Shown piece by piece: positions 1 through 64,000 of a stretch of DNA of 64,000 nucleotides. Every line of letters starts with the position of its first letter. Position 1 is the first letter of the stretch. This DNA is from Muribaculaceae bacterium. GTDB lineage: Bacteria; Bacteroidota; Bacteroidia; Bacteroidales; Muribaculaceae. Made by a program: the position numbers and the translations under genes. The notes under the pieces were generated by a model. The model had not been told where the DNA came from. It saw only the letters and a list, made by a program, of their open reading frames with translations, and ran no database searches. The stretch spans positions 62,001 to 126,000 of the forward strand of contig CAJSYI010000002.1 of NCBI GenBank assembly GCA_910573745.1, written 5' to 3'.

Positions 1-960
1 CCCGGCGAGCGATCCTCCGGGCATGAACATCTTGTTGGTGCCGCAGAAAAGAGACAGATAGTCAACGGCCAGACCGGTAGCCTTGCCGTTGTAGACAAAG
101 CCGCCGTTACGGTGGCGACGTATTATGTTCTGCGCATGTTCCCAGCATTCGTCATAGCGCGGAATGCCTGTCCACACCTCGGAATTGAGGTAGTAACGGC
201 AAAGGAGGGCTTCAAGGGCATCCTTTCCGATGCGGCCGTAGACCACGCCCGCGCCGTTGTTGGCCTCAGGCCAGCACTCAAGGGTCTGCTCAAGGTCTTC
301 CACCACCTTGTCATAGAGCGCGGCTCGGCTTTCGGCCTGCGGCGGACGGCGGCCGAACCCGTCGTTGTCCCAGGCCACCACTCCACGTCCCCAAAGGTCT
401 ATGACGTTGTAGTAGGAAAGTCCCCGGAGGGCTTTTGCCTCACGCACGAGCTGGTCGATCTCTTCCTGCGAAATAGCCGTAGGGCCGTCGCCACCGACGG
501 GGATGCCGTTCTTGCGCAGGTCGCGGGCCACCTTGACGAAATTGTTGCATATGGCGATGTGCACGTAGAAACGGCTGTAGATGCCGTAGTTGATCACATT
601 GTCGTTGGCCTATGTGCCCTGCACAAGCTCGGGGACACCGGCATCCTGATACACCCACATGCACTCGTCGGTAGTGAACTCGTTGAGCATAAAGAGTCCG
701 CGCGTGTACTGCGAAGTGCCTCCGTCTATCCCCTTGATGTCGCAGTCCCCGTCAGGCCCGGTCTGTCCGGAAACGGCAAGCCCCTGATAGCACTTCGCAA
801 GGACTCGACCCAGAGCCTCGCGCGGGTTTTCCTTGAAGGAAGGCTCCATGATGGTGGAAGGGTCGTCGGGAAGCTGGTCGAGGTCGCCGACGCATGAGCC
901 GAGCCCTGCCGCCGCAATGAGCGCGACCCCAATGAAAAGTCTGCTTATGATTGATTTCAT
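1..960 (-). pseudogene. SusD/RagB-family lipoprotein, 5' part, with an in-frame stop
   Basis: This is the N-terminal part of a SusD-like outer-membrane glycan-binding lipoprotein that runs off the window edge. The start at 960 gives a signal peptide ending in a GLGSC lipobox. Reading continues through FTTDECMWVYQD and ELVQGT to a TAG at 612-610, then resumes in the same frame as ANDNVINYGIYSRFYVH, LSYYNVIDLWGRG and YLSLFCGTNKMF, all typical of SusD. The family normally has Trp at the stop position (TGG to TAG). There is no frameshift and no other stop in the visible part. It lies 52 nt downstream of a SusC 3' end, the usual susC-susD order. It could be a real null allele or a base-call error. 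Confidence 0.88.
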
Positions 961-1011
961 GATTTTGAAGAAAAATTCCAACCACACTCCAGAAGCATGG
1001 TCATGAGAGAA

Positions 1012-1215
1012 TCAGAAAGTCGCTATCACGCCCACCGTGAACGACACAGGACGCGGATAAACGGAGCGGTCTATGCCGCCGTATATTTCCGGGTCTATGC
1101 CTTTGTATCCGGTTATGACGAAAGGTTTCTGCACCGCGCCGTAAAGGCGCAGACGCAGGGTTTCCTTCAGGAGAGAGGGCCATGTGTAGCCTACGGTGAT
1201 GTTGTCGCAGCGCAC
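1012..1215 (-). pseudogene. SusC TonB-dependent receptor, C-terminal remnant
   Basis: About 68 codons of a SusC C-terminus end at the TGA at 1014-1012. The visible motifs are FVRCDNITVGYTWP, LRLYGAVQKPFVITGYKGIDPE, GGIDRSVYPRP and a final TF. These match the last beta-strands of SusC receptors, which are usually about 1,000 residues. The other roughly 930 codons are missing: upstream the reading frame runs into unrelated acidic sequence that resembles a DEAD-box helicase N-terminus. The susD pseudogene follows directly. This is a deletion, rearrangement or assembly chimera. The join is somewhere near 1205-1220. Confidence 0.8.
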
Positions 1216-1429
1216 GAAGCCGAGCTCCTTCACTGCCTTCAGTATCGGAGGCTCTATGCCGAGATTGTCGAAATCGTCCTCGGCTACGGCTACGCCAGAA
1301 TCGTGGCCTTCATATACATCCTTCTCCACATCGTCCACGGCCTGCGCCTCTGCGGCGAGCAGCATGTCCGCGTCCACTGTCTGGGGGGGTTACTGCGGGT
1401 ATGGTCTCTTCTGGATTTTCTTCTTTCAT
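1216..1429 (-). pseudogene. 5' fragment of a probable DEAD-box RNA helicase, frameshifted and joined to SusC
   Basis: The ATG at 1429-1427 opens MKEENPEETIPAVTP. A run of seven C on this strand (1389-1383) then shifts the frame. Removing one C gives a continuous acidic stretch ending in DDFDNLGIEPPILKAVKELGF. That ending looks like the Q-motif region of DEAD-box helicases (F, LG, P, ILKAV, GF, normally followed by PTPVQ). Instead of PTPVQ the sequence continues as SusC RCDNITVGYTW. As written the ATG frame gives only 38 codons. Helicase identity rests on about 20 residues and is tentative; the change of family at the join is clearer. Confidence 0.5.
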
Positions 1430-1571
1430 TTTTGGTGTCTTGGAATTATGGCCGCTTGCGCCAGTCGGCATATTATCTGACCCCGCCATGAGGCATACCG
1501 CCTAAGCCAATAACACACCAAAAGCCCGCCTTGCTCAATCGAGAGCGCAACCTGATTTATACAAATAATCT

Positions 1572-1580
1572 GCAAAGTTA
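1572..1580 (-). promoter_or_regulatory. Bacteroidota -7 box for the helicase-like fragment
   Basis: TAACTTTGC on the minus strand matches the TAnnTTTG -7 consensus. It would start a transcript with a leader of roughly 135 nt before the ATG at 1429. A well-spaced -33 TTTG is not evident. The 1500-1728 gap holds nothing else I can identify. Confidence 0.5.
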
Positions 1581-1728
1581 GCGAAAATATCCGATACCGC
1601 CTGAACAAAAACCAAAATCGACGCATCCACAGCATCAAACCGCAGATTGCCATGTCGTTTGCCGTAAGAGAGAACACGCCGTGGGCGAGCCATCAGGCGC
1701 GAGTATGCAGGAGCGAGAGCGTGATGGA

Positions 1729-2919
1729 TCAGCGGGAGATGCGCCAGGCACGTTCCACGCGCCGGCCCACGGCAAGCGAGTTCAGAACCACTATCACCGC
1801 CGTAAGCCCCAGACCTGCCGCCGGAGCGAGCCACAGGTTGCCGTGGCCGCCTCCGAGGCCTTCAAGCTGATGGAGGTAGCTCAGACGGAAGCCGTAGACC
1901 ACCGCAAGGGCAAGCAGATAGGCTCCTGCGCAAGACCACGCAATCAACGCCCTGTAGGGCGCGCCTACACGCCGGAGCGGATAGCCGAGCTGGAGAAGGG
2001 TGTGTATCTTCTCGCGGTTCTTCTCCATCAGGACGGTCAGCGAAAGCATGAGTATGAAGAACGAAAGCACGGTAATCACCACTCCCACGGCAAGGATTAT
2101 GCCCGTGATGACGTTGAGGAGGAAAGACGCCTGGGAACTGCGTTTGTCCCCGGCCACCTCCAGTCCGTGCTCCTCAATATAAGACCCGATCGCCACATCC
2201 CCGGGACTGCTCACGTCCACAATGAGGCGCGAGGCATCCTTGACCGATGATGAGCCGAAACGCTCGTTGCTCCATTCCATGAATTCCTGCGGCACGAGAA
2301 TGGTATTCAGCCGGTTGGAGAATCCTACGACGCGTCCGCTGAAGTCTGCCGACCTGATGCCGTCCTCGCTCGCCACGTGGAGGCGCAGCGGAACTCCTCC
2401 CATGAACGACTCTGAAAGCTGCGGCAGCCCGGCTGAGGAGGCGAAGCCGAAATTGTAGAGCGTAAGATAATCCTTGGAAATTATTATGGGCACTTCGCCG
2501 GAGCCGGGACGGTAGCCCCACTGCGAACCGGCGACGTCGATGAACTCAGACGGGATGGACTCGAAAAACATATAGGTGGACATGCCGCGCCCCCCGGTCT
2601 GCACGGAGGCCGTAACCCGGTAATCGACAGAAGAGAATCGTCCCACCTTCCTCACCCAAGGCTGGCGTTCGAGGTCGGAAATCTCCTCTGCGGAAAACGC
2701 AGCAGCTTTCCCTTCGACCGTATTTGCCGACGTAACCTTCTTGTTGACCACGAGATAGTCTTTCTTTATGAAGCCGTCGTCGTCGGAATATATCGATTTC
2801 ACGTCCTGAAAGAACTGAAGGCCGGCCACCACAATCGCCAGGCCGATGAAGTTGGAAAGCACGAATCCGGCTATCCTGGCCGGAGACATGTTCTTGCGCA
2901 AAAGGCGGTTGATGATCAT
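1729..2919 (-). CDS. ABC transporter permease, FtsX/MacB-like
   Basis: This 396-residue membrane protein has one N-terminal transmembrane helix (about 17-37), a large extracytoplasmic domain (about 40-265) and three C-terminal helices (about 266-300, 325-347 and 364-388). That is the layout of FtsX/MacB permeases, which couple ATP hydrolysis to periplasmic work rather than classical transport. Its start overlaps the stop of the upstream ATPase gene as ATGA, so the two are translationally coupled and probably form one complex. A DUF4836 lipoprotein gene lies just upstream in the same direction. The substrate or target is unknown. Confidence 0.75.
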   Translation of the reverse strand: MIINRLLRKNMSPARIAGFVLSNFIGLAIVVAGLQFFQDVKSIYSDDDGFIKKDYLVVNKKVTSANTVEGKAAAFSAEEISDLERQPWVRKVGRFSSVDYRVTASVQTGGRGMSTYMFFESIPSEFIDVAGSQWGYRPGSGEVPIIISKDYLTLYNFGFASSAGLPQLSESFMGGVPLRLHVASEDGIRSADFSGRVVGFSNRLNTILVPQEFMEWSNERFGSSSVKDASRLIVDVSSPGDVAIGSYIEEHGLEVAGDKRSSQASFLLNVITGIILAVGVVITVLSFFILMLSLTVLMEKNREKIHTLLQLGYPLRRVGAPYRALIAWSCAGAYLLALAVVYGFRLSYLHQLEGLGGGHGNLWLAPAAGLGLTAVIVVLNSLAVGRRVERAWRISR

Positions 2920-3578
2920 AGCTTAATCGTCTTGAGTGAGTCGAGGAGAAGGCGGTTGCCCACCGAGGTCGTTATGATGCCCGCGCCCTGCCGGTCTGCC
3001 TCACGCATGACCATCCGGGCGGCGATGCGGTTGTTCTCCTCGTCGAGATGGCTCACAGGCTCGTCGAGGACAATGAAATCGAAAGGCTGGCAGATGCTGC
3101 GGATGATGGCCACGCGCTGCTGCTGGCCTATCGACATGCGCCCCACGGGATAGTCGGCCCGCGAGTCTATGCCAAGCTCCTTCAGCCACCCGGCAATCCG
3201 CTCTTCCTGCACGTCGCCGGCCAAAGACGCCTTGAGGCGTATGTTCTCCAAAGCGGTAAGCTCCGGGAAAAGCGCAAGCTCCTGAGGCAGGTAGGCTATG
3301 TGGCAACGTCGCAGACGCTGCCATTCGGCCACCGGAATGCCAGAGACATCCACGTCGTTGAAATAAAGCCGTCCGAGATAGTCGGTCCTCGACCCGAACA
3401 TATAGGCGCACAGCGACGACTTGCCGCCGCCGCTCGCCGCCTCGACGAGCCAACGCTCGCCGCGACGGAAGACGACATCGGACCGCCATACCTCGGAATT
3501 CGGTATAGACTCGTTCTCAAACACTTTCGGAAGCATCCCTTCGAGACGGATGCTTTCTATTCGGTCAATCCGGTTCAT
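2916..3578 (-). CDS. ABC transporter ATPase subunit with atypical motifs
   Basis: This is a 220-residue nucleotide-binding subunit starting at the ATG at 3578; a TTG at 3590 would add four residues. The Walker A is ASGGGKSS, the signature is MSIGQQQR in place of LSGGQ, and Walker B is FIVLDEP. The switch (H-loop) position reads IITTSVGNR, without the usual histidine. The family normally needs that histidine for full activity, so hydrolysis may be slow or regulatory. The gene overlaps the FtsX-like permease gene by 4 nt and follows the DUF4836 gene by about 50 nt, so the three are likely one operon. Confidence 0.82.
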   Translation of the reverse strand: MNRIDRIESIRLEGMLPKVFENESIPNSEVWRSDVVFRRGERWLVEAASGGGKSSLCAYMFGSRTDYLGRLYFNDVDVSGIPVAEWQRLRRCHIAYLPQELALFPELTALENIRLKASLAGDVQEERIAGWLKELGIDSRADYPVGRMSIGQQQRVAIIRSICQPFDFIVLDEPVSHLDEENNRIAARMVMREADRQGAGIITTSVGNRLLLDSLKTIKL

Positions 3579-3598
3579 GATGGTAAGCAATCAAAAGA

Positions 3599-3631
3599 AT
3601 CATAGGCCGCCGCAAAGCGGCGCGTCCCTAC
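3599..3631. repeat. Short palindromic intergenic element, TAGG...CCTA type
   Basis: A 6-bp GC stem (3608-3613 with 3617-3622, loop AAA) is framed by TAGG and CCTA. On the minus strand the element begins with the TAG stop codon of the DUF4836 gene. A second sequence of the same design is at 33681-33707. It may act as a REP-like element or as a processing hairpin between the two genes. Confidence 0.45.
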
Positions 3632-4980
3632 ATCATGGCTTCAATGGCCGCTGCAAGAAGGTTCTTTTCTTCAGTGTCAGACTCCACAGTGGCCTTTAGC
3701 TTGACGCTCCCTTCCGAAGGCTCCATCCTCACCACGGCATGTCTGACCGGAAGACGGTCGTTGCCGAAATACGACTTGAGCTGCCGGGAGTCGGCCATGC
3801 AGGCGAAAAACGCACCTTTGCATTCCTTGGCGAAAGCCTCGGCCGATATTCCGCCCTGAGGCTGCTGCGCGGTGGAAAGCACCAGATCCTTGCCGTCGAG
3901 CCTCCATTGGATTCCGTATTCGCCGACGACCGTGGTCAAAGGGTTAAGCTCCTTGCCGCCGGTCTGCACGAGGCCGTTGAGACGCATGTCCCCGGGCTGA
4001 CCGCCTGACTGTCCCAACACAGCCACCGTGCCGCTGACAGGAGCCAGTATCTGCGCGTATATCTTGCCTATGGCCCCTGCCTGCGAAAGCATGGCATTCA
4101 CCTTCTCCACAAGTTTCGACGACGCGCCGACGGCAAAAGCCGCATTTCCTGTGCCGGGAATGGACTTCACCGCATCCGTGTCTATCTTGGAAAGGGGGAA
4201 ATTGCATTTGGCCGGCTTGAACTTGCTTGTCAGCACAGAGGCTTCCATGGCAAGGGAGCCTTTCCTGAAATCTGCCATGAACTCCAGATAGACAGCATCG
4301 GAGAATACGGTCTGCAAGGCCATCTGTGTCTGCGCCTGCTTCACGAAGCCTCCGTCGCCCATGAGCCGGGAGACGTCTGCCAGACCTTTGACGTCGTAAT
4401 CGCCGGAAACCAGCTTTTCAGCATAGTCGGTGGAGATGAACGACTTGCCTTCCGGAAGCTCAGAAAACTCCTTCACGTCGAGAGGGTCTATCTCCCCGAC
4501 TGAAAGGCTCCAGAACTGGTTGCCCTTTATGGCCACGTCGGCGGCATATTCTATCCCGCCCGTTTCCTTGAACTGGTATTTCTTGTCGCCTGACGCCAGA
4601 AACGACTTGAAGGCCCCGGGGTCGTCGAGAAGCCCTGTGATGTAGCGGTGGTAGCCACGGTCGAACACCACCAGCGACGTAACCGCTATGCCAGATTTCC
4701 CGTCGAGCAGCATCTCCGTCTTTTTCCTCATCCCCGCGTCCTTCATCGAAGCAAGGGATTTCTGCAGCGAGGGAGAAAGCGTGATTTTACCGTCCTCCAC
4801 CTTGCAGTCGGCCTTAACGGCAAGCGACCTCACATTCACCGAAACCACCGTCCCGGCATCGGCGGGGACGGTCTTCAGGAGCTCCGCCACATCGCCGTCG
4901 GAGTCCTTGGAGCATGCCGCGGCAAGCAGCATGAGGCAGCACGCCGCCAACGACAGGAACCTTGTCATCTTATTTTCCAT
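3628..4980 (-). CDS. DUF4836-family lipoprotein
   Basis: This is a 450-residue lipoprotein. The start at 4980 (MENKMTRF) gives a short signal peptide with lipobox LAAAC; an earlier in-frame ATG at 5049 would put an unlikely 23-residue extension before it. The mature part opens with VPADAGTVVSVNVRSLAVKA, typical of DUF4836 proteins of Bacteroidales, which have no assigned activity. It ends just before the ABC ATPase gene in the same orientation. The leader is long (about 317 nt from the nearest -7 box) and carries an intrinsic-terminator-like hairpin, suggesting attenuation or an independent small RNA. Confidence 0.78.
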   Translation of the reverse strand: MENKMTRFLSLAACCLMLLAAACSKDSDGDVAELLKTVPADAGTVVSVNVRSLAVKADCKVEDGKITLSPSLQKSLASMKDAGMRKKTEMLLDGKSGIAVTSLVVFDRGYHRYITGLLDDPGAFKSFLASGDKKYQFKETGGIEYAADVAIKGNQFWSLSVGEIDPLDVKEFSELPEGKSFISTDYAEKLVSGDYDVKGLADVSRLMGDGGFVKQAQTQMALQTVFSDAVYLEFMADFRKGSLAMEASVLTSKFKPAKCNFPLSKIDTDAVKSIPGTGNAAFAVGASSKLVEKVNAMLSQAGAIGKIYAQILAPVSGTVAVLGQSGGQPGDMRLNGLVQTGGKELNPLTTVVGEYGIQWRLDGKDLVLSTAQQPQGGISAEAFAKECKGAFFACMADSRQLKSYFGNDRLPVRHAVVRMEPSEGSVKLKATVESDTEEKNLLAAAIEAMM

Positions 4981-5052
4981 ATCTATTGGGTCTTGATTGA
5001 TTGCATTTATGGAATAACGCTCCACCGGCGCCAAATCTTGCAATGGCACATA

Positions 5053-5297
5053 TGAAAAAACAGGGTTCGTATCACTACGTACCCTGTTTTTCTCCGTGAA
5101 CCGAGAATCGCATCACAATTCACGGATAGTCCTAATCCTAATTATTAATCCATAACTTTACTAATGCAACAATAAAAACATGTGTCAATGAAACGATTAA
5201 CTTGTCTGGAAGAACAAAACCGTTCTTCCTTTTTTCAGTCCGGATGCTGCCTCTGCCATATCCATCCGGACCGTCAAACCTTAAAATCAAATATTAT
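5053..5297 (-). ncRNA. Candidate small RNA or attenuated 5' leader
   Basis: On the minus strand, about 240 nt separate a -7 box (5312-5304) from an intrinsic terminator. The terminator stem is AACAGGGT (5091-5081 side) pairing with ACCCTGTT, followed by a U run near 5060-5054. In between are three more hairpins: GTCCGGATG with CATCCGGAC (near 5271-5237), GGAAGAAC with GTTCTTCC (near 5230-5209) and CCGTGAA with TTCACGG (near 5124-5094). No convincing reading frame is present. Either a free-standing small RNA ends here, or this is a leader controlling read-through into the DUF4836-ABC operon. I do not recognise a known riboswitch. Confidence 0.5.
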
Positions 5298-5303
5298 GAG
5301 TGG

Positions 5304-5312
5304 TGCAAAGTT
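5304..5312 (-). promoter_or_regulatory. Bacteroidota -7 box
   Basis: TAACTTTGC on the minus strand lies upstream of the structured leader of the DUF4836-ABC operon. The upstream region has A/T runs but no clean TTTG at 19-20 nt. Confidence 0.55.
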
Positions 5313-5421
5313 ACAACTTTTTATTCCCAATCAAAAAAACCGGGCTCAAAAACCGTTTCTGATGTGCCGGAAATTTAATTAAAAGTTGTTAAATTAGCCA
5401 TAATCGGGAATTCCCCCCCGA

Positions 5422-5457
5422 TTTTTGGACTAAAACGGACACGATTTAGTCCAAAAA
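5422..5457. repeat. Perfect 13-bp inverted repeat
   Basis: Thirteen bases (5422-5434) pair perfectly with 5445-5457 around a 10-nt loop; the core is TTGGACTAAA. No T-run follows the stem on either strand, so it is not a standard terminator. It sits between the secreted-protein gene and the structured leader and could be a protein-binding site. Confidence 0.5.
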
Positions 5458-5493
5458 AAACAAGCTTACAATGACGCTTATGCACGGCATTGG

Positions 5494-5518
5494 GGGGGAC
5501 GAGACTCCCGCGTCCCCC
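5494..5518 (-). terminator. GC-rich hairpin after the secreted-protein operon
   Basis: GGGGGACG (5494-5501) pairs with CGTCCCCC (5511-5518), loop 9 nt, about 28 nt past the stop of the minus-strand gene ending at 5546. No clear U-tract follows, so it may work as a weak terminator or a 3'-end stabiliser. Confidence 0.45.
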
Positions 5519-5545
5519 GTGATTCAAATCAAAAAAAACATCTCT

Positions 5546-7549
5546 TTACCTGAAGCATATCCTCTCGTTCTTTACAGTGCCGTCGGCATAACGGGTGGTC
5601 TTCACATAAATGCCCCGTGAGGGCGCGGACACTTCCAGACCTGTCATATCAGTGTAAGCGACACCCACAACAGCCTCATCACCGGCCATCGCGGAAACTC
5701 CGGCAGGATCCACATATCCGCTCTGGCCCGTGTCCGCATTCCAGACATGGCGGAGAGAGGTGCGGGTCTCGCCCTTGCAGGTATAGGAGGCCTCAAGCCC
5801 AATCATCGTCGGCTCTTCATAGAAGAATATGCGGCGGGAGTTCCCGTCGGGCCATTTCATTATGTCGTAGCCTATGCCATCTTTGTCCTGATATCCCCAC
5901 GGAATGTCAGTCATGTCGCCCTCAATATATTCATAGACATCGGCAGAGAAGACAAAAGGCTCATCGCTGCCGTTCAGATAGAAACGATAGACAAGCCCGT
6001 CGATGTCCATAGGATGTCCATCGGCATCCACGGAAGGAATGTCGGCATACAGCTCCCAAATGAATCCGCGTCGGCCAAAGGAAACGATGGCAGGATTGGC
6101 CGGAACGGCTGGCTCGAACGGCTTGAGCCCTACGGGAGTCAGCTCGGGCGAAACCATACTGGAAAGCGGGTTGACAGAGCCGATCGTCTCGGTTACGCAG
6201 TCTTCCGACTTCATCGTGCCCAGACGGCTGTCCAGAGTGAAGGTGAGATTGTCCTGGGTGGCATACACACGTCCGAACAGATCGTATTCTCCAGAGTCGT
6301 ATGCACCGTTCAGGTAAACGGCAAATTCATCCTTCATGTCATTGACATAGGTTCCGACATACTGCGCGGACGGGAATACCACCTTGTCGCCCTCGATGGA
6401 GCCTTTCACCCAGCCCGGCATGGTCTTTGCAAGCCCCTGCACGTAAACAACGCCGTTTTCCTTGTCAAGCACCACCTTGAGTCCGGACCTGGAGCTGCGG
6501 TTGCCGCCTGGCTCGCTGCAATAAACAAGATTGTACGGCTCACTTTCCATACCGGCGGGAGGAGTTACAGTGGATCGCTCCATATCAAACGGACGGTATT
6601 CGTAGCCGATATTCTTGGCGAGAAGATGACCGTCATGACCCACGTATGCGACGCCCATTCCGTCGGCAAGCCTGATTACGCCGTGCGCGTCGATTGTGAA
6701 GTCAACGTATTCCTGCTTCGGGAGAAGCTCGAGGTCATCGCCGGTCTCGTCGATACGTATGGCCTGAAGGTAGACATCGGCGGCTTCCAGCCCCTCGTCT
6801 TGGTTTTCCTCCTGATGGAAGACATGCTGCTTCATGGGGATGCGCAGTGTGGCGCCGTCATCCATCACAGTGCCCTTCACATATGTGCCGAAGCGGTAGT
6901 ATCCGCAGATATCTTTGATATACACATCGTCGCCGTCAAAACCGAGGTAATCGAAACGTCCGCTCCAAGTGTAACGCTGGAGCATTATGCCGGCCATGAG
7001 CCAAGTGTCGAGCGTGTAGAGGCGCGACACTGCATTTTCGGGAAGAGACACGATCACGTCTTCTCCTGTAGGATTTCCGGAGCTTTCCACATAACCCTCG
7101 CCTGACACCGTGTCATACACGTATCTGGCTGACACGGCTTCCCCTTCGGGAATCCTATGCACGGATTCCACACCTATGGTCGATGCCTGGGAATAAAGGA
7201 AGATGCGGCGGCAGTTGTCGCCTCCCACCCATTTCATGATGTCGTTGCCGACTCCGTTGGCATCCTGGTAATCCCAAGGGATTTCGGCCATGTCAGCCTC
7301 GATGTAGCCGTATTCGGCGGTAGTGAATGTGAAAGGCTTGCCGTCCACATACAGACGGTAGCTCAGGTTCTCTTTGTCGATATGGTTGCCATCGACATCC
7401 ACAAGGGGAACGTCCAACTTAAGCTCATACCTGAAGCCACGACGCTGATAGCCGGTTACCTCAGGATTGGCAGGTGCAGGCACATCGGCGGCACAAAGAG
7501 AAGCCGCCGCCATCATCACGACGAATGTAGATTGTTTCAGCATAAACAT
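5546..7549 (-). CDS. Secreted protein with duplicated beta-rich module and sorting-type C-terminal tail
   Basis: This 667-residue protein has an N-terminal signal peptide ending near SLCAAD. One module occurs twice, at about 28-140 and 492-610. Shared motifs are RRGF, a D-DG-H/P hinge, PF-F, IPW-YQD, DIMKW and RRIF-YS/YE. The middle third has motifs such as GWVKGSIEGDKV and QYVGTYV. The tail TDMTGLEVSAPSRGIYVKTTRYADG resembles the C-terminal sorting-like domains common in Muribaculaceae and Prevotella secreted proteins. It lies 37 nt after a paralogous gene, so the pair is probably one transcript. The biochemical function is not known; an extracellular binding or adhesin role is a guess. Confidence 0.7.
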   Translation of the reverse strand: MFMLKQSTFVVMMAAASLCAADVPAPANPEVTGYQRRGFRYELKLDVPLVDVDGNHIDKENLSYRLYVDGKPFTFTTAEYGYIEADMAEIPWDYQDANGVGNDIMKWVGGDNCRRIFLYSQASTIGVESVHRIPEGEAVSARYVYDTVSGEGYVESSGNPTGEDVIVSLPENAVSRLYTLDTWLMAGIMLQRYTWSGRFDYLGFDGDDVYIKDICGYYRFGTYVKGTVMDDGATLRIPMKQHVFHQEENQDEGLEAADVYLQAIRIDETGDDLELLPKQEYVDFTIDAHGVIRLADGMGVAYVGHDGHLLAKNIGYEYRPFDMERSTVTPPAGMESEPYNLVYCSEPGGNRSSRSGLKVVLDKENGVVYVQGLAKTMPGWVKGSIEGDKVVFPSAQYVGTYVNDMKDEFAVYLNGAYDSGEYDLFGRVYATQDNLTFTLDSRLGTMKSEDCVTETIGSVNPLSSMVSPELTPVGLKPFEPAVPANPAIVSFGRRGFIWELYADIPSVDADGHPMDIDGLVYRFYLNGSDEPFVFSADVYEYIEGDMTDIPWGYQDKDGIGYDIMKWPDGNSRRIFFYEEPTMIGLEASYTCKGETRTSLRHVWNADTGQSGYVDPAGVSAMAGDEAVVGVAYTDMTGLEVSAPSRGIYVKTTRYADGTVKNERICFR

Positions 7550-7567
7550 GATATTATCGGGTTTATA

Positions 7568-7622
7568 ATATGTTTGGGATTTCTCTTCAAGGTTTTTTAT
7601 TGAGGACTTTGAGACGTTTCCG
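7568..7622. repeat. Segment resembling the end of the MITE at 33.8 kb
   Basis: About 55 bp beginning TGTTTGGGATTT align at roughly 80 percent by eye with the left end of the element at 33782 (shared blocks TGTTTGGGATTT, TTCAAG, TTTTTTAT, GAGGA, GACG). The similarity runs into the 3' end of the secreted-protein gene and covers its last codons. It may be an old MITE end that reshaped the C-terminus. Confidence 0.4.
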
Positions 7623-9056
7623 CGCCTCGACCACTATGCCGGGAGCCGACCCGTCGGCGGGTATGCCGTCAAGCGTATAAGCCTCGCCGTCTCCATCGGG
7701 ACATGAAGCATCGGGACTATCGATGCCGGCATGTCCCACCTCCATGGCATCGCTTATCACTGTATGGCTCTTGCCGTCGTGCGTGAAGGTGCATTCCACG
7801 GCCACCGTATTGAAGTTCTCGTAAAGCCAGATGTTGTAGAGTCCGCAGCTTTCGAAAACTATGTCCACACCTTTTTCGCCATCGCATTCACCCCATGCGA
7901 ATACCTCTTTTCTCTCTGAAAGATGGCCGAACACCTCAGGGTCGAACACATATGGCTCGCCGTCGAGCATCAGACGCCAGACAATCCCTTTCGGGTCGAT
8001 GTAATCGCCGTTTTCGTCTACGGGAGGTATGTTGAAGCGCACCACAGTGAAGTCAGGATACTCGGTGTATCCTCTCATCTCAGGCTTGGCAGGAACAGCT
8101 TCCTTCGGCAGATACGGCTTCAGCTCGGGTTCGGCATAACTGTCCACCAGAATCCGGTCTCCGATGGTCTCAAGAACCACGCCAGACGACGCAAGCTCAC
8201 CGGTGGCTGAAGAATAGCTGAACTGCAACGACCTCTCCGGCTCATGGCCGTCAAGGGATCCGAGCGGGTCAACCCGCCCTCCGTACATATAATCGAGGAA
8301 CGCTTCCTTGGCAACCCCCTGATACTGGCCGGAAGCGAATCTGACATAATCACCGTCTCGGCGGCCAACGCACCAGCCGTCAGGCGCATATGTGCCGCAC
8401 AGCCCCTTTACATAGAATGCGTCGCCGTCTTTGACGAGTTCCACAAGACGATACATGTCCTCTCCGAAAAAGGACTGACGGTAATGCAGGCAATACTCCT
8501 CAGGCTGAAGACCGGAGGGAGGGGCGCATACAGCCGCTTCCAGGTCGATGGGACGGAAATAATAACCGTTGTTGGACGCAAGGATGCTGCCGTATTGGTC
8601 TGTGGCAAGAAGCATCTTTCCCTCAGGCAAGACAATGGTCCCGTCGCCCGACACCAAGAATTCGGCATACTCCTCTCCGTCGGGCCACGGCATGTCGCCG
8701 AGCCAGCTGCCGCTCACCACGCTCACATCAAGCTCCGGGCAACCGTCGCCGGCATCCTGATGGTGTATCATCTGACCGCTTTCCACCAGAATTTTGTTTC
8801 CCTGACGTTGTCCTTTGACCCAGGAGCCAAAACCGAAAGCGGTGATGGGATTCCCGAACCATACGTCATCACCGTCAAACACCACAGAGGAAAGGATGCC
8901 GCTGAAGTCGTATGTCTCCCCGCCGTGAATCTGCTGCGTTGTCAGGTCATAAGTTTTTTCTGTGCCGTAAGGCCGGTCTGAAACAATGTCCGATGCGGCG
9001 GCACTGGATGCGGCCAAAACCAAGCCGAGCTGAAACCAGTAAGATAATTTTGCCAT
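7587..9056 (-). CDS. Secreted protein, paralogue of the downstream gene, with degenerate C-terminal tail
   Basis: This 489-residue product has a signal peptide (MAKLSYWFQLGLVLAASSAAA). Its middle shares the GxWVKG, RPIDLEA, PPSGLQPEEY and SGQYQG motifs of the neighbouring 667-residue protein. Residues about 325-440 carry one copy of that protein's module (VPAKPEMRGY, PPVDENGDYIDPKG, PYVFDPEVFGHL). The tail YTLDGIPADGSAPGIVVEARK looks like a sorting-type C-terminal domain, but its last residues (KVLNKKP) are encoded by sequence resembling a MITE end. It is first in the two-gene unit, behind a strong promoter and a candidate operator. Function unknown. Confidence 0.68.
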   Translation of the reverse strand: MAKLSYWFQLGLVLAASSAAASDIVSDRPYGTEKTYDLTTQQIHGGETYDFSGILSSVVFDGDDVWFGNPITAFGFGSWVKGQRQGNKILVESGQMIHHQDAGDGCPELDVSVVSGSWLGDMPWPDGEEYAEFLVSGDGTIVLPEGKMLLATDQYGSILASNNGYYFRPIDLEAAVCAPPSGLQPEEYCLHYRQSFFGEDMYRLVELVKDGDAFYVKGLCGTYAPDGWCVGRRDGDYVRFASGQYQGVAKEAFLDYMYGGRVDPLGSLDGHEPERSLQFSYSSATGELASSGVVLETIGDRILVDSYAEPELKPYLPKEAVPAKPEMRGYTEYPDFTVVRFNIPPVDENGDYIDPKGIVWRLMLDGEPYVFDPEVFGHLSERKEVFAWGECDGEKGVDIVFESCGLYNIWLYENFNTVAVECTFTHDGKSHTVISDAMEVGHAGIDSPDASCPDGDGEAYTLDGIPADGSAPGIVVEARKRLKVLNKKP

Positions 9057-9121
9057 TCTTCCTTATGTATTGATTATCGACATGTCCATACTCCCACTAC
9101 GGTATGGACGCAATTACTGCG

Positions 9122-9153
9122 GCAAAATTAGCTACGATTCAATGTGATGCAAA
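9122..9153 (-). promoter_or_regulatory. Promoter of the secreted-protein pair
   Basis: On the minus strand a TTTG (9153-9150) lies 19-20 nt before TAATTTTGC (9130-9122), an almost perfect Bacteroidota sigma-70 promoter. The leader to the ATG at 9056 is about 58 nt. Confidence 0.75.
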
Positions 9154-9160
9154 ACAGACG

Positions 9161-9196
9161 TGTTACAATACTGACAAAATTGCCGGAATTGTAACA
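9161..9196. promoter_or_regulatory. Inverted repeat upstream of the promoter, candidate AraC-type operator
   Basis: TGTTACAAT (9161-9169) and ATTGTAACA (9188-9196) form a perfect 9-bp inverted repeat with an 18-nt spacer. It lies just upstream of the -33 box, where an activator would bind. The adjacent gene encodes a TPR-AraC regulator whose stop is 25 nt away. Confidence 0.5.
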
Positions 9197-9221
9197 CATT
9201 CTCAATTATAGCATCCGATTC

Positions 9222-10928
9222 TCAGGCATTTTTCCTGAAGACGGACGGCGTCATGCCCGTGCGGGCCTTGAAGAGCTTATAGAATGTGGTCATGGAACTG
9301 AATCCTATGTCACGGCAAATGGCCTTGAGGGGATAATCGGCGCGCGACGTGTCAGAGAGTATCCTCACGGCCGCCTCTATCCGCCAGCTGTTGATGAACT
9401 GCGTGTAGCCAAGGCCGGTGTTGGCATATATGATTTTTGAAAGATACGTGCGGTTGGTGCCCAGCAGCTTCGCCAAAGCCTCGCGGGACATCCCCGGCTC
9501 CAGATACACTTCGTTTTCCTCCATCTCCTTCATCAACGCACGCCACAATCCCTCCGCCATACGGGCATCCGGCGAAGAATGCTTTTCTTTGCCGTCATCT
9601 GCGGCATCGGCCTCTTGCTGCCTAAGCTGCCTGCGAAGATCGTCCCTCTCGGTTATGGCTTCCCGGAACTGCCTCACGATAGTCCTGTAAAGCCCGGTTT
9701 TCTCCCTTATTTCAATTGCAAGAACCGCCGAAAGGAGAAGCACCAGCGCAAGGACTGCACCAAGGATGATGTTGCGTCGGCGTTCGGACTGCAGCTCCAG
9801 ACGACGCATCTCGGCTTCCTGCTCCTTTCGCTCCACCTGCATAGCGGTCGTTATCTGCTTCTGCACGTACTCTTTGCCGGTGTCGGCCTGTTCCTCGATG
9901 CACTTGTTGAGTTTGTCGGAATATCCGTATGCTTCGCGCCATTGGCCGAGAGCGGCGCAGGCGTCCTTCATTATCGAGTAATAATCCGCATCATAGGCGA
10001 TTATGCCGGTCTTGTCGGCCAACGAACGCACCTTGGCCGCATATGCCTTGCATGCAGCGTAGTCCTCGCCTACGAGCTTCGCGCGCGCAAGACCTATGTA
10101 AGCTTCCATTTCCTGGGTGGCACTGCCCACCAGCCCCAAAGCCTTGCGGTAGCTCCCGTATGCCTTCCCGTGGTCCCGCTGCCTAAGGTACACTTCGCCT
10201 CGGAGCATCTCCCCGACTATACGGTCATCGTCATCACAGAAACCCATCGCGTCGGCCTTGTCCAACCAAGAGAGAGCGTCGGCAAACCTCCGCTTCAATA
10301 TGAGCAGTCTGGCTATGTGACGTGCCATGATAGGCATAGCAGGACGCACCTGAAGCTTCCCTGCCTCTTCGAAGCAGCCTATGGCATAATCCAGCATGGT
10401 GGTGTCATTGCGTATTATGGCCGTCTGCACCACATTGCTCTCTATGCGGAAGCGCAGCGGCGGCAACGAGGCTTTCACGGCATACGTCTTGGCCTCATTG
10501 AAATACTTGAGGGCTATCACGAGATTATTCTCGGCCATCACGTAATATATGCCGAGACCGTTGAGCGATATGGCCTGCACGGTGTCGTTGTGTTCCTCCT
10601 CGGCCCACACCCTCGCCTTGTCAAGCATCCGCAGCCCTTCTTCCAGCCTGCCGCGAGCCACATAAAAAGAACCCATATAGGCGTTAGCGAACGAACGGCA
10701 TCTGTCTGAATCAATCCTCTCGCCATACGCCATCAATTGCCGGGACAGCCGCTCGGCCTTATGATAGTCTGCCCGGACCATGCTCTCCTCACACTCCGCA
10801 ATCAGCCGGTCTCCGGAACGCGGCTTTCCCTGACATACTCCGGCACCGGCAAGGCAGATGACGGAAAACGCAAACAACCGACCCAGAATACTGCGGCAGA
10901 CTGAGGCATTATGGAGATGTATGGCCAC
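9222..10928 (-). CDS. Membrane TPR-AraC family transcriptional regulator
   Basis: This 568-residue protein has a signal-anchor-like N-terminus (about 12-32), helical TPR-like repeats (about 40-345), a coiled coil (about 355-385), one transmembrane helix (387-406), a second coiled coil (410-445) and a C-terminal AraC domain (about 475-568). The AraC domain shows LLGTNRTYLSKIIYANTG and the second helix-turn-helix IGFSSMTTFYKLFKARTGMTPS. This design, periplasmic TPRs and a cytoplasmic DNA-binding domain, is frequent in Bacteroidales. It sits immediately upstream of the secreted-protein promoter with its inverted repeat, so regulation of that pair is the natural inference. Confidence 0.85.
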   Translation of the reverse strand: MAIHLHNASVCRSILGRLFAFSVICLAGAGVCQGKPRSGDRLIAECEESMVRADYHKAERLSRQLMAYGERIDSDRCRSFANAYMGSFYVARGRLEEGLRMLDKARVWAEEEHNDTVQAISLNGLGIYYVMAENNLVIALKYFNEAKTYAVKASLPPLRFRIESNVVQTAIIRNDTTMLDYAIGCFEEAGKLQVRPAMPIMARHIARLLILKRRFADALSWLDKADAMGFCDDDDRIVGEMLRGEVYLRQRDHGKAYGSYRKALGLVGSATQEMEAYIGLARAKLVGEDYAACKAYAAKVRSLADKTGIIAYDADYYSIMKDACAALGQWREAYGYSDKLNKCIEEQADTGKEYVQKQITTAMQVERKEQEAEMRRLELQSERRRNIILGAVLALVLLLSAVLAIEIREKTGLYRTIVRQFREAITERDDLRRQLRQQEADAADDGKEKHSSPDARMAEGLWRALMKEMEENEVYLEPGMSREALAKLLGTNRTYLSKIIYANTGLGYTQFINSWRIEAAVRILSDTSRADYPLKAICRDIGFSSMTTFYKLFKARTGMTPSVFRKNA

Positions 10929-10987
10929 AAGAATAAAGTAAATACAAATTACGGCGCAGATGCATATTCCGCCTCGTCAACGGACAA

Positions 10988-11752
10988 TCAACGTATTCCG
11001 CGAAGCCATTCGAGACCGGCCACCGGCCCCGTGCGGTCGAGGAGCGTCGGCACCACAGAGACTATTCCGTGGGCCAGGCACCATTCGTCCGTGTCGGAGG
11101 CTTCCGGCTCCCCGTTCTCGAAACGCCCGGTGAGCCAATAGAATTTGTGGCCGTGGGGGTCGGTGTATTCCTTGTATTCGTCGCTCCAGTTGCCACGGCA
11201 GGCACGCACGACACGCATCTCCTCCGGCTCCGAATCCACATCGGGAACGTTGACATTGAGGCACACGCCTTCAGGCAGGCCGTGCTCGAGCACGCCGCGG
11301 CTTATGCGTTCCACCCACGGGCGGCACGGGCTGAAATCGGCGTCAGGGGAATGGTCGGTAAGCGAAAAACCTATGGACGGAACGCCGAATGCGCATCCTT
11401 CCATGGCCGCACCCATAGTGCCTGAATACACCACGTTGATGGCCGCGTTGGAGCCATGGTTGATTCCCGACACCACCATATCCGGACGGCGGTCAAGAAT
11501 CCTGTGCATGGAGAGCTTGACGCAATCCACCGGAGTGCCGTTGACCTTGAACATCATTGCCCCGGCATGGTCGGCCACACGGACGGCCCTGAGCGGAGAA
11601 TTGACGGTTATGGCCATGGACTGGCCTGAACGCGGAGCGTCAGGGCATACGCACACTATATCGGCCATCGGAGAAAGCCATTCCACAAGCCTGTGCACGC
11701 CTGCGGCCTCGATGCCGTCGTCATTGCTGACGAGAACCAACGGTCTCTTCAT
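10988..11752 (-). CDS. surE: 5'/3'-nucleotidase SurE
   Basis: This 254-residue survival protein SurE is a metal-dependent nucleoside 5'-monophosphate phosphatase of the cytoplasm. The metal-binding motif SNDDG is at 9-13, SGQS at 42-45, SGINHGSN at 95-102 and the YSGTMGAAMEG helix at 109-119. The length fits the family. Its ATG overlaps the stop of the upstream transglycosylase gene by 4 nt (ATGA), placing it last in the parA-parB-DUF5683-transglycosylase run. Confidence 0.95.
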   Translation of the reverse strand: MKRPLVLVSNDDGIEAAGVHRLVEWLSPMADIVCVCPDAPRSGQSMAITVNSPLRAVRVADHAGAMMFKVNGTPVDCVKLSMHRILDRRPDMVVSGINHGSNAAINVVYSGTMGAAMEGCAFGVPSIGFSLTDHSPDADFSPCRPWVERISRGVLEHGLPEGVCLNVNVPDVDSEPEEMRVVRACRGNWSDEYKEYTDPHGHKFYWLTGRFENGEPEASDTDEWCLAHGIVSVVPTLLDRTGPVAGLEWLRGIR

Positions 11753-13464
11753 CTTCTTCTCTTCTTGTTTTTCCTTTTGGAAGCGGTTTTCTTCTTGGAA
11801 GTGCCCTTGGAAGGAATCTTGATGGACTTTCCGGCACGTATGTCGTCGTCCTTCATATTGTTGGCACGCTTGATCTCATCCACGCTCACGCCGTATTTCT
11901 TGGCTATCACGGTCAGGTTCTCGCCGTTCTTGATGGAATGCTGCGTAGGCTTGGCCTCTTTCCTGCCCTTCTTCCCTTTCTTGGAGGAAGACGCCGACTT
12001 GGACTGCCTCTTCGCCTTTGCCGGCGATACCTGCTGGCGCGAAGCCGGAACGGAACTGTCGGCAGACACGGAAGTCTCCGCCTGGGCATCGACGGCGACA
12101 CGCAGCTGCTGGCCCACGCGCACGGAATTGCGGCGCAGGTTGTTCCATCGCTTCACCTCCGCGGGGGTTACGCCGTAAAGAGCCGCGATGGAAGCGAGGG
12201 TCTCTCCGGCTGCCACCTTGTGAGTGGCCGGCCTGCCGGCAGCCGGTGTCTGGCGTGCAGGCATGGCAGGCTCCTCGGCAGGGAGGTTGTCGGCGGCAAG
12301 CGTCTGCCTTACGTCCGCAGCCGACGGATCCGCCATCTCCATTTCCACCGATGATTCGGAAGGCATGTCTCCCGGCTCTACCACGTCGCGCCGCGCATAC
12401 CTCTCAGCCTCGTGCCCCTTGATCTGGTCTTCGCTCACAATGTAGGCATGCACCTGCTGCGAAGGCAGGATGAGCATATATGGCTTTTCCGGCGAGCCGG
12501 GAATCAGGTCGGCCCGGAACTGCGGATTGAGAAGCCTCAGCTCCTCCACAGGTATGTCGAGCACTTCCGAAATCTGGTTGAAATGCACCCTTCCGGCCAC
12601 CCCGACCGTGTCGGTAACGAGCGGCTTGGTCGGAATCACGGGGCTGATGCCGTGTTCAGGGTAATAGTTCATCACGTAGTTGGCCGCTATGAACGCCGGG
12701 ACGTATCCGCGCGTCTCCGGCGAAAGATATTCGTATATGGACCAGAAGTCATGCTTCCCGTCGCCGGCACGGCGCACGGCCTTGTTGACCGCCCCGGGGC
12801 CGCAGTTGTAGGCCGCTATGGCCAGGCTCCAGTCGCCGTAGGTGGAATGCAGGTCTTTGAGATACCTGGCGGCCTTCCTTGAAGACACATAAGGGTCGCG
12901 CCTCTCGTCCACGAGCGAATTGACCTCCATTCCGAGCCCTTTGCCCGTGGCAAGCATGAACTGCCAAAGCCCGGTGGCCCCGTGCTTCGACACGGCATTG
13001 GGGTTCAATGCCGATTCCACCACAGGGAGATACTTAAGCTCAAGCGGAAGGCCGGCCTCTTCCAGAGCCTGCTCGAAGATGGGCATGTAATAGTTGGCCA
13101 GGCCGAGCGTGGCGGCCACCTGGGCGCGTCCGCGCTGCGTGTAGCGGTCTATGTATGTGCGTACGATGCTGTTGAAGGGCATCTCAATCACCGTAGGCAA
13201 CTGCGAAAGCCTCTGCCTGATCTGGTCGTCGGTGGTCTTGACGTCGGAAGACATGTATTTGTCGTCGGTCGCCGTGTAGTTCTTCATGTACCAGCTTTCG
13301 AGAAGCTTCTGAGTGTCTGTCTCGAAGCTTTCCGGAAACACTATGTTGCTGTCGGTGATGCTTTCCTTGACATCAAGCACATTGCCTTTCGGAGCGCGCG
13401 GGGCGCCCGACATGCATATTGCGCAGGCGGCAACGGAAATCGTAAACAGTTTGCGTAAGGTCAT
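11749..13464 (-). CDS. mltD: Membrane-bound lytic murein transglycosylase, MltD-like, with two LysM domains
   Basis: This 571-residue periplasmic enzyme cleaves the glycan strand of peptidoglycan to form 1,6-anhydromuramic acid. After a signal sequence, a goose-lysozyme-type SLT domain (about 130-290) shows catalytic Glu150 in PVVESALNPNAVS, then GATGLWQFM, IAAYNCGPGAV and TRGYVPAFIAA. LysM repeats at about 411-455 and 513-557 bind peptidoglycan. The last 20 residues are Lys/Arg-rich. The gene follows DUF5683 by 13 nt and overlaps surE by 4 nt. A parA-parB-DUF5683-mltD order is, as I recall, common in Bacteroidales. Confidence 0.92.
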   Translation of the reverse strand: MTLRKLFTISVAACAICMSGAPRAPKGNVLDVKESITDSNIVFPESFETDTQKLLESWYMKNYTATDDKYMSSDVKTTDDQIRQRLSQLPTVIEMPFNSIVRTYIDRYTQRGRAQVAATLGLANYYMPIFEQALEEAGLPLELKYLPVVESALNPNAVSKHGATGLWQFMLATGKGLGMEVNSLVDERRDPYVSSRKAARYLKDLHSTYGDWSLAIAAYNCGPGAVNKAVRRAGDGKHDFWSIYEYLSPETRGYVPAFIAANYVMNYYPEHGISPVIPTKPLVTDTVGVAGRVHFNQISEVLDIPVEELRLLNPQFRADLIPGSPEKPYMLILPSQQVHAYIVSEDQIKGHEAERYARRDVVEPGDMPSESSVEMEMADPSAADVRQTLAADNLPAEEPAMPARQTPAAGRPATHKVAAGETLASIAALYGVTPAEVKRWNNLRRNSVRVGQQLRVAVDAQAETSVSADSSVPASRQQVSPAKAKRQSKSASSSKKGKKGRKEAKPTQHSIKNGENLTVIAKKYGVSVDEIKRANNMKDDDIRAGKSIKIPSKGTSKKKTASKRKNKKRRR

Positions 13465-13477
13465 CTTTTCATAACGG

Positions 13478-14272
13478 TTAGAATGTGAAGGCCCAGTTGA
13501 GGCCGAAAGAGGGACTGCGCCGTCCCGGGGAGACCATGACTGCCGGCGCGACGTCCATGGAGAGATTCGGGGATATGTCGAAATGCGCCATGGAGGCGTC
13601 TACGTAGGCATCCACCATGCAAAGCAGGTAAAGGGCCACGATGCAGATGATGCACAGGTCTCGGTTGCGCCTGTAGAAGTTGCGGCGGCTGCGCAGGGTG
13701 GACTGGAGCCATGTCTTGTCGAGCGAGGCTTCATCCGTATTGGGAGGAAAGAAATTCATATATGAATCCGTGGAGGGGTCGTTGTCGAGCAGGTCGCGGT
13801 ATCCCTGGGAATAATCCTGAAGCTGCGAGTTGTTCCACGTAGTGGCGTAGCCCAGACCCATGAAGCCTCCTACGATGATGGGAAGCTTCCAGTAACGCCG
13901 GTTGTATATCTGTCCCAATCCGGGGAAAAGGGCCGAAAGCCAGACGGCACGCTCCGGCTTTGGGTTGAACTTGATCTTGCCGTCGAGTCCGTAGGGCGAC
14001 TTCGGGTCCACGACCACCGTCCTGACCGTGTCGGCCTCCTCTTCAGGAACCCTTACAAGCGCCTCCGCATCCAGACAGGCATCGCGGTCTCCCGCCCCGC
14101 CGGGCATTTCCCGCCCGGGAACGGGAAGCTCCGGCACCGCCGGAGCCTGAGCCATCACGGCCGCCTCGACGGCTTCCGGCGGCACAAGCATCAACACGCA
14201 CAGGAACACGACCACGGCCGCAGAAAGGCGGTCGAGGGCGGCAAAACGGCGGATGCTCCTTTCGCGGGTCAT
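13478..14272 (-). CDS. DUF5683 domain-containing membrane protein
   Basis: This 264-residue protein has an N-terminal hydrophobic segment (about 15-32), a low-complexity acidic linker, and a DUF5683 domain from about 105. Its hallmark is SALFPGLGQIYNRRYWKLPIIVGG, with further hydrophobic segments near 128-150 and 205-222. The domain has no assigned activity. It is conserved between ParB and cell-wall enzymes in Bacteroidota. The start overlaps the parB stop by 4 nt. Confidence 0.88.
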   Translation of the reverse strand: MTRERSIRRFAALDRLSAAVVVFLCVLMLVPPEAVEAAVMAQAPAVPELPVPGREMPGGAGDRDACLDAEALVRVPEEEADTVRTVVVDPKSPYGLDGKIKFNPKPERAVWLSALFPGLGQIYNRRYWKLPIIVGGFMGLGYATTWNNSQLQDYSQGYRDLLDNDPSTDSYMNFFPPNTDEASLDKTWLQSTLRSRRNFYRRNRDLCIICIVALYLLCMVDAYVDASMAHFDISPNLSMDVAPAVMVSPGRRSPSFGLNWAFTF

Positions 14273-15138
14273 TTCAGTTTCTCGAAAAGCTCCACAAGAC
14301 GCTGGAGCTGGTCGTCGTTATCGAAACGGAGGGTTATGCTCCCTTTTCCGGACTCGCTGCGCGAGAACTTGACGGGAGTCGGGAAATAGTTGGAAAGCTC
14401 TCGCTGGAAAGATTCGTAGCCCGAAGCGGCCGAAGCCTTGGGCGCAGACGGCCCGGCGGAATCGCCTTCGGCATACTGCCGGGCAAGCTGCTCCACGCGC
14501 CGCACGCTCAGCCCCTGCTCTATGATGCGGTTGTAGAGCCTGAGCCGCGTCTTCGTGTCGTCCACGGCAAGAAGGGCACGGGCATGCCCCATGTCTATCT
14601 TGCGGTCGCGCAGGCCGAGCTGGATTTCAGCGGGAAGCTTGAGAAGGCGCAGATGGTTGGCTATCGTGGCGCGTTTCTTGCCGAGACGCTCCGAAAGCCT
14701 GTCTTGCGTGAGGCTGTAGGTGTCTATCAGCTTGCGGAACGCGAGCGCGACCTCTATGGCGTTGAGGTCTTCGCGCTGTATGTTCTCGATGAGGGCCATC
14801 TCCGTAACCTCCGAGTCGCTCGCCGTGCGCACGTAGGCCGGCACGGAAAGAAGCCCGGCCATCTTGGCGGCGCGCCAACGGCGTTCGCCGGCTATGATCT
14901 GATAGCTTCCGTCGGGCATCGACCTGAGCGAAAGGGGCTGTATCACCCCCAGCTCGCGTATCGACGCGGCAAGTTCCCCAAGAGCCTCGGCATCGAAGTT
15001 GGTGCGCGGCTGCGAGGGGTTGGGATGAATCAGGGACACCTCAATCTCGTTTATGGCGGACGAGCCTGCGGTCTGCACGTCGCCGACAGAAATCAGCGAG
15101 TCGAGTCCGCGTCCGAGTGCATTGCGTCTTATGGTCAT
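14269..15138 (-). CDS. parB: Chromosome partitioning protein ParB
   Basis: This 289-residue ParB/Spo0J CTPase and parS-binding protein has the N-terminal motif LGRGLDSLI. The ParB nuclease-like fold (about 30-120) contains SQPRTNF, IAGERRWRAAKMAG and the helix MALIENIQREDLNAIE. The helix-turn-helix (about 130-200) includes SERLGKKRATIANHLRLLKLP and GHARALL. The C-terminal dimerisation region is short. It overlaps parA by 4 nt. Confidence 0.96.
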   Translation of the reverse strand: MTIRRNALGRGLDSLISVGDVQTAGSSAINEIEVSLIHPNPSQPRTNFDAEALGELAASIRELGVIQPLSLRSMPDGSYQIIAGERRWRAAKMAGLLSVPAYVRTASDSEVTEMALIENIQREDLNAIEVALAFRKLIDTYSLTQDRLSERLGKKRATIANHLRLLKLPAEIQLGLRDRKIDMGHARALLAVDDTKTRLRLYNRIIEQGLSVRRVEQLARQYAEGDSAGPSAPKASAASGYESFQRELSNYFPTPVKFSRSESGKGSITLRFDNDDQLQRLVELFEKLK

Positions 15139-15926
15139 TGTCTTTTCTCTTCTTTGGTTTTGCGCCGTCCGCGAGCCAGAAGCTCACGGGCAAGCTGCGT
15201 GTATGCGATTGCCCCGCGCGAGTCCGGATCATACAGTATCACGGGCAGGCCGTGGCTCGGCGACTCGGAAAGCTTGATGTTGCGGGGAATCACGGTGCGG
15301 AACACCATGTCGCCGAAATGCCCTTTCAGCTCCTCGTAGATCTGGTTGGCAAGGCGCAGGCGGGCATCGTACATAGTCAGCAGGAACCCCTCGATCTCAA
15401 GCGAAGGACGGAGACGGCTTTTTATGATGCGTATGGTGTTGAGGAGCTGGGATATGCCTTCAAGGGCGAAATACTCCGACTGAACAGGGATTATCACCGA
15501 GTCGGACGCCGTGAGCGCGTTGACGGTGATGATTCCCAACGACGGGGAGCAGTCAATCAGGATGAAATCATACTTGTCGCGCAGCGGGGCAAGCACCCCG
15601 GCCATCGCCTTTTCGCGGTCGCGGCGGCTCATAAGCTCAAGCTCGGCCCCCACCAGGTCGATGCGTGAGCCTATCATGTCCAATCCCCCGATGCAGGTGT
15701 GCTGGATGGACGCATCGGCTGGATAGCCGTCCACGAGGCATTCGTAGATCGACGGATGGTCGCCGCGCGGGTCGAGACCCATACCGGAAGTGGCGTTGGC
15801 CTGCGGGTCGGCATCGACAAGCAGCACCTTCTTGCCGTCTACGGCAAGGCATGAGCCGAGGTTGAACGAAGTGGTGGTCTTGCCGACCCCGCCTTTCTGA
15901 TTGGCTATGGCTATGATTTTACCCAT
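15135..15926 (-). CDS. parA: Chromosome partitioning ATPase ParA/Soj
   Basis: This 263-residue ParA-family ATPase works with ParB to segregate the origin region. The start at 15926 gives MGKIIAIANQKGGVGKTTT, with the deviant Walker A at residues 10-18; an upstream in-frame start at 15953 would add a nine-residue tail unlike the family. Further motifs are DADPQANATSG, IDCSPSLGIITVNAL and VIPVQSEYFALEG. It is first in a run of five co-directional genes, four of which overlap or nearly overlap. Confidence 0.96.
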   Translation of the reverse strand: MGKIIAIANQKGGVGKTTTSFNLGSCLAVDGKKVLLVDADPQANATSGMGLDPRGDHPSIYECLVDGYPADASIQHTCIGGLDMIGSRIDLVGAELELMSRRDREKAMAGVLAPLRDKYDFILIDCSPSLGIITVNALTASDSVIIPVQSEYFALEGISQLLNTIRIIKSRLRPSLEIEGFLLTMYDARLRLANQIYEELKGHFGDMVFRTVIPRNIKLSESPSHGLPVILYDPDSRGAIAYTQLARELLARGRRKTKEEKRQ

Positions 15927-15976
15927 ATTGAAGCGTTGACGAGGCGCGCACACCGCGCCTCAGTGGATTTCAGGCC

Positions 15977-15985
15977 GCAAAGTAA
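15977..15985 (-). promoter_or_regulatory. -7 box upstream of parA
   Basis: TTACTTTGC on the minus strand, about 50 nt before the parA ATG, is a one-mismatch -7 element. An A/T-rich stretch with TTGTG lies upstream at a plausible -33 position. Confidence 0.5.
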
Positions 15986-16044
15986 CTGGTTTTTGGCGAG
16001 AATTCACAATTTTTTCTCTTAAAGTCTCTTAATTTGTCGATAAC

Positions 16045-16360
16045 TTAGAGGCTGTTTAAAAATGCTTGTTGACGCAGAGCCGGAAGATTTGTGATGGATT
16101 TATCCCTTCAGCGAAGGAGCATAGCGGGCTATGAGACTGAGCCGAAGGGATAAAGACGCGCAAAGATTCCGGAATGGCGGCAGGCATTACCACAAAGCCT
16201 CTTTAAAAGAATTTGATGTTTCAGTCTGAATGGTGTCTTTTCCGTTAATCCGCACTTTAATCGTCGGTCACATATCCCGATATGCTCCCTCCTCATAAAG
16301 TGCGCCTTAACAAAAAATCCACCACTCTGCGTTTAACAATGATTTTTAAACAGCCTCTTA
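16045..16360. mobile_element. MITE-like element, IS5-type ends, 3-bp TTA target duplication
   Basis: GAGGCTGTTTAAAAAT at 16048-16063 is repeated as its exact inverse at 16342-16357, enclosing about 310 bp without a transposase. The sequence on both outer sides is TTA (16045-16047 and 16358-16360), as expected for the TNA target duplications of IS5-related elements. The interior has a strong hairpin region around 16110-16155 with the palindrome CATAGCGGGCTATG. The right end lies inside the MATE gene and supplies its last codons and stop. A related element is at 33779-34060. Confidence 0.75.
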
Positions 16361-17703
16361 ATGCGTTCCCGCCGGTTGACCGCGCCTCGGAAAGACAGCC
16401 ACAAAAGGAGCGAGGCAACAATGAGGGCCAGAGAGAAACTGTAATACACGCCTACGCTCCCGAACCCCAGCCAGTCGCCGAGGGCAAGCATCGACGGAAC
16501 GCCCACCAGGACATATGCGACTACCGCCACCCAGAGCAGGGGCTTGACGTCGCCGGTGCCGCGGAGCGCGTTGGCATAAGTGAGCTGAACCGCGTCGCCG
16601 TACTGATACAGTACCAGCGGCACTATGAGCAGGCGCGCCGCGCCGACCACGCCGACATCAGGCGTGAAAAGCCCTATCAGCCCCTTTCCGGCCAGGATGA
16701 AGACCGCAGAGGCCAAAGTGGCGAGCAGAAGGGTGATGTGGAGACCGGCGGACGCGCTGCGGCGTATGCCTTGGAAATCACTGATGCCCATAGCGTTGGC
16801 GATTCGTATAGAAGTTGCCACCCCAAAGCTGATATAAGTCATGAACCCGAGCTGCGCCATCGTATTGACCACCTGATAGGCGGCCAGCTGGAGCTTGCCG
16901 AACCATCCGCACACTATCGCGCCGAGAGTCCACAGGGCGCATTCGATGCCGTTCTGTATCATCACCGGATACGACGTCTCCCACACTTCGATGCGCCGCG
17001 GCGCCAGACTGCCGGCATCCTTGAAAGCATCGACATAAGGACGGTAGCGCATCTTGCCTCTGAACACAGCCACGATTATGCAGGCGGCCACGACGCGGGC
17101 GAAAAGCGTGCTTATGCCGGCACCGAGCAGCCCGAGCTCGGGGAAGCCCGCATGCCCGAAAATCAACACATAGTTACCTATGATGTTCAGCACATTGGCT
17201 GTCAATATTATCCACATGGGCATCTTCGTGGAATTAAGCGCGTTGGATGTCTGTTGGAAAGTGTTGAAGACCGACATCGGCACCAGGCTGCAAAGCACCG
17301 TAAGGTAATACGGCCTTACTATCGGCAGAAGCTCCGCGGGCTGTCCGAAACAGTCGAGGAAAAAATAAAGGCACCCCATGATGACGGTGAACACCGAGGC
17401 CACTGAGACGTTGACCTGAAGCCCGGCCTTCAGCGTCCTGCCCGCGCCCGAAGAGTCGCCGCGTCCGAAAAGCGCGCCGACAAGCGGAATCATGCCCGCC
17501 GCGAAGCCTATCATCATCACCGTAGCCACCACAAACAGGGAATTGACGAAAGCGGCGGCCGCAAGTTCGTCGGTGGAATGCGCGCCTACCATCATGGTAT
17601 CGGCAAAGCTCACCACTATGATTCCAGCCTGGGTAACGAGCACCGGCAGACCGAGACTCACAAGTTCCTTGTATTCGATTCTGTATTTCGACCAAATGTT
17701 CAT
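16333..17703 (-). CDS. MATE-family multidrug/sodium antiporter
   Basis: This 456-residue inner-membrane efflux protein has about twelve predicted helices and MATE-typical LVTQAGIIVVSFADTMMVG near the N-terminus and ANVLNIIGNYVLIFG in the middle. The ATG at 17703 (MNIWSKYRIEYKEL) is chosen because it follows a perfect promoter by about 50 nt; the longer open frame upstream is non-coding. The final residues IKRLFKNHC and the TAA are encoded by the terminal inverted repeat of a MITE, so the native C-terminus has been replaced. The core fold appears complete, so function may persist. Confidence 0.88.
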   Translation of the reverse strand: MNIWSKYRIEYKELVSLGLPVLVTQAGIIVVSFADTMMVGAHSTDELAAAAFVNSLFVVATVMMIGFAAGMIPLVGALFGRGDSSGAGRTLKAGLQVNVSVASVFTVIMGCLYFFLDCFGQPAELLPIVRPYYLTVLCSLVPMSVFNTFQQTSNALNSTKMPMWIILTANVLNIIGNYVLIFGHAGFPELGLLGAGISTLFARVVAACIIVAVFRGKMRYRPYVDAFKDAGSLAPRRIEVWETSYPVMIQNGIECALWTLGAIVCGWFGKLQLAAYQVVNTMAQLGFMTYISFGVATSIRIANAMGISDFQGIRRSASAGLHITLLLATLASAVFILAGKGLIGLFTPDVGVVGAARLLIVPLVLYQYGDAVQLTYANALRGTGDVKPLLWVAVVAYVLVGVPSMLALGDWLGFGSVGVYYSFSLALIVASLLLWLSFRGAVNRRERIKRLFKNHC

Positions 17704-17755
17704 TCCTGCTACGTTCTGCACAATCCTGTCTTTTTGACACGTCAAACAATGGCCT

Positions 17756-17787
17756 GCAAAGTTAGTCATTAATTCCCGTTCCGCAAA
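17756..17787 (-). promoter_or_regulatory. Promoter of the MATE gene
   Basis: On the minus strand TTTG (17787-17784) is followed after 19 nt by TAACTTTG (17764-17757), an exact Bacteroidota consensus. It is divergent from the promoter at 17855-17886. Confidence 0.8.
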
Positions 17788-17854
17788 AAAAGGGAATCCC
17801 ATTGGCCCGGAGTGCGGAGTTTTTACCACAATTTGGACGAAAAGAGACATTTTA

Positions 17855-17886
17855 TTTGGCGGTTCCGGCTGAAATGGCTACCTTTG
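17855..17886 (+). promoter_or_regulatory. Promoter of the steroid-reductase-like cluster
   Basis: TTTG (17855-17858), a 20-nt spacer and TACCTTTG (17879-17886) match the Bacteroidota consensus. The transcript would begin near 17892. Confidence 0.75.
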
Positions 17887-17903
17887 CCGTAAATGCGCAT
17901 AAT

Positions 17904-17925
17904 GGACGGCCACAAGAGGCCGTCC
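17904..17925 (+). promoter_or_regulatory. Hairpin in the 5' leader just before the reductase start
   Basis: GGACGGCC and GGCCGTCC form a perfect 8-bp stem with a 6-nt loop, ending 11 nt before the ATG at 17937. It would fold in the leader and could limit ribosome access or bind a regulator. No known riboswitch fits. Confidence 0.5.
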
Positions 17926-17936
17926 GACAACCGAAT

Positions 17937-18716
17937 ATGGACAACCTGTTCAATCCCGACATATACTGGAGCATCGTAGCCACCATGGCCTGCCTGGCCG
18001 TGGCCGTTTTCTTTGCCCTGCAACGCATCACGGCCGGCTACGGCATGATGTACGACCGCCGGTGGGGCCCCACCGTGGGCAACCGCCTGGGATGGGTGCT
18101 TATGGAAGCCCCTGTCTTCATCGCCATGCTGGCCTTGTGGATTCTCAGCCCACGCAAGGCAGAGGCGGCTCCCGCCGCAATGGCCCTCCTCTTCCTTCTG
18201 CATTATTTCCAGCGGTCTTTCATCTTCCCGATGCTCATCAGGGGGAAAAGCCGCATGCCGCTCGCGATAATAGCGATGGGCGTGGCCTTCAACCTCATCA
18301 ACGCCTATATGATAGGCGGATGGCTATTCTACGTCTCGCCGCCAGACACATATTCAAGCTCATGGCTCAGCAGCCCGCTCTTCATCGCAGGCACGGCCGT
18401 GTTCTTCGCAGGGATGGCCATAAACTGGCAGAGCGACCACATCGTGCGCAATCTGCGCAGACCGGGCGACACGCGCCATTACATCCCTCGCGGAGGAATG
18501 TACAGGTTCGTTACATCGGCCAACTATTTCGGAGAATTCACCGAATGGGCCGGCTTCGCCATCCTGACATGGAGCGTGGCCGGAGCCGTGTTCGCGCTAT
18601 GGACATTCGCCAACCTCGCCCCTCGCGCCATGCAGATTCATCGCCGATACCTTTCGGAATTCGGCGACGAGTACCGCAGCCTCAACCGCCGCTACATAAT
18701 CCCTTTCATCTACTGA
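17937..18716 (+). CDS. Steroid 5-alpha-reductase (SRD5A) family membrane enzyme
   Basis: This 259-residue polytopic protein resembles 3-oxo-5-alpha-steroid 4-dehydrogenases, which reduce the delta-4 bond of 3-oxo steroids with NADPH. The conserved C-terminal block is present: PRGGMYRFVTSANYFGEFTEW (about 190-210), NLAPRAMQIHRRYLSEFGDEY and a terminal IPFIY. The ATG at 17937 follows a promoter and leader hairpin; an earlier in-frame start is upstream of the promoter. An Old Yellow Enzyme and an SDR follow on the same strand. Known gut Bacteroidota clusters combining a 5-alpha-reductase, a 5-beta-reductase and a 3-beta-HSDH make isoallo-bile acids, so steroid or bile-acid transformation is likely, but the substrate is inferred. 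Confidence 0.82.
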   Translation: MDNLFNPDIYWSIVATMACLAVAVFFALQRITAGYGMMYDRRWGPTVGNRLGWVLMEAPVFIAMLALWILSPRKAEAAPAAMALLFLLHYFQRSFIFPMLIRGKSRMPLAIIAMGVAFNLINAYMIGGWLFYVSPPDTYSSSWLSSPLFIAGTAVFFAGMAINWQSDHIVRNLRRPGDTRHYIPRGGMYRFVTSANYFGEFTEWAGFAILTWSVAGAVFALWTFANLAPRAMQIHRRYLSEFGDEYRSLNRRYIIPFIY

Positions 18717-18786
18717 CCACCACACCCCCTGCCGTCATGTTCCGCACTGCCGGGGCAAGACGCAGCCGGACAAAAAACATACGAAA

Positions 18787-20013
18787 ATGAGACTCTTCAC
18801 TCCCGGCAGAATCGGCCCCGTCGAACTGCGAAACCGTTCCATACGCTCGGCCGCCTTTGAAGGCATGGGCAAGGACAACGGCCCTACCCGGATGCTCCGC
18901 GACTACCATCTCTCAGTGGCACGCGGCGGCGTGGGAATGACCACGCTCGCATACGCCGGAATATGCCGTTCCGCGCTCTCTTTCGACACACAGCTCTGGC
19001 TGCGCCCCGAAATCACGGCCCCGCTGCGGGAAATCACCGACGGCATACACGCCGCCGGCGCAAAGGCGTCGATCCAGATAGGACACTGCGGCAACATGAC
19101 CCACCGCTCCACTGCCGGAGGCACGCCCGTGGGGGCATCCACAGGCTTCAACCTGTACTCACCCACATTCGTGCGCGGCCTCCGCGAGGATGAACTGAAG
19201 GAAATAGCCAAAGCGTTCGGCGACGCGGTGAGGACGGCACGCGATGCAGGGTTCGACTGCGTGGAGGTGCATGCCGGACACGGCTACCTCATATCGCAGT
19301 TCCTGTCGCCCTACACCAACAGGCGGCGCGACCGCTTCGGAGGGACGCTCGACAACCGCATGGACTTCATGCGAATGTGCATGGGCGAAGTGATGGAGGC
19401 TGCCGGAAGCGACATCGGCGTCCTCGTGAAGACCAACATGCGCGACGGCTTCAAAGGCGGCCTCGAAATCGAAGACTGCCTCACCGTGGCGCGTGAACTC
19501 GAAAGCCTCGGCGCGCACGCGCTCGTGCTTTCCGGAGGATTCGTGAGCAAGGCCCCGATGTACGTCATGCGCGGCGAGATGCCCATATACGCCATGACGC
19601 ACTACATGAAGCAGCTATGGCTGAAATACGGCGTGAGGATGGCCGGGAGGATGATGATAAAGACTGAGCCTTACCGCGACCTCTATTTCCTCGACGACGC
19701 ATGCACATTCCGCCGCGAGCTGAAACTGCCCCTTGTCTACGTCGGAGGCGCGGTTGACGGCGAGGGCATAGAGAAAGTGCTGCGAGAAGGCTTCGACTTC
19801 GTGCAGATGGGGCGTGCGCTCCTGCGCGAACCCGACTTCGTCAACCGGCTCGCCGCCGACGCCGCCCACCGGTGCGACTGCGACCACGTGAACTACTGCA
19901 TAGCCCGCATGTATTCCAAAGAGATGCGGTGCCACAAAGACTGCCCCGGACTCCCGCGCCGGATCCAGAAAGAAATCTCAGGCATCAGGCGAAGGAATGG
20001 CATCAAAGACTGA
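18787..20013 (+). CDS. Old Yellow Enzyme family NADH:flavin oxidoreductase, possible steroid/bile-acid enoate reductase
   Basis: This 408-residue FMN-binding TIM barrel has motifs NRSIRSAAFEG near the N-terminus, IQIGHCGN, the catalytic-type VEVHAGHGYLISQFLSPYTN, RRDRFGGTLDNR and QMGRALLREPDFVN. The C-terminal cysteine-rich tail CDCDHVNYCIARMYSKEMRCHKDC resembles the tails of bacterial enoate reductases. It is single-domain, shorter than BaiCD, which adds Fe-S and NAD domains. It starts 70 nt after the SRD5A-like gene. Its last nine codons and stop lie in a 33-bp sequence repeated after the inserted yhcG gene, so before that insertion its end overlapped the SDR start. Confidence 0.85.
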   Translation: MRLFTPGRIGPVELRNRSIRSAAFEGMGKDNGPTRMLRDYHLSVARGGVGMTTLAYAGICRSALSFDTQLWLRPEITAPLREITDGIHAAGAKASIQIGHCGNMTHRSTAGGTPVGASTGFNLYSPTFVRGLREDELKEIAKAFGDAVRTARDAGFDCVEVHAGHGYLISQFLSPYTNRRRDRFGGTLDNRMDFMRMCMGEVMEAAGSDIGVLVKTNMRDGFKGGLEIEDCLTVARELESLGAHALVLSGGFVSKAPMYVMRGEMPIYAMTHYMKQLWLKYGVRMAGRMMIKTEPYRDLYFLDDACTFRRELKLPLVYVGGAVDGEGIEKVLREGFDFVQMGRALLREPDFVNRLAADAAHRCDCDHVNYCIARMYSKEMRCHKDCPGLPRRIQKEISGIRRRNGIKD

Positions 20014-20016
20014 CCT
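19984..20016 (+). repeat. 33-bp direct repeat, left copy, flanking the yhcG insertion
   Basis: A 33-nt sequence beginning ATCAGGCGAAGGAATGGC is identical to 21083-21115. It contains the last nine codons and stop of the Old Yellow Enzyme gene and an out-of-frame ATGGCATCAAAGACTGACCT that encodes the SDR N-terminus (MASKTDL). Confidence 0.93.
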
Positions 20017-20017
20017 T

Positions 20018-21082
20018 ATGGACTCACCACGTTTTGTAAGCAGAAACACATCATTGTCAGACGAGGAATATACAGAGTTTGTCATAAGAATAAAGGCACG
20101 CTATCGGCAATCCAGAATCAAGACAGCCGTAAAAATAAACACCGCTTTGCTGGAGTTCTATTGGGAGCTTGGCCGTGAAATATCAGCCTTGAGGGCGGCA
20201 GCCAAATGGGGAGCGGCATTTTTCGACAATCTCAGCCTCGACCTGAAACATGAGTTCCCGGCACAATCAGGATTCTCGGCGACAAACCTTAAATACGTCA
20301 GACGCTGGTATCTCTTTTATAACGCCCCCACAACAAATCGTCACCATGTTGGTGACGATTCTGATATGCCCGCTGATTTCGGACTTGTACCGTGGAGACA
20401 TCACATAGAGATATTCACACATTCAAAGTCCATTGAGGAGGCATTGTTCTATGTCGAAAAGACGATTGAGGAAAACTGGAGCCGCCGACAGCTCGAAGAC
20501 AACATAGAAAGCGACCTCTACCGTCATTCTGGAAAAGGCATCACCAACTTCTCGACAAAACTACCAACCGTCCAAGGACATCTGGCCCAATCTCTGCTCA
20601 AAGACCCGTACACATTCGATTTTGTCTCAGTCAATAAAGGTTACGATGAAATACAGCTTGAAAACGAGCTTATCAGGAACATTTCCAAATTCCTGCTTGA
20701 ATTGGGGCAAGGATTCGCGTTCGTAGGACGTCAGATGGAACTGAGGATGCCTGGAGGACAGACGTTCATCCCTGATATGATATTTTATCACATAAGGCTC
20801 AAGTGCTATGTGGTCATTGAACTCAAGACAGTGAAATTTGAACCCGAATTTGCAGGAAAGCTGAATTTCTATGTAACAGCCGTGGACAAGCTTCTTAAAG
20901 GAGACGACGACAATCCCACCATCGGTCTGCTTATTTGCAGATCCAAAGACCGGACTGTTGTGGAGTGGTCTTTCCAAGACATCCACAAACCCATAGGAGT
21001 GGCATCCTACGTTACCAAAGGGAACATGCTGCCGACCACCGACGCCATAAAGGAGGCAATAGGAATGGCATCAACCGATTAA
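20018..21082 (+). CDS. yhcG: DUF1016/YhcG-family PDDEXK nuclease, inserted gene
   Basis: This protein is 354 residues from the ATG at 20018. An in-frame ATG at 19997 adds MASKTDL, which is borrowed from the flanking repeat. The N-terminal DUF1016 region shows KARYRQSRIKTAVKINTALLEFYWELGREI. The C-terminal PD-(D/E)XK core is visible as FIPDMIFYHIRLKCYVVIELKT (PD at about residue 252, ELK near 269). YhcG proteins are linked to restriction and mobile islands; the precise role is unclear. Base composition is clearly less GC-rich than its neighbours. It splits a reductase cluster and is bracketed by 33-bp direct repeats, so it is a recent acquisition. Confidence 0.88.
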   Translation: MDSPRFVSRNTSLSDEEYTEFVIRIKARYRQSRIKTAVKINTALLEFYWELGREISALRAAAKWGAAFFDNLSLDLKHEFPAQSGFSATNLKYVRRWYLFYNAPTTNRHHVGDDSDMPADFGLVPWRHHIEIFTHSKSIEEALFYVEKTIEENWSRRQLEDNIESDLYRHSGKGITNFSTKLPTVQGHLAQSLLKDPYTFDFVSVNKGYDEIQLENELIRNISKFLLELGQGFAFVGRQMELRMPGGQTFIPDMIFYHIRLKCYVVIELKTVKFEPEFAGKLNFYVTAVDKLLKGDDDNPTIGLLICRSKDRTVVEWSFQDIHKPIGVASYVTKGNMLPTTDAIKEAIGMASTD

Positions 21083-21115
21083 ATCAGGCGAAGGAATGGC
21101 ATCAAAGACTGACCT
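21083..21115 (+). repeat. 33-bp direct repeat, right copy
   Basis: This is identical to 19984-20016, at a period of 1,099 bp. A third partial copy, 14 nt, lies at 21061-21074 inside the last codons of yhcG. The SDR start codon at 21096 is within this copy. Confidence 0.93.
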
Positions 21116-21908
21116 CAGAGGAATGACCGCGCTCGTGACGGGAGGCTCGTCGGGAATAGGGCTTGAATTCTGCCGCGCGCTCGCCAAGCGTGGAGCGGAC
21201 ATAGTGATGGTGAGCATACAGGAAAAGGAACTCGCCGAAAGCTGCCGCGCCCTCTCCGAGACATACGGAGTCAAGACGCACCACCTGCTGCTCGACCTTT
21301 CCCGGGACGACGCACCGCAGAAAACGGCTGCCTTCGTCGACGGGGAAGGACTCGAAATAGACATCCTGATCAACAACGCCGGAATATTCTCCTTCAACAC
21401 GCTCGCAGACACCCCCAAGCGGAAACTCGACTGTTTCATCGACCTCCACGTGCGTGCCGTAACCGGGCTGAGCCTGCTCTTCGCGGAAAGGATGGCACGG
21501 CGCGGCCATGGCTACATACTGAACATGAGTTCCATGTCGTGCTGGATGCCGATGCCGGGAATCGCGATGTATTCAGCCACCAAAGCCTACATAAGGGTCT
21601 TCACGCGCGCCCTCCACTATGAGATGCGCGACTGCGGCGTGGGCGTTACCGTGGCCTGCCCGGGCGGCATAGCCACCGACCTTTTCGGCCTGCCGGAGCC
21701 GTTGAAGCGACTTGCAGTCAGCATCCGCGTGCTCGACACGCCGGAAGCCTTCGCCCGCAAAGCCGTAGGAAAAATGCTGAAAAAGAAGAGGCAGTACATC
21801 AACGGCTGGCTCAACCGCTTCTCCATCTTCCTCATCGCCGTGACGCCCACTCCGGCCCGGATGCTCATCAAGCGGCGTATGCTCGACCGTGGCATCCGCC
21901 GCCCCTGA
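21096..21908 (+). CDS. Short-chain dehydrogenase/reductase, candidate hydroxysteroid dehydrogenase
   Basis: This 270-residue classical SDR carries the cofactor motif TGGSSGIG (15-22), NNAG (about 92-95), catalytic Ser in NMSSMSCW and the YSATK pair (about 159-163). A hydrophobic, basic C-terminal extension ends in RRMLDRGIRRP. SDRs of this type reduce or oxidise ketone/hydroxyl pairs. With the upstream SRD5A-like and Old Yellow Enzyme genes it would complete a 3-oxo-delta-4 steroid to reduced 3-hydroxy steroid route; stereochemistry cannot be read from sequence. Before the yhcG insertion its ATG overlapped the upstream stop codon. Confidence 0.85.
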   Translation: MASKTDLRGMTALVTGGSSGIGLEFCRALAKRGADIVMVSIQEKELAESCRALSETYGVKTHHLLLDLSRDDAPQKTAAFVDGEGLEIDILINNAGIFSFNTLADTPKRKLDCFIDLHVRAVTGLSLLFAERMARRGHGYILNMSSMSCWMPMPGIAMYSATKAYIRVFTRALHYEMRDCGVGVTVACPGGIATDLFGLPEPLKRLAVSIRVLDTPEAFARKAVGKMLKKKRQYINGWLNRFSIFLIAVTPTPARMLIKRRMLDRGIRRP

Positions 21909-22069
21909 CACCCTCACTGCAACCAAGAGCCTGTCGCGCAGTTTCTGTTTTTTTCGCCAAGACAGTTCACAAAATGCCTCGGGAAAACGTTATGTTGGTA
22001 AGGCTATGACGGCAAGAGCGCGCACTGCGCCTCTTCCACGCAGCCGACCACTATAAGTTTTTGAGAGTC

Positions 22070-23050
22070 ATGACAAGCATAAAATCAATAGGCATCCTCA
22101 CTTCCGGCGGCGACGCGCCGGGCATGAACGCGGCGGTACGCGCGGTAACCCGCGCAGGCATCTTCGCAGGCTTCCGCGTCTACGGCATCTACAGAGGCTA
22201 CCGCGGCCTCATCACCGATGAAATCGAGGAGTTCTCCACGCAAAACGTCAGCAACATCATACAGCGCGGCGGCACCATACTCAAGACCGCACGCTGCAAG
22301 GAGTTCACCACTCCGGAAGGGCGGCAGTGCGCCTACGACGTGCTGCGCCGCCACGGGATAGACGCCCTCGTGGTGATAGGCGGCGACGGCTCGCTCACCG
22401 GGGCGCGAATCTTCGGCAATGAGTTCTCCTTTCCGATCATCGGACTTCCGGGAACCATCGACAACGACCTTTTCGGCACGGACTCCACCATAGGCTACGA
22501 CACCGCGCTCAACACGATAATGGAATGCGTAGACAAGATACGCGACACGGCGACGAGCCACGAACGCCTGTTCTTCATCGAGGTGATGGGGCGCGACGCC
22601 GGTTTCCTCGCCCTCAACGGCGCAATAGCCTCAGGAGCCGAGGCGGCCATCATACCGGAAATCTCAACGCAGACCGACCAGCTCTCTGAGCTGATAAAGA
22701 ACGGCTTCCGGAAGTCCAAGAACTCGTCGATAGTGCTTGTGGCCGAGTCGCCGGTCACGGGAGGTGCGATGGGACTCGCGCAGCGCGTGAAGGAGGAGTA
22801 TCCCGAATATGACGTACGTGTTACGATTCTCGGGCACCTGCAGCGGGGCGGCTCGCCTACGGCCTACGACCGCATCCTGGCTTCACGGCTCGGCGCGGCG
22901 GCCATCGACGCGCTTCTCGACGACCAGCGCAACGTGATGATCGGCGTGAAGAACGAGGAGGTTGTCTACGTGCCGTTCACCAAGGCCATCAAGAACGACA
23001 AGCCCATCAACCAAGAGCTTCTTTCCACGCTCCGCAGGCTTTCCATTTAA
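22070..23050 (+). CDS. pfkA: 6-phosphofructokinase
   Basis: This 326-residue ATP-type phosphofructokinase commits fructose 6-phosphate to glycolysis. Motifs are [17 protein letters not shown] at the N-terminus, [22 protein letters not shown] (catalytic Asp), MGRDAGFLA and [12 protein letters not shown]. The ATG at 22070 is preferred over a TTG at 22061. GGDGS, with Gly-Asp-Gly, fits ATP- rather than PPi-dependent enzymes. The 160-nt gap upstream shows no clear promoter. Confidence 0.95.
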
Positions 23051-23065
23051 GTGCGTTTCAGGCAA

Positions 23066-23878
23066 ATGGCTCAATGCATGGAGGGACATTACGGTTTCAT
23101 GGACAGGCTCAGGAAATCCGAGGCGTTGCTGAGCACTTTTGGCAGGATTGTGGTCATGATCCTGTCAATCGCCCTGATAGTGTTCATCTCATACGACACG
23201 TTCAAGGGGATAAACTTCCTCGAGAGCCGCGTGTACATGGACTTCCAGTTCTGGGTGTGCATAGTGTTCCTCACCGATTTCTTCCTCCAGCTCGCCGTGG
23301 CCCCGGACAAGAAACGCTATCTCAAAGGGCGTTGGTTCTTCTTCGTCATCTCAGTGCCGTACCTCAACCTGATCGGGACGTCAGGGATAGACTTCAGCCC
23401 CGAAGCACTCTACTTCATACGTTTCATACCGCTTGTGCGCGGCGCATACGCGTTCACGTTCGTGGTGGGGTTCGTCTCCACCAACCGGGCATTCTCGCTC
23501 CTGACCCAATATGCGGTGATTTTCGTGAGCATACTCTATTTCTCGTCGCTCATATTCTACTACGAGGAGAAAGACGTCAATTCCAATGTGCTGACTTATT
23601 GGGATGCCCTTTACTGGGCATGCATGGACTGCACCACCGTGGGTTCTTACATCAGCGCGGTAACGGTGATAGGAAAGATCCTGGGCGCAGTGCTGCCACT
23701 GCTGGGCATGATGGTGATTCCGCTCTTCACCGTATTCATAACCACAAAGGTGAAGGAATACAACAAGCGCATCAGCAACCGGGAAGAGAACCTTGAAGCC
23801 GAACTGCGACGCGACTTCCCTGAAAAGCAGGATTCGGGAAAACCGCCGGCCACACCCGACTCCAAAACACAACTTTGA
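23066..23878 (+). CDS. Voltage-gated-like ion channel with non-canonical selectivity filter
   Basis: This 270-residue membrane protein has a six-helix channel layout: helices at about 26-43, 58-77, 89-103, an S4-like segment with RFIPLVRG at 119-126, helix 146-166, a pore loop and a last helix 203-225. The filter reads CTTVGSYIS (about 189-197) where potassium channels have TVGYGD, so ion selectivity may differ. The C-terminus is charged and disordered. The start at 23066 is one of several closely spaced Met codons; a GTG at 23051 is also possible. It follows pfkA by 15 nt and may be cotranscribed. Confidence 0.72.
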   Translation: MAQCMEGHYGFMDRLRKSEALLSTFGRIVVMILSIALIVFISYDTFKGINFLESRVYMDFQFWVCIVFLTDFFLQLAVAPDKKRYLKGRWFFFVISVPYLNLIGTSGIDFSPEALYFIRFIPLVRGAYAFTFVVGFVSTNRAFSLLTQYAVIFVSILYFSSLIFYYEEKDVNSNVLTYWDALYWACMDCTTVGSYISAVTVIGKILGAVLPLLGMMVIPLFTVFITTKVKEYNKRISNREENLEAELRRDFPEKQDSGKPPATPDSKTQL

Positions 23879-23943
23879 CACGGCGACATTGTTGTAACAT
23901 ATACGGGCATCTGCAAGTCAAAACGAGAATAGTCAGTGATAAA

Positions 23944-23975
23944 TTTGGCCGCGTGGATAAAAGTCTGTATTTTTG
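23944..23975 (+). promoter_or_regulatory. Promoter of fbaA
   Basis: TTTG (23944-23947), 20 nt, TATTTTTG (23968-23975). Leader of about 40 nt to the ATG at 24024. Confidence 0.78.
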
Positions 23976-24023
23976 CAAAATAATAAAAAAACGACCCGGA
24001 ATCCTATCTAAAAAACATATATT

Positions 24024-25025
24024 ATGGTAGACTACAAATCACTTGGCTTGGTCAACTCCCGCGAGATGTTTGCCAAAGCCGTACATGGCGGCTATGCCAT
24101 CCCCGCGTTCAACTTCAACAACATGGAGCAGCTCCAGGCCATCATCAAGGCTTCGGCCGAGACCAAATCGCCTGTAATCCTCCAGGTGTCGAAGGGCGCG
24201 CGCAACTATGCCAACCCGATCCTCCTCCGCTATATGGCTCAAGGGGCTGTAGAATATGCCAAATCGCTTGGCTGGGAGCATCCGCAAATCGTGCTTCACC
24301 TTGACCACGGCGACAGCTTCGAGGTGTGCAAGGACTGCGTGGACAACGGATTTTCGTCCGTGATGATCGACGGCAGCCACCTGCCCTTCGAGGAAAACGT
24401 GGCCCTGACGAAGAAGGTTGTGGACTATGCCCACAAGTTCGACGTTACGGTGGAAGGCGAACTCGGCGTTCTCGCCGGAGTGGAAGACGAGGTAAGCTCC
24501 GACCACCACACCTACACCGACCCTGAAGAGGTGATAGAATTCGTAACGCGCACGGGCGTCGATTCACTCGCCATCTCGATCGGCACGAGCCACGGGGCAT
24601 ACAAGTTCACCCCCGCCCAGTGCACGCGCGACCCAAAGACCGGACTTCTCGTGCCGCCGCCGTTGGCATTCAACGTGCTTGAGGCCGTAGAGGCCAAGCT
24701 CCCCGACTTCCCCATCGTGCTCCACGGCTCATCTTCGGTGCCGCAGGAATACGTGAAGATGATCGACGAATTCGGAGGCAACCTTCCCGACGCCATCGGC
24801 ATCCCCGAAGACGAGCTCCGCAAGGCCGCGAAGATGGACGTATGCAAAATCAACATCGACTCAGACTCGCGCCTGGCAATGACGGCCGCAGTCCGCAAGG
24901 TGATGCACGACCATCCGGAGGAGTTCGACCCCCGCAAATACCTCGGCCCGGCCCGCGAAGAGATGGTGAAGCTCTACAAGCACAAAATCATCAACGTGCT
25001 CGGCTCGGAAGGCAAGGCAAAATAA
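24024..25025 (+). CDS. fbaA: Class II fructose-bisphosphate aldolase
   Basis: This 333-residue zinc-dependent aldolase interconverts fructose 1,6-bisphosphate with two triose phosphates. Motifs are AIPAFNFNNMEQLQAII, VLHLDHGDSFE (zinc His), the metal-ligand region VEGELGVLAGVEDEV, SIGTSHGAYKF, LHGSSSVPQEY and INIDSDSRLAMTAAVR. A clear upstream promoter and a strong terminator suggest it is transcribed alone. It lies one gene away from pfkA, so two glycolytic steps are neighbours. Confidence 0.95.
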   Translation: MVDYKSLGLVNSREMFAKAVHGGYAIPAFNFNNMEQLQAIIKASAETKSPVILQVSKGARNYANPILLRYMAQGAVEYAKSLGWEHPQIVLHLDHGDSFEVCKDCVDNGFSSVMIDGSHLPFEENVALTKKVVDYAHKFDVTVEGELGVLAGVEDEVSSDHHTYTDPEEVIEFVTRTGVDSLAISIGTSHGAYKFTPAQCTRDPKTGLLVPPPLAFNVLEAVEAKLPDFPIVLHGSSSVPQEYVKMIDEFGGNLPDAIGIPEDELRKAAKMDVCKINIDSDSRLAMTAAVRKVMHDHPEEFDPRKYLGPAREEMVKLYKHKIINVLGSEGKAK

Positions 25026-25052
25026 AAACGCTTTTTACGACAAGACATAACA

Positions 25053-25085
25053 ATACGGCCGGGATATCAGAACCCCCGGCCGTAT
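25053..25085 (+). terminator. Rho-independent terminator of fbaA
   Basis: ATACGGCCGGG (25053-25063) pairs with CCCGGCCGTAT (25075-25085), an 11-bp perfect stem, followed by TATTATG. Confidence 0.8.
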
Positions 25086-25184
25086 TATTATGTCGCGGCA
25101 GCGATTTTCCGCAGAAAAAGCATATAACTTCACCATTGTAAATCAGCTTATTATAAAATTACCTGCAATTTTTTGCCGGAAAAA

Positions 25185-25216
25185 TTTGGAGCAACGGAAA
25201 ATTCGCAATAACTTTG
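25185..25216 (+). promoter_or_regulatory. Promoter of the small lipoprotein gene
   Basis: TTTG (25185-25188), 20 nt, TAACTTTG (25209-25216): exact consensus and spacing. The leader is about 50 nt and A/T-rich. Confidence 0.82.
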
Positions 25217-25270
25217 CAGCGTTTTTGATAGCAAAATATTGTTTTATTATTTTTAAAGATTTACACAACA

Positions 25271-25492
25271 ATGAAGAAGATCGTTCTTTCGCTTGCTGTC
25301 CTTTTCAGCGTAGCACTCGTATCTTGCGGCAACAAGACTGCCGAAACAACTGATTCTGAAACTGTAGCAACTGAAACCATCGCAGAGGTTGCTGTGGAGG
25401 AAACTGTTGACACTGCAACAAAAGACACCACTGTCGCTGTTGAGGCTGTCGAGGCTACTGCCGAGGTTCCCGCTGAAACTCCCGCAAACTAA
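25271..25492 (+). CDS. Small acidic lipoprotein
   Basis: This 73-residue peptide has a signal peptide and lipobox ALVSC. The mature part of about 54 residues is almost entirely Thr, Glu, Val and Ala in loose ETVA/VEAT repeats and is strongly acidic. It has its own consensus promoter and a strong hairpin after it, so it is probably well expressed. No catalytic domain is possible at this size; an envelope spacer or surface-charge role is conceivable. No family recognised. Confidence 0.72.
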   Translation: MKKIVLSLAVLFSVALVSCGNKTAETTDSETVATETIAEVAVEETVDTATKDTTVAVEAVEATAEVPAETPAN

Positions 25493-25526
25493 TCTGCGGA
25501 ACAAGCAAGCAAATCTCAAAACTACA

Positions 25527-25558
25527 CTGGCGCTTTCTCCCACGGGAGAAGGCGCCAG
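25527..25558 (+). terminator. Strong hairpin after the small lipoprotein gene
   Basis: CTGGCGC (25527-25533) and TTCTCCC (25535-25541) pair with GGGAGAA (25544-25550) and GCGCCAG (25552-25558), giving a near-perfect 15-bp stem with a 2-nt loop. The following CCTCTTAT is only moderately T-rich. Confidence 0.65.
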
Positions 25559-25571
25559 CCTCTTATACCAT

Positions 25572-25925
25572 ATGACCACCATGGATTTCAACTGGGCCGA
25601 AGGAATAGAATGCGCAGTAACCATCTGCGACACCGACTGCAAGATACTCTTCATGAACAGACGCTCGCGTGAGACGTTCGCAAAGCATGGCGACATCATA
25701 GGCCACGACCTGATGCAATACCATCCCGCCCACGCGCAGGCCAAAATCCGCGAGATGCTGGCCGAAGGGACCACCAACACCTACACCGTGGAAAAGAACG
25801 GGGTGAAGAAGCTAATACACCAGACGCCTTGGCGCGACGAAGAAGGCAAAATAGCCGGACTCGTGGAGTTTTCCACGGTTCTGCCTGCCGACATGCCGCA
25901 TTACGTGAGAACGCCCCAGAAATAG
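25572..25925 (+). CDS. PAS-domain protein
   Basis: This 117-residue single-domain protein starts at the ATG at 25572 (MTTMDFNWAEGIECAVTICD); the longer frame upstream overlaps the lipoprotein gene and is not used. The fold signature is AVTICDTDCKILFMNRRSRETF, then GHDLMQYHPAHAQAKIREML, KNGVKKLIHQTPWRDEEGKIAGLVEFS. A cytoplasmic sensor or ligand-binding PAS without an output domain is implied. It is convergent with murF-alr, 7 nt apart. Confidence 0.75.
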   Translation: MTTMDFNWAEGIECAVTICDTDCKILFMNRRSRETFAKHGDIIGHDLMQYHPAHAQAKIREMLAEGTTNTYTVEKNGVKKLIHQTPWRDEEGKIAGLVEFSTVLPADMPHYVRTPQK

Positions 25926-25932
25926 GTTTCCG

Positions 25933-28434
25933 TCATTCGCGGTAATAGATGCGCTTGACGCGGGGGGAGACTCCCGTGAGCACTTCGTACGGAATGGTGC
26001 CGAGCACTTCGGCCATACGCTCCACCGGGGCTTCCGGGCCGAAGATTACAACCTCGTCGCCCACCTTGCAGTCTATTCCGCTCACGTCGATCATGCACGC
26101 GTCCATGCAGATGCTGCCTACGGTCGGGGCTTCCCGACCGTTGACGAGCACCTTGAGCGCACCGCAGCCGAAACGGCGGTTCATCCCGTCGGCATAGCCG
26201 ATGGGAATGGTCGCTATCGTGGCAGGCTTGTCGAGCATTCCGCGCCTTCCGTAGCCCACCGCCTCACCGGCCTCGTAACGACGTACGGAAATTATCACCG
26301 TGCGCAGACGCGAAACGGGTGTCAGCGTGCCACGGCCTCCAAGCGGATCTATGCCATAGAGTCCGATGCCGAGGCGCGCCATGTCGTAATGGGCGTCCTT
26401 GGCATAGCGCATTATCCCGGCAGTGTTGAGGATATGCCGCTTGAACGGACGGCGCGAGCGCGAAAGCATATAATCGGTGAAACGCGCGAAGCGCGCGAGC
26501 TGGGCCTCGGTATACGCGTCCATATCCGTACAGTCGGCGGTGGCGAGATGGGAGAATACGCTCTTCGCCTCCACGAAATCCTGCCCCTCGAGCGCGTCCA
26601 TCAGCGCAGGGAGTTCCTCTTCCACGAAGCCGGTGCGGTGCATCCCCGTGTCGAGCTTGATGTGGATGGGATAGCGTTTCGTCCCGGCTCGTTTCGCCGC
26701 CTTTATCACGTCGGCAAGCATCTCGGAGCTGTAAATCTCAGGCTCAAGGCGGTTGACGAACATCGACCTGTAATTTACCACTTTCGGGTTCATCACCATT
26801 ATGGGCATGGATATCCCCTTGCGTCTCAGCTCTATCCCTTCGTCAAGCACCGCCACGGCAAGATATGCCGCCCCGGCGTCCTGCAGGGTCTTGGCTATCT
26901 CGAAGCTCCCGGCACCGTAGCCCGAAGCCTTCACCATCGCTATCAGCCCTGTCTGCGGCGGCATCAGCGACCGGAAACGGTTGAAGTTCCTGACCAATGC
27001 ATCGAGGTTGACCTCAAGCACGGTCTCGTGCTTGCGTGCCTCCAAGGCCTCGAATATGCGCATGAAGCCGAACTCCGGCGCACCCTTGATGAGTATCGTC
27101 TCGTCGGAAAAATCAGAAGGGTCAATCGCGGCGAGCATTTCGTCGGTGGAGGCGAAGAACTGCGAGCTTTTCGGGAATACGTCCTTTCTGGCATTGATTT
27201 GCGGTCCGATGCCGATGAAACGGTCTGTCCCGGCACGCCTCACGGATTCGGCTATCGCAGTGTAGATGTCTCCGCCGGGATGCGACTCATGGCGCAGGTC
27301 GCTAAGAATCAATGTCTTTGTCTGTCCAGGGGCAGTTCGCCGCCGCATAAAGTCGAGCACCGGGCCGAGCGACGAGAAATCGGAGGTATAGCTGTCGAAT
27401 ATCAAAGAGCATGAGTTGACGCCTTCGCTGACGTTTAGCCGAGTCCCTATCGGGGTGATTTGGCGGAAGCGTTCCTCTATGGTTCGCGACGGAATGCCTT
27501 GTGAAATCATGAATGCCAACGCGTTGGCCGCGTTCTCCAATGAATAGTCCTTTCCGGCGGGATATTCTATCTCGCCTGAACAGCCCTCCGAGACGAACCC
27601 CAGCCGGGCCTTTCCGGCAACCGTCGAGGGAAGCCGCAGCAGCTTAACGGCGGCCTCAGGATGCCCTTCAGCCGACCACGAAACCACCCGTCTGCCTCTT
27701 GCATAAGGCGACACGGATTGGGAAATGAGAGGGTCGTCTGCATTGAATATCAGGGTCTTCACTGATTCTGCGGATGCAAGGAGCGCTTTTTCATCGCTTT
27801 TCTCCTGCCTCGACGCGAACCCCGCGTCATGGTTGGCAAGAATGTTGGTCAGAATCACCGTGTCAGGGCGTATGATGTCCGCAAGCCTACGCATCTCGCC
27901 GCGCTGCGACACTCCGGTCTCTATGACGGCAAGGTCGGTGGACGGCTCGATTTCCCAAAGCGAGAGAGGCACGCCTATCTGCGAATTATAGCTGCGCGGC
28001 GAGCGTATCACTTCCGCCAAAGGTTCCATCAGCTGGAAAATCCACTCCTTGAGTGTGGTCTTTCCCCGGCTTCCGGTTATTGCCACCACGTGTCCGCCGG
28101 AGTGGGCGGCGGATATCCTCTGGAGCGCGGCCACCGTGTCGGGCACGACAAACCACGCCGCATCCGGACACGTCTCGCATCCTGACGGAACCCTGTTGAC
28201 CACGAACGCACGCACTCCGCGCTTATAGAGGTCGGCGACGAACCTGTGGCCGTCGTTTCCGCGTGTGGTTATGGCGAAAAACATCGAATGCTCGGCGTCG
28301 GTAAGCGAACGCGAGTCGGTGAGCAGTATGTCTATGCGGCGACCGGCATCGGCCGCCGCATCGGCGTAAAGCACTCCGCAAGAGTCTGTCCCTTGCGTCA
28401 ATATCTCGGATATATCTTTGACTGTAAGATGCAT
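25933..28434 (-). CDS. Bifunctional MurF ligase / alanine racemase
   Basis: This 834-residue fusion covers two peptidoglycan precursor steps: racemisation of L-Ala to D-Ala, and addition of D-Ala-D-Ala to UDP-MurNAc-tripeptide. The MurF half (about 1-455) has HVVAITGSRGKTTLKEWI for ATP and VIETGVSQRGEM. The Alr half (about 470-834) has LIAMVKASGYGAGSFEIAKT with the PLP lysine, HIKLDTGMHRTGF and MARLGIGLYGIDPLG. The fusion is usual in Bacteroidales. ATG 28434 is chosen; the longer open frame upstream runs through tandem repeats and the promoter. Confidence 0.93.
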   Translation of the reverse strand: MHLTVKDISEILTQGTDSCGVLYADAAADAGRRIDILLTDSRSLTDAEHSMFFAITTRGNDGHRFVADLYKRGVRAFVVNRVPSGCETCPDAAWFVVPDTVAALQRISAAHSGGHVVAITGSRGKTTLKEWIFQLMEPLAEVIRSPRSYNSQIGVPLSLWEIEPSTDLAVIETGVSQRGEMRRLADIIRPDTVILTNILANHDAGFASRQEKSDEKALLASAESVKTLIFNADDPLISQSVSPYARGRRVVSWSAEGHPEAAVKLLRLPSTVAGKARLGFVSEGCSGEIEYPAGKDYSLENAANALAFMISQGIPSRTIEERFRQITPIGTRLNVSEGVNSCSLIFDSYTSDFSSLGPVLDFMRRRTAPGQTKTLILSDLRHESHPGGDIYTAIAESVRRAGTDRFIGIGPQINARKDVFPKSSQFFASTDEMLAAIDPSDFSDETILIKGAPEFGFMRIFEALEARKHETVLEVNLDALVRNFNRFRSLMPPQTGLIAMVKASGYGAGSFEIAKTLQDAGAAYLAVAVLDEGIELRRKGISMPIMVMNPKVVNYRSMFVNRLEPEIYSSEMLADVIKAAKRAGTKRYPIHIKLDTGMHRTGFVEEELPALMDALEGQDFVEAKSVFSHLATADCTDMDAYTEAQLARFARFTDYMLSRSRRPFKRHILNTAGIMRYAKDAHYDMARLGIGLYGIDPLGGRGTLTPVSRLRTVIISVRRYEAGEAVGYGRRGMLDKPATIATIPIGYADGMNRRFGCGALKVLVNGREAPTVGSICMDACMIDVSGIDCKVGDEVVIFGPEAPVERMAEVLGTIPYEVLTGVSPRVKRIYYRE

Positions 28435-28504
28435 AGCATTGCGGCTGCAGGCGATTGCCGACTCAAGGAAGCTGTAGTCTTCAAACGCCACTTTGTCAGT
28501 AAAG

Positions 28505-28513
28505 TGCAAATAT
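28505..28513 (-). promoter_or_regulatory. -7 box of murF-alr
   Basis: TATATTTGC on the minus strand, with ATTG 19 nt upstream as a one-mismatch -33. Leader about 65 nt to the ATG at 28434. Confidence 0.65.
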
Positions 28514-28565
28514 AGCGAAAATCGCCCACACTGCAATCCCGACCGGCTCTTTCCATAATAAAAAA

Positions 28566-28816
28566 ACCACACGAACCACGGATACCATTTTATAAATAAT
28601 CCATCTTCCGTGGTAAACATGGTAATCGTGGATTTCAAAAACCATACGAACCACAGATACCATTTTATAAATAATCCATCTTCCGTGGTAAACATGGTAA
28701 TCGTGGATTTTCAAAAACCACACGAACCACGGATACCATTTTATAAATAATCCATCTTCCGTGGTAAACATGGTAATCGTGGATTTTCAAAAACCACACG
28801 AACCACGGATACCATT
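28566..28816. repeat. 76-bp tandem repeat (three and a part copies)
   Basis: A unit starting ACGAACCACGGATACC recurs with offsets of 75, 76 and 76 bp (phase points 28572, 28647, 28723 and 28799). Copies are nearly identical. Each unit contains inverted repeats such as CCACGGA with TCCGTGG, and CCACGGATACCAT echoed in inverse by ATGGTAATCGTGG. A degenerate continuation extends to about 28855. It lies between the divergent murF-alr and upp promoters. The identical copies are unlike a CRISPR, since no spacers exist. Confidence 0.9.
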
Positions 28817-28866
28817 GTGTGGTGAAGGTGGTCATTGTGGTTCTTCCAAAGGTGGAACGGCCGTTT

Positions 28867-28898
28867 TTTGGCTTGTCGGCAAAAAATGACTAACTTTG
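28867..28898 (+). promoter_or_regulatory. Promoter of upp
   Basis: TTTG (28867-28870), 20 nt, TAACTTTG (28891-28898), exact consensus. Confidence 0.8.
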
Positions 28899-28944
28899 TG
28901 GCACGTTTGATTGTATCTATGTGGATACCCGAATCAATCATATT

Positions 28945-29604
28945 ATGATGGAAATTATAAATTTTGCCGACCGGCCGTCGTTGGTGAGCCGCTATATGCG
29001 TGAGCTGCGGGACGTGAATATCCAGAACGACCCGCTGCGCTTCCGTTCCAACCTGAGGCGCATCGGACAGATAATGGCTTACGAAATCTCTAAACGCCTG
29101 GATTATTCCGATGTTGGAGTCCAGACCCCGCTCGGCCCTTGCGTTTGCCAGGAACCCGCCGACAAGCTGGTGATAGCCACCATTCTGCGTGCCGGGCTGC
29201 CGTTCCACGAAGGATTCCTCAGCTATTTCGACCGCGCAGAGAACGCTTTCGTGAGCGCATACAGGAAATACCGCGAGAAAGGCGATTCGTTCGACGTGCT
29301 CGTGGAATACCTCGCTTCCCCTTCGATCGAGGGGAAAACGCTGCTGCTCGTAGACCCGATGCTCGCCACCGGAAGCTCGATGGAGCTGGGCTACAAGGCT
29401 TTGCTTTCCAAAGGCATGCCGGCCAGCATCCATATGGCATCGGTGATAGCCTCGCAGGCCGGCGTGGACTATGTGTCGGAACATTTCCCTCAGGAGCGTA
29501 CCACGGTGTGGTGCGGCGCAATCGACCCCGAAATCAATGCACACAGCTACATAGTGCCGGGGCTCGGCGACGCGGGAGACCTCGCCTATGGCGAAAAAAG
29601 CTGA
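28945..29604 (+). CDS. upp: Uracil phosphoribosyltransferase
   Basis: This 219-residue enzyme converts uracil and PRPP to UMP in pyrimidine salvage. The PRPP-binding loop reads LLLVDPMLATGSSMELGYKAL, preceded by ATILRAGLPFHEGFLSYF and followed by WCGAIDPEINAHSYIVPGLGDAGDLAYG at the C-terminus, as in Upp. The start is at one of two adjacent ATGs (28945/28948); a GTG at 28921 lies close to the transcription start and is less likely. recF follows after 7 nt. Confidence 0.93.
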   Translation: MMEIINFADRPSLVSRYMRELRDVNIQNDPLRFRSNLRRIGQIMAYEISKRLDYSDVGVQTPLGPCVCQEPADKLVIATILRAGLPFHEGFLSYFDRAENAFVSAYRKYREKGDSFDVLVEYLASPSIEGKTLLLVDPMLATGSSMELGYKALLSKGMPASIHMASVIASQAGVDYVSEHFPQERTTVWCGAIDPEINAHSYIVPGLGDAGDLAYGEKS

Positions 29605-29611
29605 TTCGTGA

Positions 29612-30724
29612 GTGGTTCTGAACAAGATTGACATACTTGACTTCAAAAACATCGCCGACGCGGGCCTCGAGTTCTCGCCTGGCGTGAACTGCCTTCTGGG
29701 GATGAACGGCATGGGCAAGAGCAACCTCTTGGAAGCCATCCATTTCCTGAGTTTTGCCCGAAGCGCGTCTTCCATCCCCGACAATGCGCTAATCCGCCAC
29801 GGAAGCCAGTCGCTTCTGGTGAAAGGCGAATATTCCTCCGACAACGGCACGACCGACACCGTGGCATGCGGCATCACTTCAGGCAAAGGGAAGTCGCTGA
29901 AGCTCAACGGCAAGGAATATCAACGCATTTCGGAACACATAGGGCGTTTCCCGATCGTTACGGTCTCTCCGGCCGACAGCCGCCTCGTGGAAGGCAGCGG
30001 CGAGGAACGCCGCAGGCTGATGGACATGGTGATTTCACAGGCCGACGGCGCATACCTTTCCCATCTGATCCGCTACGGGAAAGCCCTCGATTCGCGCAAC
30101 AGGATGCTCCGAAGCGGAATGAAGGACGCACTGCTCTACGAATCGGTGGAACAGGCGATGCAGACGGCCTCGGAATCCATCTTCGCCGCCCGCAAGGAAT
30201 GGACGGAGCGCATATCGCCCGTATTTGCCAGCTACTACGCAGAAGTGAGCGGCGAGGCGGAAAAGGCATCCCTGGCCTACCGGAGCCAGCTCCAAGGCAC
30301 CACGCTTCCCGATGTGCTCAAAGAGACAAGGGCAAAAGACCTCGCGCTCGGCTTCACGTCCCACGGCGTGCACCGGGACGACCTGGAGATGAAGCTCGAC
30401 GGATACAGCGCGCGCCGCCTCGGAAGCCAGGGACAGGTGAAGACCTTCACCATCGCCTTGCGCTTCGCCATCTTCGACTACCTGAAGCACACCGGCGGCA
30501 AGACACCGATACTGCTCCTTGACGACATATTCGACAAACTCGACGCCGGCCGCGTCGGCAGAATCATGGAACTCGTCAGCACCGGCCGGGACTTCGGGCA
30601 GATATTCATCACCGACACCAACCGCAAGCATCTCGACGAGATAATCGACGGAATAGGCGGAGACCGCCTGCTGCTCGAAGTGAGCCACGGCACGTTCTCC
30701 CTCATGAAAGACTCCGGGAAATGA
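29612..30724 (+). CDS. recF: DNA replication and repair protein RecF
   Basis: This 370-residue SMC-like ATPase loads recombinase at gaps. Walker A is GMNGMGKS (30-37), the signature region is GSQGQVKTFTIALRFA and Walker B is PILLLDDIFDKLD. Residues GEERRRLMDMVIS match the conserved RecF hinge. It starts with GTG at 29612, 7 nt after upp. Its stop overlaps the start of the DUF721 gene as ATGA. Confidence 0.93.
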   Translation: MVLNKIDILDFKNIADAGLEFSPGVNCLLGMNGMGKSNLLEAIHFLSFARSASSIPDNALIRHGSQSLLVKGEYSSDNGTTDTVACGITSGKGKSLKLNGKEYQRISEHIGRFPIVTVSPADSRLVEGSGEERRRLMDMVISQADGAYLSHLIRYGKALDSRNRMLRSGMKDALLYESVEQAMQTASESIFAARKEWTERISPVFASYYAEVSGEAEKASLAYRSQLQGTTLPDVLKETRAKDLALGFTSHGVHRDDLEMKLDGYSARRLGSQGQVKTFTIALRFAIFDYLKHTGGKTPILLLDDIFDKLDAGRVGRIMELVSTGRDFGQIFITDTNRKHLDEIIDGIGGDRLLLEVSHGTFSLMKDSGK

Positions 30725-31014
30725 AGCGCATAGAGTCAGTAAGCATAGCCGAAGTGCTGCGGCAGGCCATAGAGGACAGCGACATGGAAAGCCGTCTGGC
30801 CGAGACCCGCGCCGCCGCCGCGTGGCCCGCAGTGGTAGGCAGCCACATCGCGGGACAGACGGGCAGGCCGTTCGTGGAGGCCGGAGTGATGACGGTCGTG
30901 TGCCGCAGCGCGGCGCTCAGGCAGGAGCTGTCCATGCAGAAGTCGCTGCTCGTGAAGCTCCTCAACCAGGCCGCACGCGCAGAGGCGATAAGCGAACTGC
31001 GCTTCAGAAGCTGA
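30721..31014 (+). CDS. DUF721 (DciA-like) protein
   Basis: This 97-residue DUF721 protein has AWPAVVGSHIAGQTGRPFVEAGVMTVVCRSAALRQELSMQK and a C-terminal ELRF. DciA members help load the replicative helicase in many bacteria, and the gene sits directly after recF with a 4-nt overlap, consistent with a replication role. The short Bacteroidota version is less studied. Confidence 0.82.
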   Translation: MKRIESVSIAEVLRQAIEDSDMESRLAETRAAAAWPAVVGSHIAGQTGRPFVEAGVMTVVCRSAALRQELSMQKSLLVKLLNQAARAEAISELRFRS

Positions 31015-31068
31015 CGCCCAAGAACAAAGCAAACGATTCAAAGCACAAAAAAACATCATACAAGCAAC

Positions 31069-31524
31069 ATGATAGATCTGAACAACCTTCCAAGCCCCGC
31101 CGACTTCCGCCACTGCACCCCGCTGCAGCTGCGCTTCAACGATGTCGATGTGCTCGGACATGTCAACAATACCGTATACTTCTCTTTCTACGACACCGGC
31201 AAGGCCCATTATTTCACCGCCGTGCGCGGCCACAAGATGGACTGGCAGCATGTGGACACGGTGATAGCCAACGTCAACTGCGCCTACATCAACCCCATCG
31301 TCTTCGGAGAGAACATAGCCGTATGCACCCGCTGCGAGGCGATACACGACAAAAGCTTCCGCCTCCTGCAGATGCTCTACGACACGGACAAGCACCAGAT
31401 AAAGTCGGTATGCGAGACCGTGATGGTGGGCTACGACCCTGAGGCCAAGAAATCAATGTCGCTTTCCGACGACTGGAAAGCCGCGATATGCAACTACGAG
31501 AACAAGAATCTGTCAGAACAATGA
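31069..31524 (+). CDS. Acyl-CoA thioesterase, hotdog fold (4HBT)
   Basis: This 151-residue protein has the 4-hydroxybenzoyl-CoA thioesterase motif LQLRFNDVDVLGHVNNTVYFSFYDTGKAHYF, with the active-site Asp in DVLGHVNN. Such enzymes hydrolyse short or medium acyl-CoA. It begins 54 nt after DUF721 and overlaps the next gene by 4 nt. Confidence 0.85.
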   Translation: MIDLNNLPSPADFRHCTPLQLRFNDVDVLGHVNNTVYFSFYDTGKAHYFTAVRGHKMDWQHVDTVIANVNCAYINPIVFGENIAVCTRCEAIHDKSFRLLQMLYDTDKHQIKSVCETVMVGYDPEAKKSMSLSDDWKAAICNYENKNLSEQ

Positions 31525-32135
31525 AAGACCTGAAGCTACGCATGCGCGAAATCCTCGAAGCCGAGGCGCAGGCGATAAAGAACATACCTGTGGACGACGG
31601 GTATGCCCGGGCAGTCGAAATCATAACCGAACGCGTGAACCGCCTTGGAGGCAAGCTCGTTACATCCGGGATGGGCAAGGCCGGGCAGATTGCGATGAAC
31701 ATAGCTACCACATTCTGCTCCACAGGCACACCGTCGGTCTTCCTGCATCCCTCCGAGGCACAGCACGGAGACCTCGGCATCATTCAGAAGAACGACGTAA
31801 TGCTTCTCCTGAGCAATTCCGGAAAGACGCGCGAAATAGTGGAACTGGTGGAACTGGCCAAGAACCTGAACCCTGACGTGCCTATGATTGTTATAACGGG
31901 AGACCCCGCCAGCCCGCTGGCCGCCACGGCCGACGTGGCGCTCTTCACAGGCGGCTCGCCCGAAGTGTGTCCGCTCGGCATGACCCCGACCACATCCACC
32001 ACAATGATGACCGTCATGGGCGACGTGCTTGTGGTGGGAGCGATGGAGGCAATCGGGTTCACGATCCAGGAATACGCCAAGCGGCACCACGGCGGCTATC
32101 TCGGCCACAAGTCGAAAGAGGCGGCGCGGCACTGA
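31521..32135 (+). CDS. SIS-domain sugar isomerase, KpsF/GutQ-like without CBS domains
   Basis: This 204-residue protein resembles arabinose-5-phosphate isomerases, which feed Kdo synthesis: KLVTSGMGKAGQIAMNIATTFCSTGTPSVFLHPSEAQHGDLGII and LLLSNSGKTREIVELVELAK. KdsD/KpsF proteins normally carry two C-terminal CBS domains (about 320 residues); these are absent, and the end is a natural-looking HHGGYLGHKSKEAARH. Short single-SIS forms do occur in Bacteroidales. ATG 31521 is chosen because it overlaps the upstream stop; 31488 would add eleven residues. Confidence 0.82.
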   Translation: MKDLKLRMREILEAEAQAIKNIPVDDGYARAVEIITERVNRLGGKLVTSGMGKAGQIAMNIATTFCSTGTPSVFLHPSEAQHGDLGIIQKNDVMLLLSNSGKTREIVELVELAKNLNPDVPMIVITGDPASPLAATADVALFTGGSPEVCPLGMTPTTSTTMMTVMGDVLVVGAMEAIGFTIQEYAKRHHGGYLGHKSKEAARH

Positions 32136-32170
32136 CCCTTCTTTATCACACCCCAATACCAACCCCAGCA

Positions 32171-33043
32171 ATGACACAGGTAGACATTCCATTAGACCTC
32201 AAGAAATTCGACAAGAATTCAAAGGAACTTGAGATATTCAACGAAGCCCTCGCGGCGCGGGCCACGGCATTTGAGATGACCGTGGAGGAGCGTTACATCG
32301 ACGCCATCGAACGCACGGTGTCGGCACTGAAGACAATGAGGGAATTCCCCGATTTCGACGACCGTGAATTCCGCTCGCTGCTCGTAGCCCTCCTCTTCGA
32401 CCTCGCGGAGATACACTTCGCCCTCAAGGACTACAAGCAGAGCGAAAAGGAGCTGGAGACGCTCTTCAAGGTGCTGGAAACGCTCCTGAAAGAGGATTCA
32501 GACCGGTTCGGACGGTTCCACATCCTCGCAATGGAACTCTCCACCCGGATACTCCGCTCGCGGAAGAAGGCCCTCGACATGCTCGTGAAACAGCAGATAA
32601 ACACGGGGCAGCTTTACGAGAAGGTGAATTCCGGAGTGGTCGCGGCCACCGACAAGCTCGTGGACTCGCTGCGCAAGACCGGACAGCTCCTTTCGTCGGC
32701 CGGCGACTACAGAGCCGCCATGAAATTCTTCGCTGAGGCAATAAAGTTCAGCAAGCGGCGCACCGGACGCGTTACGCGCAAAGAAGTAACGATGACAATC
32801 GAAATGGCTGAGACGATGATGCGCATAAAACAGATGCGTCCCCGCGCGAAACGCCTGCTCGAAGCCGTGCTTCCGCATGCCATCGCGCTCGAGACCATCG
32901 AACTGGAAGAAAACATCCTTGCGTTGCTCGAAATGGTCAATGCCGACGAGGGCCGCGAACCGCGATGGAAAGCCTTCATGCACAAGCTTTCCCTCCCTTC
33001 ACGAAAAAAGACGGAGGAGAAAACGCAGCCTGAAAACCAATAA
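32171..33043 (+). CDS. Helical-repeat (TPR-like) cytoplasmic protein of unknown function
   Basis: This 290-residue, highly charged all-helical protein has weak TPR-like periodicity (KDYKQSEKELETLFKVLETLL, GDYRAAMKFFAEAIKFSKRR, RPRAKRLLEAVLPHAIALETIELEENILALLEM). No signal peptide. The tail is Lys/Glu-rich. It sits between the sugar isomerase and ribH. I recognise it as a conserved Bacteroidales tetratricopeptide-like protein without assigned function. Confidence 0.7.
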   Translation: MTQVDIPLDLKKFDKNSKELEIFNEALAARATAFEMTVEERYIDAIERTVSALKTMREFPDFDDREFRSLLVALLFDLAEIHFALKDYKQSEKELETLFKVLETLLKEDSDRFGRFHILAMELSTRILRSRKKALDMLVKQQINTGQLYEKVNSGVVAATDKLVDSLRKTGQLLSSAGDYRAAMKFFAEAIKFSKRRTGRVTRKEVTMTIEMAETMMRIKQMRPRAKRLLEAVLPHAIALETIELEENILALLEMVNADEGREPRWKAFMHKLSLPSRKKTEEKTQPENQ

Positions 33044-33064
33044 GTTAAAAAATACCTCAAAGTC

Positions 33065-33562
33065 TTGTCAACAAAACTCGCTGCCGAAGGCGCGGCAAGA
33101 GCCGTGGCCTCCCCCCTCGACCCCGAATTTTCCTGCGTCATAGTGAAGGCGCAGTGGAACAGCCACATCACCGGCCCGCTTGCCGAAGGCGCACGCTCCA
33201 CCCTGCTCGAAGCCGGGGTGGACGAGAACCGCATAACGACGCTCACCGTCCCGGGAGCCGTCGAGCTCGTGTTCGCAGCCCGGCGTGCAATGGAAGCCCT
33301 GAAGCCGTCAGCCGTCATCGTGATCGGATGCGTGATACGCGGAGACACACCGCATTTCGACTATGTGTGCCAGTCCGTCACGCAAGGCGTAACGCAAATC
33401 AACACAGAAGGCCGCGTCCCCGTCATATTCTCCGTGCTGACCGTGGAGAACGAAGCGCAGGCCCTTGAGAGGGCAGGCGGCCTTCTCGGCAACAAAGGCT
33501 CAGAAGGGGCGGCCGCGGCCATCGACATGGCCAACATGGCCTTCTCCCTCCAGCCGCAATAA
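33065..33562 (+). CDS. ribH: 6,7-dimethyl-8-ribityllumazine synthase
   Basis: This 165-residue enzyme performs the penultimate step of riboflavin synthesis. Motifs are FSCVIVKAQWNSHITGPLAEGA, TVPGAVELVFAARRAM, VIGCVIRGDTPHFDYVC (with the catalytic His) and GVTQINTEGRVPVIFSVLT. No ATG is available near the conserved N-terminus, so translation starts at TTG 33065, 21 nt after the preceding gene. A strong terminator follows. ribF lies far away at 46.8 kb. Confidence 0.94.
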   Translation: MSTKLAAEGAARAVASPLDPEFSCVIVKAQWNSHITGPLAEGARSTLLEAGVDENRITTLTVPGAVELVFAARRAMEALKPSAVIVIGCVIRGDTPHFDYVCQSVTQGVTQINTEGRVPVIFSVLTVENEAQALERAGGLLGNKGSEGAAAAIDMANMAFSLQPQ

Positions 33563-33608
33563 GCGTACACGCAAACACTTTGTGCTAAGGTGAAGCAATC
33601 TGCATAGG

Positions 33609-33647
33609 GTTGTGTCGTAATCAGAATTTACGGCACAACTTCTTTTA
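33609..33647 (+). terminator. Rho-independent terminator after ribH
   Basis: GTTGTGTCGTAA (33609-33620) pairs with TTACGGCACAAC (33628-33639), one G-U, followed by TTCTTTTAT. Confidence 0.8.
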
Positions 33648-33680
33648 TATGCTTCCTTGCCACGAAATCACAGATGCATA

Positions 33681-33707
33681 TAGGGGTCGCTGCATGCAGC
33701 GACCTAC
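33681..33707. repeat. Palindromic intergenic element, TAGG...CCTA type
   Basis: A 20-bp perfect palindrome (33685-33704, GGTCGCTGCA and its inverse) is framed by TAGG and CCTA. It has the same design as 3599-3631 with a different core. Confidence 0.5.
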
Positions 33708-33735
33708 CAGCGAATAAACACTGTTTTTCACAAGA

Positions 33736-33776
33736 AGAGGCCGCACCGTAAAAACATCAATTACGGCGCAGCCTCT
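33736..33776. repeat. Long hairpin adjoining the second MITE
   Basis: AGAGGCCGCACCGTAA (33736-33751) pairs with TTACGGCGCAGCCTCT (33761-33776) with one mismatch and one wobble. It shares the CGTAA/TTACG core of the ribH terminator and ends 2 nt before the target duplication of the element that follows. Confidence 0.55.
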
Positions 33777-33778
33777 GC

Positions 33779-34060
33779 TTAGAGTGTGTTTGGGATTTTT
33801 ATTCAAGATTTTTTATGGAGGATTTCGGGACGGATTCGCGCATGCAGACGAGGGAGTGCAGCGGGCTGCATGACCGAGGCAAAGGCGTGAAGACGGCCGA
33901 AAGACCCATAAAGGCACACTCGAACGGCACACTGCGGCATTTTCACGTCCTTTCCGGCCTTTCTCTCGTTGCACAGGCCGCTATGCGCCTCGTTCCAAGG
34001 CCCGGAAAGCCCTGTAAAACCGCATGTAAAAATCAGAATAAAAATTCAAACACACTCTTA
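33779..34060. mobile_element. MITE-like element, second family member
   Basis: Ends GAGTGTGTTTG (33782-) and CAAACACACTC (-34057) are inverted repeats that extend, with two mismatches, to about 23 bp. TTA flanks both sides (33779-33781, 34058-34060). The 276-bp interior encodes nothing. Its block around 33850-33885 (GGGAG, AGCGGGCT, CGAGG, AAAGG) aligns with 16113-16150 of the first element, including the AGCGGGCT core, so the two are related but diverged. It occupies most of the 33.6-34.1 kb gap. Confidence 0.68.
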
Positions 34061-34086
34061 GTTTCATGCCTTACGGCCCCGTGGCG

Positions 34087-34545
34087 TCAGAAATTGTAGC
34101 CGATCTTCATGTTGAAGCAGCTTGTGGCATCTGCGCCGGAAGGAGTCCAGCAATGCGCAAGATAACCTATGCCGCCATACCAGCGTCCGAACTTCAGGCC
34201 AATCATAGGATTGACGAGCACCGCGCCCCAATGGGTGTCGTCGGTGTTGATTTCATATCCCACGTCTAGCGACAGGAACGGGTTAAGGCTTCCGAGACGG
34301 GTCTCGAACTGCGCACGGCCGAAAATGGGAATCAACGGCGCATGCTCGAAATTCCACTTCTCGGTGATGCCGAATCCGGCTCCGAGAGCGATGTTGGGAT
34401 GCACCTTGCCAGTGATGCCGCCCTGGAAATTGAACGACACATGGTCGTCGCCTGCGATTACAGGCTGGAACTCCAGGAACGGATTGGCAGCCGATGCGGA
34501 AAGGGCGCCTGCGCCCAATACCAATGAGACTAAGAGCTTCTTCAT
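34087..34545 (-). CDS. Small outer-membrane beta-barrel protein
   Basis: This 152-residue protein has a signal peptide (MKKLLVSLVLGAGALSASA). The mature part has alternating beta-strand patterns typical of 8-strand barrels (HVSFNFQGGITGKVHPNIALGAGFGI, AQFETRLGSLNPFLSLDVGYEI, VLVNPMIGLKFG) and ends in YNF, the aromatic C-terminus recognised by the BAM machinery. Function unknown. Its stop lies 27 nt from the MITE. Confidence 0.78.
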   Translation of the reverse strand: MKKLLVSLVLGAGALSASAANPFLEFQPVIAGDDHVSFNFQGGITGKVHPNIALGAGFGITEKWNFEHAPLIPIFGRAQFETRLGSLNPFLSLDVGYEINTDDTHWGAVLVNPMIGLKFGRWYGGIGYLAHCWTPSGADATSCFNMKIGYNF

Positions 34546-34700
34546 AACGGAAAAAGATTAAGTGTGAGTTACAAAAATGATAATGGCGGAGAGCGGAGAA
34601 GAGAGCCTTTTCAATGTGTAAACGCATACGGAGGCAAAAACGTTTCTACATATGCCGTTTTTTTGCCCGCATTGACGCAGCCACTGCCGGGAATTATTGC

Positions 34701-34708
34701 TAACTTTG
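34701..34708 (+). promoter_or_regulatory. -7 box very close to the DUF2723 gene start
   Basis: TAACTTTG lies only 4 nt before an in-frame ATG at 34713. Transcription would begin at about that ATG, so either the message is leaderless or translation starts at the ATG at 34755. Confidence 0.6.
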
Positions 34709-34754
34709 CGTGATGTTTTCCCTCGATTTGACCGATTGCGAGGCCTCCCGGGCG

Positions 34755-37700
34755 ATGCGGCGCATTGAAAGATGCGGCGCGTGGTTCGTCATGCTCGTCT
34801 CGCTGTGCGTATATTGGCTCACCGTGGAGCCGACGGCTTCTTATTGGGACTGCCCGGAATACATTCTCGTGGGCGCACTCCTCGAGACGGGTCATCCGCC
34901 GGGCAACCCGACGTGGATGCTCGCGGCAAAGATGGCGGCGGTCTTCGCGCCGTCGCCGGAACACATCGCCCTCGCGGTCAACCTCACGAGCGGCGTATTC
35001 ACCGCGTTGGCGGCCATGCTTCTGTATCTGTGCGCTTTGCGGCTGTTCAGGCCGTCCGGGGAAGAATCACGCACCGGACATGCCGCCCGCATCGTGGCCG
35101 CGCTCACGGGAGCGTTGGCGTTCGCATGGTGCGACACGGCATGGTTTTCCGCCGTCGAGGCAGAGGTCTACGCATTCTCGATATTCTGCACCGCCCTGTG
35201 CCTGTGGCTGATGCTGCGGTGGACCGACGTGGCGTCCTCACCTCACGGACAGAGACTTCTCGTGCTCCTCGCCTACGTCACGGGGCTTTCAATCGGAGTG
35301 CACCAGCTCAACCTGCTCTGTTTCCCTACCCTTGCGCTCATATACGTCTTCCGCCGCAATCCGGGGCGCGGATGCTTTTGGAAATCTGCATTGGCCTGCC
35401 TTGCTTCCCTCGTGGCCATCGCCGCCGTGCTATACGGCGTGATGCCGGGGGTCTTCGACGTGGCAGGCCTCTTCGAGCTCGCGGCGGTGAACGGTCTCGG
35501 CATGCCGTACCACAGCGGGGCCCTGGCATACGCGGCAACGGCAACGGCCGTCTTCATCCTCGCCGTCTTCTTTTGCGGTAAAGGCTACAGGCTTCCGGCA
35601 GCGGCAGCGGCCGGGGCGGCAATGTGGCTCTCGGGGATATGGAGCTTCTGCGGAGGAGAGGCCGCCGCTGCGGCCGTCTCGGCCCTTTGCGGCATCGCCC
35701 TGTTCATCTTTTGGGACAGGCTAAGGCGGCGTGCCTACATAGGACTGATGTGCCTCGGGATGCTGCTTGCGGGCTATTCCACCTATGGCATCATCATCAT
35801 CAGGAGCGTTGCGGAAACCCCTGTCAACGAGGGCGCGCCGGCCGACGTCTTCGCCATGAAGGCCTACCTGGGCCGTGAACAGTACGGCTCCAAACCGCTC
35901 CTGCGCGGACGCACCCCGCAGTCGGAAATCCTGCGCAAGGAGTGCGTTTCCGGCAAAGGGGACAGCGTTTCCGCCACATACGCCCAGCCGTGGCGCGACG
36001 TGAAAGGGCGCAGATACGCCCGGGTTGTCCCGGGTGCAGAGCCGCACCGCTCCCGGGCTTCGCTCGACTCCGCCGACCGCCGCCTGAACGCAGCTGCTTC
36101 AGGCAACGCGAAAAAAGGCCGCGACGCTTATGCCGTGAGCCACCGTGAGATACGGTACCGCACCGCGCCGGAACTCGACATGTGGCTTTCGCGCCTCTAC
36201 AGCGGCGACCCTGCCGACATAAAGGCCTACGAGCCATGGAGCGGAATGTCGCCGGAGACGATGGACAGCGTGCTTGCGTCCACTGCGGTGGATTCCGCCG
36301 GAAACGCCGTGGGGAAACTGAATCCAGAAACCGGAAAACGCGAGAAGGAATGGCGCAAGAAGCCAACTTTCCTGCAGAACCTCAGGTATATGGCGACGTA
36401 TCAGATATGCTATATGTATTTCCGCTATCTGATGTGGAACTTCTGCGGACGCCAGAACGACGTGCATGCCACCGGAGAGGCCGACAACGGCAACTTCATC
36501 ACAGGAATCGGCGCCGTAGACGACGCCATGCTCGGCCCCCAAGGCCTGATGCCTCCCCGGCACACGAAAGACAACCCCGGACGGCACGTTTTCTTCCTCG
36601 TCCCGTTCCTTCTCGGCATCATCGGCCTCGTCAGCGAACTGTCCTCAGGCAGGGAAGGGCGCAGGTCGGCGGCAGTCATCGGTTCGCTGTTCGTCATGAC
36701 AGGCGTGGTGATCGTCATCTACGTGAACCAGACCCCCGGCGAGGCACGCGAACGCGACTATTCCTATGTCGGCTCGTTCTTCGCCTTCGCGATATGGATA
36801 GGAGCCGGGGCATACGCAATGATGCGTTACGCGCTCCGTAAAACCGGAGGCAAGCGCGGCCCAGTCGCAGCGACTGCAGTCGGCGCGCTGTGTCTCGCCG
36901 TGCCGGCGTGGATGCTTTGCTCCAACTGGAGCGACCACGACCGCAGCGGACGCTACATCACCCGCGACATGGCTTTCGACGCGCTCGCCTTTCTCGAGCC
37001 GGACGCCATCATATTCGTCAACGGCGACAACTACACGTTCCCTCTGTGGTACGCACGCGAAGTGGAGCGCATCCGTCCCGACGTGCGGATAATCAATCTC
37101 GCATACCTCGGCACTCCGTGGTATGCCCGGCAGATGACCATGGCCGACCGCGAGTCGCGGCCTGTGGAAATGACCGCCAAGGCCTCCGACCTTGCCTACG
37201 ACAACTTCGCCATATCGCTCTACGGGGCAAAGCCAGGCGAGGCGCGCACACGCGACGCCATCGAGGCTTTGGCCGACCTTTATTCCCAGACCGGCGGCAA
37301 CACGCCCCGGCTGAAAGCCGACACGCTCCTCCTTCCAGCCTCCGCAGGCAGCCCCCGGCCGTGGATTTCTCTCAAGGCCGTCTCTGCCGGGAAGCGCACA
37401 CTCGGCCTCTCTCCGCTGCTCGTCATAGACATTGTGGCCACAAACGCGGCCTCCCGTAATCCCCGCCCCATCTACTGGCTCCATCCGCTCAAGCCCTACC
37501 ATTTCGCCGGCGCGTTCCCCTACACTGTAGACGAAGGGCTCGCGCGCCGCTACACAGGACGCAAGGAACGGCCAGACTCCATCGACACCGAACGCTTCTT
37601 CCGGACACTCACCTCCGGGTCGCCGCGCTTCCGGTTCGGCAACGCTTCGGGATGCTATGTAGACCCTACAAGCGCATCCGTGACAGGACGCCTCCGGCAG

Positions 37701-38312
37701 TCGATGCTGCGGCTCGCCCTGCAGCTGCTCGAGGAAGGGAAGCCTGAAAAGGCCCTTGCCGTAGCACAGGCCATAGAAAGGGAAATACCGTTCTCGTCGC
37801 TCGAATCGCGCGTCTTCACCGACAACTACCTCGCGTTCAGCGAAGCCACCGAGCTTGCCCGCATCTACGGGAAGTGTTCAGGAACGCTCGGAAAGCCTGA
37901 ACTGAAACAAAAGGCCTTCGCCCTGCTCCGCGATGAAACAGAAAGGCTCGGACATTGGCGGCGCTTCTACACGTCGCTGCCCGCATGGCGCAAGAAAGCA
38001 ATGTCAGGGAAACCGAGAATCGAACAAGGCCAGCTGTACTCACCAGTGGCCCTTTGGCTCGAACTCGGAGGAAGCCGTTCGGAACTCAGCAGAATGCCTG
38101 CGCTCAAAGGGCTGGACATGGCGAAAGAGAAAAGAGAATGGGAAAAGTCGTCCACCCTGAGGCGGATGCTGCGGCTCGCGCGTTTCCCGGAGAACGACTC
38201 CGTAGAAGCCGCCCTCTACCGACGCTACCGCGACCTCGGAGGCCGCGCCTCCGACCTGAAAAGCTACACCGAGTTCGCCTCCTCACGCTTCGTGAGCCTC
38301 CTTCCCGACTGA
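34755..38312 (+). CDS. DUF2723 polytopic membrane protein, GT-C-type
   Basis: This protein is 1,185 residues from 34755. The family starts about 14 residues before the first helix, which supports this ATG over 34713. The N-terminal DUF2723 signature is VEPTASYWDCPEYILVGALLETGHPPGNPTW with the acidic DCPE loop, then about ten helices (to about residue 370), a soluble insert (370-560), a second membrane block (about 615-740) with VNQTPGEARERDYSYVGSFFAFAIW, and a C-terminal soluble domain with NGDNYTFPLWYAREVERIRPDVRIINL. DUF2723 proteins resemble protein O-mannosyltransferases and may glycosylate envelope proteins; the activity here is unproven. Confidence 0.85.
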   Translation: MRRIERCGAWFVMLVSLCVYWLTVEPTASYWDCPEYILVGALLETGHPPGNPTWMLAAKMAAVFAPSPEHIALAVNLTSGVFTALAAMLLYLCALRLFRPSGEESRTGHAARIVAALTGALAFAWCDTAWFSAVEAEVYAFSIFCTALCLWLMLRWTDVASSPHGQRLLVLLAYVTGLSIGVHQLNLLCFPTLALIYVFRRNPGRGCFWKSALACLASLVAIAAVLYGVMPGVFDVAGLFELAAVNGLGMPYHSGALAYAATATAVFILAVFFCGKGYRLPAAAAAGAAMWLSGIWSFCGGEAAAAAVSALCGIALFIFWDRLRRRAYIGLMCLGMLLAGYSTYGIIIIRSVAETPVNEGAPADVFAMKAYLGREQYGSKPLLRGRTPQSEILRKECVSGKGDSVSATYAQPWRDVKGRRYARVVPGAEPHRSRASLDSADRRLNAAASGNAKKGRDAYAVSHREIRYRTAPELDMWLSRLYSGDPADIKAYEPWSGMSPETMDSVLASTAVDSAGNAVGKLNPETGKREKEWRKKPTFLQNLRYMATYQICYMYFRYLMWNFCGRQNDVHATGEADNGNFITGIGAVDDAMLGPQGLMPPRHTKDNPGRHVFFLVPFLLGIIGLVSELSSGREGRRSAAVIGSLFVMTGVVIVIYVNQTPGEARERDYSYVGSFFAFAIWIGAGAYAMMRYALRKTGGKRGPVAATAVGALCLAVPAWMLCSNWSDHDRSGRYITRDMAFDALAFLEPDAIIFVNGDNYTFPLWYAREVERIRPDVRIINLAYLGTPWYARQMTMADRESRPVEMTAKASDLAYDNFAISLYGAKPGEARTRDAIEALADLYSQTGGNTPRLKADTLLLPASAGSPRPWISLKAVSAGKRTLGLSPLLVIDIVATNAASRNPRPIYWLHPLKPYHFAGAFPYTVDEGLARRYTGRKERPDSIDTERFFRTLTSGSPRFRFGNASGCYVDPTSASVTGRLRQSMLRLALQLLEEGKPEKALAVAQAIEREIPFSSLESRVFTDNYLAFSEATELARIYGKCSGTLGKPELKQKAFALLRDETERLGHWRRFYTSLPAWRKKAMSGKPRIEQGQLYSPVALWLELGGSRSELSRMPALKGLDMAKEKREWEKSSTLRRMLRLARFPENDSVEAALYRRYRDLGGRASDLKSYTEFASSRFVSLLPD

Positions 38313-38397
38313 CCAAGCAGAATCCAATCAGTCGTGCAACACCCTCCCTGCATTCGCATATCAAATTCACAAAAAACGACCGTTCACGAGACGGGAA

Positions 38398-39192
38398 TCA
38401 GACGAGAAGCAGGGAAACGCCCATGACAGCCATTCCGACCACCACCCCGGCCAAGGCCATATGGTGGTGCCCGTGGCGTTCGGCTCCCGGCAGAAGCTCG
38501 TCAAAAGAAATGTAGACCATGATTCCGGCCACTGCCGCCAGACACACCGCATTGACCGCCGGCGACCAGAAGGGAAGCAGGAACGCCGCCCCCGCCAAAG
38601 CCCCTACAGGTTCGGCAAGCCCCGAAAGCAACGTGTAGCGGAAAGCCAGCCGCCGATTCCCTGTACTGTGATGAATCGGCACGAAGACGGCTATTCCTTC
38701 GGGAATGTTGTGGATCGCTATGGCCACAACGATGGGAAGAGCCACGTCCAGACCGTCGAGGGCAGAGACGAAAGTGGCCATGCCTTCAGGGAAATTGTGG
38801 ATGCCTATGGCCAACGCGAGCATGGTGCCGGTGCGGCGCAGCCTATGGCTGTCGGCAGGAACCGCATCGCCCGGGAAACGCATCTCATGCGGATTCTCGT
38901 CTTCCGGCACGAGCCAGTCAATCAACGCTATCAGCCCTATGCCGCCGAAAAAGGCGAGCAACGTGAAAGCCTCGGCATTGCCTTCCAGAGCCGAGAATCC
39001 CGCAGTGGCCTCCGGCAGAAGCTCCACGAAAGAAATGTACGTCATCACCCCTGCCGACAACCCCATGGCGAAAGCAAGCACACGGGTGTCCGGCCTGCCT
39101 GTGCAGGCCGCGATCATGCCGCCCAGACCGGTAGAAAGACCGGCCACGAGCGTCAGGGCAAGAGCGATCAGTATGGATGACAGATCCGGCAT
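38398..39192 (-). CDS. zupT: ZIP-family divalent metal transporter
   Basis: This 264-residue inner-membrane protein has eight helices. The paired metal-site motifs IGIHNFPEGMATFVSAL and IAIHNIPEGIAVFVPI are diagnostic of ZupT. A cytoplasmic loop with HEMRFPGDAVPADSHRL lies between helices 3 and 4. Start 39192 (MPDLSSIL) is preferred to 39222. It is convergent with the DUF2723 gene. Confidence 0.9.
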   Translation of the reverse strand: MPDLSSILIALALTLVAGLSTGLGGMIAACTGRPDTRVLAFAMGLSAGVMTYISFVELLPEATAGFSALEGNAEAFTLLAFFGGIGLIALIDWLVPEDENPHEMRFPGDAVPADSHRLRRTGTMLALAIGIHNFPEGMATFVSALDGLDVALPIVVAIAIHNIPEGIAVFVPIHHSTGNRRLAFRYTLLSGLAEPVGALAGAAFLLPFWSPAVNAVCLAAVAGIMVYISFDELLPGAERHGHHHMALAGVVVGMAVMGVSLLLV

Positions 39193-39290
39193 ATCATAAT
39201 TTACAACGGTTTCCACCCGCAAATCGTTGCATTCAACCGATTTTTGCCCGATTTCTGTCCGAATCGCGCCGGATTGTCGAAATAAATGAC

Positions 39291-39298
39291 TAAATTTG
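39291..39298 (+). promoter_or_regulatory. -7 box of rsh
   Basis: TAAATTTG, 68 nt before the ATG; no consensus -33 at the right distance. Confidence 0.5.
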
Positions 39299-39366
39299 TG
39301 GTTTTAATCCTGTAAGGCCGGCATTGTCCTGACGCAACCGGCAAAAACCCTCAAAAGCTCAGAAAG

Positions 39367-41595
39367 ATGTCTGACTATCCGCATTATACACCCGAAGAGG
39401 AAGATAGGATTGTAGAAAAGGCCTACGGCGAAGTGCTACAGGCCTATCTGCAAAGCAACCACCGCAAGAAGGTGGAGATCATCGAGAAGGCCTACCGGTT
39501 TGCCAAGGAGGCCCACAAGGGCGTACGCCGCCGCAGCGGGGAGCCTTACATACTCCATCCCATCGCCGTGGCAAAGATCGTCATATCCGAACTCGGCCTC
39601 GGCTCGACTTCGATATGCGCCGCATTCCTCCATGACGTGGTGGAAGACACCGACTACACGAAAGAGGACATCGAGGCCGTCTTCGGCACCAAGATAGCCT
39701 CCATCGTGGAGGGGCTGACCAAGATCTCCGGCGGCATCTTCGGGGACAAGGCCTCGATCCAGGCCGAGAATTTCCGAAAGCTCCTGCTTTCCATGTCCAC
39801 CGACATAAGGGTGGTGCTGATCAAGATGGCCGACCGTCTGCACAACATGCGCACCCTCGGCTCCATGCGCCCCGAAAAGCAGTACAAAATCGCGGGGGAG
39901 ACGCTCTACGTGTACGCTCCGCTCGCCCATCGCCTCGGATTGTTCTCGATAAAGCAGGAACTCGAAGACCTCGCCTTCAAGTACGAGCATCCGCAGAAAT
40001 ACGCCGAAATCATGGCCAAGGTGGAGCAGGGCGAGAAACACCGGGAGGAAATCGTGGAGGAGTTCGTGCGCCCGGTGCGCGAGAAGCTCGACGCAGCCGG
40101 ATTCAGATATGAAATCAAGGCCCGCGTGAAAAGCGCATACAGCATCTACAACAAGATGGAGACCAAGCAGGTGCCGTTTGAGGAAATCTACGACGTCTAC
40201 GCCGTGCGCGTCATATTCGAGAACGACGACGACGCCATGGAGAAAATCAGGTGCTGGCAGATATACACTTTCTTCACCGACGGACACCGCGTGCATCCCG
40301 ACCGCCTGCGCGACTGGACAAGCACGCCAAAGGCCAACGGATACCGTGCGCTCCACCTCACCGCCATGGGGCCCGAAGGCCGGTGGATCGAGGTGCAGAT
40401 ACGCTCCCGGAAGATGGACATCGTGGCCGAGCTCGGCTACGCCGCCCACTGGAAATACAAGACCGGGGTCTACGACGACGACGCGGAGCTCGACAAATGG
40501 ATGAACACCATCAAGGACATCCTCGCAAACCCGGAGCCGAACGCCGTCGACTTCCTCGACACGATAAAGCTCAACCTGTTCTCTTCCGAGATATTCGTAT
40601 TCACGCCGAAAGGCGACCTGCAACGCCTGCCTTCAGGCGCCACCGTCCTCGACCTCGCCTTCGCTATCCATACCGAGCTCGGCATGCACTGCATCGCCGG
40701 AAAAATCAACCACAGGCTCGTGCCGCTTTCCTACAGGCTCGACTCCGGCGACCAGGTGGAGATAATCACCTCCGACTCCCAGTCGCCGCAGGCGGAATGG
40801 ATGGAATTCTGCCATACGGCAAAGGCACAGAGCCGCCTGCGCAGCATCCTGCGCAAAGACCGCAAGACCCTTGCCGAACGCGGAGAGAAGCTATACCACG
40901 ACTTCATCGCCAAGGAAGGCATGAAGCCGTCGAAGGAGATGATGCAGAAAATCCTCGGCAACTACAGGCTTCCCAGCGAGAACGACTTCTTCATCATGCT
41001 CGCCAACGACGAAATCAACATCTCCGCCAAGAAGCTCAAGGAACTCGGCAAGAGCCGCAGCTCACTGATGTCTAAAATCCTGCGCAATCCTTTCGCCTCC
41101 AAGAAGACAGGCAAGGAGACCGGAGACAAGAGGCAGCCGGTCAACCGCAAGGAGGTGTACGTGCTCCATCCCGACGACGCCGAACCCAACTACCGTTTCG
41201 ACACATGCTGCTCGCCGATTCCGGGCGACGACGTGCTCGGATTCGTGGACGACGACGAGAACGTGGTGCTCCACAAAGTGAGCTGCCCCAACGCAATGAG
41301 GCTCAAGAGCGCGTTCGGCTCCAGACTCGTGGCTACGCGCTGGGGAGGCAAAGCCGACAAGTTCATAGTAACCATCTCCATCGACGGGATAGACCGCCAC
41401 GGAATCCTCGAGGAAATCACACAGACCGTATCGCAGCAGCTCGGAGTGAACATACGCGGACTGAACATCGCGGCACGCCAGGAGCTGTTCCACTGCGACC
41501 TGACGGTACAGACCGACTCCACGGAGACCGTGGAGGTGATATGCCGCGAACTGAAGAGAATCAAAGACATAAAATTCGCAAAACGGACTTCATGA
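39367..41595 (+). CDS. rsh: RelA/SpoT-type bifunctional (p)ppGpp synthetase/hydrolase
   Basis: This 742-residue enzyme controls the stringent response. The HD hydrolase domain is intact, with YILHPIAVAKI (His64) and AAFLHDVVEDTDYT (His89-Asp90). The synthetase domain (about 235-360) includes RVKSAYSIYNKMETK and YDVYAVRVIFEND. A TGS domain (about 405-465, FVFTPKGDLQRLPSGATVLDLAFAIHTELG), a cysteine-containing region (YRFDTCCSPIPGDDVLGF) and a C-terminal ACT domain (about 665-740) follow. Both activities are expected. The HD phosphohydrolase gene starts 3 nt later. Confidence 0.95.
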   Translation: MSDYPHYTPEEEDRIVEKAYGEVLQAYLQSNHRKKVEIIEKAYRFAKEAHKGVRRRSGEPYILHPIAVAKIVISELGLGSTSICAAFLHDVVEDTDYTKEDIEAVFGTKIASIVEGLTKISGGIFGDKASIQAENFRKLLLSMSTDIRVVLIKMADRLHNMRTLGSMRPEKQYKIAGETLYVYAPLAHRLGLFSIKQELEDLAFKYEHPQKYAEIMAKVEQGEKHREEIVEEFVRPVREKLDAAGFRYEIKARVKSAYSIYNKMETKQVPFEEIYDVYAVRVIFENDDDAMEKIRCWQIYTFFTDGHRVHPDRLRDWTSTPKANGYRALHLTAMGPEGRWIEVQIRSRKMDIVAELGYAAHWKYKTGVYDDDAELDKWMNTIKDILANPEPNAVDFLDTIKLNLFSSEIFVFTPKGDLQRLPSGATVLDLAFAIHTELGMHCIAGKINHRLVPLSYRLDSGDQVEIITSDSQSPQAEWMEFCHTAKAQSRLRSILRKDRKTLAERGEKLYHDFIAKEGMKPSKEMMQKILGNYRLPSENDFFIMLANDEINISAKKLKELGKSRSSLMSKILRNPFASKKTGKETGDKRQPVNRKEVYVLHPDDAEPNYRFDTCCSPIPGDDVLGFVDDDENVVLHKVSCPNAMRLKSAFGSRLVATRWGGKADKFIVTISIDGIDRHGILEEITQTVSQQLGVNIRGLNIAARQELFHCDLTVQTDSTETVEVICRELKRIKDIKFAKRTS

Positions 41596-41598
41596 CCG

Positions 41599-43698
41599 AT
41601 GAACCTTAAAAAGTCGTTTTCAAGAAACTCGCTCATACGCCTCGCGCTCCTGATTGCGTCGGTAGCCGTGATGCTCCTGGTGATGCCGAGAGCCGACCAC
41701 CAGTCGTTCACCTACGAGCTTAACCAGCCGTGGAAATACCAGCTGCTCACGGCTCCCGCCGACATGCCCATACTGCGCGACTCCACAAGCCTGCGCCAGA
41801 TGCGCGACAGCATCGACCGCTCGTTCATCCCTGTGGTCAGGATGGACCGCGACGTGGCCCACATCAACCTGCAGCGGTTCAACACCGCCGTAGGCCAAGG
41901 ACTCCCGGCCTCCGAACACAGGTTCCTCTCAGGAATGCTCAAGAAAGTGTATGCCAAAGGTATAGTGGAGACTGAAATCTTCGACAACATCCGCTCCAGA
42001 AACGACAAGACGCTCAGGGTGGCCGAAAACAACGGCGGCGACAACACCATACACACGATCGACGCCTCCGAAATGCTCTCCCCGGCCAAGGCATTCAATT
42101 TCATCGACTCCGCCTACACACAGGCATCGGGAGTGAAAGACGCCCGGCTCGACGAGAACGTGCAGCGGGCCCTGAACATCAGCCTCAACCCCAACGTGGT
42201 GGTCGATTCCGCGGCCGACTCCAAGATGCGTGAACAGGAATACATAACGGTCAACGGCGCGCTCGGAGTGATAAAGAAGGGCCAGCGCATAGTGGACCGA
42301 GGCGAAATCATAACACCACAGGTCTTCACCAACCTCAACACATACCAGGAGACAGTCAGCCAGCAGAGCGGCGACAAGGAGAAACGCACCTTCTTCACCA
42401 TCGGGCAGGGACTTTACATCCTGATCATACTCTCCGTGCTGTTCATATACCTGCGCAGCTACCGCTCCACCTTCTACGACGACCTGAGGAAAATGACGTT
42501 CCTCACCACGTTCATCACCCTTTTCGAAGTGTTCGCCGTAGTTATGTTCGAGTATTTCCACAACGGGTTCTACCTCGTCCCGTTTGCCGCGCTGCCGGTG
42601 ATAATAATGGTGTTCTTCGATTCGCGCACGGCCATATTCTCGCTCCTCTCCGTCGTGCTGGTATCGGCGGCCGTGGCCACGTTCCAGTTCGAGTTCATCT
42701 TCTACGAACTTATGGCCGGGATAACCGCCACCCTGAGCATACGCCAGCTCAGCAAACGCTCACAGCTCCTGCGCACCGGCCTCATCACCTTCCTTGTCTA
42801 CACGGTCTGCTACCTGGCCGTCTGCCTCATCAACGAAGGCGACCTGCAGAACTTCCAGTGGAGAATCGTCGGCGTTTTCGGCGTCAACTCCATTGCCTTG
42901 TCGTTCGCATACATCCTCATAGTGGTGATCGAGAAGACGTTCGGGTTCACATCCACGGTAACCCTCGTCGAGCTCAGCGACATCAACAACAGGCTCCTGC
43001 GGCGTCTGGCAGAAGAAGCCCCAGGCACGTTCCAGCACTCGATGCAGGTGTCCACCCTCGGGGCCGAGGCGGCACGCGCCATCGGCGCCAACACGCAGCT
43101 CGTGCGCACAGGCGCGCTCTACCACGACATAGGAAAGCTCGAAAGCCCCATATTCTTCACCGAGAACCAGCACGGCATAAACCCGCACGCCGGACTCGAC
43201 CCGGCCACGAGCGCACGCAAAATCATATCCCACATCCCCGCAGGGCTTCAGCTCGCACAGAAGGAGAAGCTTCCGCAGGTGATACGCGACTTCATAGCCG
43301 AGCACCACGGGCGCGGGATCACACGGTATTTCTACAACACGGCCGTCAACGACAACCCCGACAAGGAAATCGACAGGTCGCAGTTCACATACCCGGGGCC
43401 GAACCCACGCTCCAAAGAGACCGCCATACTGATGATGGCCGACTCGGTCGAAGCGGCTTCACGAAGCCTGAAAGACTATTCCCCGGCCTCGATCGACGTG
43501 CTCGTGGAGCGCATAATATCTTCGCAGGAAGCCGACGGGCTTTACAAGGATTCTCCCATCTCTTTCAAAGACATAGAGACGGTGAAGGCCACCTTCAAGA
43601 AGCGGCTCGCCACAATCTACCACGGACGCGTGGCATATCCGGAGCTCCATAGACCCGCCACTGCCTCCAGCGATACCGACAGCAAGGAAAGCCTATGA
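41599..43698 (+). CDS. 7TM-HD phosphohydrolase, PgpH-like (putative c-di-AMP phosphodiesterase)
   Basis: This 699-residue protein has an N-terminal helix (12-29), an extracytoplasmic 7TMR-HDED domain (about 35-265), seven transmembrane helices (about 270-455) and a cytoplasmic HDIG domain. The latter has TFQHSMQVSTLGAEAARAIG, ALYHDIGKLESPIFF (HD near 510-511), IAEHHGRGITRYFY and MMADSVEAASRSL. PgpH-type proteins hydrolyse c-di-AMP. It is coupled to rsh (3 nt apart), joining two nucleotide second-messenger systems in one transcript. Confidence 0.9.
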   Translation: MNLKKSFSRNSLIRLALLIASVAVMLLVMPRADHQSFTYELNQPWKYQLLTAPADMPILRDSTSLRQMRDSIDRSFIPVVRMDRDVAHINLQRFNTAVGQGLPASEHRFLSGMLKKVYAKGIVETEIFDNIRSRNDKTLRVAENNGGDNTIHTIDASEMLSPAKAFNFIDSAYTQASGVKDARLDENVQRALNISLNPNVVVDSAADSKMREQEYITVNGALGVIKKGQRIVDRGEIITPQVFTNLNTYQETVSQQSGDKEKRTFFTIGQGLYILIILSVLFIYLRSYRSTFYDDLRKMTFLTTFITLFEVFAVVMFEYFHNGFYLVPFAALPVIIMVFFDSRTAIFSLLSVVLVSAAVATFQFEFIFYELMAGITATLSIRQLSKRSQLLRTGLITFLVYTVCYLAVCLINEGDLQNFQWRIVGVFGVNSIALSFAYILIVVIEKTFGFTSTVTLVELSDINNRLLRRLAEEAPGTFQHSMQVSTLGAEAARAIGANTQLVRTGALYHDIGKLESPIFFTENQHGINPHAGLDPATSARKIISHIPAGLQLAQKEKLPQVIRDFIAEHHGRGITRYFYNTAVNDNPDKEIDRSQFTYPGPNPRSKETAILMMADSVEAASRSLKDYSPASIDVLVERIISSQEADGLYKDSPISFKDIETVKATFKKRLATIYHGRVAYPELHRPATASSDTDSKESL

Positions 43699-43932
43699 GG
43701 GACAGTCCGTGAAAACGGAGGAACGGGGCGATTCAATATTTTCAGCCCCGGAAACGTTATCATAGTGTGTCCGGATTCCCCGTTCCGATTCCCGTTGGCA
43801 GCCTTTCGGGGCTGACAGGCACTTGAGACAAGGTGCGTAGCGAATCGTGCGACGCGTGAACCATAGACAGCATACAAGTAATACGCACTTCGTGGAAAGG
43901 ATTCACCCCCTTTTTACTCTGACACTTAAGAA
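43699..43932. other. Non-coding gap of 234 nt
   Basis: No gene is supported. One hairpin (GGGGC near 43726 with GCCCC near 43745) is visible, and a T-run with TTACTC precedes the next ATG. No -7 consensus is clear. Confidence 0.6.
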
Positions 43933-44475
43933 ATGGCCGTCTTCATCATCATACTCAGCATACTGCTGTGGCTCGCCGCCCTGGCCGCGCTCCTACGCCG
44001 CCAGATCGCCGCGCCTGCCCTCGGCTATCTCGGACTCCTGTGCCTGAGTTTCGCGAAAGACGGCAACCTCCCACTCCTCCCCATCTCGCCGTCCATCCTT
44101 TGGGGATGGCTCGCCATGACCGCAGTGGTGACAATGGCGGTGCTTCTCCAGCCATCTGCCGTCAGGGACGGCACCGAGGGCACGGGATACATGACAGGCG
44201 GGGCACTGACCGGACTGGCCGTCGGGCTTCTCGGATTCTCGGCAACGCCCGACCTCGGGATGCTTTACGGCATCATGGTCGTAGCCGTAGCCGCAGGCGT
44301 GTTCTTCGGATTCCTCCTCTTCTCACGCACCCCGAGGGGAGCCGGGTTCGGCCCCTCTTCCGGACACTTCTTCAATTACCTTCTGGCCAAAGGTTTCCCA
44401 ACGGCCATAACAGTGATGCAGATAGGCGTGGCCCTCGTGCTCGCCATCGCCCTCCAGAAATTCGTCAACCCATGA
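43933..44475 (+). CDS. Hypothetical inner-membrane protein
   Basis: This 180-residue protein is very hydrophobic, with about six helices (2-20, 26-42, 55-72, 88-102, 108-130, 155-177). There are no charged catalytic motifs. A soluble loop TPRGAGFGPSSGHFFNYLLAKG precedes the last helix. It overlaps the DUF4919 gene by 4 nt. Not recognised as a named family. Confidence 0.7.
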   Translation: MAVFIIILSILLWLAALAALLRRQIAAPALGYLGLLCLSFAKDGNLPLLPISPSILWGWLAMTAVVTMAVLLQPSAVRDGTEGTGYMTGGALTGLAVGLLGFSATPDLGMLYGIMVVAVAAGVFFGFLLFSRTPRGAGFGPSSGHFFNYLLAKGFPTAITVMQIGVALVLAIALQKFVNP

Positions 44476-45344
44476 AAACAAGAACCATACGCATATTCAT
44501 CCTCATGCTCCTCGCAGCGGCGGCCGCCACCTTTGGCGCCGAGGCGCAGCAACGCCGCGACATAACGGCAGCCGAACGTGCCGCCCAGGCGAAGGCTGCG
44601 GAAAACAAGCGGAAGATAAAGGTCGAGAAGCCCGACCTTGAAAAGATAAAGGAGGAGACCCTCAATCCGCGAAGCAATTATTATTACCCGAAGCTGCTGG
44701 AAAAATACTGGCGCAACGACACTGTGATGACCAACGAAGAATACCGCAATCTCTATCTGGGCTACATGTTCCAGGAAGATTACGACCCGTATCGCACATC
44801 GCCCTATTCCGGCGTTACCGACGCCCTGCGCGGAAAGGCAACCCACACAAAGGAGGAAATAGACACCATACGCAAATATGCCGAACTCTCCCTTCAGGAC
44901 AACCCTTTCGACCTGAGGCAGATGTCGTTTCTTGTCCATGTCCTCAAGGAGAAGGACAAAAACATGAGCGCGAAGATATGGGAATACCGCCTCGAACATC
45001 TTCTCGGCGCAATAAAGAGCACAGGCACGGGCGAAGACATAAAGAACGCATGGTTCGTGATATACCCGATGCATGAATACGACATGGTGCAGCTCCTCGG
45101 CTACGAGGCCACCGACGCGCAGTTCATCGATCCGGGCATAGACTACCTTACGGTGGAGCCGGAGCCGGAAACCGCCAAACGCCTCAAGGACAAGGTAGCC
45201 AAAGGGTTCTACTTCGACGTGGCGATTCCCGGACAGCAATATGAGCTGAAACATCCCGAAGGCGAGGAAGAAACGCCAGAGAACGCGGTCGGCGCGAGCG
45301 AAGAGGCCGTGATCACCGACCCCGACGAAATCCCTGCCGAATAA
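44472..45344 (+). CDS. DUF4919-family secreted protein
   Basis: This 290-residue protein has a signal peptide (MKTRTIRIFILMLLAAAAATFGAEA). The mature region has DLEKIKEETLNPRSNYYYPKLLEKYWRNDTVMTNEEYRNLYLGYMFQEDYDPYR condensed motifs, of which NPRSNYYYPKLLEKY and LYLGY are the most characteristic. An acidic tail ends in DPDEIPAE. The family is helical, periplasmic and unassigned. ATG 44472 overlaps the membrane-protein stop. Confidence 0.8.
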   Translation: MKTRTIRIFILMLLAAAAATFGAEAQQRRDITAAERAAQAKAAENKRKIKVEKPDLEKIKEETLNPRSNYYYPKLLEKYWRNDTVMTNEEYRNLYLGYMFQEDYDPYRTSPYSGVTDALRGKATHTKEEIDTIRKYAELSLQDNPFDLRQMSFLVHVLKEKDKNMSAKIWEYRLEHLLGAIKSTGTGEDIKNAWFVIYPMHEYDMVQLLGYEATDAQFIDPGIDYLTVEPEPETAKRLKDKVAKGFYFDVAIPGQQYELKHPEGEEETPENAVGASEEAVITDPDEIPAE

Positions 45345-45422
45345 TCCAGACCCGGCCAGAGCCTTGTCTGCTCGGCCTTAAACAGTTAAACCGGCTTTAA
45401 ACAGACTTACAAATCATAAAAA

Positions 45423-45995
45423 ATGGAAAAGAAAGAAAAAGCAGGCCCCGGAATGTTTGTGGCCTATTCCTATAAGCTCTACAACGATGCAGACGGAAGC
45501 CTCCTTTTCGAGGCAAAGCCCGACGCCCCTGACGTGATGGTCTATGGCGTGAGCCAGGAAGTGGTCCCCGGGCTGATAGCCGCAATCAAAGACCTGTCGG
45601 AAGGAGACAGATTCGGCGTTACCCTTCCGCCTGAGACAGCATTCGGCGAACGTTTTGAAGAAAACGTGGTGAGCCTGGAGCGCGAGATTTTCGAGCGCGA
45701 CGGCGAACTTGCCGAAGAAGTGGAAACCGGGGCTGAACTCCCGATGATGACCGCCGAAGGCTACCGCATCCTCGGACGGGTGCTGGAAGTGGGCGACAAG
45801 CACATCCGCATGGACTTCAACCATCCGTTCGCAGGCCTCACCGTCCGCTACGACGGCCGCATCGAACAGGTGCGCGAAGCCACTCCCGACGAAATAAAGC
45901 CTGCCGGAGGCTGTGGCTGCGGCGGTTGCGGCGGAGGCAGCCACTGCGACGAAGGGAGCGGGTGCGAGTCGGGCCATTGCTGCGGCGGTTGCTGA
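45423..45995 (+). CDS. slyD: FKBP-type peptidyl-prolyl isomerase SlyD
   Basis: This 190-residue cytoplasmic prolyl isomerase and chaperone has FVAYSYKLYNDADGSLLFEA, VPGLIAAIKDLSEGDRF, LPPETAFGERFEENV, an insert-in-flap domain, and MDFNHPFAGLTV, the SlyD hallmark. The tail is a metal-binding Cys/His/Gly cluster (CGCGGCGGGSHCDEG, then CESGHCCGGC), consistent with nickel or zinc handling. A strong terminator follows. Confidence 0.95.
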   Translation: MEKKEKAGPGMFVAYSYKLYNDADGSLLFEAKPDAPDVMVYGVSQEVVPGLIAAIKDLSEGDRFGVTLPPETAFGERFEENVVSLEREIFERDGELAEEVETGAELPMMTAEGYRILGRVLEVGDKHIRMDFNHPFAGLTVRYDGRIEQVREATPDEIKPAGGCGCGGCGGGSHCDEGSGCESGHCCGGC

Positions 45996-46041
45996 CCCCT
46001 CCGTCCGGCAACATCCGAAAGGCTGTCCGAATCATACCAGG

Positions 46042-46079
46042 CCGTGCAGACAGGATTGAACCCGTCTGCACGGTTTTTT
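46042..46079 (+). terminator. Rho-independent terminator of slyD
   Basis: CCGTGCAGAC (46042-46051) pairs perfectly with GTCTGCACGG (46064-46073), followed by six T. Confidence 0.92.
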
Positions 46080-46112
46080 CATGCTTTTGCGCCCGGTGCG
46101 GCGGAAATTTCG

Positions 46113-46120
46113 TAATTTTG
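46113..46120 (+). promoter_or_regulatory. -7 box of the HAD-ribF unit
   Basis: TAATTTTG, 40 nt before the ATG at 46160. The nearest TTTG is about 23 nt upstream, slightly too far. Confidence 0.55.
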
Positions 46121-46159
46121 CACTCCCGGAAGGCTCCGGCCACAAGGACTCTATCAAAA

Positions 46160-46837
46160 ATGGACACAACAGGGATAAAGAACATAATCTTCGACCTCGG
46201 CGGGGTGATAATAGACCTGCGCCGCGAAAACGCCGTGGCAGCCCTTGAGGCTCTCGGCATTGCCGACGCCGCCTGCCTGCTCGGGCTTTACCGGCAGGAA
46301 GGCCCTTTCCTGAAGCTGGAGACAGGGGAGATGACCGCCGCAAGCTTCTTCGACACCCTCAGGGAGCGATGCCGCCCCGGGACGACCGATGAGGACATCG
46401 AGCGCGCCTTCAACGCGTTCCTCGCAGGCCTCCCCACAGAACGCCTGAAGATGCTGCGCGACCTCCGCAGCCACGGATTCCGTATCTTCGCCCTCAGCAA
46501 CACGAACGCAGTGATGTACGACTCCTGGATACGCAAGGCGTTCATGGCCGAAGGCCTGTCGATCCAAGACTATTTCGAAGGCGTTACGGCCTCGTTCCGC
46601 GAAGGCGTATGCAAACCTGACGAGGACATTTTCCGCATCGCGCTCCGACGCTACGGCCTGAAAGGGGAAGAGACCCTGATGCTCGACGACTCCCCCGCCA
46701 ACTGCGAGGGCGCCCGCCGCGCAGGGATGCGTGCCGTAGAGGTTGGTCTGCCCGGAAGCGGACGCGACGCCATGGAGATAGCAAAGGCTCTTATTTCCCG
46801 CAAGAATGAGGAAAGCGGCGACGGTCGGGACGTTTGA
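46160..46837 (+). CDS. HAD-superfamily phosphatase
   Basis: This 225-residue subfamily IA hydrolase has nucleophile Asp12 in IIFDLGGVIIDL, motif II in IFALSNTN, a lysine in CKPDEDIF and motif IV in ETLMLDDSPANCEGARRAG. The substrate is not predictable. The gene overlaps ribF by 32 nt, so the two are coexpressed; a flavin-pathway phosphatase role would be attractive but is inference. Confidence 0.87.
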   Translation: MDTTGIKNIIFDLGGVIIDLRRENAVAALEALGIADAACLLGLYRQEGPFLKLETGEMTAASFFDTLRERCRPGTTDEDIERAFNAFLAGLPTERLKMLRDLRSHGFRIFALSNTNAVMYDSWIRKAFMAEGLSIQDYFEGVTASFREGVCKPDEDIFRIALRRYGLKGEETLMLDDSPANCEGARRAGMRAVEVGLPGSGRDAMEIAKALISRKNEESGDGRDV

Positions 46838-47687
46838 CGGTGTGCACATAGGCCACCGTGCGGTAATCGACACTCTCAAAAACGCAGCATCCGGCAAAGG
46901 CCTTTCCCCGCTCGTGATCACCTTCGACCGCCACCCGCTCGAAGTGATCGCCCCCCAGCGTGCGCCCAAGCGTCTCATGTCGCCATGCGAGGAGGAATGC
47001 CGCCTGCGCAGCCTCGGGGTAGAAGTGGAGATGATACCGTTCACACGCGGCCTGATGTCGCTGACCGCCCGGGAATGGATGCAGAGGATGCACTGTACGA
47101 TGGACGTGGACATACTCGTGGCAGGCTACGACAACACGTTCGGATGCGACGGAATCGACATGTCGATAGCCGACTACAAAGCCATAGGCCGGGAAACCGG
47201 AATCGAAGTCATGGCCGCCCCGTTCGTGCCGGGCGCAAGCTCCTCGGAAGTGCGCCGCGCGCTCCTCGCAGGCGAAACCGGGAAAGCCGCAGGAATGCTC
47301 GGCGAGAACTACCGGCTGGGGGGCGAAGTGGTCAAAGGGCGGCAGCTCGGCCGCACTCTCGGATTCCCCACGGCCAACGTCAACGCCCCCACGGACAGGC
47401 TCGTCCCCGGAAAAGGCGTCTACGCCGCCGATGCCGTATTGCCCGGCGGCGAAACTTTTCCCGCCGTGGTCAACGTCGGCGTGCGCCCCACCATAGGCGA
47501 CAACCTTTCACCCACCGTGGAAGCGCATCTCATCGGTTGGGAAGGAGACCTTTACGGCCAGACGCTCACGCTGCTGTTCGCGGACAGAATCCGGGGAGAA
47601 CGCCGCTTCCCGTCGCTCGACGCGCTGAAAGCCCAGATAGCCGCCGACACAGACGCCGCCATCAAAGCCCTGTCCGGCCGGCGTTAA
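46806..47687 (+). CDS. ribF: Bifunctional riboflavin kinase / FAD synthetase
   Basis: This 293-residue enzyme has an N-terminal FMN adenylyltransferase domain with TVGTFDGVHIGHRAVI (6-21) and a C-terminal flavokinase with GRTLGFPTANV (about 179-189), GVYAADAV, VVNVGVRPTIGDN and EAHLIGWEGDLYGQTL. It makes FMN and FAD. It begins inside the HAD gene, 32-nt overlap. Confidence 0.94.
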   Translation: MRKAATVGTFDGVHIGHRAVIDTLKNAASGKGLSPLVITFDRHPLEVIAPQRAPKRLMSPCEEECRLRSLGVEVEMIPFTRGLMSLTAREWMQRMHCTMDVDILVAGYDNTFGCDGIDMSIADYKAIGRETGIEVMAAPFVPGASSSEVRRALLAGETGKAAGMLGENYRLGGEVVKGRQLGRTLGFPTANVNAPTDRLVPGKGVYAADAVLPGGETFPAVVNVGVRPTIGDNLSPTVEAHLIGWEGDLYGQTLTLLFADRIRGERRFPSLDALKAQIAADTDAAIKALSGRR

Positions 47688-47732
47688 GAGCTTGTTTATC
47701 CGAACATCGGTTTTCTCCATCCACTCAACCAC

Positions 47733-48368
47733 ATGACAAAGATAAAAGACCTGAGGAAGCTTTTCATAGACAGACGCAACAGGAAGAGGCTGACCAACGT
47801 GTCGCCTACGCTGATTTCATCCAATTGCGCGGCGGGAATGATATACCATTGGCTCGGACTCGAATTCCGGTCGCCGTTCATCAACCTGTGGATGACCAAC
47901 TCCGACTTCCTGACCGCCATGGAGAACCTCGACGACTTCCTTGCCACGGAACTGAAAGAAGACAAGTCCGGAATACGCGAATATCCCGTAGGCATCGGAT
48001 ACAAAGGCGTGCGGATCTTCTTCCTCCACTACAGGTCGTGGGAAGAAGCCGCATCCAAATGGAAAGAGCGCATACCGCGCATCGACCGCGGCAATATGGC
48101 CGTGATGCTCACCAACTTCAAAAGCACGGGCGAAGACGCCAATTTGGCCGCAGAGACGCTTGAGCGGTTCGACCGCCTGCCGTTCGCACACAAAGTGGCC
48201 TTTACCGACAAGGACTATGCCCGATACCCATGGGCAGTGCGTCTGCCCGGCTATCGCCCCGAAAAAGGGATGAACGTCTTCGACACGCGCCCATTGGCCC
48301 GCGACCGCTACATCGACTCGTTCGACTATGTGGCATTCATCAATTCCTTGAAGGACGAGCAATCATAG
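47733..48368 (+). CDS. DUF1919-family protein, probable polysaccharide-related
   Basis: This 211-residue DUF1919 protein has LISSNCAAGMIYHWLGLEFRSPFINLWM, DDFLATELKED, VRIFFLHYRSWEEAASKWKER and NMAVMLTNF. The family is found in capsule and exopolysaccharide regions. It stands 45 nt after ribF. Its end overlaps the rnhB stop on the opposite strand by 6 nt. Confidence 0.82.
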   Translation: MTKIKDLRKLFIDRRNRKRLTNVSPTLISSNCAAGMIYHWLGLEFRSPFINLWMTNSDFLTAMENLDDFLATELKEDKSGIREYPVGIGYKGVRIFFLHYRSWEEAASKWKERIPRIDRGNMAVMLTNFKSTGEDANLAAETLERFDRLPFAHKVAFTDKDYARYPWAVRLPGYRPEKGMNVFDTRPLARDRYIDSFDYVAFINSLKDEQS

Positions 48369-48965
48369 GGGAAGCGTGTCGAGGAAAGCCCGGCAGGGGC
48401 CGAAGGAAAGACGGTGGAGCGGCGTCAGCCCCAGGCGCGCTATGGCCTCGCGGTGCCGACGCGAAGGATAGCCCATATTGGTCTCCCAGCCGTAGCCGGG
48501 GTATTCCTCCGCCGCCCTGAGCATGTATTCGTCGCGGTGGGTCTTGGCCAATATGGACGCCGCCGCTATGCTCATATAGGTCGCGTCGCCCTTTACCACG
48601 GTGGTGAAAGGAATCCCGAGATACGGCTTGAAACGGTTGCCGTCCACAAGCACGTGCCGCGGACGGACTTCCAGCTTGTCGAGAGCGCGCTGCATGCCTG
48701 CGATGGACGCGTTCAGTATGTTGATTTCGTCTATCTCCTCCGGCGGCACCATGACCACGGCCCAGGCCGTCGCCTCGCTTTCTATCCTCTTTCTAAGCTC
48801 TTCACGCTTTCTGGCCGAAAGCTGCTTGCTGTCGTTGAGCGTTTCGTCGTTGAAACCCGGCGGCAGAATCACCGCCGCGCAGCTGACAGGGCCGCACAGG
48901 CATCCGCGCCCGGCCTCGTCGCACCCGGCCTCCACCACGCCGGTCATCATACATTCCTTTAGCAT
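48363..48965 (-). CDS. rnhB: Ribonuclease HII
   Basis: This 200-residue endonuclease removes ribonucleotides from DNA. Active-site motif EAGCDEAGRGCLCGPVSCAAVIL (Asp-Glu), VDGNRF, VVKGDATYMSIAAASILAKTHRD and MGYPSRRHREAI. The start MLKECMMTG at 48965 matches the family N-terminus but lies only 4 nt after the -7 box, suggesting a leaderless message; ATGs at 48950 and 48947 are alternatives. Confidence 0.94.
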   Translation of the reverse strand: MLKECMMTGVVEAGCDEAGRGCLCGPVSCAAVILPPGFNDETLNDSKQLSARKREELRKRIESEATAWAVVMVPPEEIDEINILNASIAGMQRALDKLEVRPRHVLVDGNRFKPYLGIPFTTVVKGDATYMSIAAASILAKTHRDEYMLRAAEEYPGYGWETNMGYPSRRHREAIARLGLTPLHRLSFGPCRAFLDTLPL

Positions 48966-48969
48966 AGCT

Positions 48970-48978
48970 GCAAAATTA
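48970..48978 (-). promoter_or_regulatory. -7 box immediately before rnhB
   Basis: TAATTTTGC on the minus strand, 4 nt upstream of the rnhB ATG. Confidence 0.6.
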
Positions 48979-49135
48979 GTCATTTTCTTCCACAGACACC
49001 CCAAACGCACAGCATCTTTTCCACTCCGATCCCAGCCCTCGATCCTGATGACCACGTTCATCAACCCCTATTATCCATATCCTCTTAATCGAAACCAAAC
49101 ACAATCAACGACTATAGCCTGACAACTTTTTTTCG

Positions 49136-49143
49136 TATCTTTG
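49136..49143 (+). promoter_or_regulatory. -7 box of the TPR-HTH regulator
   Basis: TATCTTTG, 28 nt before the ATG at 49172; preceded by an A/T-rich stretch without consensus TTTG. Confidence 0.55.
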
Positions 49144-49171
49144 CAGCCTAATTCAAGCAATTCACTGCCGG

Positions 49172-50926
49172 ATGAAACACCTGTCACTCATAATGTCGAT
49201 GCTGGCGGCGTTCGCGCTCGCCTTATCGGGCTGTACCGAATCAGAGACGGCACGCAGCCTCAATCGCGCGGAAGCGGTGATGGAGGAGCATCCAGACTCC
49301 GCCCTCGCCATCCTCGGCGCGATACCGTCTGCCGATGTCAATTCCTCCGCCGACCGCGCCCTCCATGCGCTGTTGCTGACACAGGCGCAAATCAAGAACG
49401 GGCACATCGTGGACAACGACTCGCTCATAAACATCGCCGTCAGACACTACTCCGACCGCGACGACTCCCCCCGCCTCATGAAGTCCCTGTTCTACAAGGC
49501 ACAGGTGGAATACAACCGTGGCGACATGGCCGCCGCAATCGTCCCGGCCATACGCGCGCGGGAACTCGCCACAGAATTCAACGACAGTTACTGGCGCGCA
49601 AAGGCCGCAGAGCTGATGGCTGACATTTACTCCGTCACACACTACAAATCCGAGGCGGTAAAATACACAGAAGAGGCGGCGGAACACTACAAAAAGGCAG
49701 GGAAAGCCAGAAACCACCTGTTTGCCCTTTGCGACCTTGCCGTTGTGCGCAGCAATGACGGCGTAGATGACAACAAGAACATTGCCCTGCTCGACAGCGT
49801 CCGCAGAATCGCCATAAACGAACCGGCCGACACCACGCTCATAGTATACGCAGACAGGACACTGTTTGGAATGTATGTGGATTCAGGACGAAATGACGAG
49901 GCGCACAGAATACTTGAAGAGATGCTTTCTCTCAAAAGCCATTACTTCCCCGACTCCGAACAGTACTCATACATGTCCCGACTGGCCACAAATGACGGCA
50001 ATGATGAAGAAGCCCTTCAGATAATAAAGACAGCAAACGATGAGGCCACGAACACATCCCAGAAAGTGCACGTCTACGTTTTCTACCGCGACTACCATAA
50101 GTCCAAGGGGATGAGCCGGGAGGCCGAAGCATACACAGACAGCATACTGACGCTCCAGAACACCGAGGTCGCAGCCGTACTCAAGCAGTCCGTCGTCTCC
50201 GCACAGCGCGATTTCTTCACCGCCCGTGCCGAAAAAGAGGCCGACAAGGCCCGGTTGTCCGCGATGACCGCATCCGCCCTCGGCATCCTCCTCGCAGCCG
50301 TCTGCATCGGGTTCCTCCTCTACTACCGCGAGAAGATGCGACGCAAAAAGGCCGAAATCGAGACAATGATGCTCGAAGCACAGTCATTGTCAGCACAGCT
50401 TGACGAAAAAGACGAATCTTTACAGTCCGCCATCAATGAACTCAACAAGACACGCAACGACCTGAAAGAACTTTCCATAACCGTCAGCGACAAAGACTCT
50501 CTGCTGAAAACGCAAACCTTGCTTACAAATTCCATTCTCGAAAAGAGATTCCAAACTCTCAATGCACTCAGCAAGGATTATCTCACACTGACCAATCAAT
50601 CATCCCCCAGAACTGGAATAGTCAGTGATTTCAAAAAAGAGCTGGACATTATGGCAAATCCTGAATCTCAGGCAGAACTTGAACGAATAGTGAACAACAA
50701 ACACCAAGGCATTATAACGCGTCTAAGAAACCAGTTGCCGAAAATAAAAGACCAAGACATATTCTTCCTGACTCTCATCGCGGCCGGAGTTTCAAGAAAC
50801 GCAATATGTCTCATCACTAAAAACAAGCAAGCCAACTACTACAACAAATGTTCGCGTCTGAGACGCAAAATAGAGAACTCCGACTCCACAGACAAACAGG
50901 AATTCCTCGACACCATATTCAAATGA
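49172..50926 (+). CDS. TPR-HTH membrane lipoprotein regulator
   Basis: This 584-residue protein has a lipobox-like LALSGC (Cys21), TPR helices (about 30-335), one transmembrane helix (366-384), a long coiled coil (385-475) and a C-terminal helix-turn-helix-like domain (about 510-584). The last has DQDIFFLTLIAAGVSRNAICLITKN and YYNKCSRLRRKIENSDSTDKQEFLDTIF. Bacteroidales regulators with this tail often precede secreted-peptide or surface-protein loci. It lies upstream of a DUF3244 gene and a precursor/maturase pair and is the best candidate for their regulator. GC content falls towards its 3' end. Confidence 0.78.
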   Translation: MKHLSLIMSMLAAFALALSGCTESETARSLNRAEAVMEEHPDSALAILGAIPSADVNSSADRALHALLLTQAQIKNGHIVDNDSLINIAVRHYSDRDDSPRLMKSLFYKAQVEYNRGDMAAAIVPAIRARELATEFNDSYWRAKAAELMADIYSVTHYKSEAVKYTEEAAEHYKKAGKARNHLFALCDLAVVRSNDGVDDNKNIALLDSVRRIAINEPADTTLIVYADRTLFGMYVDSGRNDEAHRILEEMLSLKSHYFPDSEQYSYMSRLATNDGNDEEALQIIKTANDEATNTSQKVHVYVFYRDYHKSKGMSREAEAYTDSILTLQNTEVAAVLKQSVVSAQRDFFTARAEKEADKARLSAMTASALGILLAAVCIGFLLYYREKMRRKKAEIETMMLEAQSLSAQLDEKDESLQSAINELNKTRNDLKELSITVSDKDSLLKTQTLLTNSILEKRFQTLNALSKDYLTLTNQSSPRTGIVSDFKKELDIMANPESQAELERIVNNKHQGIITRLRNQLPKIKDQDIFFLTLIAAGVSRNAICLITKNKQANYYNKCSRLRRKIENSDSTDKQEFLDTIFK

Positions 50927-51013
50927 CCGACAAACCATAAAAAAACATCTGTCAACGCCGCTTCACCGCCTTTCTTAACACCTTGATTGACAGGATTCAA
51001 CACTTCTGATCCA

Positions 51014-51045
51014 AAAGTGATAGATTTTCAGTTTTCTATCACTTT
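51014..51045. promoter_or_regulatory. Perfect inverted repeat downstream of the regulator
   Basis: AAAGTGATAG (51014-51023) and CTATCACTTT (51036-51045) form a 10-bp perfect repeat with a 12-nt spacer. It lies about 90 nt after the regulator stop and about 95 nt before the next -7 box. It may be a terminator or an operator. Nearby repeats of TGATAGATT (51088-51101 region) strengthen an operator reading. Confidence 0.5.
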
Positions 51046-51141
51046 GTAAACATTTGATAATCAACATATCACATAGAACGGATTTTCATTTTGATAGATT
51101 CTTTTTTACCTCTTGAATTCTCTTTATACAAAAAATCCCTC

Positions 51142-51149
51142 TAACTTTG
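51142..51149 (+). promoter_or_regulatory. -7 box of the DUF3244/precursor unit
   Basis: TAACTTTG, 33 nt before the ATG at 51183. No TTTG at 19-20 nt, so activator dependence is plausible. Confidence 0.6.
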
Positions 51150-51182
51150 CATCCGTAGAACTAACCCCAAAAACTATTAAGA

Positions 51183-51575
51183 ATGAAATCTAACATGTTT
51201 ACATCATTCGTTTGTTCCACTCTCCTCGCCATCCCAGTATCGGCAATAGCACAAACCTACGGCAACGGAAATCCATCCATGGATAACGGAAAAAGCATCC
51301 CGATTTACGAACGAAGCAAAAGCAATCCCGGTCGCCCAAAGATACCGTCGCAGCAGCACATCGAATGCGTGTACACGGAAGGGACGTTACACTTCTTCTT
51401 CGCGTTTCCCGAAGGGGAATGCCTCCTGACCGTCACCGACTCATTCTCCGGAATATCCACGCAATACTCTTTCGACTCCGCCGAGCCTGCCGAAATATTC
51501 GTGGGCGAAATACAGACAGGAAGCATCGAAATACAGACCGCCAACGGACACGAATACTTCGGCTCCATCGACTGA
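51183..51575 (+). CDS. DUF3244-type secreted protein
   Basis: This 130-residue protein has a signal peptide (to about ISAIAQT region, residue 24), a basic linker (SIPIYERSKSNPGRPKIP) and a small Ig-like beta domain: CVYTEGTLHFFFAFPEGECLLTVTDSFSGISTQYSFDS and GSIEIQTANGHEYFGSI. DUF3244 proteins are short surface or periplasmic sandwich proteins of unknown role. It is next to a RiPP-like precursor, so an immunity, carrier or adhesion function is conceivable but unproven. Confidence 0.72.
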   Translation: MKSNMFTSFVCSTLLAIPVSAIAQTYGNGNPSMDNGKSIPIYERSKSNPGRPKIPSQQHIECVYTEGTLHFFFAFPEGECLLTVTDSFSGISTQYSFDSAEPAEIFVGEIQTGSIEIQTANGHEYFGSID

Positions 51576-51700
51576 CACCATCAGCCTCAACCCTCAAAAT
51601 AGATACAGGTACAAACAAACGATTAAATAAAAAAGTCCCAAAGCAATGTTTCGAGTCATTTGCAGGTAGGACGTCAATCATAACAAACAATCAAAAGATT

Positions 51701-51925
51701 ATGAAAAATTTCTTTAATGACGAAGAGCTTCAAGCCCTTGAAGCCCTCGAAATCAAGGGCGGTGCAAACGGCAGTGGCACTGCCACCCAGTACGAATGCG
51801 TCAATAGCATCGCTTACTGCGGTGGTGGAGTTCTGCAAAACAAATGTTCCAACACCGCAGAAAAATGCGGATTAATAAAAGACCCGGAACTACCTGTTTT
51901 CCAATGTGTCCAGAATCCATTGTAA
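51701..51925 (+). CDS. RiPP-type precursor peptide, GG-Bacteroidales-like
   Basis: This 74-residue peptide has an acidic helical leader (MKNFFNDEELQALEALEI) ending in KGG at 19-21, a double-glycine cleavage motif. The core is ANGSGTATQY followed by cysteines at 33, 40, 49, 56 and 69, Gly/Ser/Asn-rich. A radical-SAM/SPASM gene follows after 60 nt. The leader resembles that of the TIGRFAM natural-product precursor family for GG-Bacteroidales systems (from memory). The product class (thioether crosslinks, epimers or other) cannot be told. It starts at the ATG at 51701; the open frame upstream has no start context. Confidence 0.78.
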   Translation: MKNFFNDEELQALEALEIKGGANGSGTATQYECVNSIAYCGGGVLQNKCSNTAEKCGLIKDPELPVFQCVQNPL

Positions 51926-51985
51926 ACTAACAATTGCATAGGCGGTAAATATACGTTTGTCGCCTATGCAAAGCCTACAAAAACC

Positions 51986-53287
51986 ATGAAACAGAGTTTC
52001 TACAACTTCATCCTCCACAAAAACGACAAAGCATACTGGTTCAATGCATTGTCATTTAGACATTTCATTCTGCCAAATGATTTATCGTCAAAAATAGAAC
52101 CACTATTGGAAAGCGATTCAACAATCCACGACATTCCTGAATCTTTCAGGAACAAACTATTTGACAATGGTTTTGTCATTGATGACGATTGTAATGAAAT
52201 CGACATAATTAGAAATCGAAACGAAAAAGCAATTCATAGCAAAGACTATATGCTTGTAGTTCTACCTACATTGAATTGCAATTTCAAGTGTTGGTACTGC
52301 ATTCAAAACCATATTCCATCAATGATGGACGATGACATATTTGAACGTATCAAACAGCATATCAAACATATGGTCCACAATGAGGAAATCTCCTCATTAA
52401 GCCTGGAATGGTTCGGAGGCGAACCATTTATGTACTTCAACAAAATCGTGAAACCTATTACTCAATATGCAAAAGACATATGCGAAGAAGCCAAGATTCC
52501 GTTTGAAGCAAGTGCAACTACGAACAGCTACTTCATCACATCTGAAATTTCCAAACAGCTCCAATCATTAAGATTTACCCACTTCCAGATTTCTTTGGAT
52601 GGTAACAAGAAATTCCATGACAAAGTGAAATTTCAGAATGGATGTGAGTCCACATTTGAACGAGCCTTGACAAACATCAATGGCATTCTTGACAACAATC
52701 CGTATGCCAGAGTTTTCTTGCGATTCAACTACAATCACGAGAATCTTACGCCCGATGTCGTAGAAGAAATAAACCCTTTCATTTCAAAAGAAAACAGGAA
52801 ACGGGTGATCGTCGTCACGAGAAAAGTTTGGCAAGCCGATGTGGATAAGTCTTATTCAATTCAATTGCAAGAAATACTCGACGGCTTTAGCAAATCAGGA
52901 TACATAACGACACGCTGGAGTCCTATTTCCAACTATATTCCTTGTTATGCAAACAAAAAATATTACAATGCAATAAACTACAACGGAAATGCTGTCAAGT
53001 GTACAGCTTGTAATGACCTTTACGAAGAAGAACCAAAAGGAGTGCTTCAAAAAGACGGTACAATCTTATGGAATAACGAGTTTGACAAAAGATATCAATG
53101 CAAATCATTTGAAAATGAGGTATGCTTGAACTGCAAAGAACTACCAATCTGCATGGGAAATTGTCCGAGAGATTTTATCAATGGACACTGCCAATGCAAA
53201 AAAGAATCCGTAGACGAAACTATAGAGAATGCACTCATTGATTACATTGAGAATTTTGAGAAAGATATAACCAATAATAGAATATAA
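51986..53287 (+). CDS. Radical SAM/SPASM peptide maturase
   Basis: This 433-residue enzyme has an N-terminal peptide-binding-like region (1-85), the radical-SAM cluster motif CNFKCWYC (Cys98, Cys102, Cys105), GGEP (144-147) and a C-terminal SPASM region with Cys320, 339, 342, 372, 380, 383, 389, 393, 402 and 404, enough for two auxiliary Fe-S clusters. The motif CLNCKELPICMGNCP is typical of SPASM maturases. The gene is markedly AT-rich compared with neighbours. It lies between the cysteine-containing precursor and an outer-membrane barrel, so it most likely modifies that peptide. Confidence 0.9.
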   Translation: MKQSFYNFILHKNDKAYWFNALSFRHFILPNDLSSKIEPLLESDSTIHDIPESFRNKLFDNGFVIDDDCNEIDIIRNRNEKAIHSKDYMLVVLPTLNCNFKCWYCIQNHIPSMMDDDIFERIKQHIKHMVHNEEISSLSLEWFGGEPFMYFNKIVKPITQYAKDICEEAKIPFEASATTNSYFITSEISKQLQSLRFTHFQISLDGNKKFHDKVKFQNGCESTFERALTNINGILDNNPYARVFLRFNYNHENLTPDVVEEINPFISKENRKRVIVVTRKVWQADVDKSYSIQLQEILDGFSKSGYITTRWSPISNYIPCYANKKYYNAINYNGNAVKCTACNDLYEEEPKGVLQKDGTILWNNEFDKRYQCKSFENEVCLNCKELPICMGNCPRDFINGHCQCKKESVDETIENALIDYIENFEKDITNNRI

Positions 53288-53288
53288 T

Positions 53289-55370
53289 ATGAGAAAAGTA
53301 TTTTTATTAATTACATTTATTCTCATACACATTTCGGTTTACGCAACTGAAAGCACTGATTCTGCCGCCACTACGCTCGGCGAGGTTGTAGTGAAGGGAA
53401 AACGCCAATATGCCATCGACGGCGGCGTGGTCTACATCCCCACCCGAAACGAAAAGAAGGCCGCACGCAACGCCCAGGACCTCCTGAGGCACATCGGCAT
53501 CACCCAGATCGACGTGGACCCGCAGTCGTTCAGCGTCAAGACGCTCGCCGGAAAAGACGTGCAGATTTTCGTCAACGGCGTGAAGTCCGACCCGGAGTCG
53601 GTGTGGACAATGGAGGTGAAGAGGGTGGAGTACCTCGTGGCCCCCCCGGACCCGAAGTTCCTCGGGGCGCAGTATGTGATCAACTACATAGTGGAGAAGT
53701 ACCGGTACGGGGGCTACACCCGCCTGTCGCTCCAGGAGGCCTTCCTCGCCGGGCTTGACAGCCGGGCGGGGATCTTCTCACGGTTCGCGTACAGGAGCAT
53801 GACGTTCGACCTGTACGCCAGCGCGGCCAACAGCGCGGCGGCGAAGCACCGGGGATCCTCCACGGAGGAGACATACTCGCTGACGGGCGACGGAGGGGCG
53901 CCTTTCTTGGCCGAACGCCGCGAAAGCCTGTCGGGCAGGAAAGGCCGTGCCGACCGCTATCCGCTGACGTTCAGCGCGATGTACAGCGGTGCCAGATGCT
54001 CTGCCCGCAACAGCGTCTCGTTCAATTTCGCGGAGAGGAAGGACCACCGCGAGGACGGCACGGTTTCGCTCTGGCCGCTGCTGCCGGAGAGCGGGGAATC
54101 ATCGCGCCTCTCCGACTCCCGCGGCCGCAGCGTCAGCTGGTACGGCGACGCGTTCCTGTGGACGGACAACGGTTGGCACTTCGGCTACAACGGCAGCTTC
54201 GCCTACGACCGCAACGACGGGAGCACGCTTTACTCCAGCCCTTATGCCGGCGGCATACTGACCATCTCGAAGGAGGACGTGTTCGACTACAGGCTCCACC
54301 TCATGGCCAACAAGAGCCTCGGGGCGCACAGGATAGGCCTGCATCTCAGCGGGAGCAACACCAACAACCGCGTGGTGTATTCCGGCACGAGCCCGGCTAA
54401 GAACAGCTTCTCGTCGCCGGCTCTGTCGGCACGGTTCTCGTACGGACTGAACATCAGCCGCTTCAACCTCTCTTTCGACGTGGCCCCCGGCTGGGAGCGC
54501 AGCAAGGTCAACAACACCGTCAACTCCTTCTTCACGCTCGTCTCGCACCTGCAGGCCAGCTTCACGCCTGATTCCAGGAACCAGTTCTCGCTGTGGGCGC
54601 AGGCGGCGAAGAGCGGCAACTCCCCGGCCGACAACTCGGAGGCGGTGATCCGGCTCAACGACCTGATGTACGTCTCGGGAAACCCGCACCTGAAGGCGCC
54701 GCTGCATTTCGACATGAACCTCAGCTACAGCTGGATCCCCTCGGACATGTTCACGATGACCGCCTACGGCTCGCTGGCCACTGTCGGCGACCGCATCACG
54801 GCGGATTTCCGACGCCATGACGACGGGGCCGCGCTGCTCCGGACGCTGGTCAATTCCGGCAGGTTCACCTCCGCAGAGATAGGCGTCTCGCTGCGTCTGA
54901 CGCTGTTCGGGCGCAGGCTGAGGCTTTCCGCCACGCCGGTGCAGAAGTTCTACAAGTCCACGGGGCTGAACGCCATGACGTATTCCCCCTTTGCCGTAAA
55001 GGCCAACGCATACTGGTACCAGGGGCCTTTCTGGGCGGGGCTCCACTACCAGAACGGGGACAGGTCCATAGACCCCCGGAGCGGATTCAGGACGAAGGGA
55101 CGAGACTACTACCAGATTTCGGCAGGCTGGGGCAACGGCAACTGGAACGTCTACGCCGGGGCGTCCAACATCTTCAGCAGGGGCTGGAAGGAGTCCGTCT
55201 CCGAGCTTTCCGGCGAGCTATACACCTGCCGCCGGACCACATACGGCGTCAGCCGGCATGCGTCAGTCTTTGTCGGTGCGACATACACGTTCGGATACGG
55301 GAAAAAGATAGACCGGCACAACGAGGCGAAGGAGAACGCCGGAGGGCAGTCCGCCGTCTACGGCCTATAG
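53289..55370 (+). CDS. TonB-receptor-like outer-membrane protein of the RiPP-like locus
   Basis: This 693-residue protein has a signal peptide (MRKVFLLITFILIHISVYA) and a plug-like domain (about 28-140) starting TTLGEVVVKGKRQYAIDGGVVYIP and containing VQIFVNGVKSDPESVWTMEVKRVEYLVAPPDPKFLGAQYVINYI condensed motifs. Then come about 22 beta-strand segments to a C-terminal TYTFGYGKKI. The last 17 residues extend beyond the barrel. The first 60 nt are AT-rich like the maturase gene, then GC content jumps, so the gene is mosaic. It starts 1 nt after the maturase stop. A role in peptide export or uptake is inferred from position only. Confidence 0.8.
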   Translation: MRKVFLLITFILIHISVYATESTDSAATTLGEVVVKGKRQYAIDGGVVYIPTRNEKKAARNAQDLLRHIGITQIDVDPQSFSVKTLAGKDVQIFVNGVKSDPESVWTMEVKRVEYLVAPPDPKFLGAQYVINYIVEKYRYGGYTRLSLQEAFLAGLDSRAGIFSRFAYRSMTFDLYASAANSAAAKHRGSSTEETYSLTGDGGAPFLAERRESLSGRKGRADRYPLTFSAMYSGARCSARNSVSFNFAERKDHREDGTVSLWPLLPESGESSRLSDSRGRSVSWYGDAFLWTDNGWHFGYNGSFAYDRNDGSTLYSSPYAGGILTISKEDVFDYRLHLMANKSLGAHRIGLHLSGSNTNNRVVYSGTSPAKNSFSSPALSARFSYGLNISRFNLSFDVAPGWERSKVNNTVNSFFTLVSHLQASFTPDSRNQFSLWAQAAKSGNSPADNSEAVIRLNDLMYVSGNPHLKAPLHFDMNLSYSWIPSDMFTMTAYGSLATVGDRITADFRRHDDGAALLRTLVNSGRFTSAEIGVSLRLTLFGRRLRLSATPVQKFYKSTGLNAMTYSPFAVKANAYWYQGPFWAGLHYQNGDRSIDPRSGFRTKGRDYYQISAGWGNGNWNVYAGASNIFSRGWKESVSELSGELYTCRRTTYGVSRHASVFVGATYTFGYGKKIDRHNEAKENAGGQSAVYGL

Positions 55371-55375
55371 GGCCG

Positions 55376-55627
55376 GGGCGCGACCCGACAAAACTGAATC
55401 CAGACACCGGAGAGATACACTGGTATGAAGAAAAGATACGTTATCTTGACAACGACACTACTCCTAAGCGATGCCGAAAGTGCAAGATGCTGCCGGACTG
55501 CACCGGCCCGTGCCGCAGGCACGTGGCTGAGGGAGAAGGCGACGAATGTTTTCTTGACGACCTTAAGATGAGCATCGAAGACTATGCCCTGATGCAATTC
55601 AGAATAGAACTCGTAAAATGTGCATAA
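55376..55627 (+). pseudogene. C-terminal SPASM remnant of a second radical-SAM maturase
   Basis: About 80 codons in one open frame without a start encode LNPDTGEIHWYEEKIRYL, then CRKCKMLPDCTGPCRRHV and DECFLDDLKMSIEDYALMQF, ending at a TAA at 55625-55627. The block CRKCKMLPDCTGPC aligns with CLNCKELPICMGNC of the intact maturase. The radical-SAM core is missing. The remnant begins directly after the barrel gene, so the barrel's 3' end appears to have replaced most of a maturase gene, or a deletion joined them. Confidence 0.8.
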
Positions 55628-55820
55628 CAGGCATTCAAGCGCGAAGGAATGCGGCGACCCTTTCAGGGAACCCTCCGAAACACCAATCCTCAGCGTAAAC
55701 ATCGCCAACCATACCGTCGCCACGCTCGACGGCGGCAGTCCGCCGGTATTCATCGACGGCGCGCCCGGGGTGGATTTCATGCGCAGATACGGCATTCCGG
55801 CGGATTTCGCCAGCCTGTAG
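55620..55820 (+). other. Unrecognised short ORF, possible gene remnant
   Basis: A 66-codon frame from ATG 55620 overlaps the SPASM remnant's last codons. Its later part (SVNIANHTVATLDGGSPPVFI, then DGAPGVDFMRRYGIPADFASL) has a coding-like composition. No family recognised. It may be the remnant of another small protein of the locus. Confidence 0.35.
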
Positions 55821-55860
55821 CTGACCGACGACAAAAACTGACTTACAGAACAGTTTCCGG

Positions 55861-55892
55861 TTTGCCAAGCCGGGGATTTATTGCTAATTTTG
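55861..55892 (+). promoter_or_regulatory. Promoter of the acyltransferase gene
   Basis: TTTG (55861-55864), 20 nt, TAATTTTG (55885-55892), exact spacing; 22 nt before the ATG. Confidence 0.8.
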
Positions 55893-55914
55893 CATCCTTA
55901 AACCACCCCACCGG

Positions 55915-56868
55915 ATGAAAGACGAAAAACTGCTCAATGATGAGATACGCCGTCAGAACGCGGCTCTTGCCGACGGCCGCGACCTGCCGGAAGGCTCGCC
56001 CGGCGCACCTTTCGGGACACGAGGCGGACGGAAGTGCCTCGTGCGTCCCGACATGCTGACCGCAGACGACATCGTGGCCCAGGTGCCGGCCCTCGCCGGG
56101 CACCGCAGGCTCGTGGAGCGCGTCATGAAGTGGCTGTGGCTCGACAAGTGCAACTTCGTCCACGGGAAATACTGCTACGAGCAAGGCATCCCTTTCTCGC
56201 ATCTCCTCATTGAGGACCAATACCGCATAAACCTCGAAATAGACCGCGAAGAAATCCTCGACCGCTTCAGGTCAGGGCCTTTCATCACGGTCAGCAACCA
56301 TCCTTTCGGCGCGCTCGACGGAATACTGCTGCTGCACATCCTCGGAGGAAAGCGCGAGGACTTCCGCGTGATGGTCAACATGTTCCTCAACAACATACGG
56401 GCCATGCGGCCTTCGTTCATCGCCGTTGACCCTTCAAAAAGCGACGACCCGGAGAAACGCCGTGCCACCATGCAGGGCATCAAGGAGGCCATGCGCCACA
56501 TCAAGGAGGGACACCCGATGGGGTTCTTCCCGGCCGGGGCAGTATCCAAGATAGACCGTTCGCTGCGCATACGCGACCGCCAGTGGCAGCCGTCGATAAT
56601 TCGACTGATAAAACAGATGCGCGTGCCTGTGATACCGGTGTATTTCCACGGACACAACGGCACGTTCTTCAACATACTCGGACTCATCGACTGGCGTCTG
56701 CGCACGCTCCGCCTGCCGCGCGAACTTTTCAACAAGACGGGCAAGACCGTGCGCGTCTCCATCGGCGAACCCATAATGCCGGAGGAACAGGACCGCCATC
56801 CCGACCTGAAGGAATTCGGAGCGTTCCTGCGCCAAAGCACCGACTCATTGAGACACCAAGAAAAATGA
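55915..56868 (+). CDS. PlsC-type lipid acyltransferase
   Basis: This 317-residue acyltransferase of the PlsC/lysophospholipid acyltransferase fold has the HX4D motif in VSNHPFGALDGILLLHIL, FFPAGAVS as the substrate-binding block and VPVIPVYFHG as the later strand. It has no obvious transmembrane helix. In Bacteroides, related proteins build glycine lipids; the acceptor here is not known. Its stop overlaps the sigma-54 activator start (ATGA). Confidence 0.84.
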   Translation: MKDEKLLNDEIRRQNAALADGRDLPEGSPGAPFGTRGGRKCLVRPDMLTADDIVAQVPALAGHRRLVERVMKWLWLDKCNFVHGKYCYEQGIPFSHLLIEDQYRINLEIDREEILDRFRSGPFITVSNHPFGALDGILLLHILGGKREDFRVMVNMFLNNIRAMRPSFIAVDPSKSDDPEKRRATMQGIKEAMRHIKEGHPMGFFPAGAVSKIDRSLRIRDRQWQPSIIRLIKQMRVPVIPVYFHGHNGTFFNILGLIDWRLRTLRLPRELFNKTGKTVRVSIGEPIMPEEQDRHPDLKEFGAFLRQSTDSLRHQEK

Positions 56869-58061
56869 CACCGCAAGATACACAAATGTCCGCCGAAGCA
56901 TTGAGGGCGAAGCAACGCTTCTCGATCGTGGGAAACTCGCCGCTCCTCGTCCAGGCTGTGGAAAGGGCGCTGCGCGTCGCCCCGATCGACCTTTCCGTGC
57001 TCGTGAGCGGGGAAAGCGGAAGCGGAAAGGAGTTCTTCCCGAAAATCATCCATTATTTCGGCACCCGCAAGCACAAGAAGTACATCGCCGTCAACTGCGG
57101 CGCGATTCCTGAAGGCACAATCGACAGCGAGCTTTTCGGACACGAGAAGGGAAGCTTCACCGGAGCCATAAGCGCACGAAAAGGGTATTTCGAGGAGGCC
57201 GACGGAGGCACCATATTCCTCGACGAAGTGGCCGAGCTTCCGATCACCACCCAGGCGCGCCTCCTGCGCGTGCTTGAGACAGGCGAGTTCCTGAAGGTCG
57301 GGTCATCGACGGTGCAGAAGACCGACATACGCATCGTGGCAGCTACAAACGTAGACCTGCTCAAGGCCGTAGCCAACGGCAAATTCCGCGAAGACCTCTA
57401 CTACAGGCTATCCACCATAATAATACGCGTCCCCAACCTCCACGACCGCGGCGCGGACATACCGCTGCTCGCCCGGAAGTTCGCACGCGACTTCTCCGAG
57501 AAATACGTTACCGAACCCATCACGTTCTCTCCCGAGGCACAGCACCTGATGGAGCTTTACCGATGGCCGGGCAACGTACGCCAGCTCAAGAACATAGTGG
57601 AGCAGCTCGCCATTTTCGAGGCAGGGAAGGAAATCAGCCGCGACACGCTTGCCATGGCTCTCCCCCACGCCGACGGAAACGCCACACCGGCCCGTCTCGA
57701 CGACATCCCGACCTACGAAAAGGAGCGGGAGATGCTCTGGAAGACAATCCTCGGCCTGCAGAACGAAATCGGTTCGCTCAGGGCGGAGATGGCCTCCATG
57801 CACGGGGACGGCCGGATCTACGGCGAGCCCCCTTTGGCCGACCGTGAACAGCCCATACCCACAATCCGCTCCATCATCAGATACGAGCCGGAAGAACGCC
57901 ACATGGCCGAGCCTGCCCAGACCCTCGAGGATTCCGAAAGGGAGACGATAATAGCCGCGCTCTCACGCAACGAGGGCAACCGGCAGCGTGCGGCAAAAGA
58001 ACTCGACATCTCCCCGCGCACGCTCTACCGCAAAATCAAGGAGCTTGGCATAACCGACTGA
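56865..58061 (+). CDS. Sigma-54-dependent transcriptional activator
   Basis: This 398-residue protein has no receiver domain. The AAA+ domain (about 20-250) has Walker A GESGSGKEFF, the sigma-54 contact loop GSFTGA, Walker B TIFLDEVAELP and RWPGNVRQLKN. A linker (260-340) and a Fis-type HTH at the C-terminus (EGNRQRAAKELDISPRTLYRKIKELG) follow. ATG 56865 overlaps the acyltransferase stop by 4 nt. Lacking an input domain, it may be controlled by level or by partner proteins. lptE follows 8 nt later. Confidence 0.92.
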   Translation: MTPQDTQMSAEALRAKQRFSIVGNSPLLVQAVERALRVAPIDLSVLVSGESGSGKEFFPKIIHYFGTRKHKKYIAVNCGAIPEGTIDSELFGHEKGSFTGAISARKGYFEEADGGTIFLDEVAELPITTQARLLRVLETGEFLKVGSSTVQKTDIRIVAATNVDLLKAVANGKFREDLYYRLSTIIIRVPNLHDRGADIPLLARKFARDFSEKYVTEPITFSPEAQHLMELYRWPGNVRQLKNIVEQLAIFEAGKEISRDTLAMALPHADGNATPARLDDIPTYEKEREMLWKTILGLQNEIGSLRAEMASMHGDGRIYGEPPLADREQPIPTIRSIIRYEPEERHMAEPAQTLEDSERETIIAALSRNEGNRQRAAKELDISPRTLYRKIKELGITD

Positions 58062-58069
58062 CCGACCGA

Positions 58070-58603
58070 ATGAAACGATTTCCAAGAAAATACCGGAACG
58101 CATGCCTAGCCGCCGTAGCACTGGCGATGACGGCCATCCTCGCGTCATGCTCCTTCAGCTGGCGCATGAACGGCACCGCCATCAACTACGACGTCTACAA
58201 GACAATCAACGTCTCCGAATTCCCGATACGCGCCGCCCTCGTGTATCCCCCTCTCCAACAGACATTCGAGAACCAGCTCCTCGACTACGTAACGCGCAAC
58301 ACCCGCCTCCAGGAGGTGGACGGCCCGGCCGACCTTGAGCTTAGCGGCGAAATAACCGGATATTCCCTCTCGCCGCAGGCCGTAGGCACCGACGCATACG
58401 CCACCGAGACGCGCCTCACCATCACCGTGCGCGTGAAATACACCGACAACAAGAACCCGGCGAAGAACATGGACCAAAGCTTCTCGGCCTACCGCCAGTT
58501 CTCCTCCGACCTGATGCTCACCGACGTGCAGGACGACCTTTGCCGCGAGATATCGGAAGAGCTGGTCAACCTCATCTTCAACGCCACGCTCGGCGACTGG
58601 TAG
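58070..58603 (+). CDS. lptE: LPS-assembly lipoprotein LptE
   Basis: This 177-residue outer-membrane lipoprotein (lipobox ILASC, Cys27) plugs the LptD barrel in lipopolysaccharide export. Typical Bacteroidales features are SFSWRMNGTAINYDVYKTINVSEFPIRA, QTFENQLLDYVTRNTRL and LELSGEITGYSLSPQAV. It lies in a four-gene unit with the sigma-54 activator, a hypothetical protein and secG. Confidence 0.9.
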   Translation: MKRFPRKYRNACLAAVALAMTAILASCSFSWRMNGTAINYDVYKTINVSEFPIRAALVYPPLQQTFENQLLDYVTRNTRLQEVDGPADLELSGEITGYSLSPQAVGTDAYATETRLTITVRVKYTDNKNPAKNMDQSFSAYRQFSSDLMLTDVQDDLCREISEELVNLIFNATLGDW

Positions 58604-58627
58604 CCCGCCCCAAACATCAGAACAAAC

Positions 58628-59278
58628 ATGACAGACAGACTCGCAGAAACAGCCGCCGGTGCCAGCGTAAGCGTGGCCGAGGCCGACGCGCTCGCAAAGG
58701 AACATCCCTACTTCATCGTCCCGGCGGTGGCCGCCCTCGCCAACGCCGATGCCGACGAGCGGAAACGGCTCAAGATGAGAATCGCATGCTCCGTGGGGGC
58801 GCGCGACACGCTCGCCAACCTCTTCGGTGAAGAGCCGGAGGAATTCCTGTCGTTCTATCCCGACCAGCGCAAGCCTGAACTTTCCACCGAAGACACCATC
58901 GACTCGTTCCTCGACCGGTTCGGCGACAAGATGGAGGCGCACGCCGAAGGCGAAATCCCCATAGCCCCGCCCGCAATCGACTATGCGGCCACGATGATTG
59001 CCGACAATCCGGAAATGCCGGAAACAGGCACATCCGACGGCACATCGGCAATGCTCGACTCGTTCCTCGGCAACGCACCGCAACCCCAGAAACAGGCCGA
59101 ACAGACCGCCCTGACCGAGAGTTTCGCCCGCATCATGATAAAAAACCGCAATTATGACAAGGCTCTTGAAATTATAGAGGCTCTGAGCTTGAATAATCCG
59201 GAAAAAAGTATTTACTTTGCAGACCAAATCCGCTTCCTGCGGAAACTGATACTGAACGAATCTAAAAAACAACGTTAA
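58628..59278 (+). CDS. Hypothetical cytoplasmic protein of the lptE-secG unit
   Basis: This 216-residue, acidic, Ala-rich protein has no signal peptide. The N-terminal HPYFIVPAVAALANADADERKRLKMRIACSVG condensed motif and the C-terminal FARIMIKNRNYDKALEIIEALSLNNPEKSIYFADQIRFLRKLI suggest a TPR-like ending. The middle is low-complexity. It is conserved between lptE and secG in Bacteroidales as I recall it. Function not known. Confidence 0.72.
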   Translation: MTDRLAETAAGASVSVAEADALAKEHPYFIVPAVAALANADADERKRLKMRIACSVGARDTLANLFGEEPEEFLSFYPDQRKPELSTEDTIDSFLDRFGDKMEAHAEGEIPIAPPAIDYAATMIADNPEMPETGTSDGTSAMLDSFLGNAPQPQKQAEQTALTESFARIMIKNRNYDKALEIIEALSLNNPEKSIYFADQIRFLRKLILNESKKQR

Positions 59279-59280
59279 AA

Positions 59281-59592
59281 ATGTATATTTTTCTAAGCAT
59301 CCTCATCGTGTTGGCATCGCTGCTCCTCGTCGGCGCAGTGCTGATCCAGAAGTCCAAAGGCGGCGGCCTCGCATCCAACTACGCCAGCGGAAACCAGTAT
59401 ATGGGCTACCGCAAGACGACCGACTTCATCGAGAAAACAACCTGGGGACTCGCAATATTCATCTGCGTGCTCAGCATCTGCACCTCTTTCGCAGTGAAGA
59501 CGCCGATCAACTCATCCAGCATCAAACAGGCTCCCGCGCAGACCACTGCCCCGGCTCCCGCACCAGCCCAGCCAGCAGCTCCCGCGAAATAA
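59281..59592 (+). CDS. secG: Preprotein translocase subunit SecG
   Basis: This 103-residue subunit of SecYEG has a first helix at 2-22, the conserved IQKSKGGGLASNYASGNQYMG loop, a second helix at about 55-72 and a Pro/Ala-rich tail. The length and gene order are usual for Bacteroidota. A hairpin at 59663-59687 follows. Confidence 0.93.
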   Translation: MYIFLSILIVLASLLLVGAVLIQKSKGGGLASNYASGNQYMGYRKTTDFIEKTTWGLAIFICVLSICTSFAVKTPINSSSIKQAPAQTTAPAPAPAQPAAPAK

Positions 59593-59662
59593 CAACCGAC
59601 AACCGCAATGCCGCTTCCGCCATGGAAAAGCGCGGCGGTGTCATACACACATAAACGCACCT

Positions 59663-59687
59663 CGGATTCATCCACGCGATGAATCCG
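59663..59687. terminator. Bidirectional hairpin between secG and the methyltransferase
   Basis: CGGATTCATC (59663-59672) pairs perfectly with GATGAATCCG (59678-59687). Downstream on the plus strand is TATGTCGTTTTT; convergent genes end on both sides. Confidence 0.7.
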
Positions 59688-59716
59688 GGGATATGTCGTT
59701 TTTGAGTGTATCTGAA

Positions 59717-60973
59717 TCAGAGGTCGCCGGCCGAACAGCGTACGGCGAGGCCTATCGCCTTGCCCAAAAGCGGAGGGACGGCGTTGCCTATCTGAACCAA
59801 CTGCTTGTTCTTCGGCCCCATAAAGATGAAGTCGTCGGGAAATGACTGGAGCCGGGCCATCTCACGGGCTGTCAGCACCCGAGGCAGCCGGGGATGGATG
59901 TTCACCCCGCCATGGTTTTCTTTGACGGTACATGAGGCCTCGCCCCACGGGCATTTCTTCCATGCATCGGAATAACCCTTGTAAAGGCTCTGCCCCTCAG
60001 CGAGTTCAAGCATGCGTTGCGCCATATCCGGACGATGCCTGGTAGGCACATGGTTGAAATCCGGGTCGGCGGGGCGGGACATGAGATCCCCGATGGCCTC
60101 ACCGGTAGTAACATACCGTGAAGGCGGGATGAGCGGCTTGGGATGGAGGTTCTTCACGCCGATGCGGTTGCCGATGAAGATGACGCGCTCACGCTTCTGA
60201 GGAGCATAATAGTCAGCCGCGCAAAGGACGGCGACGTTGATTTCATAACCGATTTCGCGGAAATCAGATATGATCTTTTTCTCGACCATGCCTCCGAGCA
60301 TGCTGCGGAGCCCCTTGACGTTTTCACAAACGACGAAATCAGGCTGCAACGCCCTTACTATCTCTATGAGTTCGAGATACAATGAATTGCGGGGGTCATC
60401 CACTATGCGGTTGCCGGCCATGCTGAAGCCCTGGCAAGGGAACCCTCCGGCCACGATGCTGAGACGCCTGCCGCCAAGCCGCCTCCTTACGGTCTCGTAG
60501 AACTTCTGTTTGTTTTCTTCGAGCTTGATGTCGCCGTTGATGAACGGATGGCTGAAATTGCGCTCATACGTCATACCGGCCTCCTTGAAGAAATCAAGCC
60601 CGCATATGCCTTCAAGCCCCGACATCTCAAGGCCTTTGCTAAGCCCTCCGGCACCGCAGAAAAGATCGACGAAAGTCATCCGGGATCGGGAAGGAGACTG
60701 CCAGAACGGGGAGAGATCCGCCCAGTTGACCTCGTCCGACGCGTTTTTCACTTTGCCTTCCGGCAACGAAGGTTCCGCTTCACCAAACATTCCGCAGACG
60801 GCTGGATCCCGGTCGGACGGCGACTGCCTGTATTCGTCAAGAGCCTCAGGGGCAATCAGGTAGCGGGAGCCCTTCTTCTCCGATTTGAGACTTCCCGCCG
60901 CAATAAGCCGCCTTACCGCTTTCTGGGTAGTGCCGAGTTCCTCGGCCACCTGCGCAATCGATAACATACTCAT
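59717..60973 (-). CDS. Cytosine-C5 DNA methyltransferase fused to an N-terminal HTH
   Basis: This 418-residue protein opens with an excisionase/MerR-like helix-turn-helix (5-48, IAQVAEELGTTQKAVRRLIAAGSLK). The methyltransferase follows: motif I FVDLFCGAGGLSKG (101-114), motif IV GGFPCQGFS with catalytic Cys180, motif VI ENVKGL (217-222), motif VIII QKRERVIFIG, motif IX RVLTAREMARLQSFPDDF and motif X QIGNAVPPLLGKA. No restriction endonuclease gene is adjacent, so it appears to be an orphan enzyme. The fused HTH may add a second DNA contact or autoregulate. Specificity unknown. Confidence 0.9.
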   Translation of the reverse strand: MSMLSIAQVAEELGTTQKAVRRLIAAGSLKSEKKGSRYLIAPEALDEYRQSPSDRDPAVCGMFGEAEPSLPEGKVKNASDEVNWADLSPFWQSPSRSRMTFVDLFCGAGGLSKGLEMSGLEGICGLDFFKEAGMTYERNFSHPFINGDIKLEENKQKFYETVRRRLGGRRLSIVAGGFPCQGFSMAGNRIVDDPRNSLYLELIEIVRALQPDFVVCENVKGLRSMLGGMVEKKIISDFREIGYEINVAVLCAADYYAPQKRERVIFIGNRIGVKNLHPKPLIPPSRYVTTGEAIGDLMSRPADPDFNHVPTRHRPDMAQRMLELAEGQSLYKGYSDAWKKCPWGEASCTVKENHGGVNIHPRLPRVLTAREMARLQSFPDDFIFMGPKNKQLVQIGNAVPPLLGKAIGLAVRCSAGDL

Positions 60974-60985
60974 GGTTTTTTACTC

Positions 60986-61990
60986 CTAATCTTTATCTTT
61001 CTTAGAAAGGAAGAGATAACGGTCGAGGAGGATGCGACGACCTGAGCCGGGAAGCGAACGCAGCACGTCGTATGCCGGGAAATCCCTGTATTCACGGGCC
61101 ATCTTCGGGAAGTCGCGGTGCGCACGCCAGACAGCCTTCACGTTGCCGAAGTCCCCTTTGACAAGGAACATCATCAACGCGGCGGTGTCCACAAGACGGC
61201 GCACGAACGTGCGTCTGCGCCCCGTCTTCTCGGGAAGGTTCTTATGGATGAGGAGAAGGTTGTTGCGGAAGTTAAGGTAAGTCTTCTGCGGATCCCCTTG
61301 CGCCAACGACGCGCCGCCCACGTGGAAGACCGCACTGTCGGGCACAAAGCATACGCGGCGGCCTGCGGCATGGATGCGGCAACACAGGTCTATCTCCTCC
61401 ATATGGGCGAAGAAACGCGTGTCGAGTCCGCCAAGACGCAGGTAGAGGGCGGTATCGACCATCAGAGCGGCCCCCGAGGCCCACGCGATGTCGGCCACCG
61501 CGCCGTCATACTGGCCTTCGTCCTTCTCCACCTTGTCGAAGAGCCGTCCGCGGCAATAAGGATAGGCCAGGCGGTCGAGAAGTCCTCCGGCGGCCCCGGC
61601 ATACTCGAAATAGTCCGGACGGCGCCAGCTGCGTATCTTGGGCTGGCACGCCCCGACATCCGGGTTCCCCTCCATGAAGCGCAGAAGCGGCTGCCACCAT
61701 CCCTCCCCGACCTCCACGTCGGAATTGAGGAGAAGCGTGTAAGGATAATCCCTGAAATGCTCTATAGCACGGTTGTAGCCTTCGGCAAAGCCGTAGTTCC
61801 GGCCGAACTCAAGACAGACCACCTGAGGCCAGTTCTCTTTGAGCCATTCCACCGAACCGTCGGTGCTTCCGTTGTCGGCCACGATGAGATCCGCTTCCTC
61901 GCCGCAGGTATGCCCGGCGGCCGAAGGAATGAACTGCTTCAGGAGATTGATGCCGTTCCAGTTGAGGATTATCACTGCAAGTTTTTTCAT
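60986..61990 (-). CDS. Family 2 glycosyltransferase
   Basis: This 334-residue GT-A enzyme, rhamnosyltransferase-like, has VIILNWNG (6-13), IVADNGSTDGSVEWL, LLNSDVEVGEGW as the metal/nucleotide-sugar site, and GLDTRFFAHMEEIDLCCRIHAAGRR as the acceptor region. It has no transmembrane domain apart from a possible C-terminal amphipathic part. It overlaps mtaB by 4 nt. Confidence 0.9.
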   Translation of the reverse strand: MKKLAVIILNWNGINLLKQFIPSAAGHTCGEEADLIVADNGSTDGSVEWLKENWPQVVCLEFGRNYGFAEGYNRAIEHFRDYPYTLLLNSDVEVGEGWWQPLLRFMEGNPDVGACQPKIRSWRRPDYFEYAGAAGGLLDRLAYPYCRGRLFDKVEKDEGQYDGAVADIAWASGAALMVDTALYLRLGGLDTRFFAHMEEIDLCCRIHAAGRRVCFVPDSAVFHVGGASLAQGDPQKTYLNFRNNLLLIHKNLPEKTGRRRTFVRRLVDTAALMMFLVKGDFGNVKAVWRAHRDFPKMAREYRDFPAYDVLRSLPGSGRRILLDRYLFLSKKDKD

Positions 61991-63297
61991 ATGGACATGC
62001 TTTCAGGTTCGGTGGGATGCAGTCCGGCAAGGCGGACGCGGGTTACGGTGTTGACCATTTCCGGTGCGTACGGAGCCACGACGCGCAGATAGTTGGGCGT
62101 GAACCCGTGCATCGGCGCATCCGGATGCGTAGGGGCTTCCCAAAGCACGTCGGCCTCCTTGCCGACCGACGCCTCCATGAAGGCCCGCAGCTTGCGGTCG
62201 GAGACTTCGGTGAGCTTCGCCACCCTGACGTGCCGCTCGTGGACATCCACCACGCATTCGTCGAGGGAGAGCGCAAGCGTCCCGGGACGTTCCGAATAGG
62301 GGAACACGTGCAGCCGCGTAACGGGCAACGACTCGATGAAACGCAGGGCATCACGCCAGCGTTCCGGCGTCTCGCCCCTCGCCCCGGCTATCACGTCAAC
62401 GCCAATGAAGGCGTCGGGCAGCTCCCTGCGCACGGCTTCTATGCGCCGGGCAAACAGGCCGGTGCCGTACCGGCGGCGCATCAACGAAAGCACCTCGTCG
62501 CTGCCCGACTGGAGCGGTATGTGAAAATGCGGCATGAACGCGCGCGATTCCCTCGCCACCCAGCTTATGATCTCCGGGGTGAGCAGATTGGGCTCTATGG
62601 AGGAAATGCGGTAACGGCTGATGCCCGCCACCTTGTCGAGGGCGCGGATGAGGTCGAAGAAGGTCTCGCCGGAGCCTTTGCCGAAGTCGCCGACGTTTAC
62701 CCCCGTAAGCACTATTTCCCTGCCTCCTTCGTCGGCCACGCGCCGGGCCTGGTCCACGAGGTCGGCCACCTTCGGTGAGCGCGAGCGGCCCCGGGCAAAG
62801 GGAATGGTGCAGTAGGAGCAGAAATAATCGCAGCCGTCCTGCACCTTGAGGAAGTAGCGCGTACGGTCGCCGCGCTCGCATGACGGGAGGAAGTCGCGTA
62901 TCTCTTTCAGCGGCGTCACGGCCACACAGCCGCGACGCTCCTCAAGCCAGCGGTCCACGTACCGCTCTATGCGCAGCTTCTCGTCGGATCCCAGCACGAT
63001 GTCCACTCCCGGAATCGCCGCCACCTCTTCAGGCTTAAGCTGCGCGTAGCAGCCCGTAACGACAATCGTGGCGTCGGGATATTTAGCGGCTATGCGCCGT
63101 ATGAGCGAACGCCCCTTCTTGTCGGCCATCTGCGTTACCGAGCAGGTGTTGACCACGCACAGATCGGGCGTCTCCCCCTGCGGACAGCGCGCGATGCCCT
63201 TGGCGGCAAGAATCTTGCCGATGGTAGAGGTCTCGGAAAAGTTGAGCTTGCAGCCGAGAGTGAAATAGGCGGCTGTCTTCAATGCGGCGTTGCCCAT
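61987..63297 (-). CDS. mtaB: tRNA t6A37 methylthiotransferase MtaB
   Basis: This 436-residue radical-SAM enzyme converts t6A to ms2t6A at position 37 of tRNA. The N-terminal MTTase domain has TLGCKLNFSET, VVNTCSVTQMADKK and VVTGCYAQLKPEEV, with the three cluster cysteines. The radical-SAM motif CDYFCSYCTIPFARGRSRS follows, then a TRAM-like C-terminus. It overlaps the xseB stop by 1 nt and the GT2 start by 4 nt. Confidence 0.95.
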   Translation of the reverse strand: MGNAALKTAAYFTLGCKLNFSETSTIGKILAAKGIARCPQGETPDLCVVNTCSVTQMADKKGRSLIRRIAAKYPDATIVVTGCYAQLKPEEVAAIPGVDIVLGSDEKLRIERYVDRWLEERRGCVAVTPLKEIRDFLPSCERGDRTRYFLKVQDGCDYFCSYCTIPFARGRSRSPKVADLVDQARRVADEGGREIVLTGVNVGDFGKGSGETFFDLIRALDKVAGISRYRISSIEPNLLTPEIISWVARESRAFMPHFHIPLQSGSDEVLSLMRRRYGTGLFARRIEAVRRELPDAFIGVDVIAGARGETPERWRDALRFIESLPVTRLHVFPYSERPGTLALSLDECVVDVHERHVRVAKLTEVSDRKLRAFMEASVGKEADVLWEAPTHPDAPMHGFTPNYLRVVAPYAPEMVNTVTRVRLAGLHPTEPESMSI

Positions 63298-63506
63298 CAG
63301 TCGGCCGTGTCTGCGTTTAGCTCATCGAGGCATTTGCGTATCTCCTCATCGGTCTTGGTGAGCTTGTCCTTGCAGAATCTGAGCAGGGCGAGCGCACGGG
63401 CCGTGTATCCGGAAAGCCGGTCTATGTCGCAGTCGGGCGACTGCATCTTCCCCACCAGGGCTTCAAGTTCCTGAAGCGCGGCGGTATATGTCGTTTCTTT
63501 GTCCAT
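63297..63506 (-). CDS. xseB: Exodeoxyribonuclease VII small subunit
   Basis: This 69-residue protein has the XseB pattern YTAALQELEALVGKMQSPDCDIDRLSGYTARALALLRFCKDKL. It partners the large subunit encoded upstream on the same strand, from which it is separated by a heptanucleotide tandem repeat. Confidence 0.9.
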   Translation of the reverse strand: MDKETTYTAALQELEALVGKMQSPDCDIDRLSGYTARALALLRFCKDKLTKTDEEIRKCLDELNADTAD

Positions 63507-63513
63507 ATCTTTT

Positions 63514-63680
63514 AGAGAGTAGAAAGTACTGAGTAGAGAGTAGAGAGTAGAGAGTAGAGAGTAGAGAGTAGAGAGTAGAGAGTAGAGAGTAGAGAGTAGA
63601 GAGTAGAGAGTAGAGAGTAGAGAGTAGAGAGTAGAGAGTAGAGAGTACTGAGTACTGAGTACTGAGTACTGAGTGGAGAG
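63514..63680. repeat. Heptanucleotide tandem repeat between xseA and xseB
   Basis: About 16 head-to-tail copies of GAGAGTA run from near 63532 to 63645, followed by about four CTGAGTA variants and framed by imperfect units. It fills the whole space between the xseA stop and the xseB start. The tract is pure enough to slip during replication, and copy number would change spacing in the xseA-xseB transcript. Confidence 0.95.
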
Positions 63681-63684
63681 TGTG

Positions 63685-64000
63685 TCATTTTATTTCGGAA
63701 ACCACCTCGCCGGAAGCGAACACGGTGGTGATTTCCTGGCCGGGGCATAGCCGGGAGGCGTCGCGGACGGCCTCGCCGCCAAGGCGCGTGATCGAATATC
63801 CGCGCTTCAACGTGGCTTCCGGGCTCAGCACGCCTACAAGCGCCTCGGTCGAGGCGAGACGTTCTCCGGCTTCCTTGAGCCTCTGCGAAGAGGCGTCAGA
63901 GACAGTCTGCGAAAGGCGGGCAATGCGTTCATCCTCGGCCCTCAGCCGCGAAGCGGCTGCATTCCTCAAAAGCTGTGGCACGGAATCGAGCAACGCCAAC
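63685..64000 (-). CDS. xseA: Exodeoxyribonuclease VII large subunit, C-terminal part
   Basis: About 105 C-terminal codons run off the window edge. The visible coiled-coil (RLRAEDERIARLSQTVSDASSQRLKEAGERLA condensed) and the final beta block SPEATLKRGYSITRLGG and GQEITTVFASGEVVSEI are typical of XseA. The stop is at 63685. Confidence 0.92.
   Translation of the reverse strand, partial: LALLDSVPQLLRNAAASRLRAEDERIARLSQTVSDASSQRLKEAGERLASTEALVGVLSPEATLKRGYSITRLGGEAVRDASRLCPGQEITTVFASGEVVSEIK

Follow-up and report, generated by a model that had tools for sequence, protein, structure and literature searches.

The locus described here raises the question of how a modified peptide could leave the cell when its gene cluster carries no exporter. 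It lies on the forward strand of the window (the 64,000-nucleotide stretch of DNA that was analysed, whose host, judging from the kin of the genome, is probably a member of Bacteroidales) and comprises five genes in one direction, all open and full length among the open reading frames (ORFs) of the window. A TPR/transmembrane (TM) regulator is followed by a secreted 130-aa protein, a 74-aa Gly-Gly precursor, a radical-SAM/SPASM enzyme (the maturase), and a TonB-transporter-like barrel. The locus belongs to a widespread Bacteroidota family of RiPP cassettes, of which it is a genuine and intact example without an exporter of its own, and its product is most likely a small, chemically cross-linked, Cys-rich peptide that is passed through the outer membrane.

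The RiPP assignment, which had been predicted from the sequence, is supported by the precursors and barrels that repeatedly adjoin relatives of the maturase. Of 61 genomes, 34 contain such relatives at E <= 0.001 (23 of these, all of the same genus, at E < 1e-20) and, because precursors and barrels stand next to them, the locus is not a chance arrangement. A contig scan returned at least 438 related maturase stretches, which represent at least 79 distinct loci, mostly on contigs titled Bacteroidota. From the scan loci and further fetched stretches, 115 maturase ORFs scoring more than 250 bits to a profile of 30 sequences were collected; the duplicate loci L079, L080, L081, and L085 were left out of the precursor, barrel/exporter, membrane-fusion protein, and regulator counts and of the maturase tree. 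Three Bacteroidota-type cassettes (L113, L083, and L099) occur on contigs titled as Methanobrevibacter, Eubacteriaceae, and Roseburia MAGs, and our guess is that these contigs are probably mis-binned.

The maturase (51986..53287, + strand, 433 aa) matches the Pfam Radical_SAM model PF04055 with 42.2 bits (cut-off 29.5), and its cluster cysteines C98, C102, and C105 (CX3CX2C) are invariant in the 30-sequence alignment. SPASM domains are characterized by a seven-Cys pattern, CX9-15GX4C - CX2CX5CX3C - C. The maturase fits this pattern, with C320, G334, C339, C380, C383, and C404 invariant in the 30 sequences and C389 and C393 kept in at least 90% of them. The SPASM assignment rests on this Cys pattern, since the Pfam SPASM model PF13186 gave no match to the maturase at E <= 1 and the genome scan with it also missed this gene. 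Together with CX3CX2C, the pattern supports the proposed identity of the enzyme as a SPASM maturase. When the profile of the 30 maturases was compared with the PDB, 5wgg was the top match (E 1.4e-39); this structure is CteB, for which a thioether product is described in the text of PMC10352776. Since CteB is the best profile match, cysteine thioether chemistry is likely. In ranthipeptides, the thioether joins Cys to a non-alpha carbon. The cross-link here is probably of the ranthipeptide kind, with class and sites predicted from the kinship of the maturase and the conservation of the cysteines.

With regard to curated families, the window maturase matches TIGR04463, TIGR04334 (Clo7bot), and NF038107 (CefB) over nearly its full length but far below their cut-offs: TIGR04463 gave the best NCBIfam maturase score (136.6 bits, cut-off 525), and the other two gave 118.8 and 111.8 bits, respectively (cut-offs 600 each). 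The PapB family was matched at E 1e-19 (70.9 bits, cut-off 340). No peptide-maturase model reached its curated cut-off for the window maturase (best 25 of 43 NCBIfam models) or for four related maturases (best 25 models each), and a general SPASM-domain model did so in two of these five. The enzyme shares the seven-Cys SPASM pattern with maturases of the CteB/PapB type, a likeness drawn from sequence, whereas its precursor differs from theirs. The G+C content of the maturase gene is 0.36, versus 0.62 in the adjoining barrel gene. This hinted at a transfer, but a lower maturase G+C is a trend in many relatives. In many of them, the gap between maturase and barrel has the same direction as in the window and is smaller.

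The precursor gene (51701..51925, + strand) encodes 74 residues. Its start was chosen via alignment with relatives (the longest-ORF rule would give 186 aa). An acidic leader of 21 residues ends in ALEIKGG, with Gly-Gly at residues 20-21, and five cysteines follow at positions 33, 40, 49, 56, and 69. Leaders cleaved by C39-peptidase ABC exporters (PCATs) carry a GG motif with hydrophobic residues at -4 and -12, Glu at -8, and Gly-Gly at -2/-1. The leader of the window precursor, read from the sequence as LQALEALEIKGG, fits this motif. The core of 53 aa consists of two C-x-N-x4-C-G units and a C-terminal Cys, and cores of such units with a last Cys near the C-terminus also occur in L035, L036, and L084. 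The window precursor matched no NCBIfam model at E <= 1; of 10 precursors compared with NCBIfam, none had a curated match and one, not that of the window, reached CefA at E 0.0035, and five further precursors likewise gave no curated match.

A strict rule was applied to the surroundings of the maturases, which required Gly-Gly or Gly-Ala with hydrophobic residues before it at -4 and -7 and at least three cysteines after it, within 700 bases. A precursor ORF of this kind adjoins 46 of the 115 related maturases on the same strand. The opposite strand gave 0 of 115, and among 324 displaced windows 8 contained such an ORF; in L042, two maturases share a single candidate ORF in this analysis. The rule failed for the other 69 maturases, where some leaders deviate (for example, in L035) and others have no visible candidate, and 46 of 115 is thus a lower bound, since clear precursors such as that of L035 are missed. 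This adjacency rules out a chance ORF. The original prediction had proposed precursor conservation beside maturase homologues as a check, and this check did not refute it. The description of the precursor given there (74 aa, acidic leader, Gly-Gly, five Cys, directly before the maturase) holds.

The barrel (53289..55370, + strand, 693 aa) starts 1 nt after the maturase stop (53287 to 53289). It consists of a plug and a large beta-barrel of the TonB-dependent transporter (TBDT) fold, as judged from structure matches of a model with pLDDT 84.7, and carries the TonB-box-like motif LGEVVVKG. Motifs of this form (LxEVVVxG) were found in 13 of 19 barrels, including that of the window, versus 1 of 270 control windows. 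The earlier description of this protein as TonB-like is thereby upheld. Comparison with OMP_b-brl_3 (PF14905) gave 24.3 bits, below the gathering cut-off of 27; among seven barrels beside related maturases, six score 39-293 and that of L065 has no match. A sequence profile of the barrel found nothing in the PDB at E <= 0.1. Its Pfam scan returned no peptidase domain and, given the TBDT fold as well, leader removal by the barrel, one of two routes that had been suggested for this step, is not supported and was rejected. The structure matches (best 50 in each of two listings) are receptors or importers by title and include the copper transporter OprC and Bacteroides BtuB, so that outward transport goes against the common use of this fold.

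The region behind the barrel had been counted as part of the locus up to position 55627. However, 55371-55627 lies outside the barrel gene. In one frame at 55403..55627 (+ strand), it holds the non-working remains of a second radical-SAM gene, namely a piece of its C-terminal SPASM end. At least 20 maturase ORFs resemble it at their C-termini, with a best E of 5e-5 and at least eight at E <= 0.006, in both cases among the matches listed and under lenient statistics.

In the window cassette, no PCAT is present, as had been stated from the sequence, and elsewhere a PCAT is a usual member of the cassette. Barrels were sought within 2.5 kb of the maturase, with a profile as well as with phmmer searches that used seven cassette barrels as queries, and PCATs within 5.5 kb. 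Among the 115 maturases, a barrel stands beside 87, a PCAT beside 84, both beside 65, and neither beside 9; on the opposite strand, the corresponding numbers are 0 for barrels and 2 for PCATs. For the 60 maturases that have 5.5 kb or more of sequence on each side, a barrel is present in 53, a PCAT in 48, both in 42, and neither in 1, and the window is one of 11 with a barrel and without a PCAT. The stretches L060:9250-12164 and L064:1861-4775, between maturase and PCAT, are occupied by a pair of genes (481 and 490 codons) that are related, and L143 holds a further relative of them.

The absence of an exporter is local, because sister cassettes elsewhere in the genome encode two PCATs. Three C39 matches were found in this genome, namely these two exporters and a weak third one whose frame, at 347 codons, is shorter than a PCAT requires. 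On contig C43, the sister cassette comprises a precursor, a maturase, two barrels, a PCAT with all three PCAT domains, and a 66-aa piece of a membrane-fusion protein (MFP); on contig C77, it comprises two precursors, a barrel, and a PCAT cut at the contig end. The other suggested route, leader removal by genes elsewhere, is thus supported in outline by two C39-peptidase exporters. Further cassettes of this genome are located on contigs C30 and C26. In the C30 cassette, an OPT-family gene (L081:4339-6336) lies between the barrel and the TPR regulator, where none was seen in the other loci compared. Among the genomes of the same genus, a PCAT (E < 1e-20) was found in 22 of the 23 that carry the maturase (E < 1e-20), compared with 3 of the 14 that do not (Fisher p 4.6e-6, a value which overstates independence because these are draft genomes of related species).

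Exporter-less layouts also occur close to the window in the maturase tree, in which the window belongs to a clade of six (support 0.87). A PCAT stands beside three members and none beside the other three, one of which (L087) has only 0.2 kb of upstream sequence. L035 (genome G022), another member of this clade, shows the same exporter-less layout, with two PCATs elsewhere in G022; behind its barrel, L035:11477-11979 contains a PCAT remnant and a mini-MFP tail, which suggests that this relative of the window cassette has lost its exporter. Measured by branch length, the PCATs of L086, L052, L140, and L083 are the nearest to the C43 PCAT, and two of these four come from the window's maturase clade. 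In the midpoint-rooted PCAT tree (L079 alone dropped as a duplicate), it groups with 12 others (13 tips, support 0.89) to the exclusion of L086 and L083, and it therefore has no supported pairing with that clade.

The sequences behind the PCATs bear on the outer-membrane step. Behind 83 PCATs, 31 ORFs resembling the start of HlyD were found, of which 14 have 49-81 aa, 13 have 91-260 aa, and 4 are longer; as the profile was built from this same cluster of sequences, the numbers are descriptive of that cluster and do not amount to independent evidence. In 14 of the 83 cases, the PCAT is thus followed by an MFP reduced to the N-terminal tail and first TM helix of the HlyD type (L038, L040, L042, L052, L060, L063, L064, L065, L093, L095, L140, L145, L150, and L154). 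Five full-length HlyD proteins matched 11 of these 14 short ORFs within their first 63 residues, with one match extending to residue 88, and up to 1.5 kb behind the 14 no further HlyD match was detected. In Pfam, the one full MFP that was scanned is HlyD_3, and the 163-aa and 67-aa ones match no model. A piece of this size could hardly span the periplasm. The C43 PCAT has the 66-aa piece behind it and no full MFP or TolC adjoining, and the HlyD_3 and OEP matches of this genome lie on contigs C8, C9, and C65, not on C43 or C77; MFP/TolC partners of its PCATs may act from afar. In its discussion of clusters that have a PCAT and an OMP and lack an MFP, PMC10352776 raised the question of whether these rely on a different mechanism or contain an undetected MFP, and the reduced MFP pieces are a possible link to both alternatives.

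Based on these findings, a mechanism can be proposed. The membrane regulator would switch on the four genes behind it as a unit (small secreted protein, precursor, maturase, and barrel). The radical-SAM/SPASM enzyme would recognise the leader and install thioether links from the core cysteines on the C-x-N-x4-C-G units. The C39-peptidase ABC exporter of a sister cassette (contig C43 or C77) would cut after Gly-Gly and move the core into the periplasm; these exporters exist, and their use in trans is what we infer. Finally, the peptide would cross the outer membrane through the TonB-transporter-like barrel, with outward transport as the most likely direction. Candidate roles of the peptide are antagonism, signalling, and metal handling. 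This whole explanation, an intact RiPP cassette that borrows the exporter of a sister cassette and has its peptide exported by the barrel, is considered reasonably probable. A more general version is offered tentatively, namely, that Bacteroidota have a route of their own in which a PCAT, an MFP shrunk to its first TM helix, and a TonB-energised TBDT barrel push the modified peptide out, with orphan cassettes borrowing the exporter. TBDT-dependent secretion has a precedent in Oar/PopC, as the abstract of PMC6434023 indicates.

The direction of transport is where the main alternative departs. The same RiPP might leave by another outer-membrane route, and the barrel might be a receptor that re-imports the exported peptide or a peptide-metal complex via TonB, as siderophore receptors do; we regard this as quite possible, if short of probable. 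The listed structural matches, OprC and Bacteroides BtuB among them, are uptake receptors, the TonB-box-like motif suits such a role, the Cys-rich core could bind metal, and one sister cassette has an OPT-family transporter between barrel and TPR regulator. Yet the OPT gene was found at one place only among the loci compared, the neighbourhood tables contain no conserved inner-membrane import gene, the linkage of barrel to maturase is as tight as that of PCAT to maturase, and, if the barrel served uptake, those cassettes in which the MFP is reduced would be left with no way out through the outer membrane.

Two other readings question the peptide or the locus itself. The locus could be a decaying orphan in which the exporter was lost, a second maturase survives as a remnant, and peptide export has ended. 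The missing PCAT, the SPASM remnant at 55403-55627, and the PCAT decay in the relative L035 fit this picture, but none of the five genes is interrupted or shortened, the cluster cysteines are conserved, the precursor retains its cysteines and leader, and PCATs are present elsewhere in the genome, which makes decay unlikely. It is very improbable that the 74-aa ORF encodes a secreted disulfide-rich peptide while the radical-SAM enzyme acts on another substrate: the cysteines could pair as disulfides, the evidence for cross-links being drawn from sequence, but Cys-rich GG ORFs repeatedly adjoin this maturase family.

Clusters of a similar kind have been described. Fernandez-Cantos et al. (2023, PMC10352776) reported Bacteroidales RiPP clusters that combine a radical-SAM enzyme, GG precursor, PCAT, and OMP, with no MFP recognised. 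In PMC8939145, pfam14905 and TonB-related proteins are tied to Bacteroidetes RiPP loci, and export is proposed for the TonB-related ones. The claim that this combination is little described is thus weakened, because both the general layout and the barrel/TonB link are in print, at least in outline. These two papers were the only close ones among the matches listed in a literature search on radical SAM, RiPP, TonB, and Bacteroidales, and a search with the maturase family names found no relevant literature. As described in PMC10352776, BGC1, BGC2, and BGC6-8 have a radical-SAM enzyme like the window, along with a C39 PCAT and mostly GG-motif precursors. BGC6-8 have an OMP and no recognised MFP, the window cassette likewise having an outer-membrane barrel, and BGC2 and the LanM cluster BGC9 carry a TPR gene, as the window does in its regulator. 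In contrast to the window, YcaO is an additional component of BGC6-8, and BGC2 includes an MFP. Going by these descriptions, the window is set apart by the lack of a PCAT in the locus, the DUF3244-like protein, and the C-x-N-x4-C-G core.

Other systems share single elements with the window. Colicin V-type export, which in the account given in PMC10352776 uses a PCAT, an MFP, and TolC, has the GG leader and C39-peptidase ABC exporters in common with the window's genome, but no full MFP or TolC adjoins the C43 PCAT and a TBDT-like barrel is present in the window cassette. In Oar-dependent secretion of PopC in Myxococcus, a TonB-dependent-transporter protein is used outward, as proposed for the window barrel; the cargo is, on the other hand, a protease, and the abstract of PMC6434023 mentions no RiPP cassette. 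The kind of cassette is accordingly known, and this variant is outside the maturase models shown (best 25 models), with the export route as the interesting part. New are the shortfall against the curated maturase models shown, the PCATs whose MFP is cut to the first TM helix, and a barrel export that can be tested. Bacteroidales RiPPs have hardly been characterised although candidate clusters are common, as stated in PMC10352776, and the present cassettes offer a concrete candidate answer to the question raised there of how the peptide exits when no MFP is found. With reduced MFPs and a linked TBDT-like barrel in combination, it can be tested directly whether a small peptide is transported outward in a TonB-dependent manner.

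With regard to the two upstream genes, the regulator that had been predicted is indeed a gene of the TPR/TM type (49172..50926, + strand, 584 aa), with a lipobox-like LSGC, a TPR region, one TM helix (~365-383), a coiled coil, and a helix-turn-helix-like C-terminal end; this last feature and the sidedness of the protein are predictions. Residues 10-567 match the BT3442-family profile at E 7e-15 (54.7 bits, cut-off 940), and TPR_19 gave 23.7 bits (cut-off 25). In the regulator family, a hydrophobic TM window is found in 19 of 19 long members and a lipobox pattern in 15 of 19. The motif TAnnTTTG occurs 36 nt 5' of the regulator and 41 nt 5' of the gene for the 130-aa protein; its 16 copies on the + strand are about what chance would give for six fixed bases in 64 kb (hand calculation).

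The small secreted beta-sandwich protein (51183..51575, + strand, 130 aa) had been named DUF3244. As a sequence-level assignment, this is ruled out by the lack of any Pfam match, PF11589 (DUF3244) included, at E <= 1; the name stands at most at the level of fold, where DUF3244 heads the match list without significance by Foldseek. Its relative in L061 gave no match to PF11589 at E <= 0.1, and its sequence profile found nothing in the PDB at E <= 1. A similar protein is found behind 18 of 28 regulator ORFs (two loci counted as two rows each), as detected with a profile that drew on 12 proteins of this type; among the loci recovered, eight had not contributed to the profile. B. thetaiotaomicron has a DUF3244 protein of solved structure, BT_1867, and its BT1868 is a TPR protein according to its mention in PMC10434189, which suggests that the pairing of TPR and DUF3244 proteins is older than this cassette.
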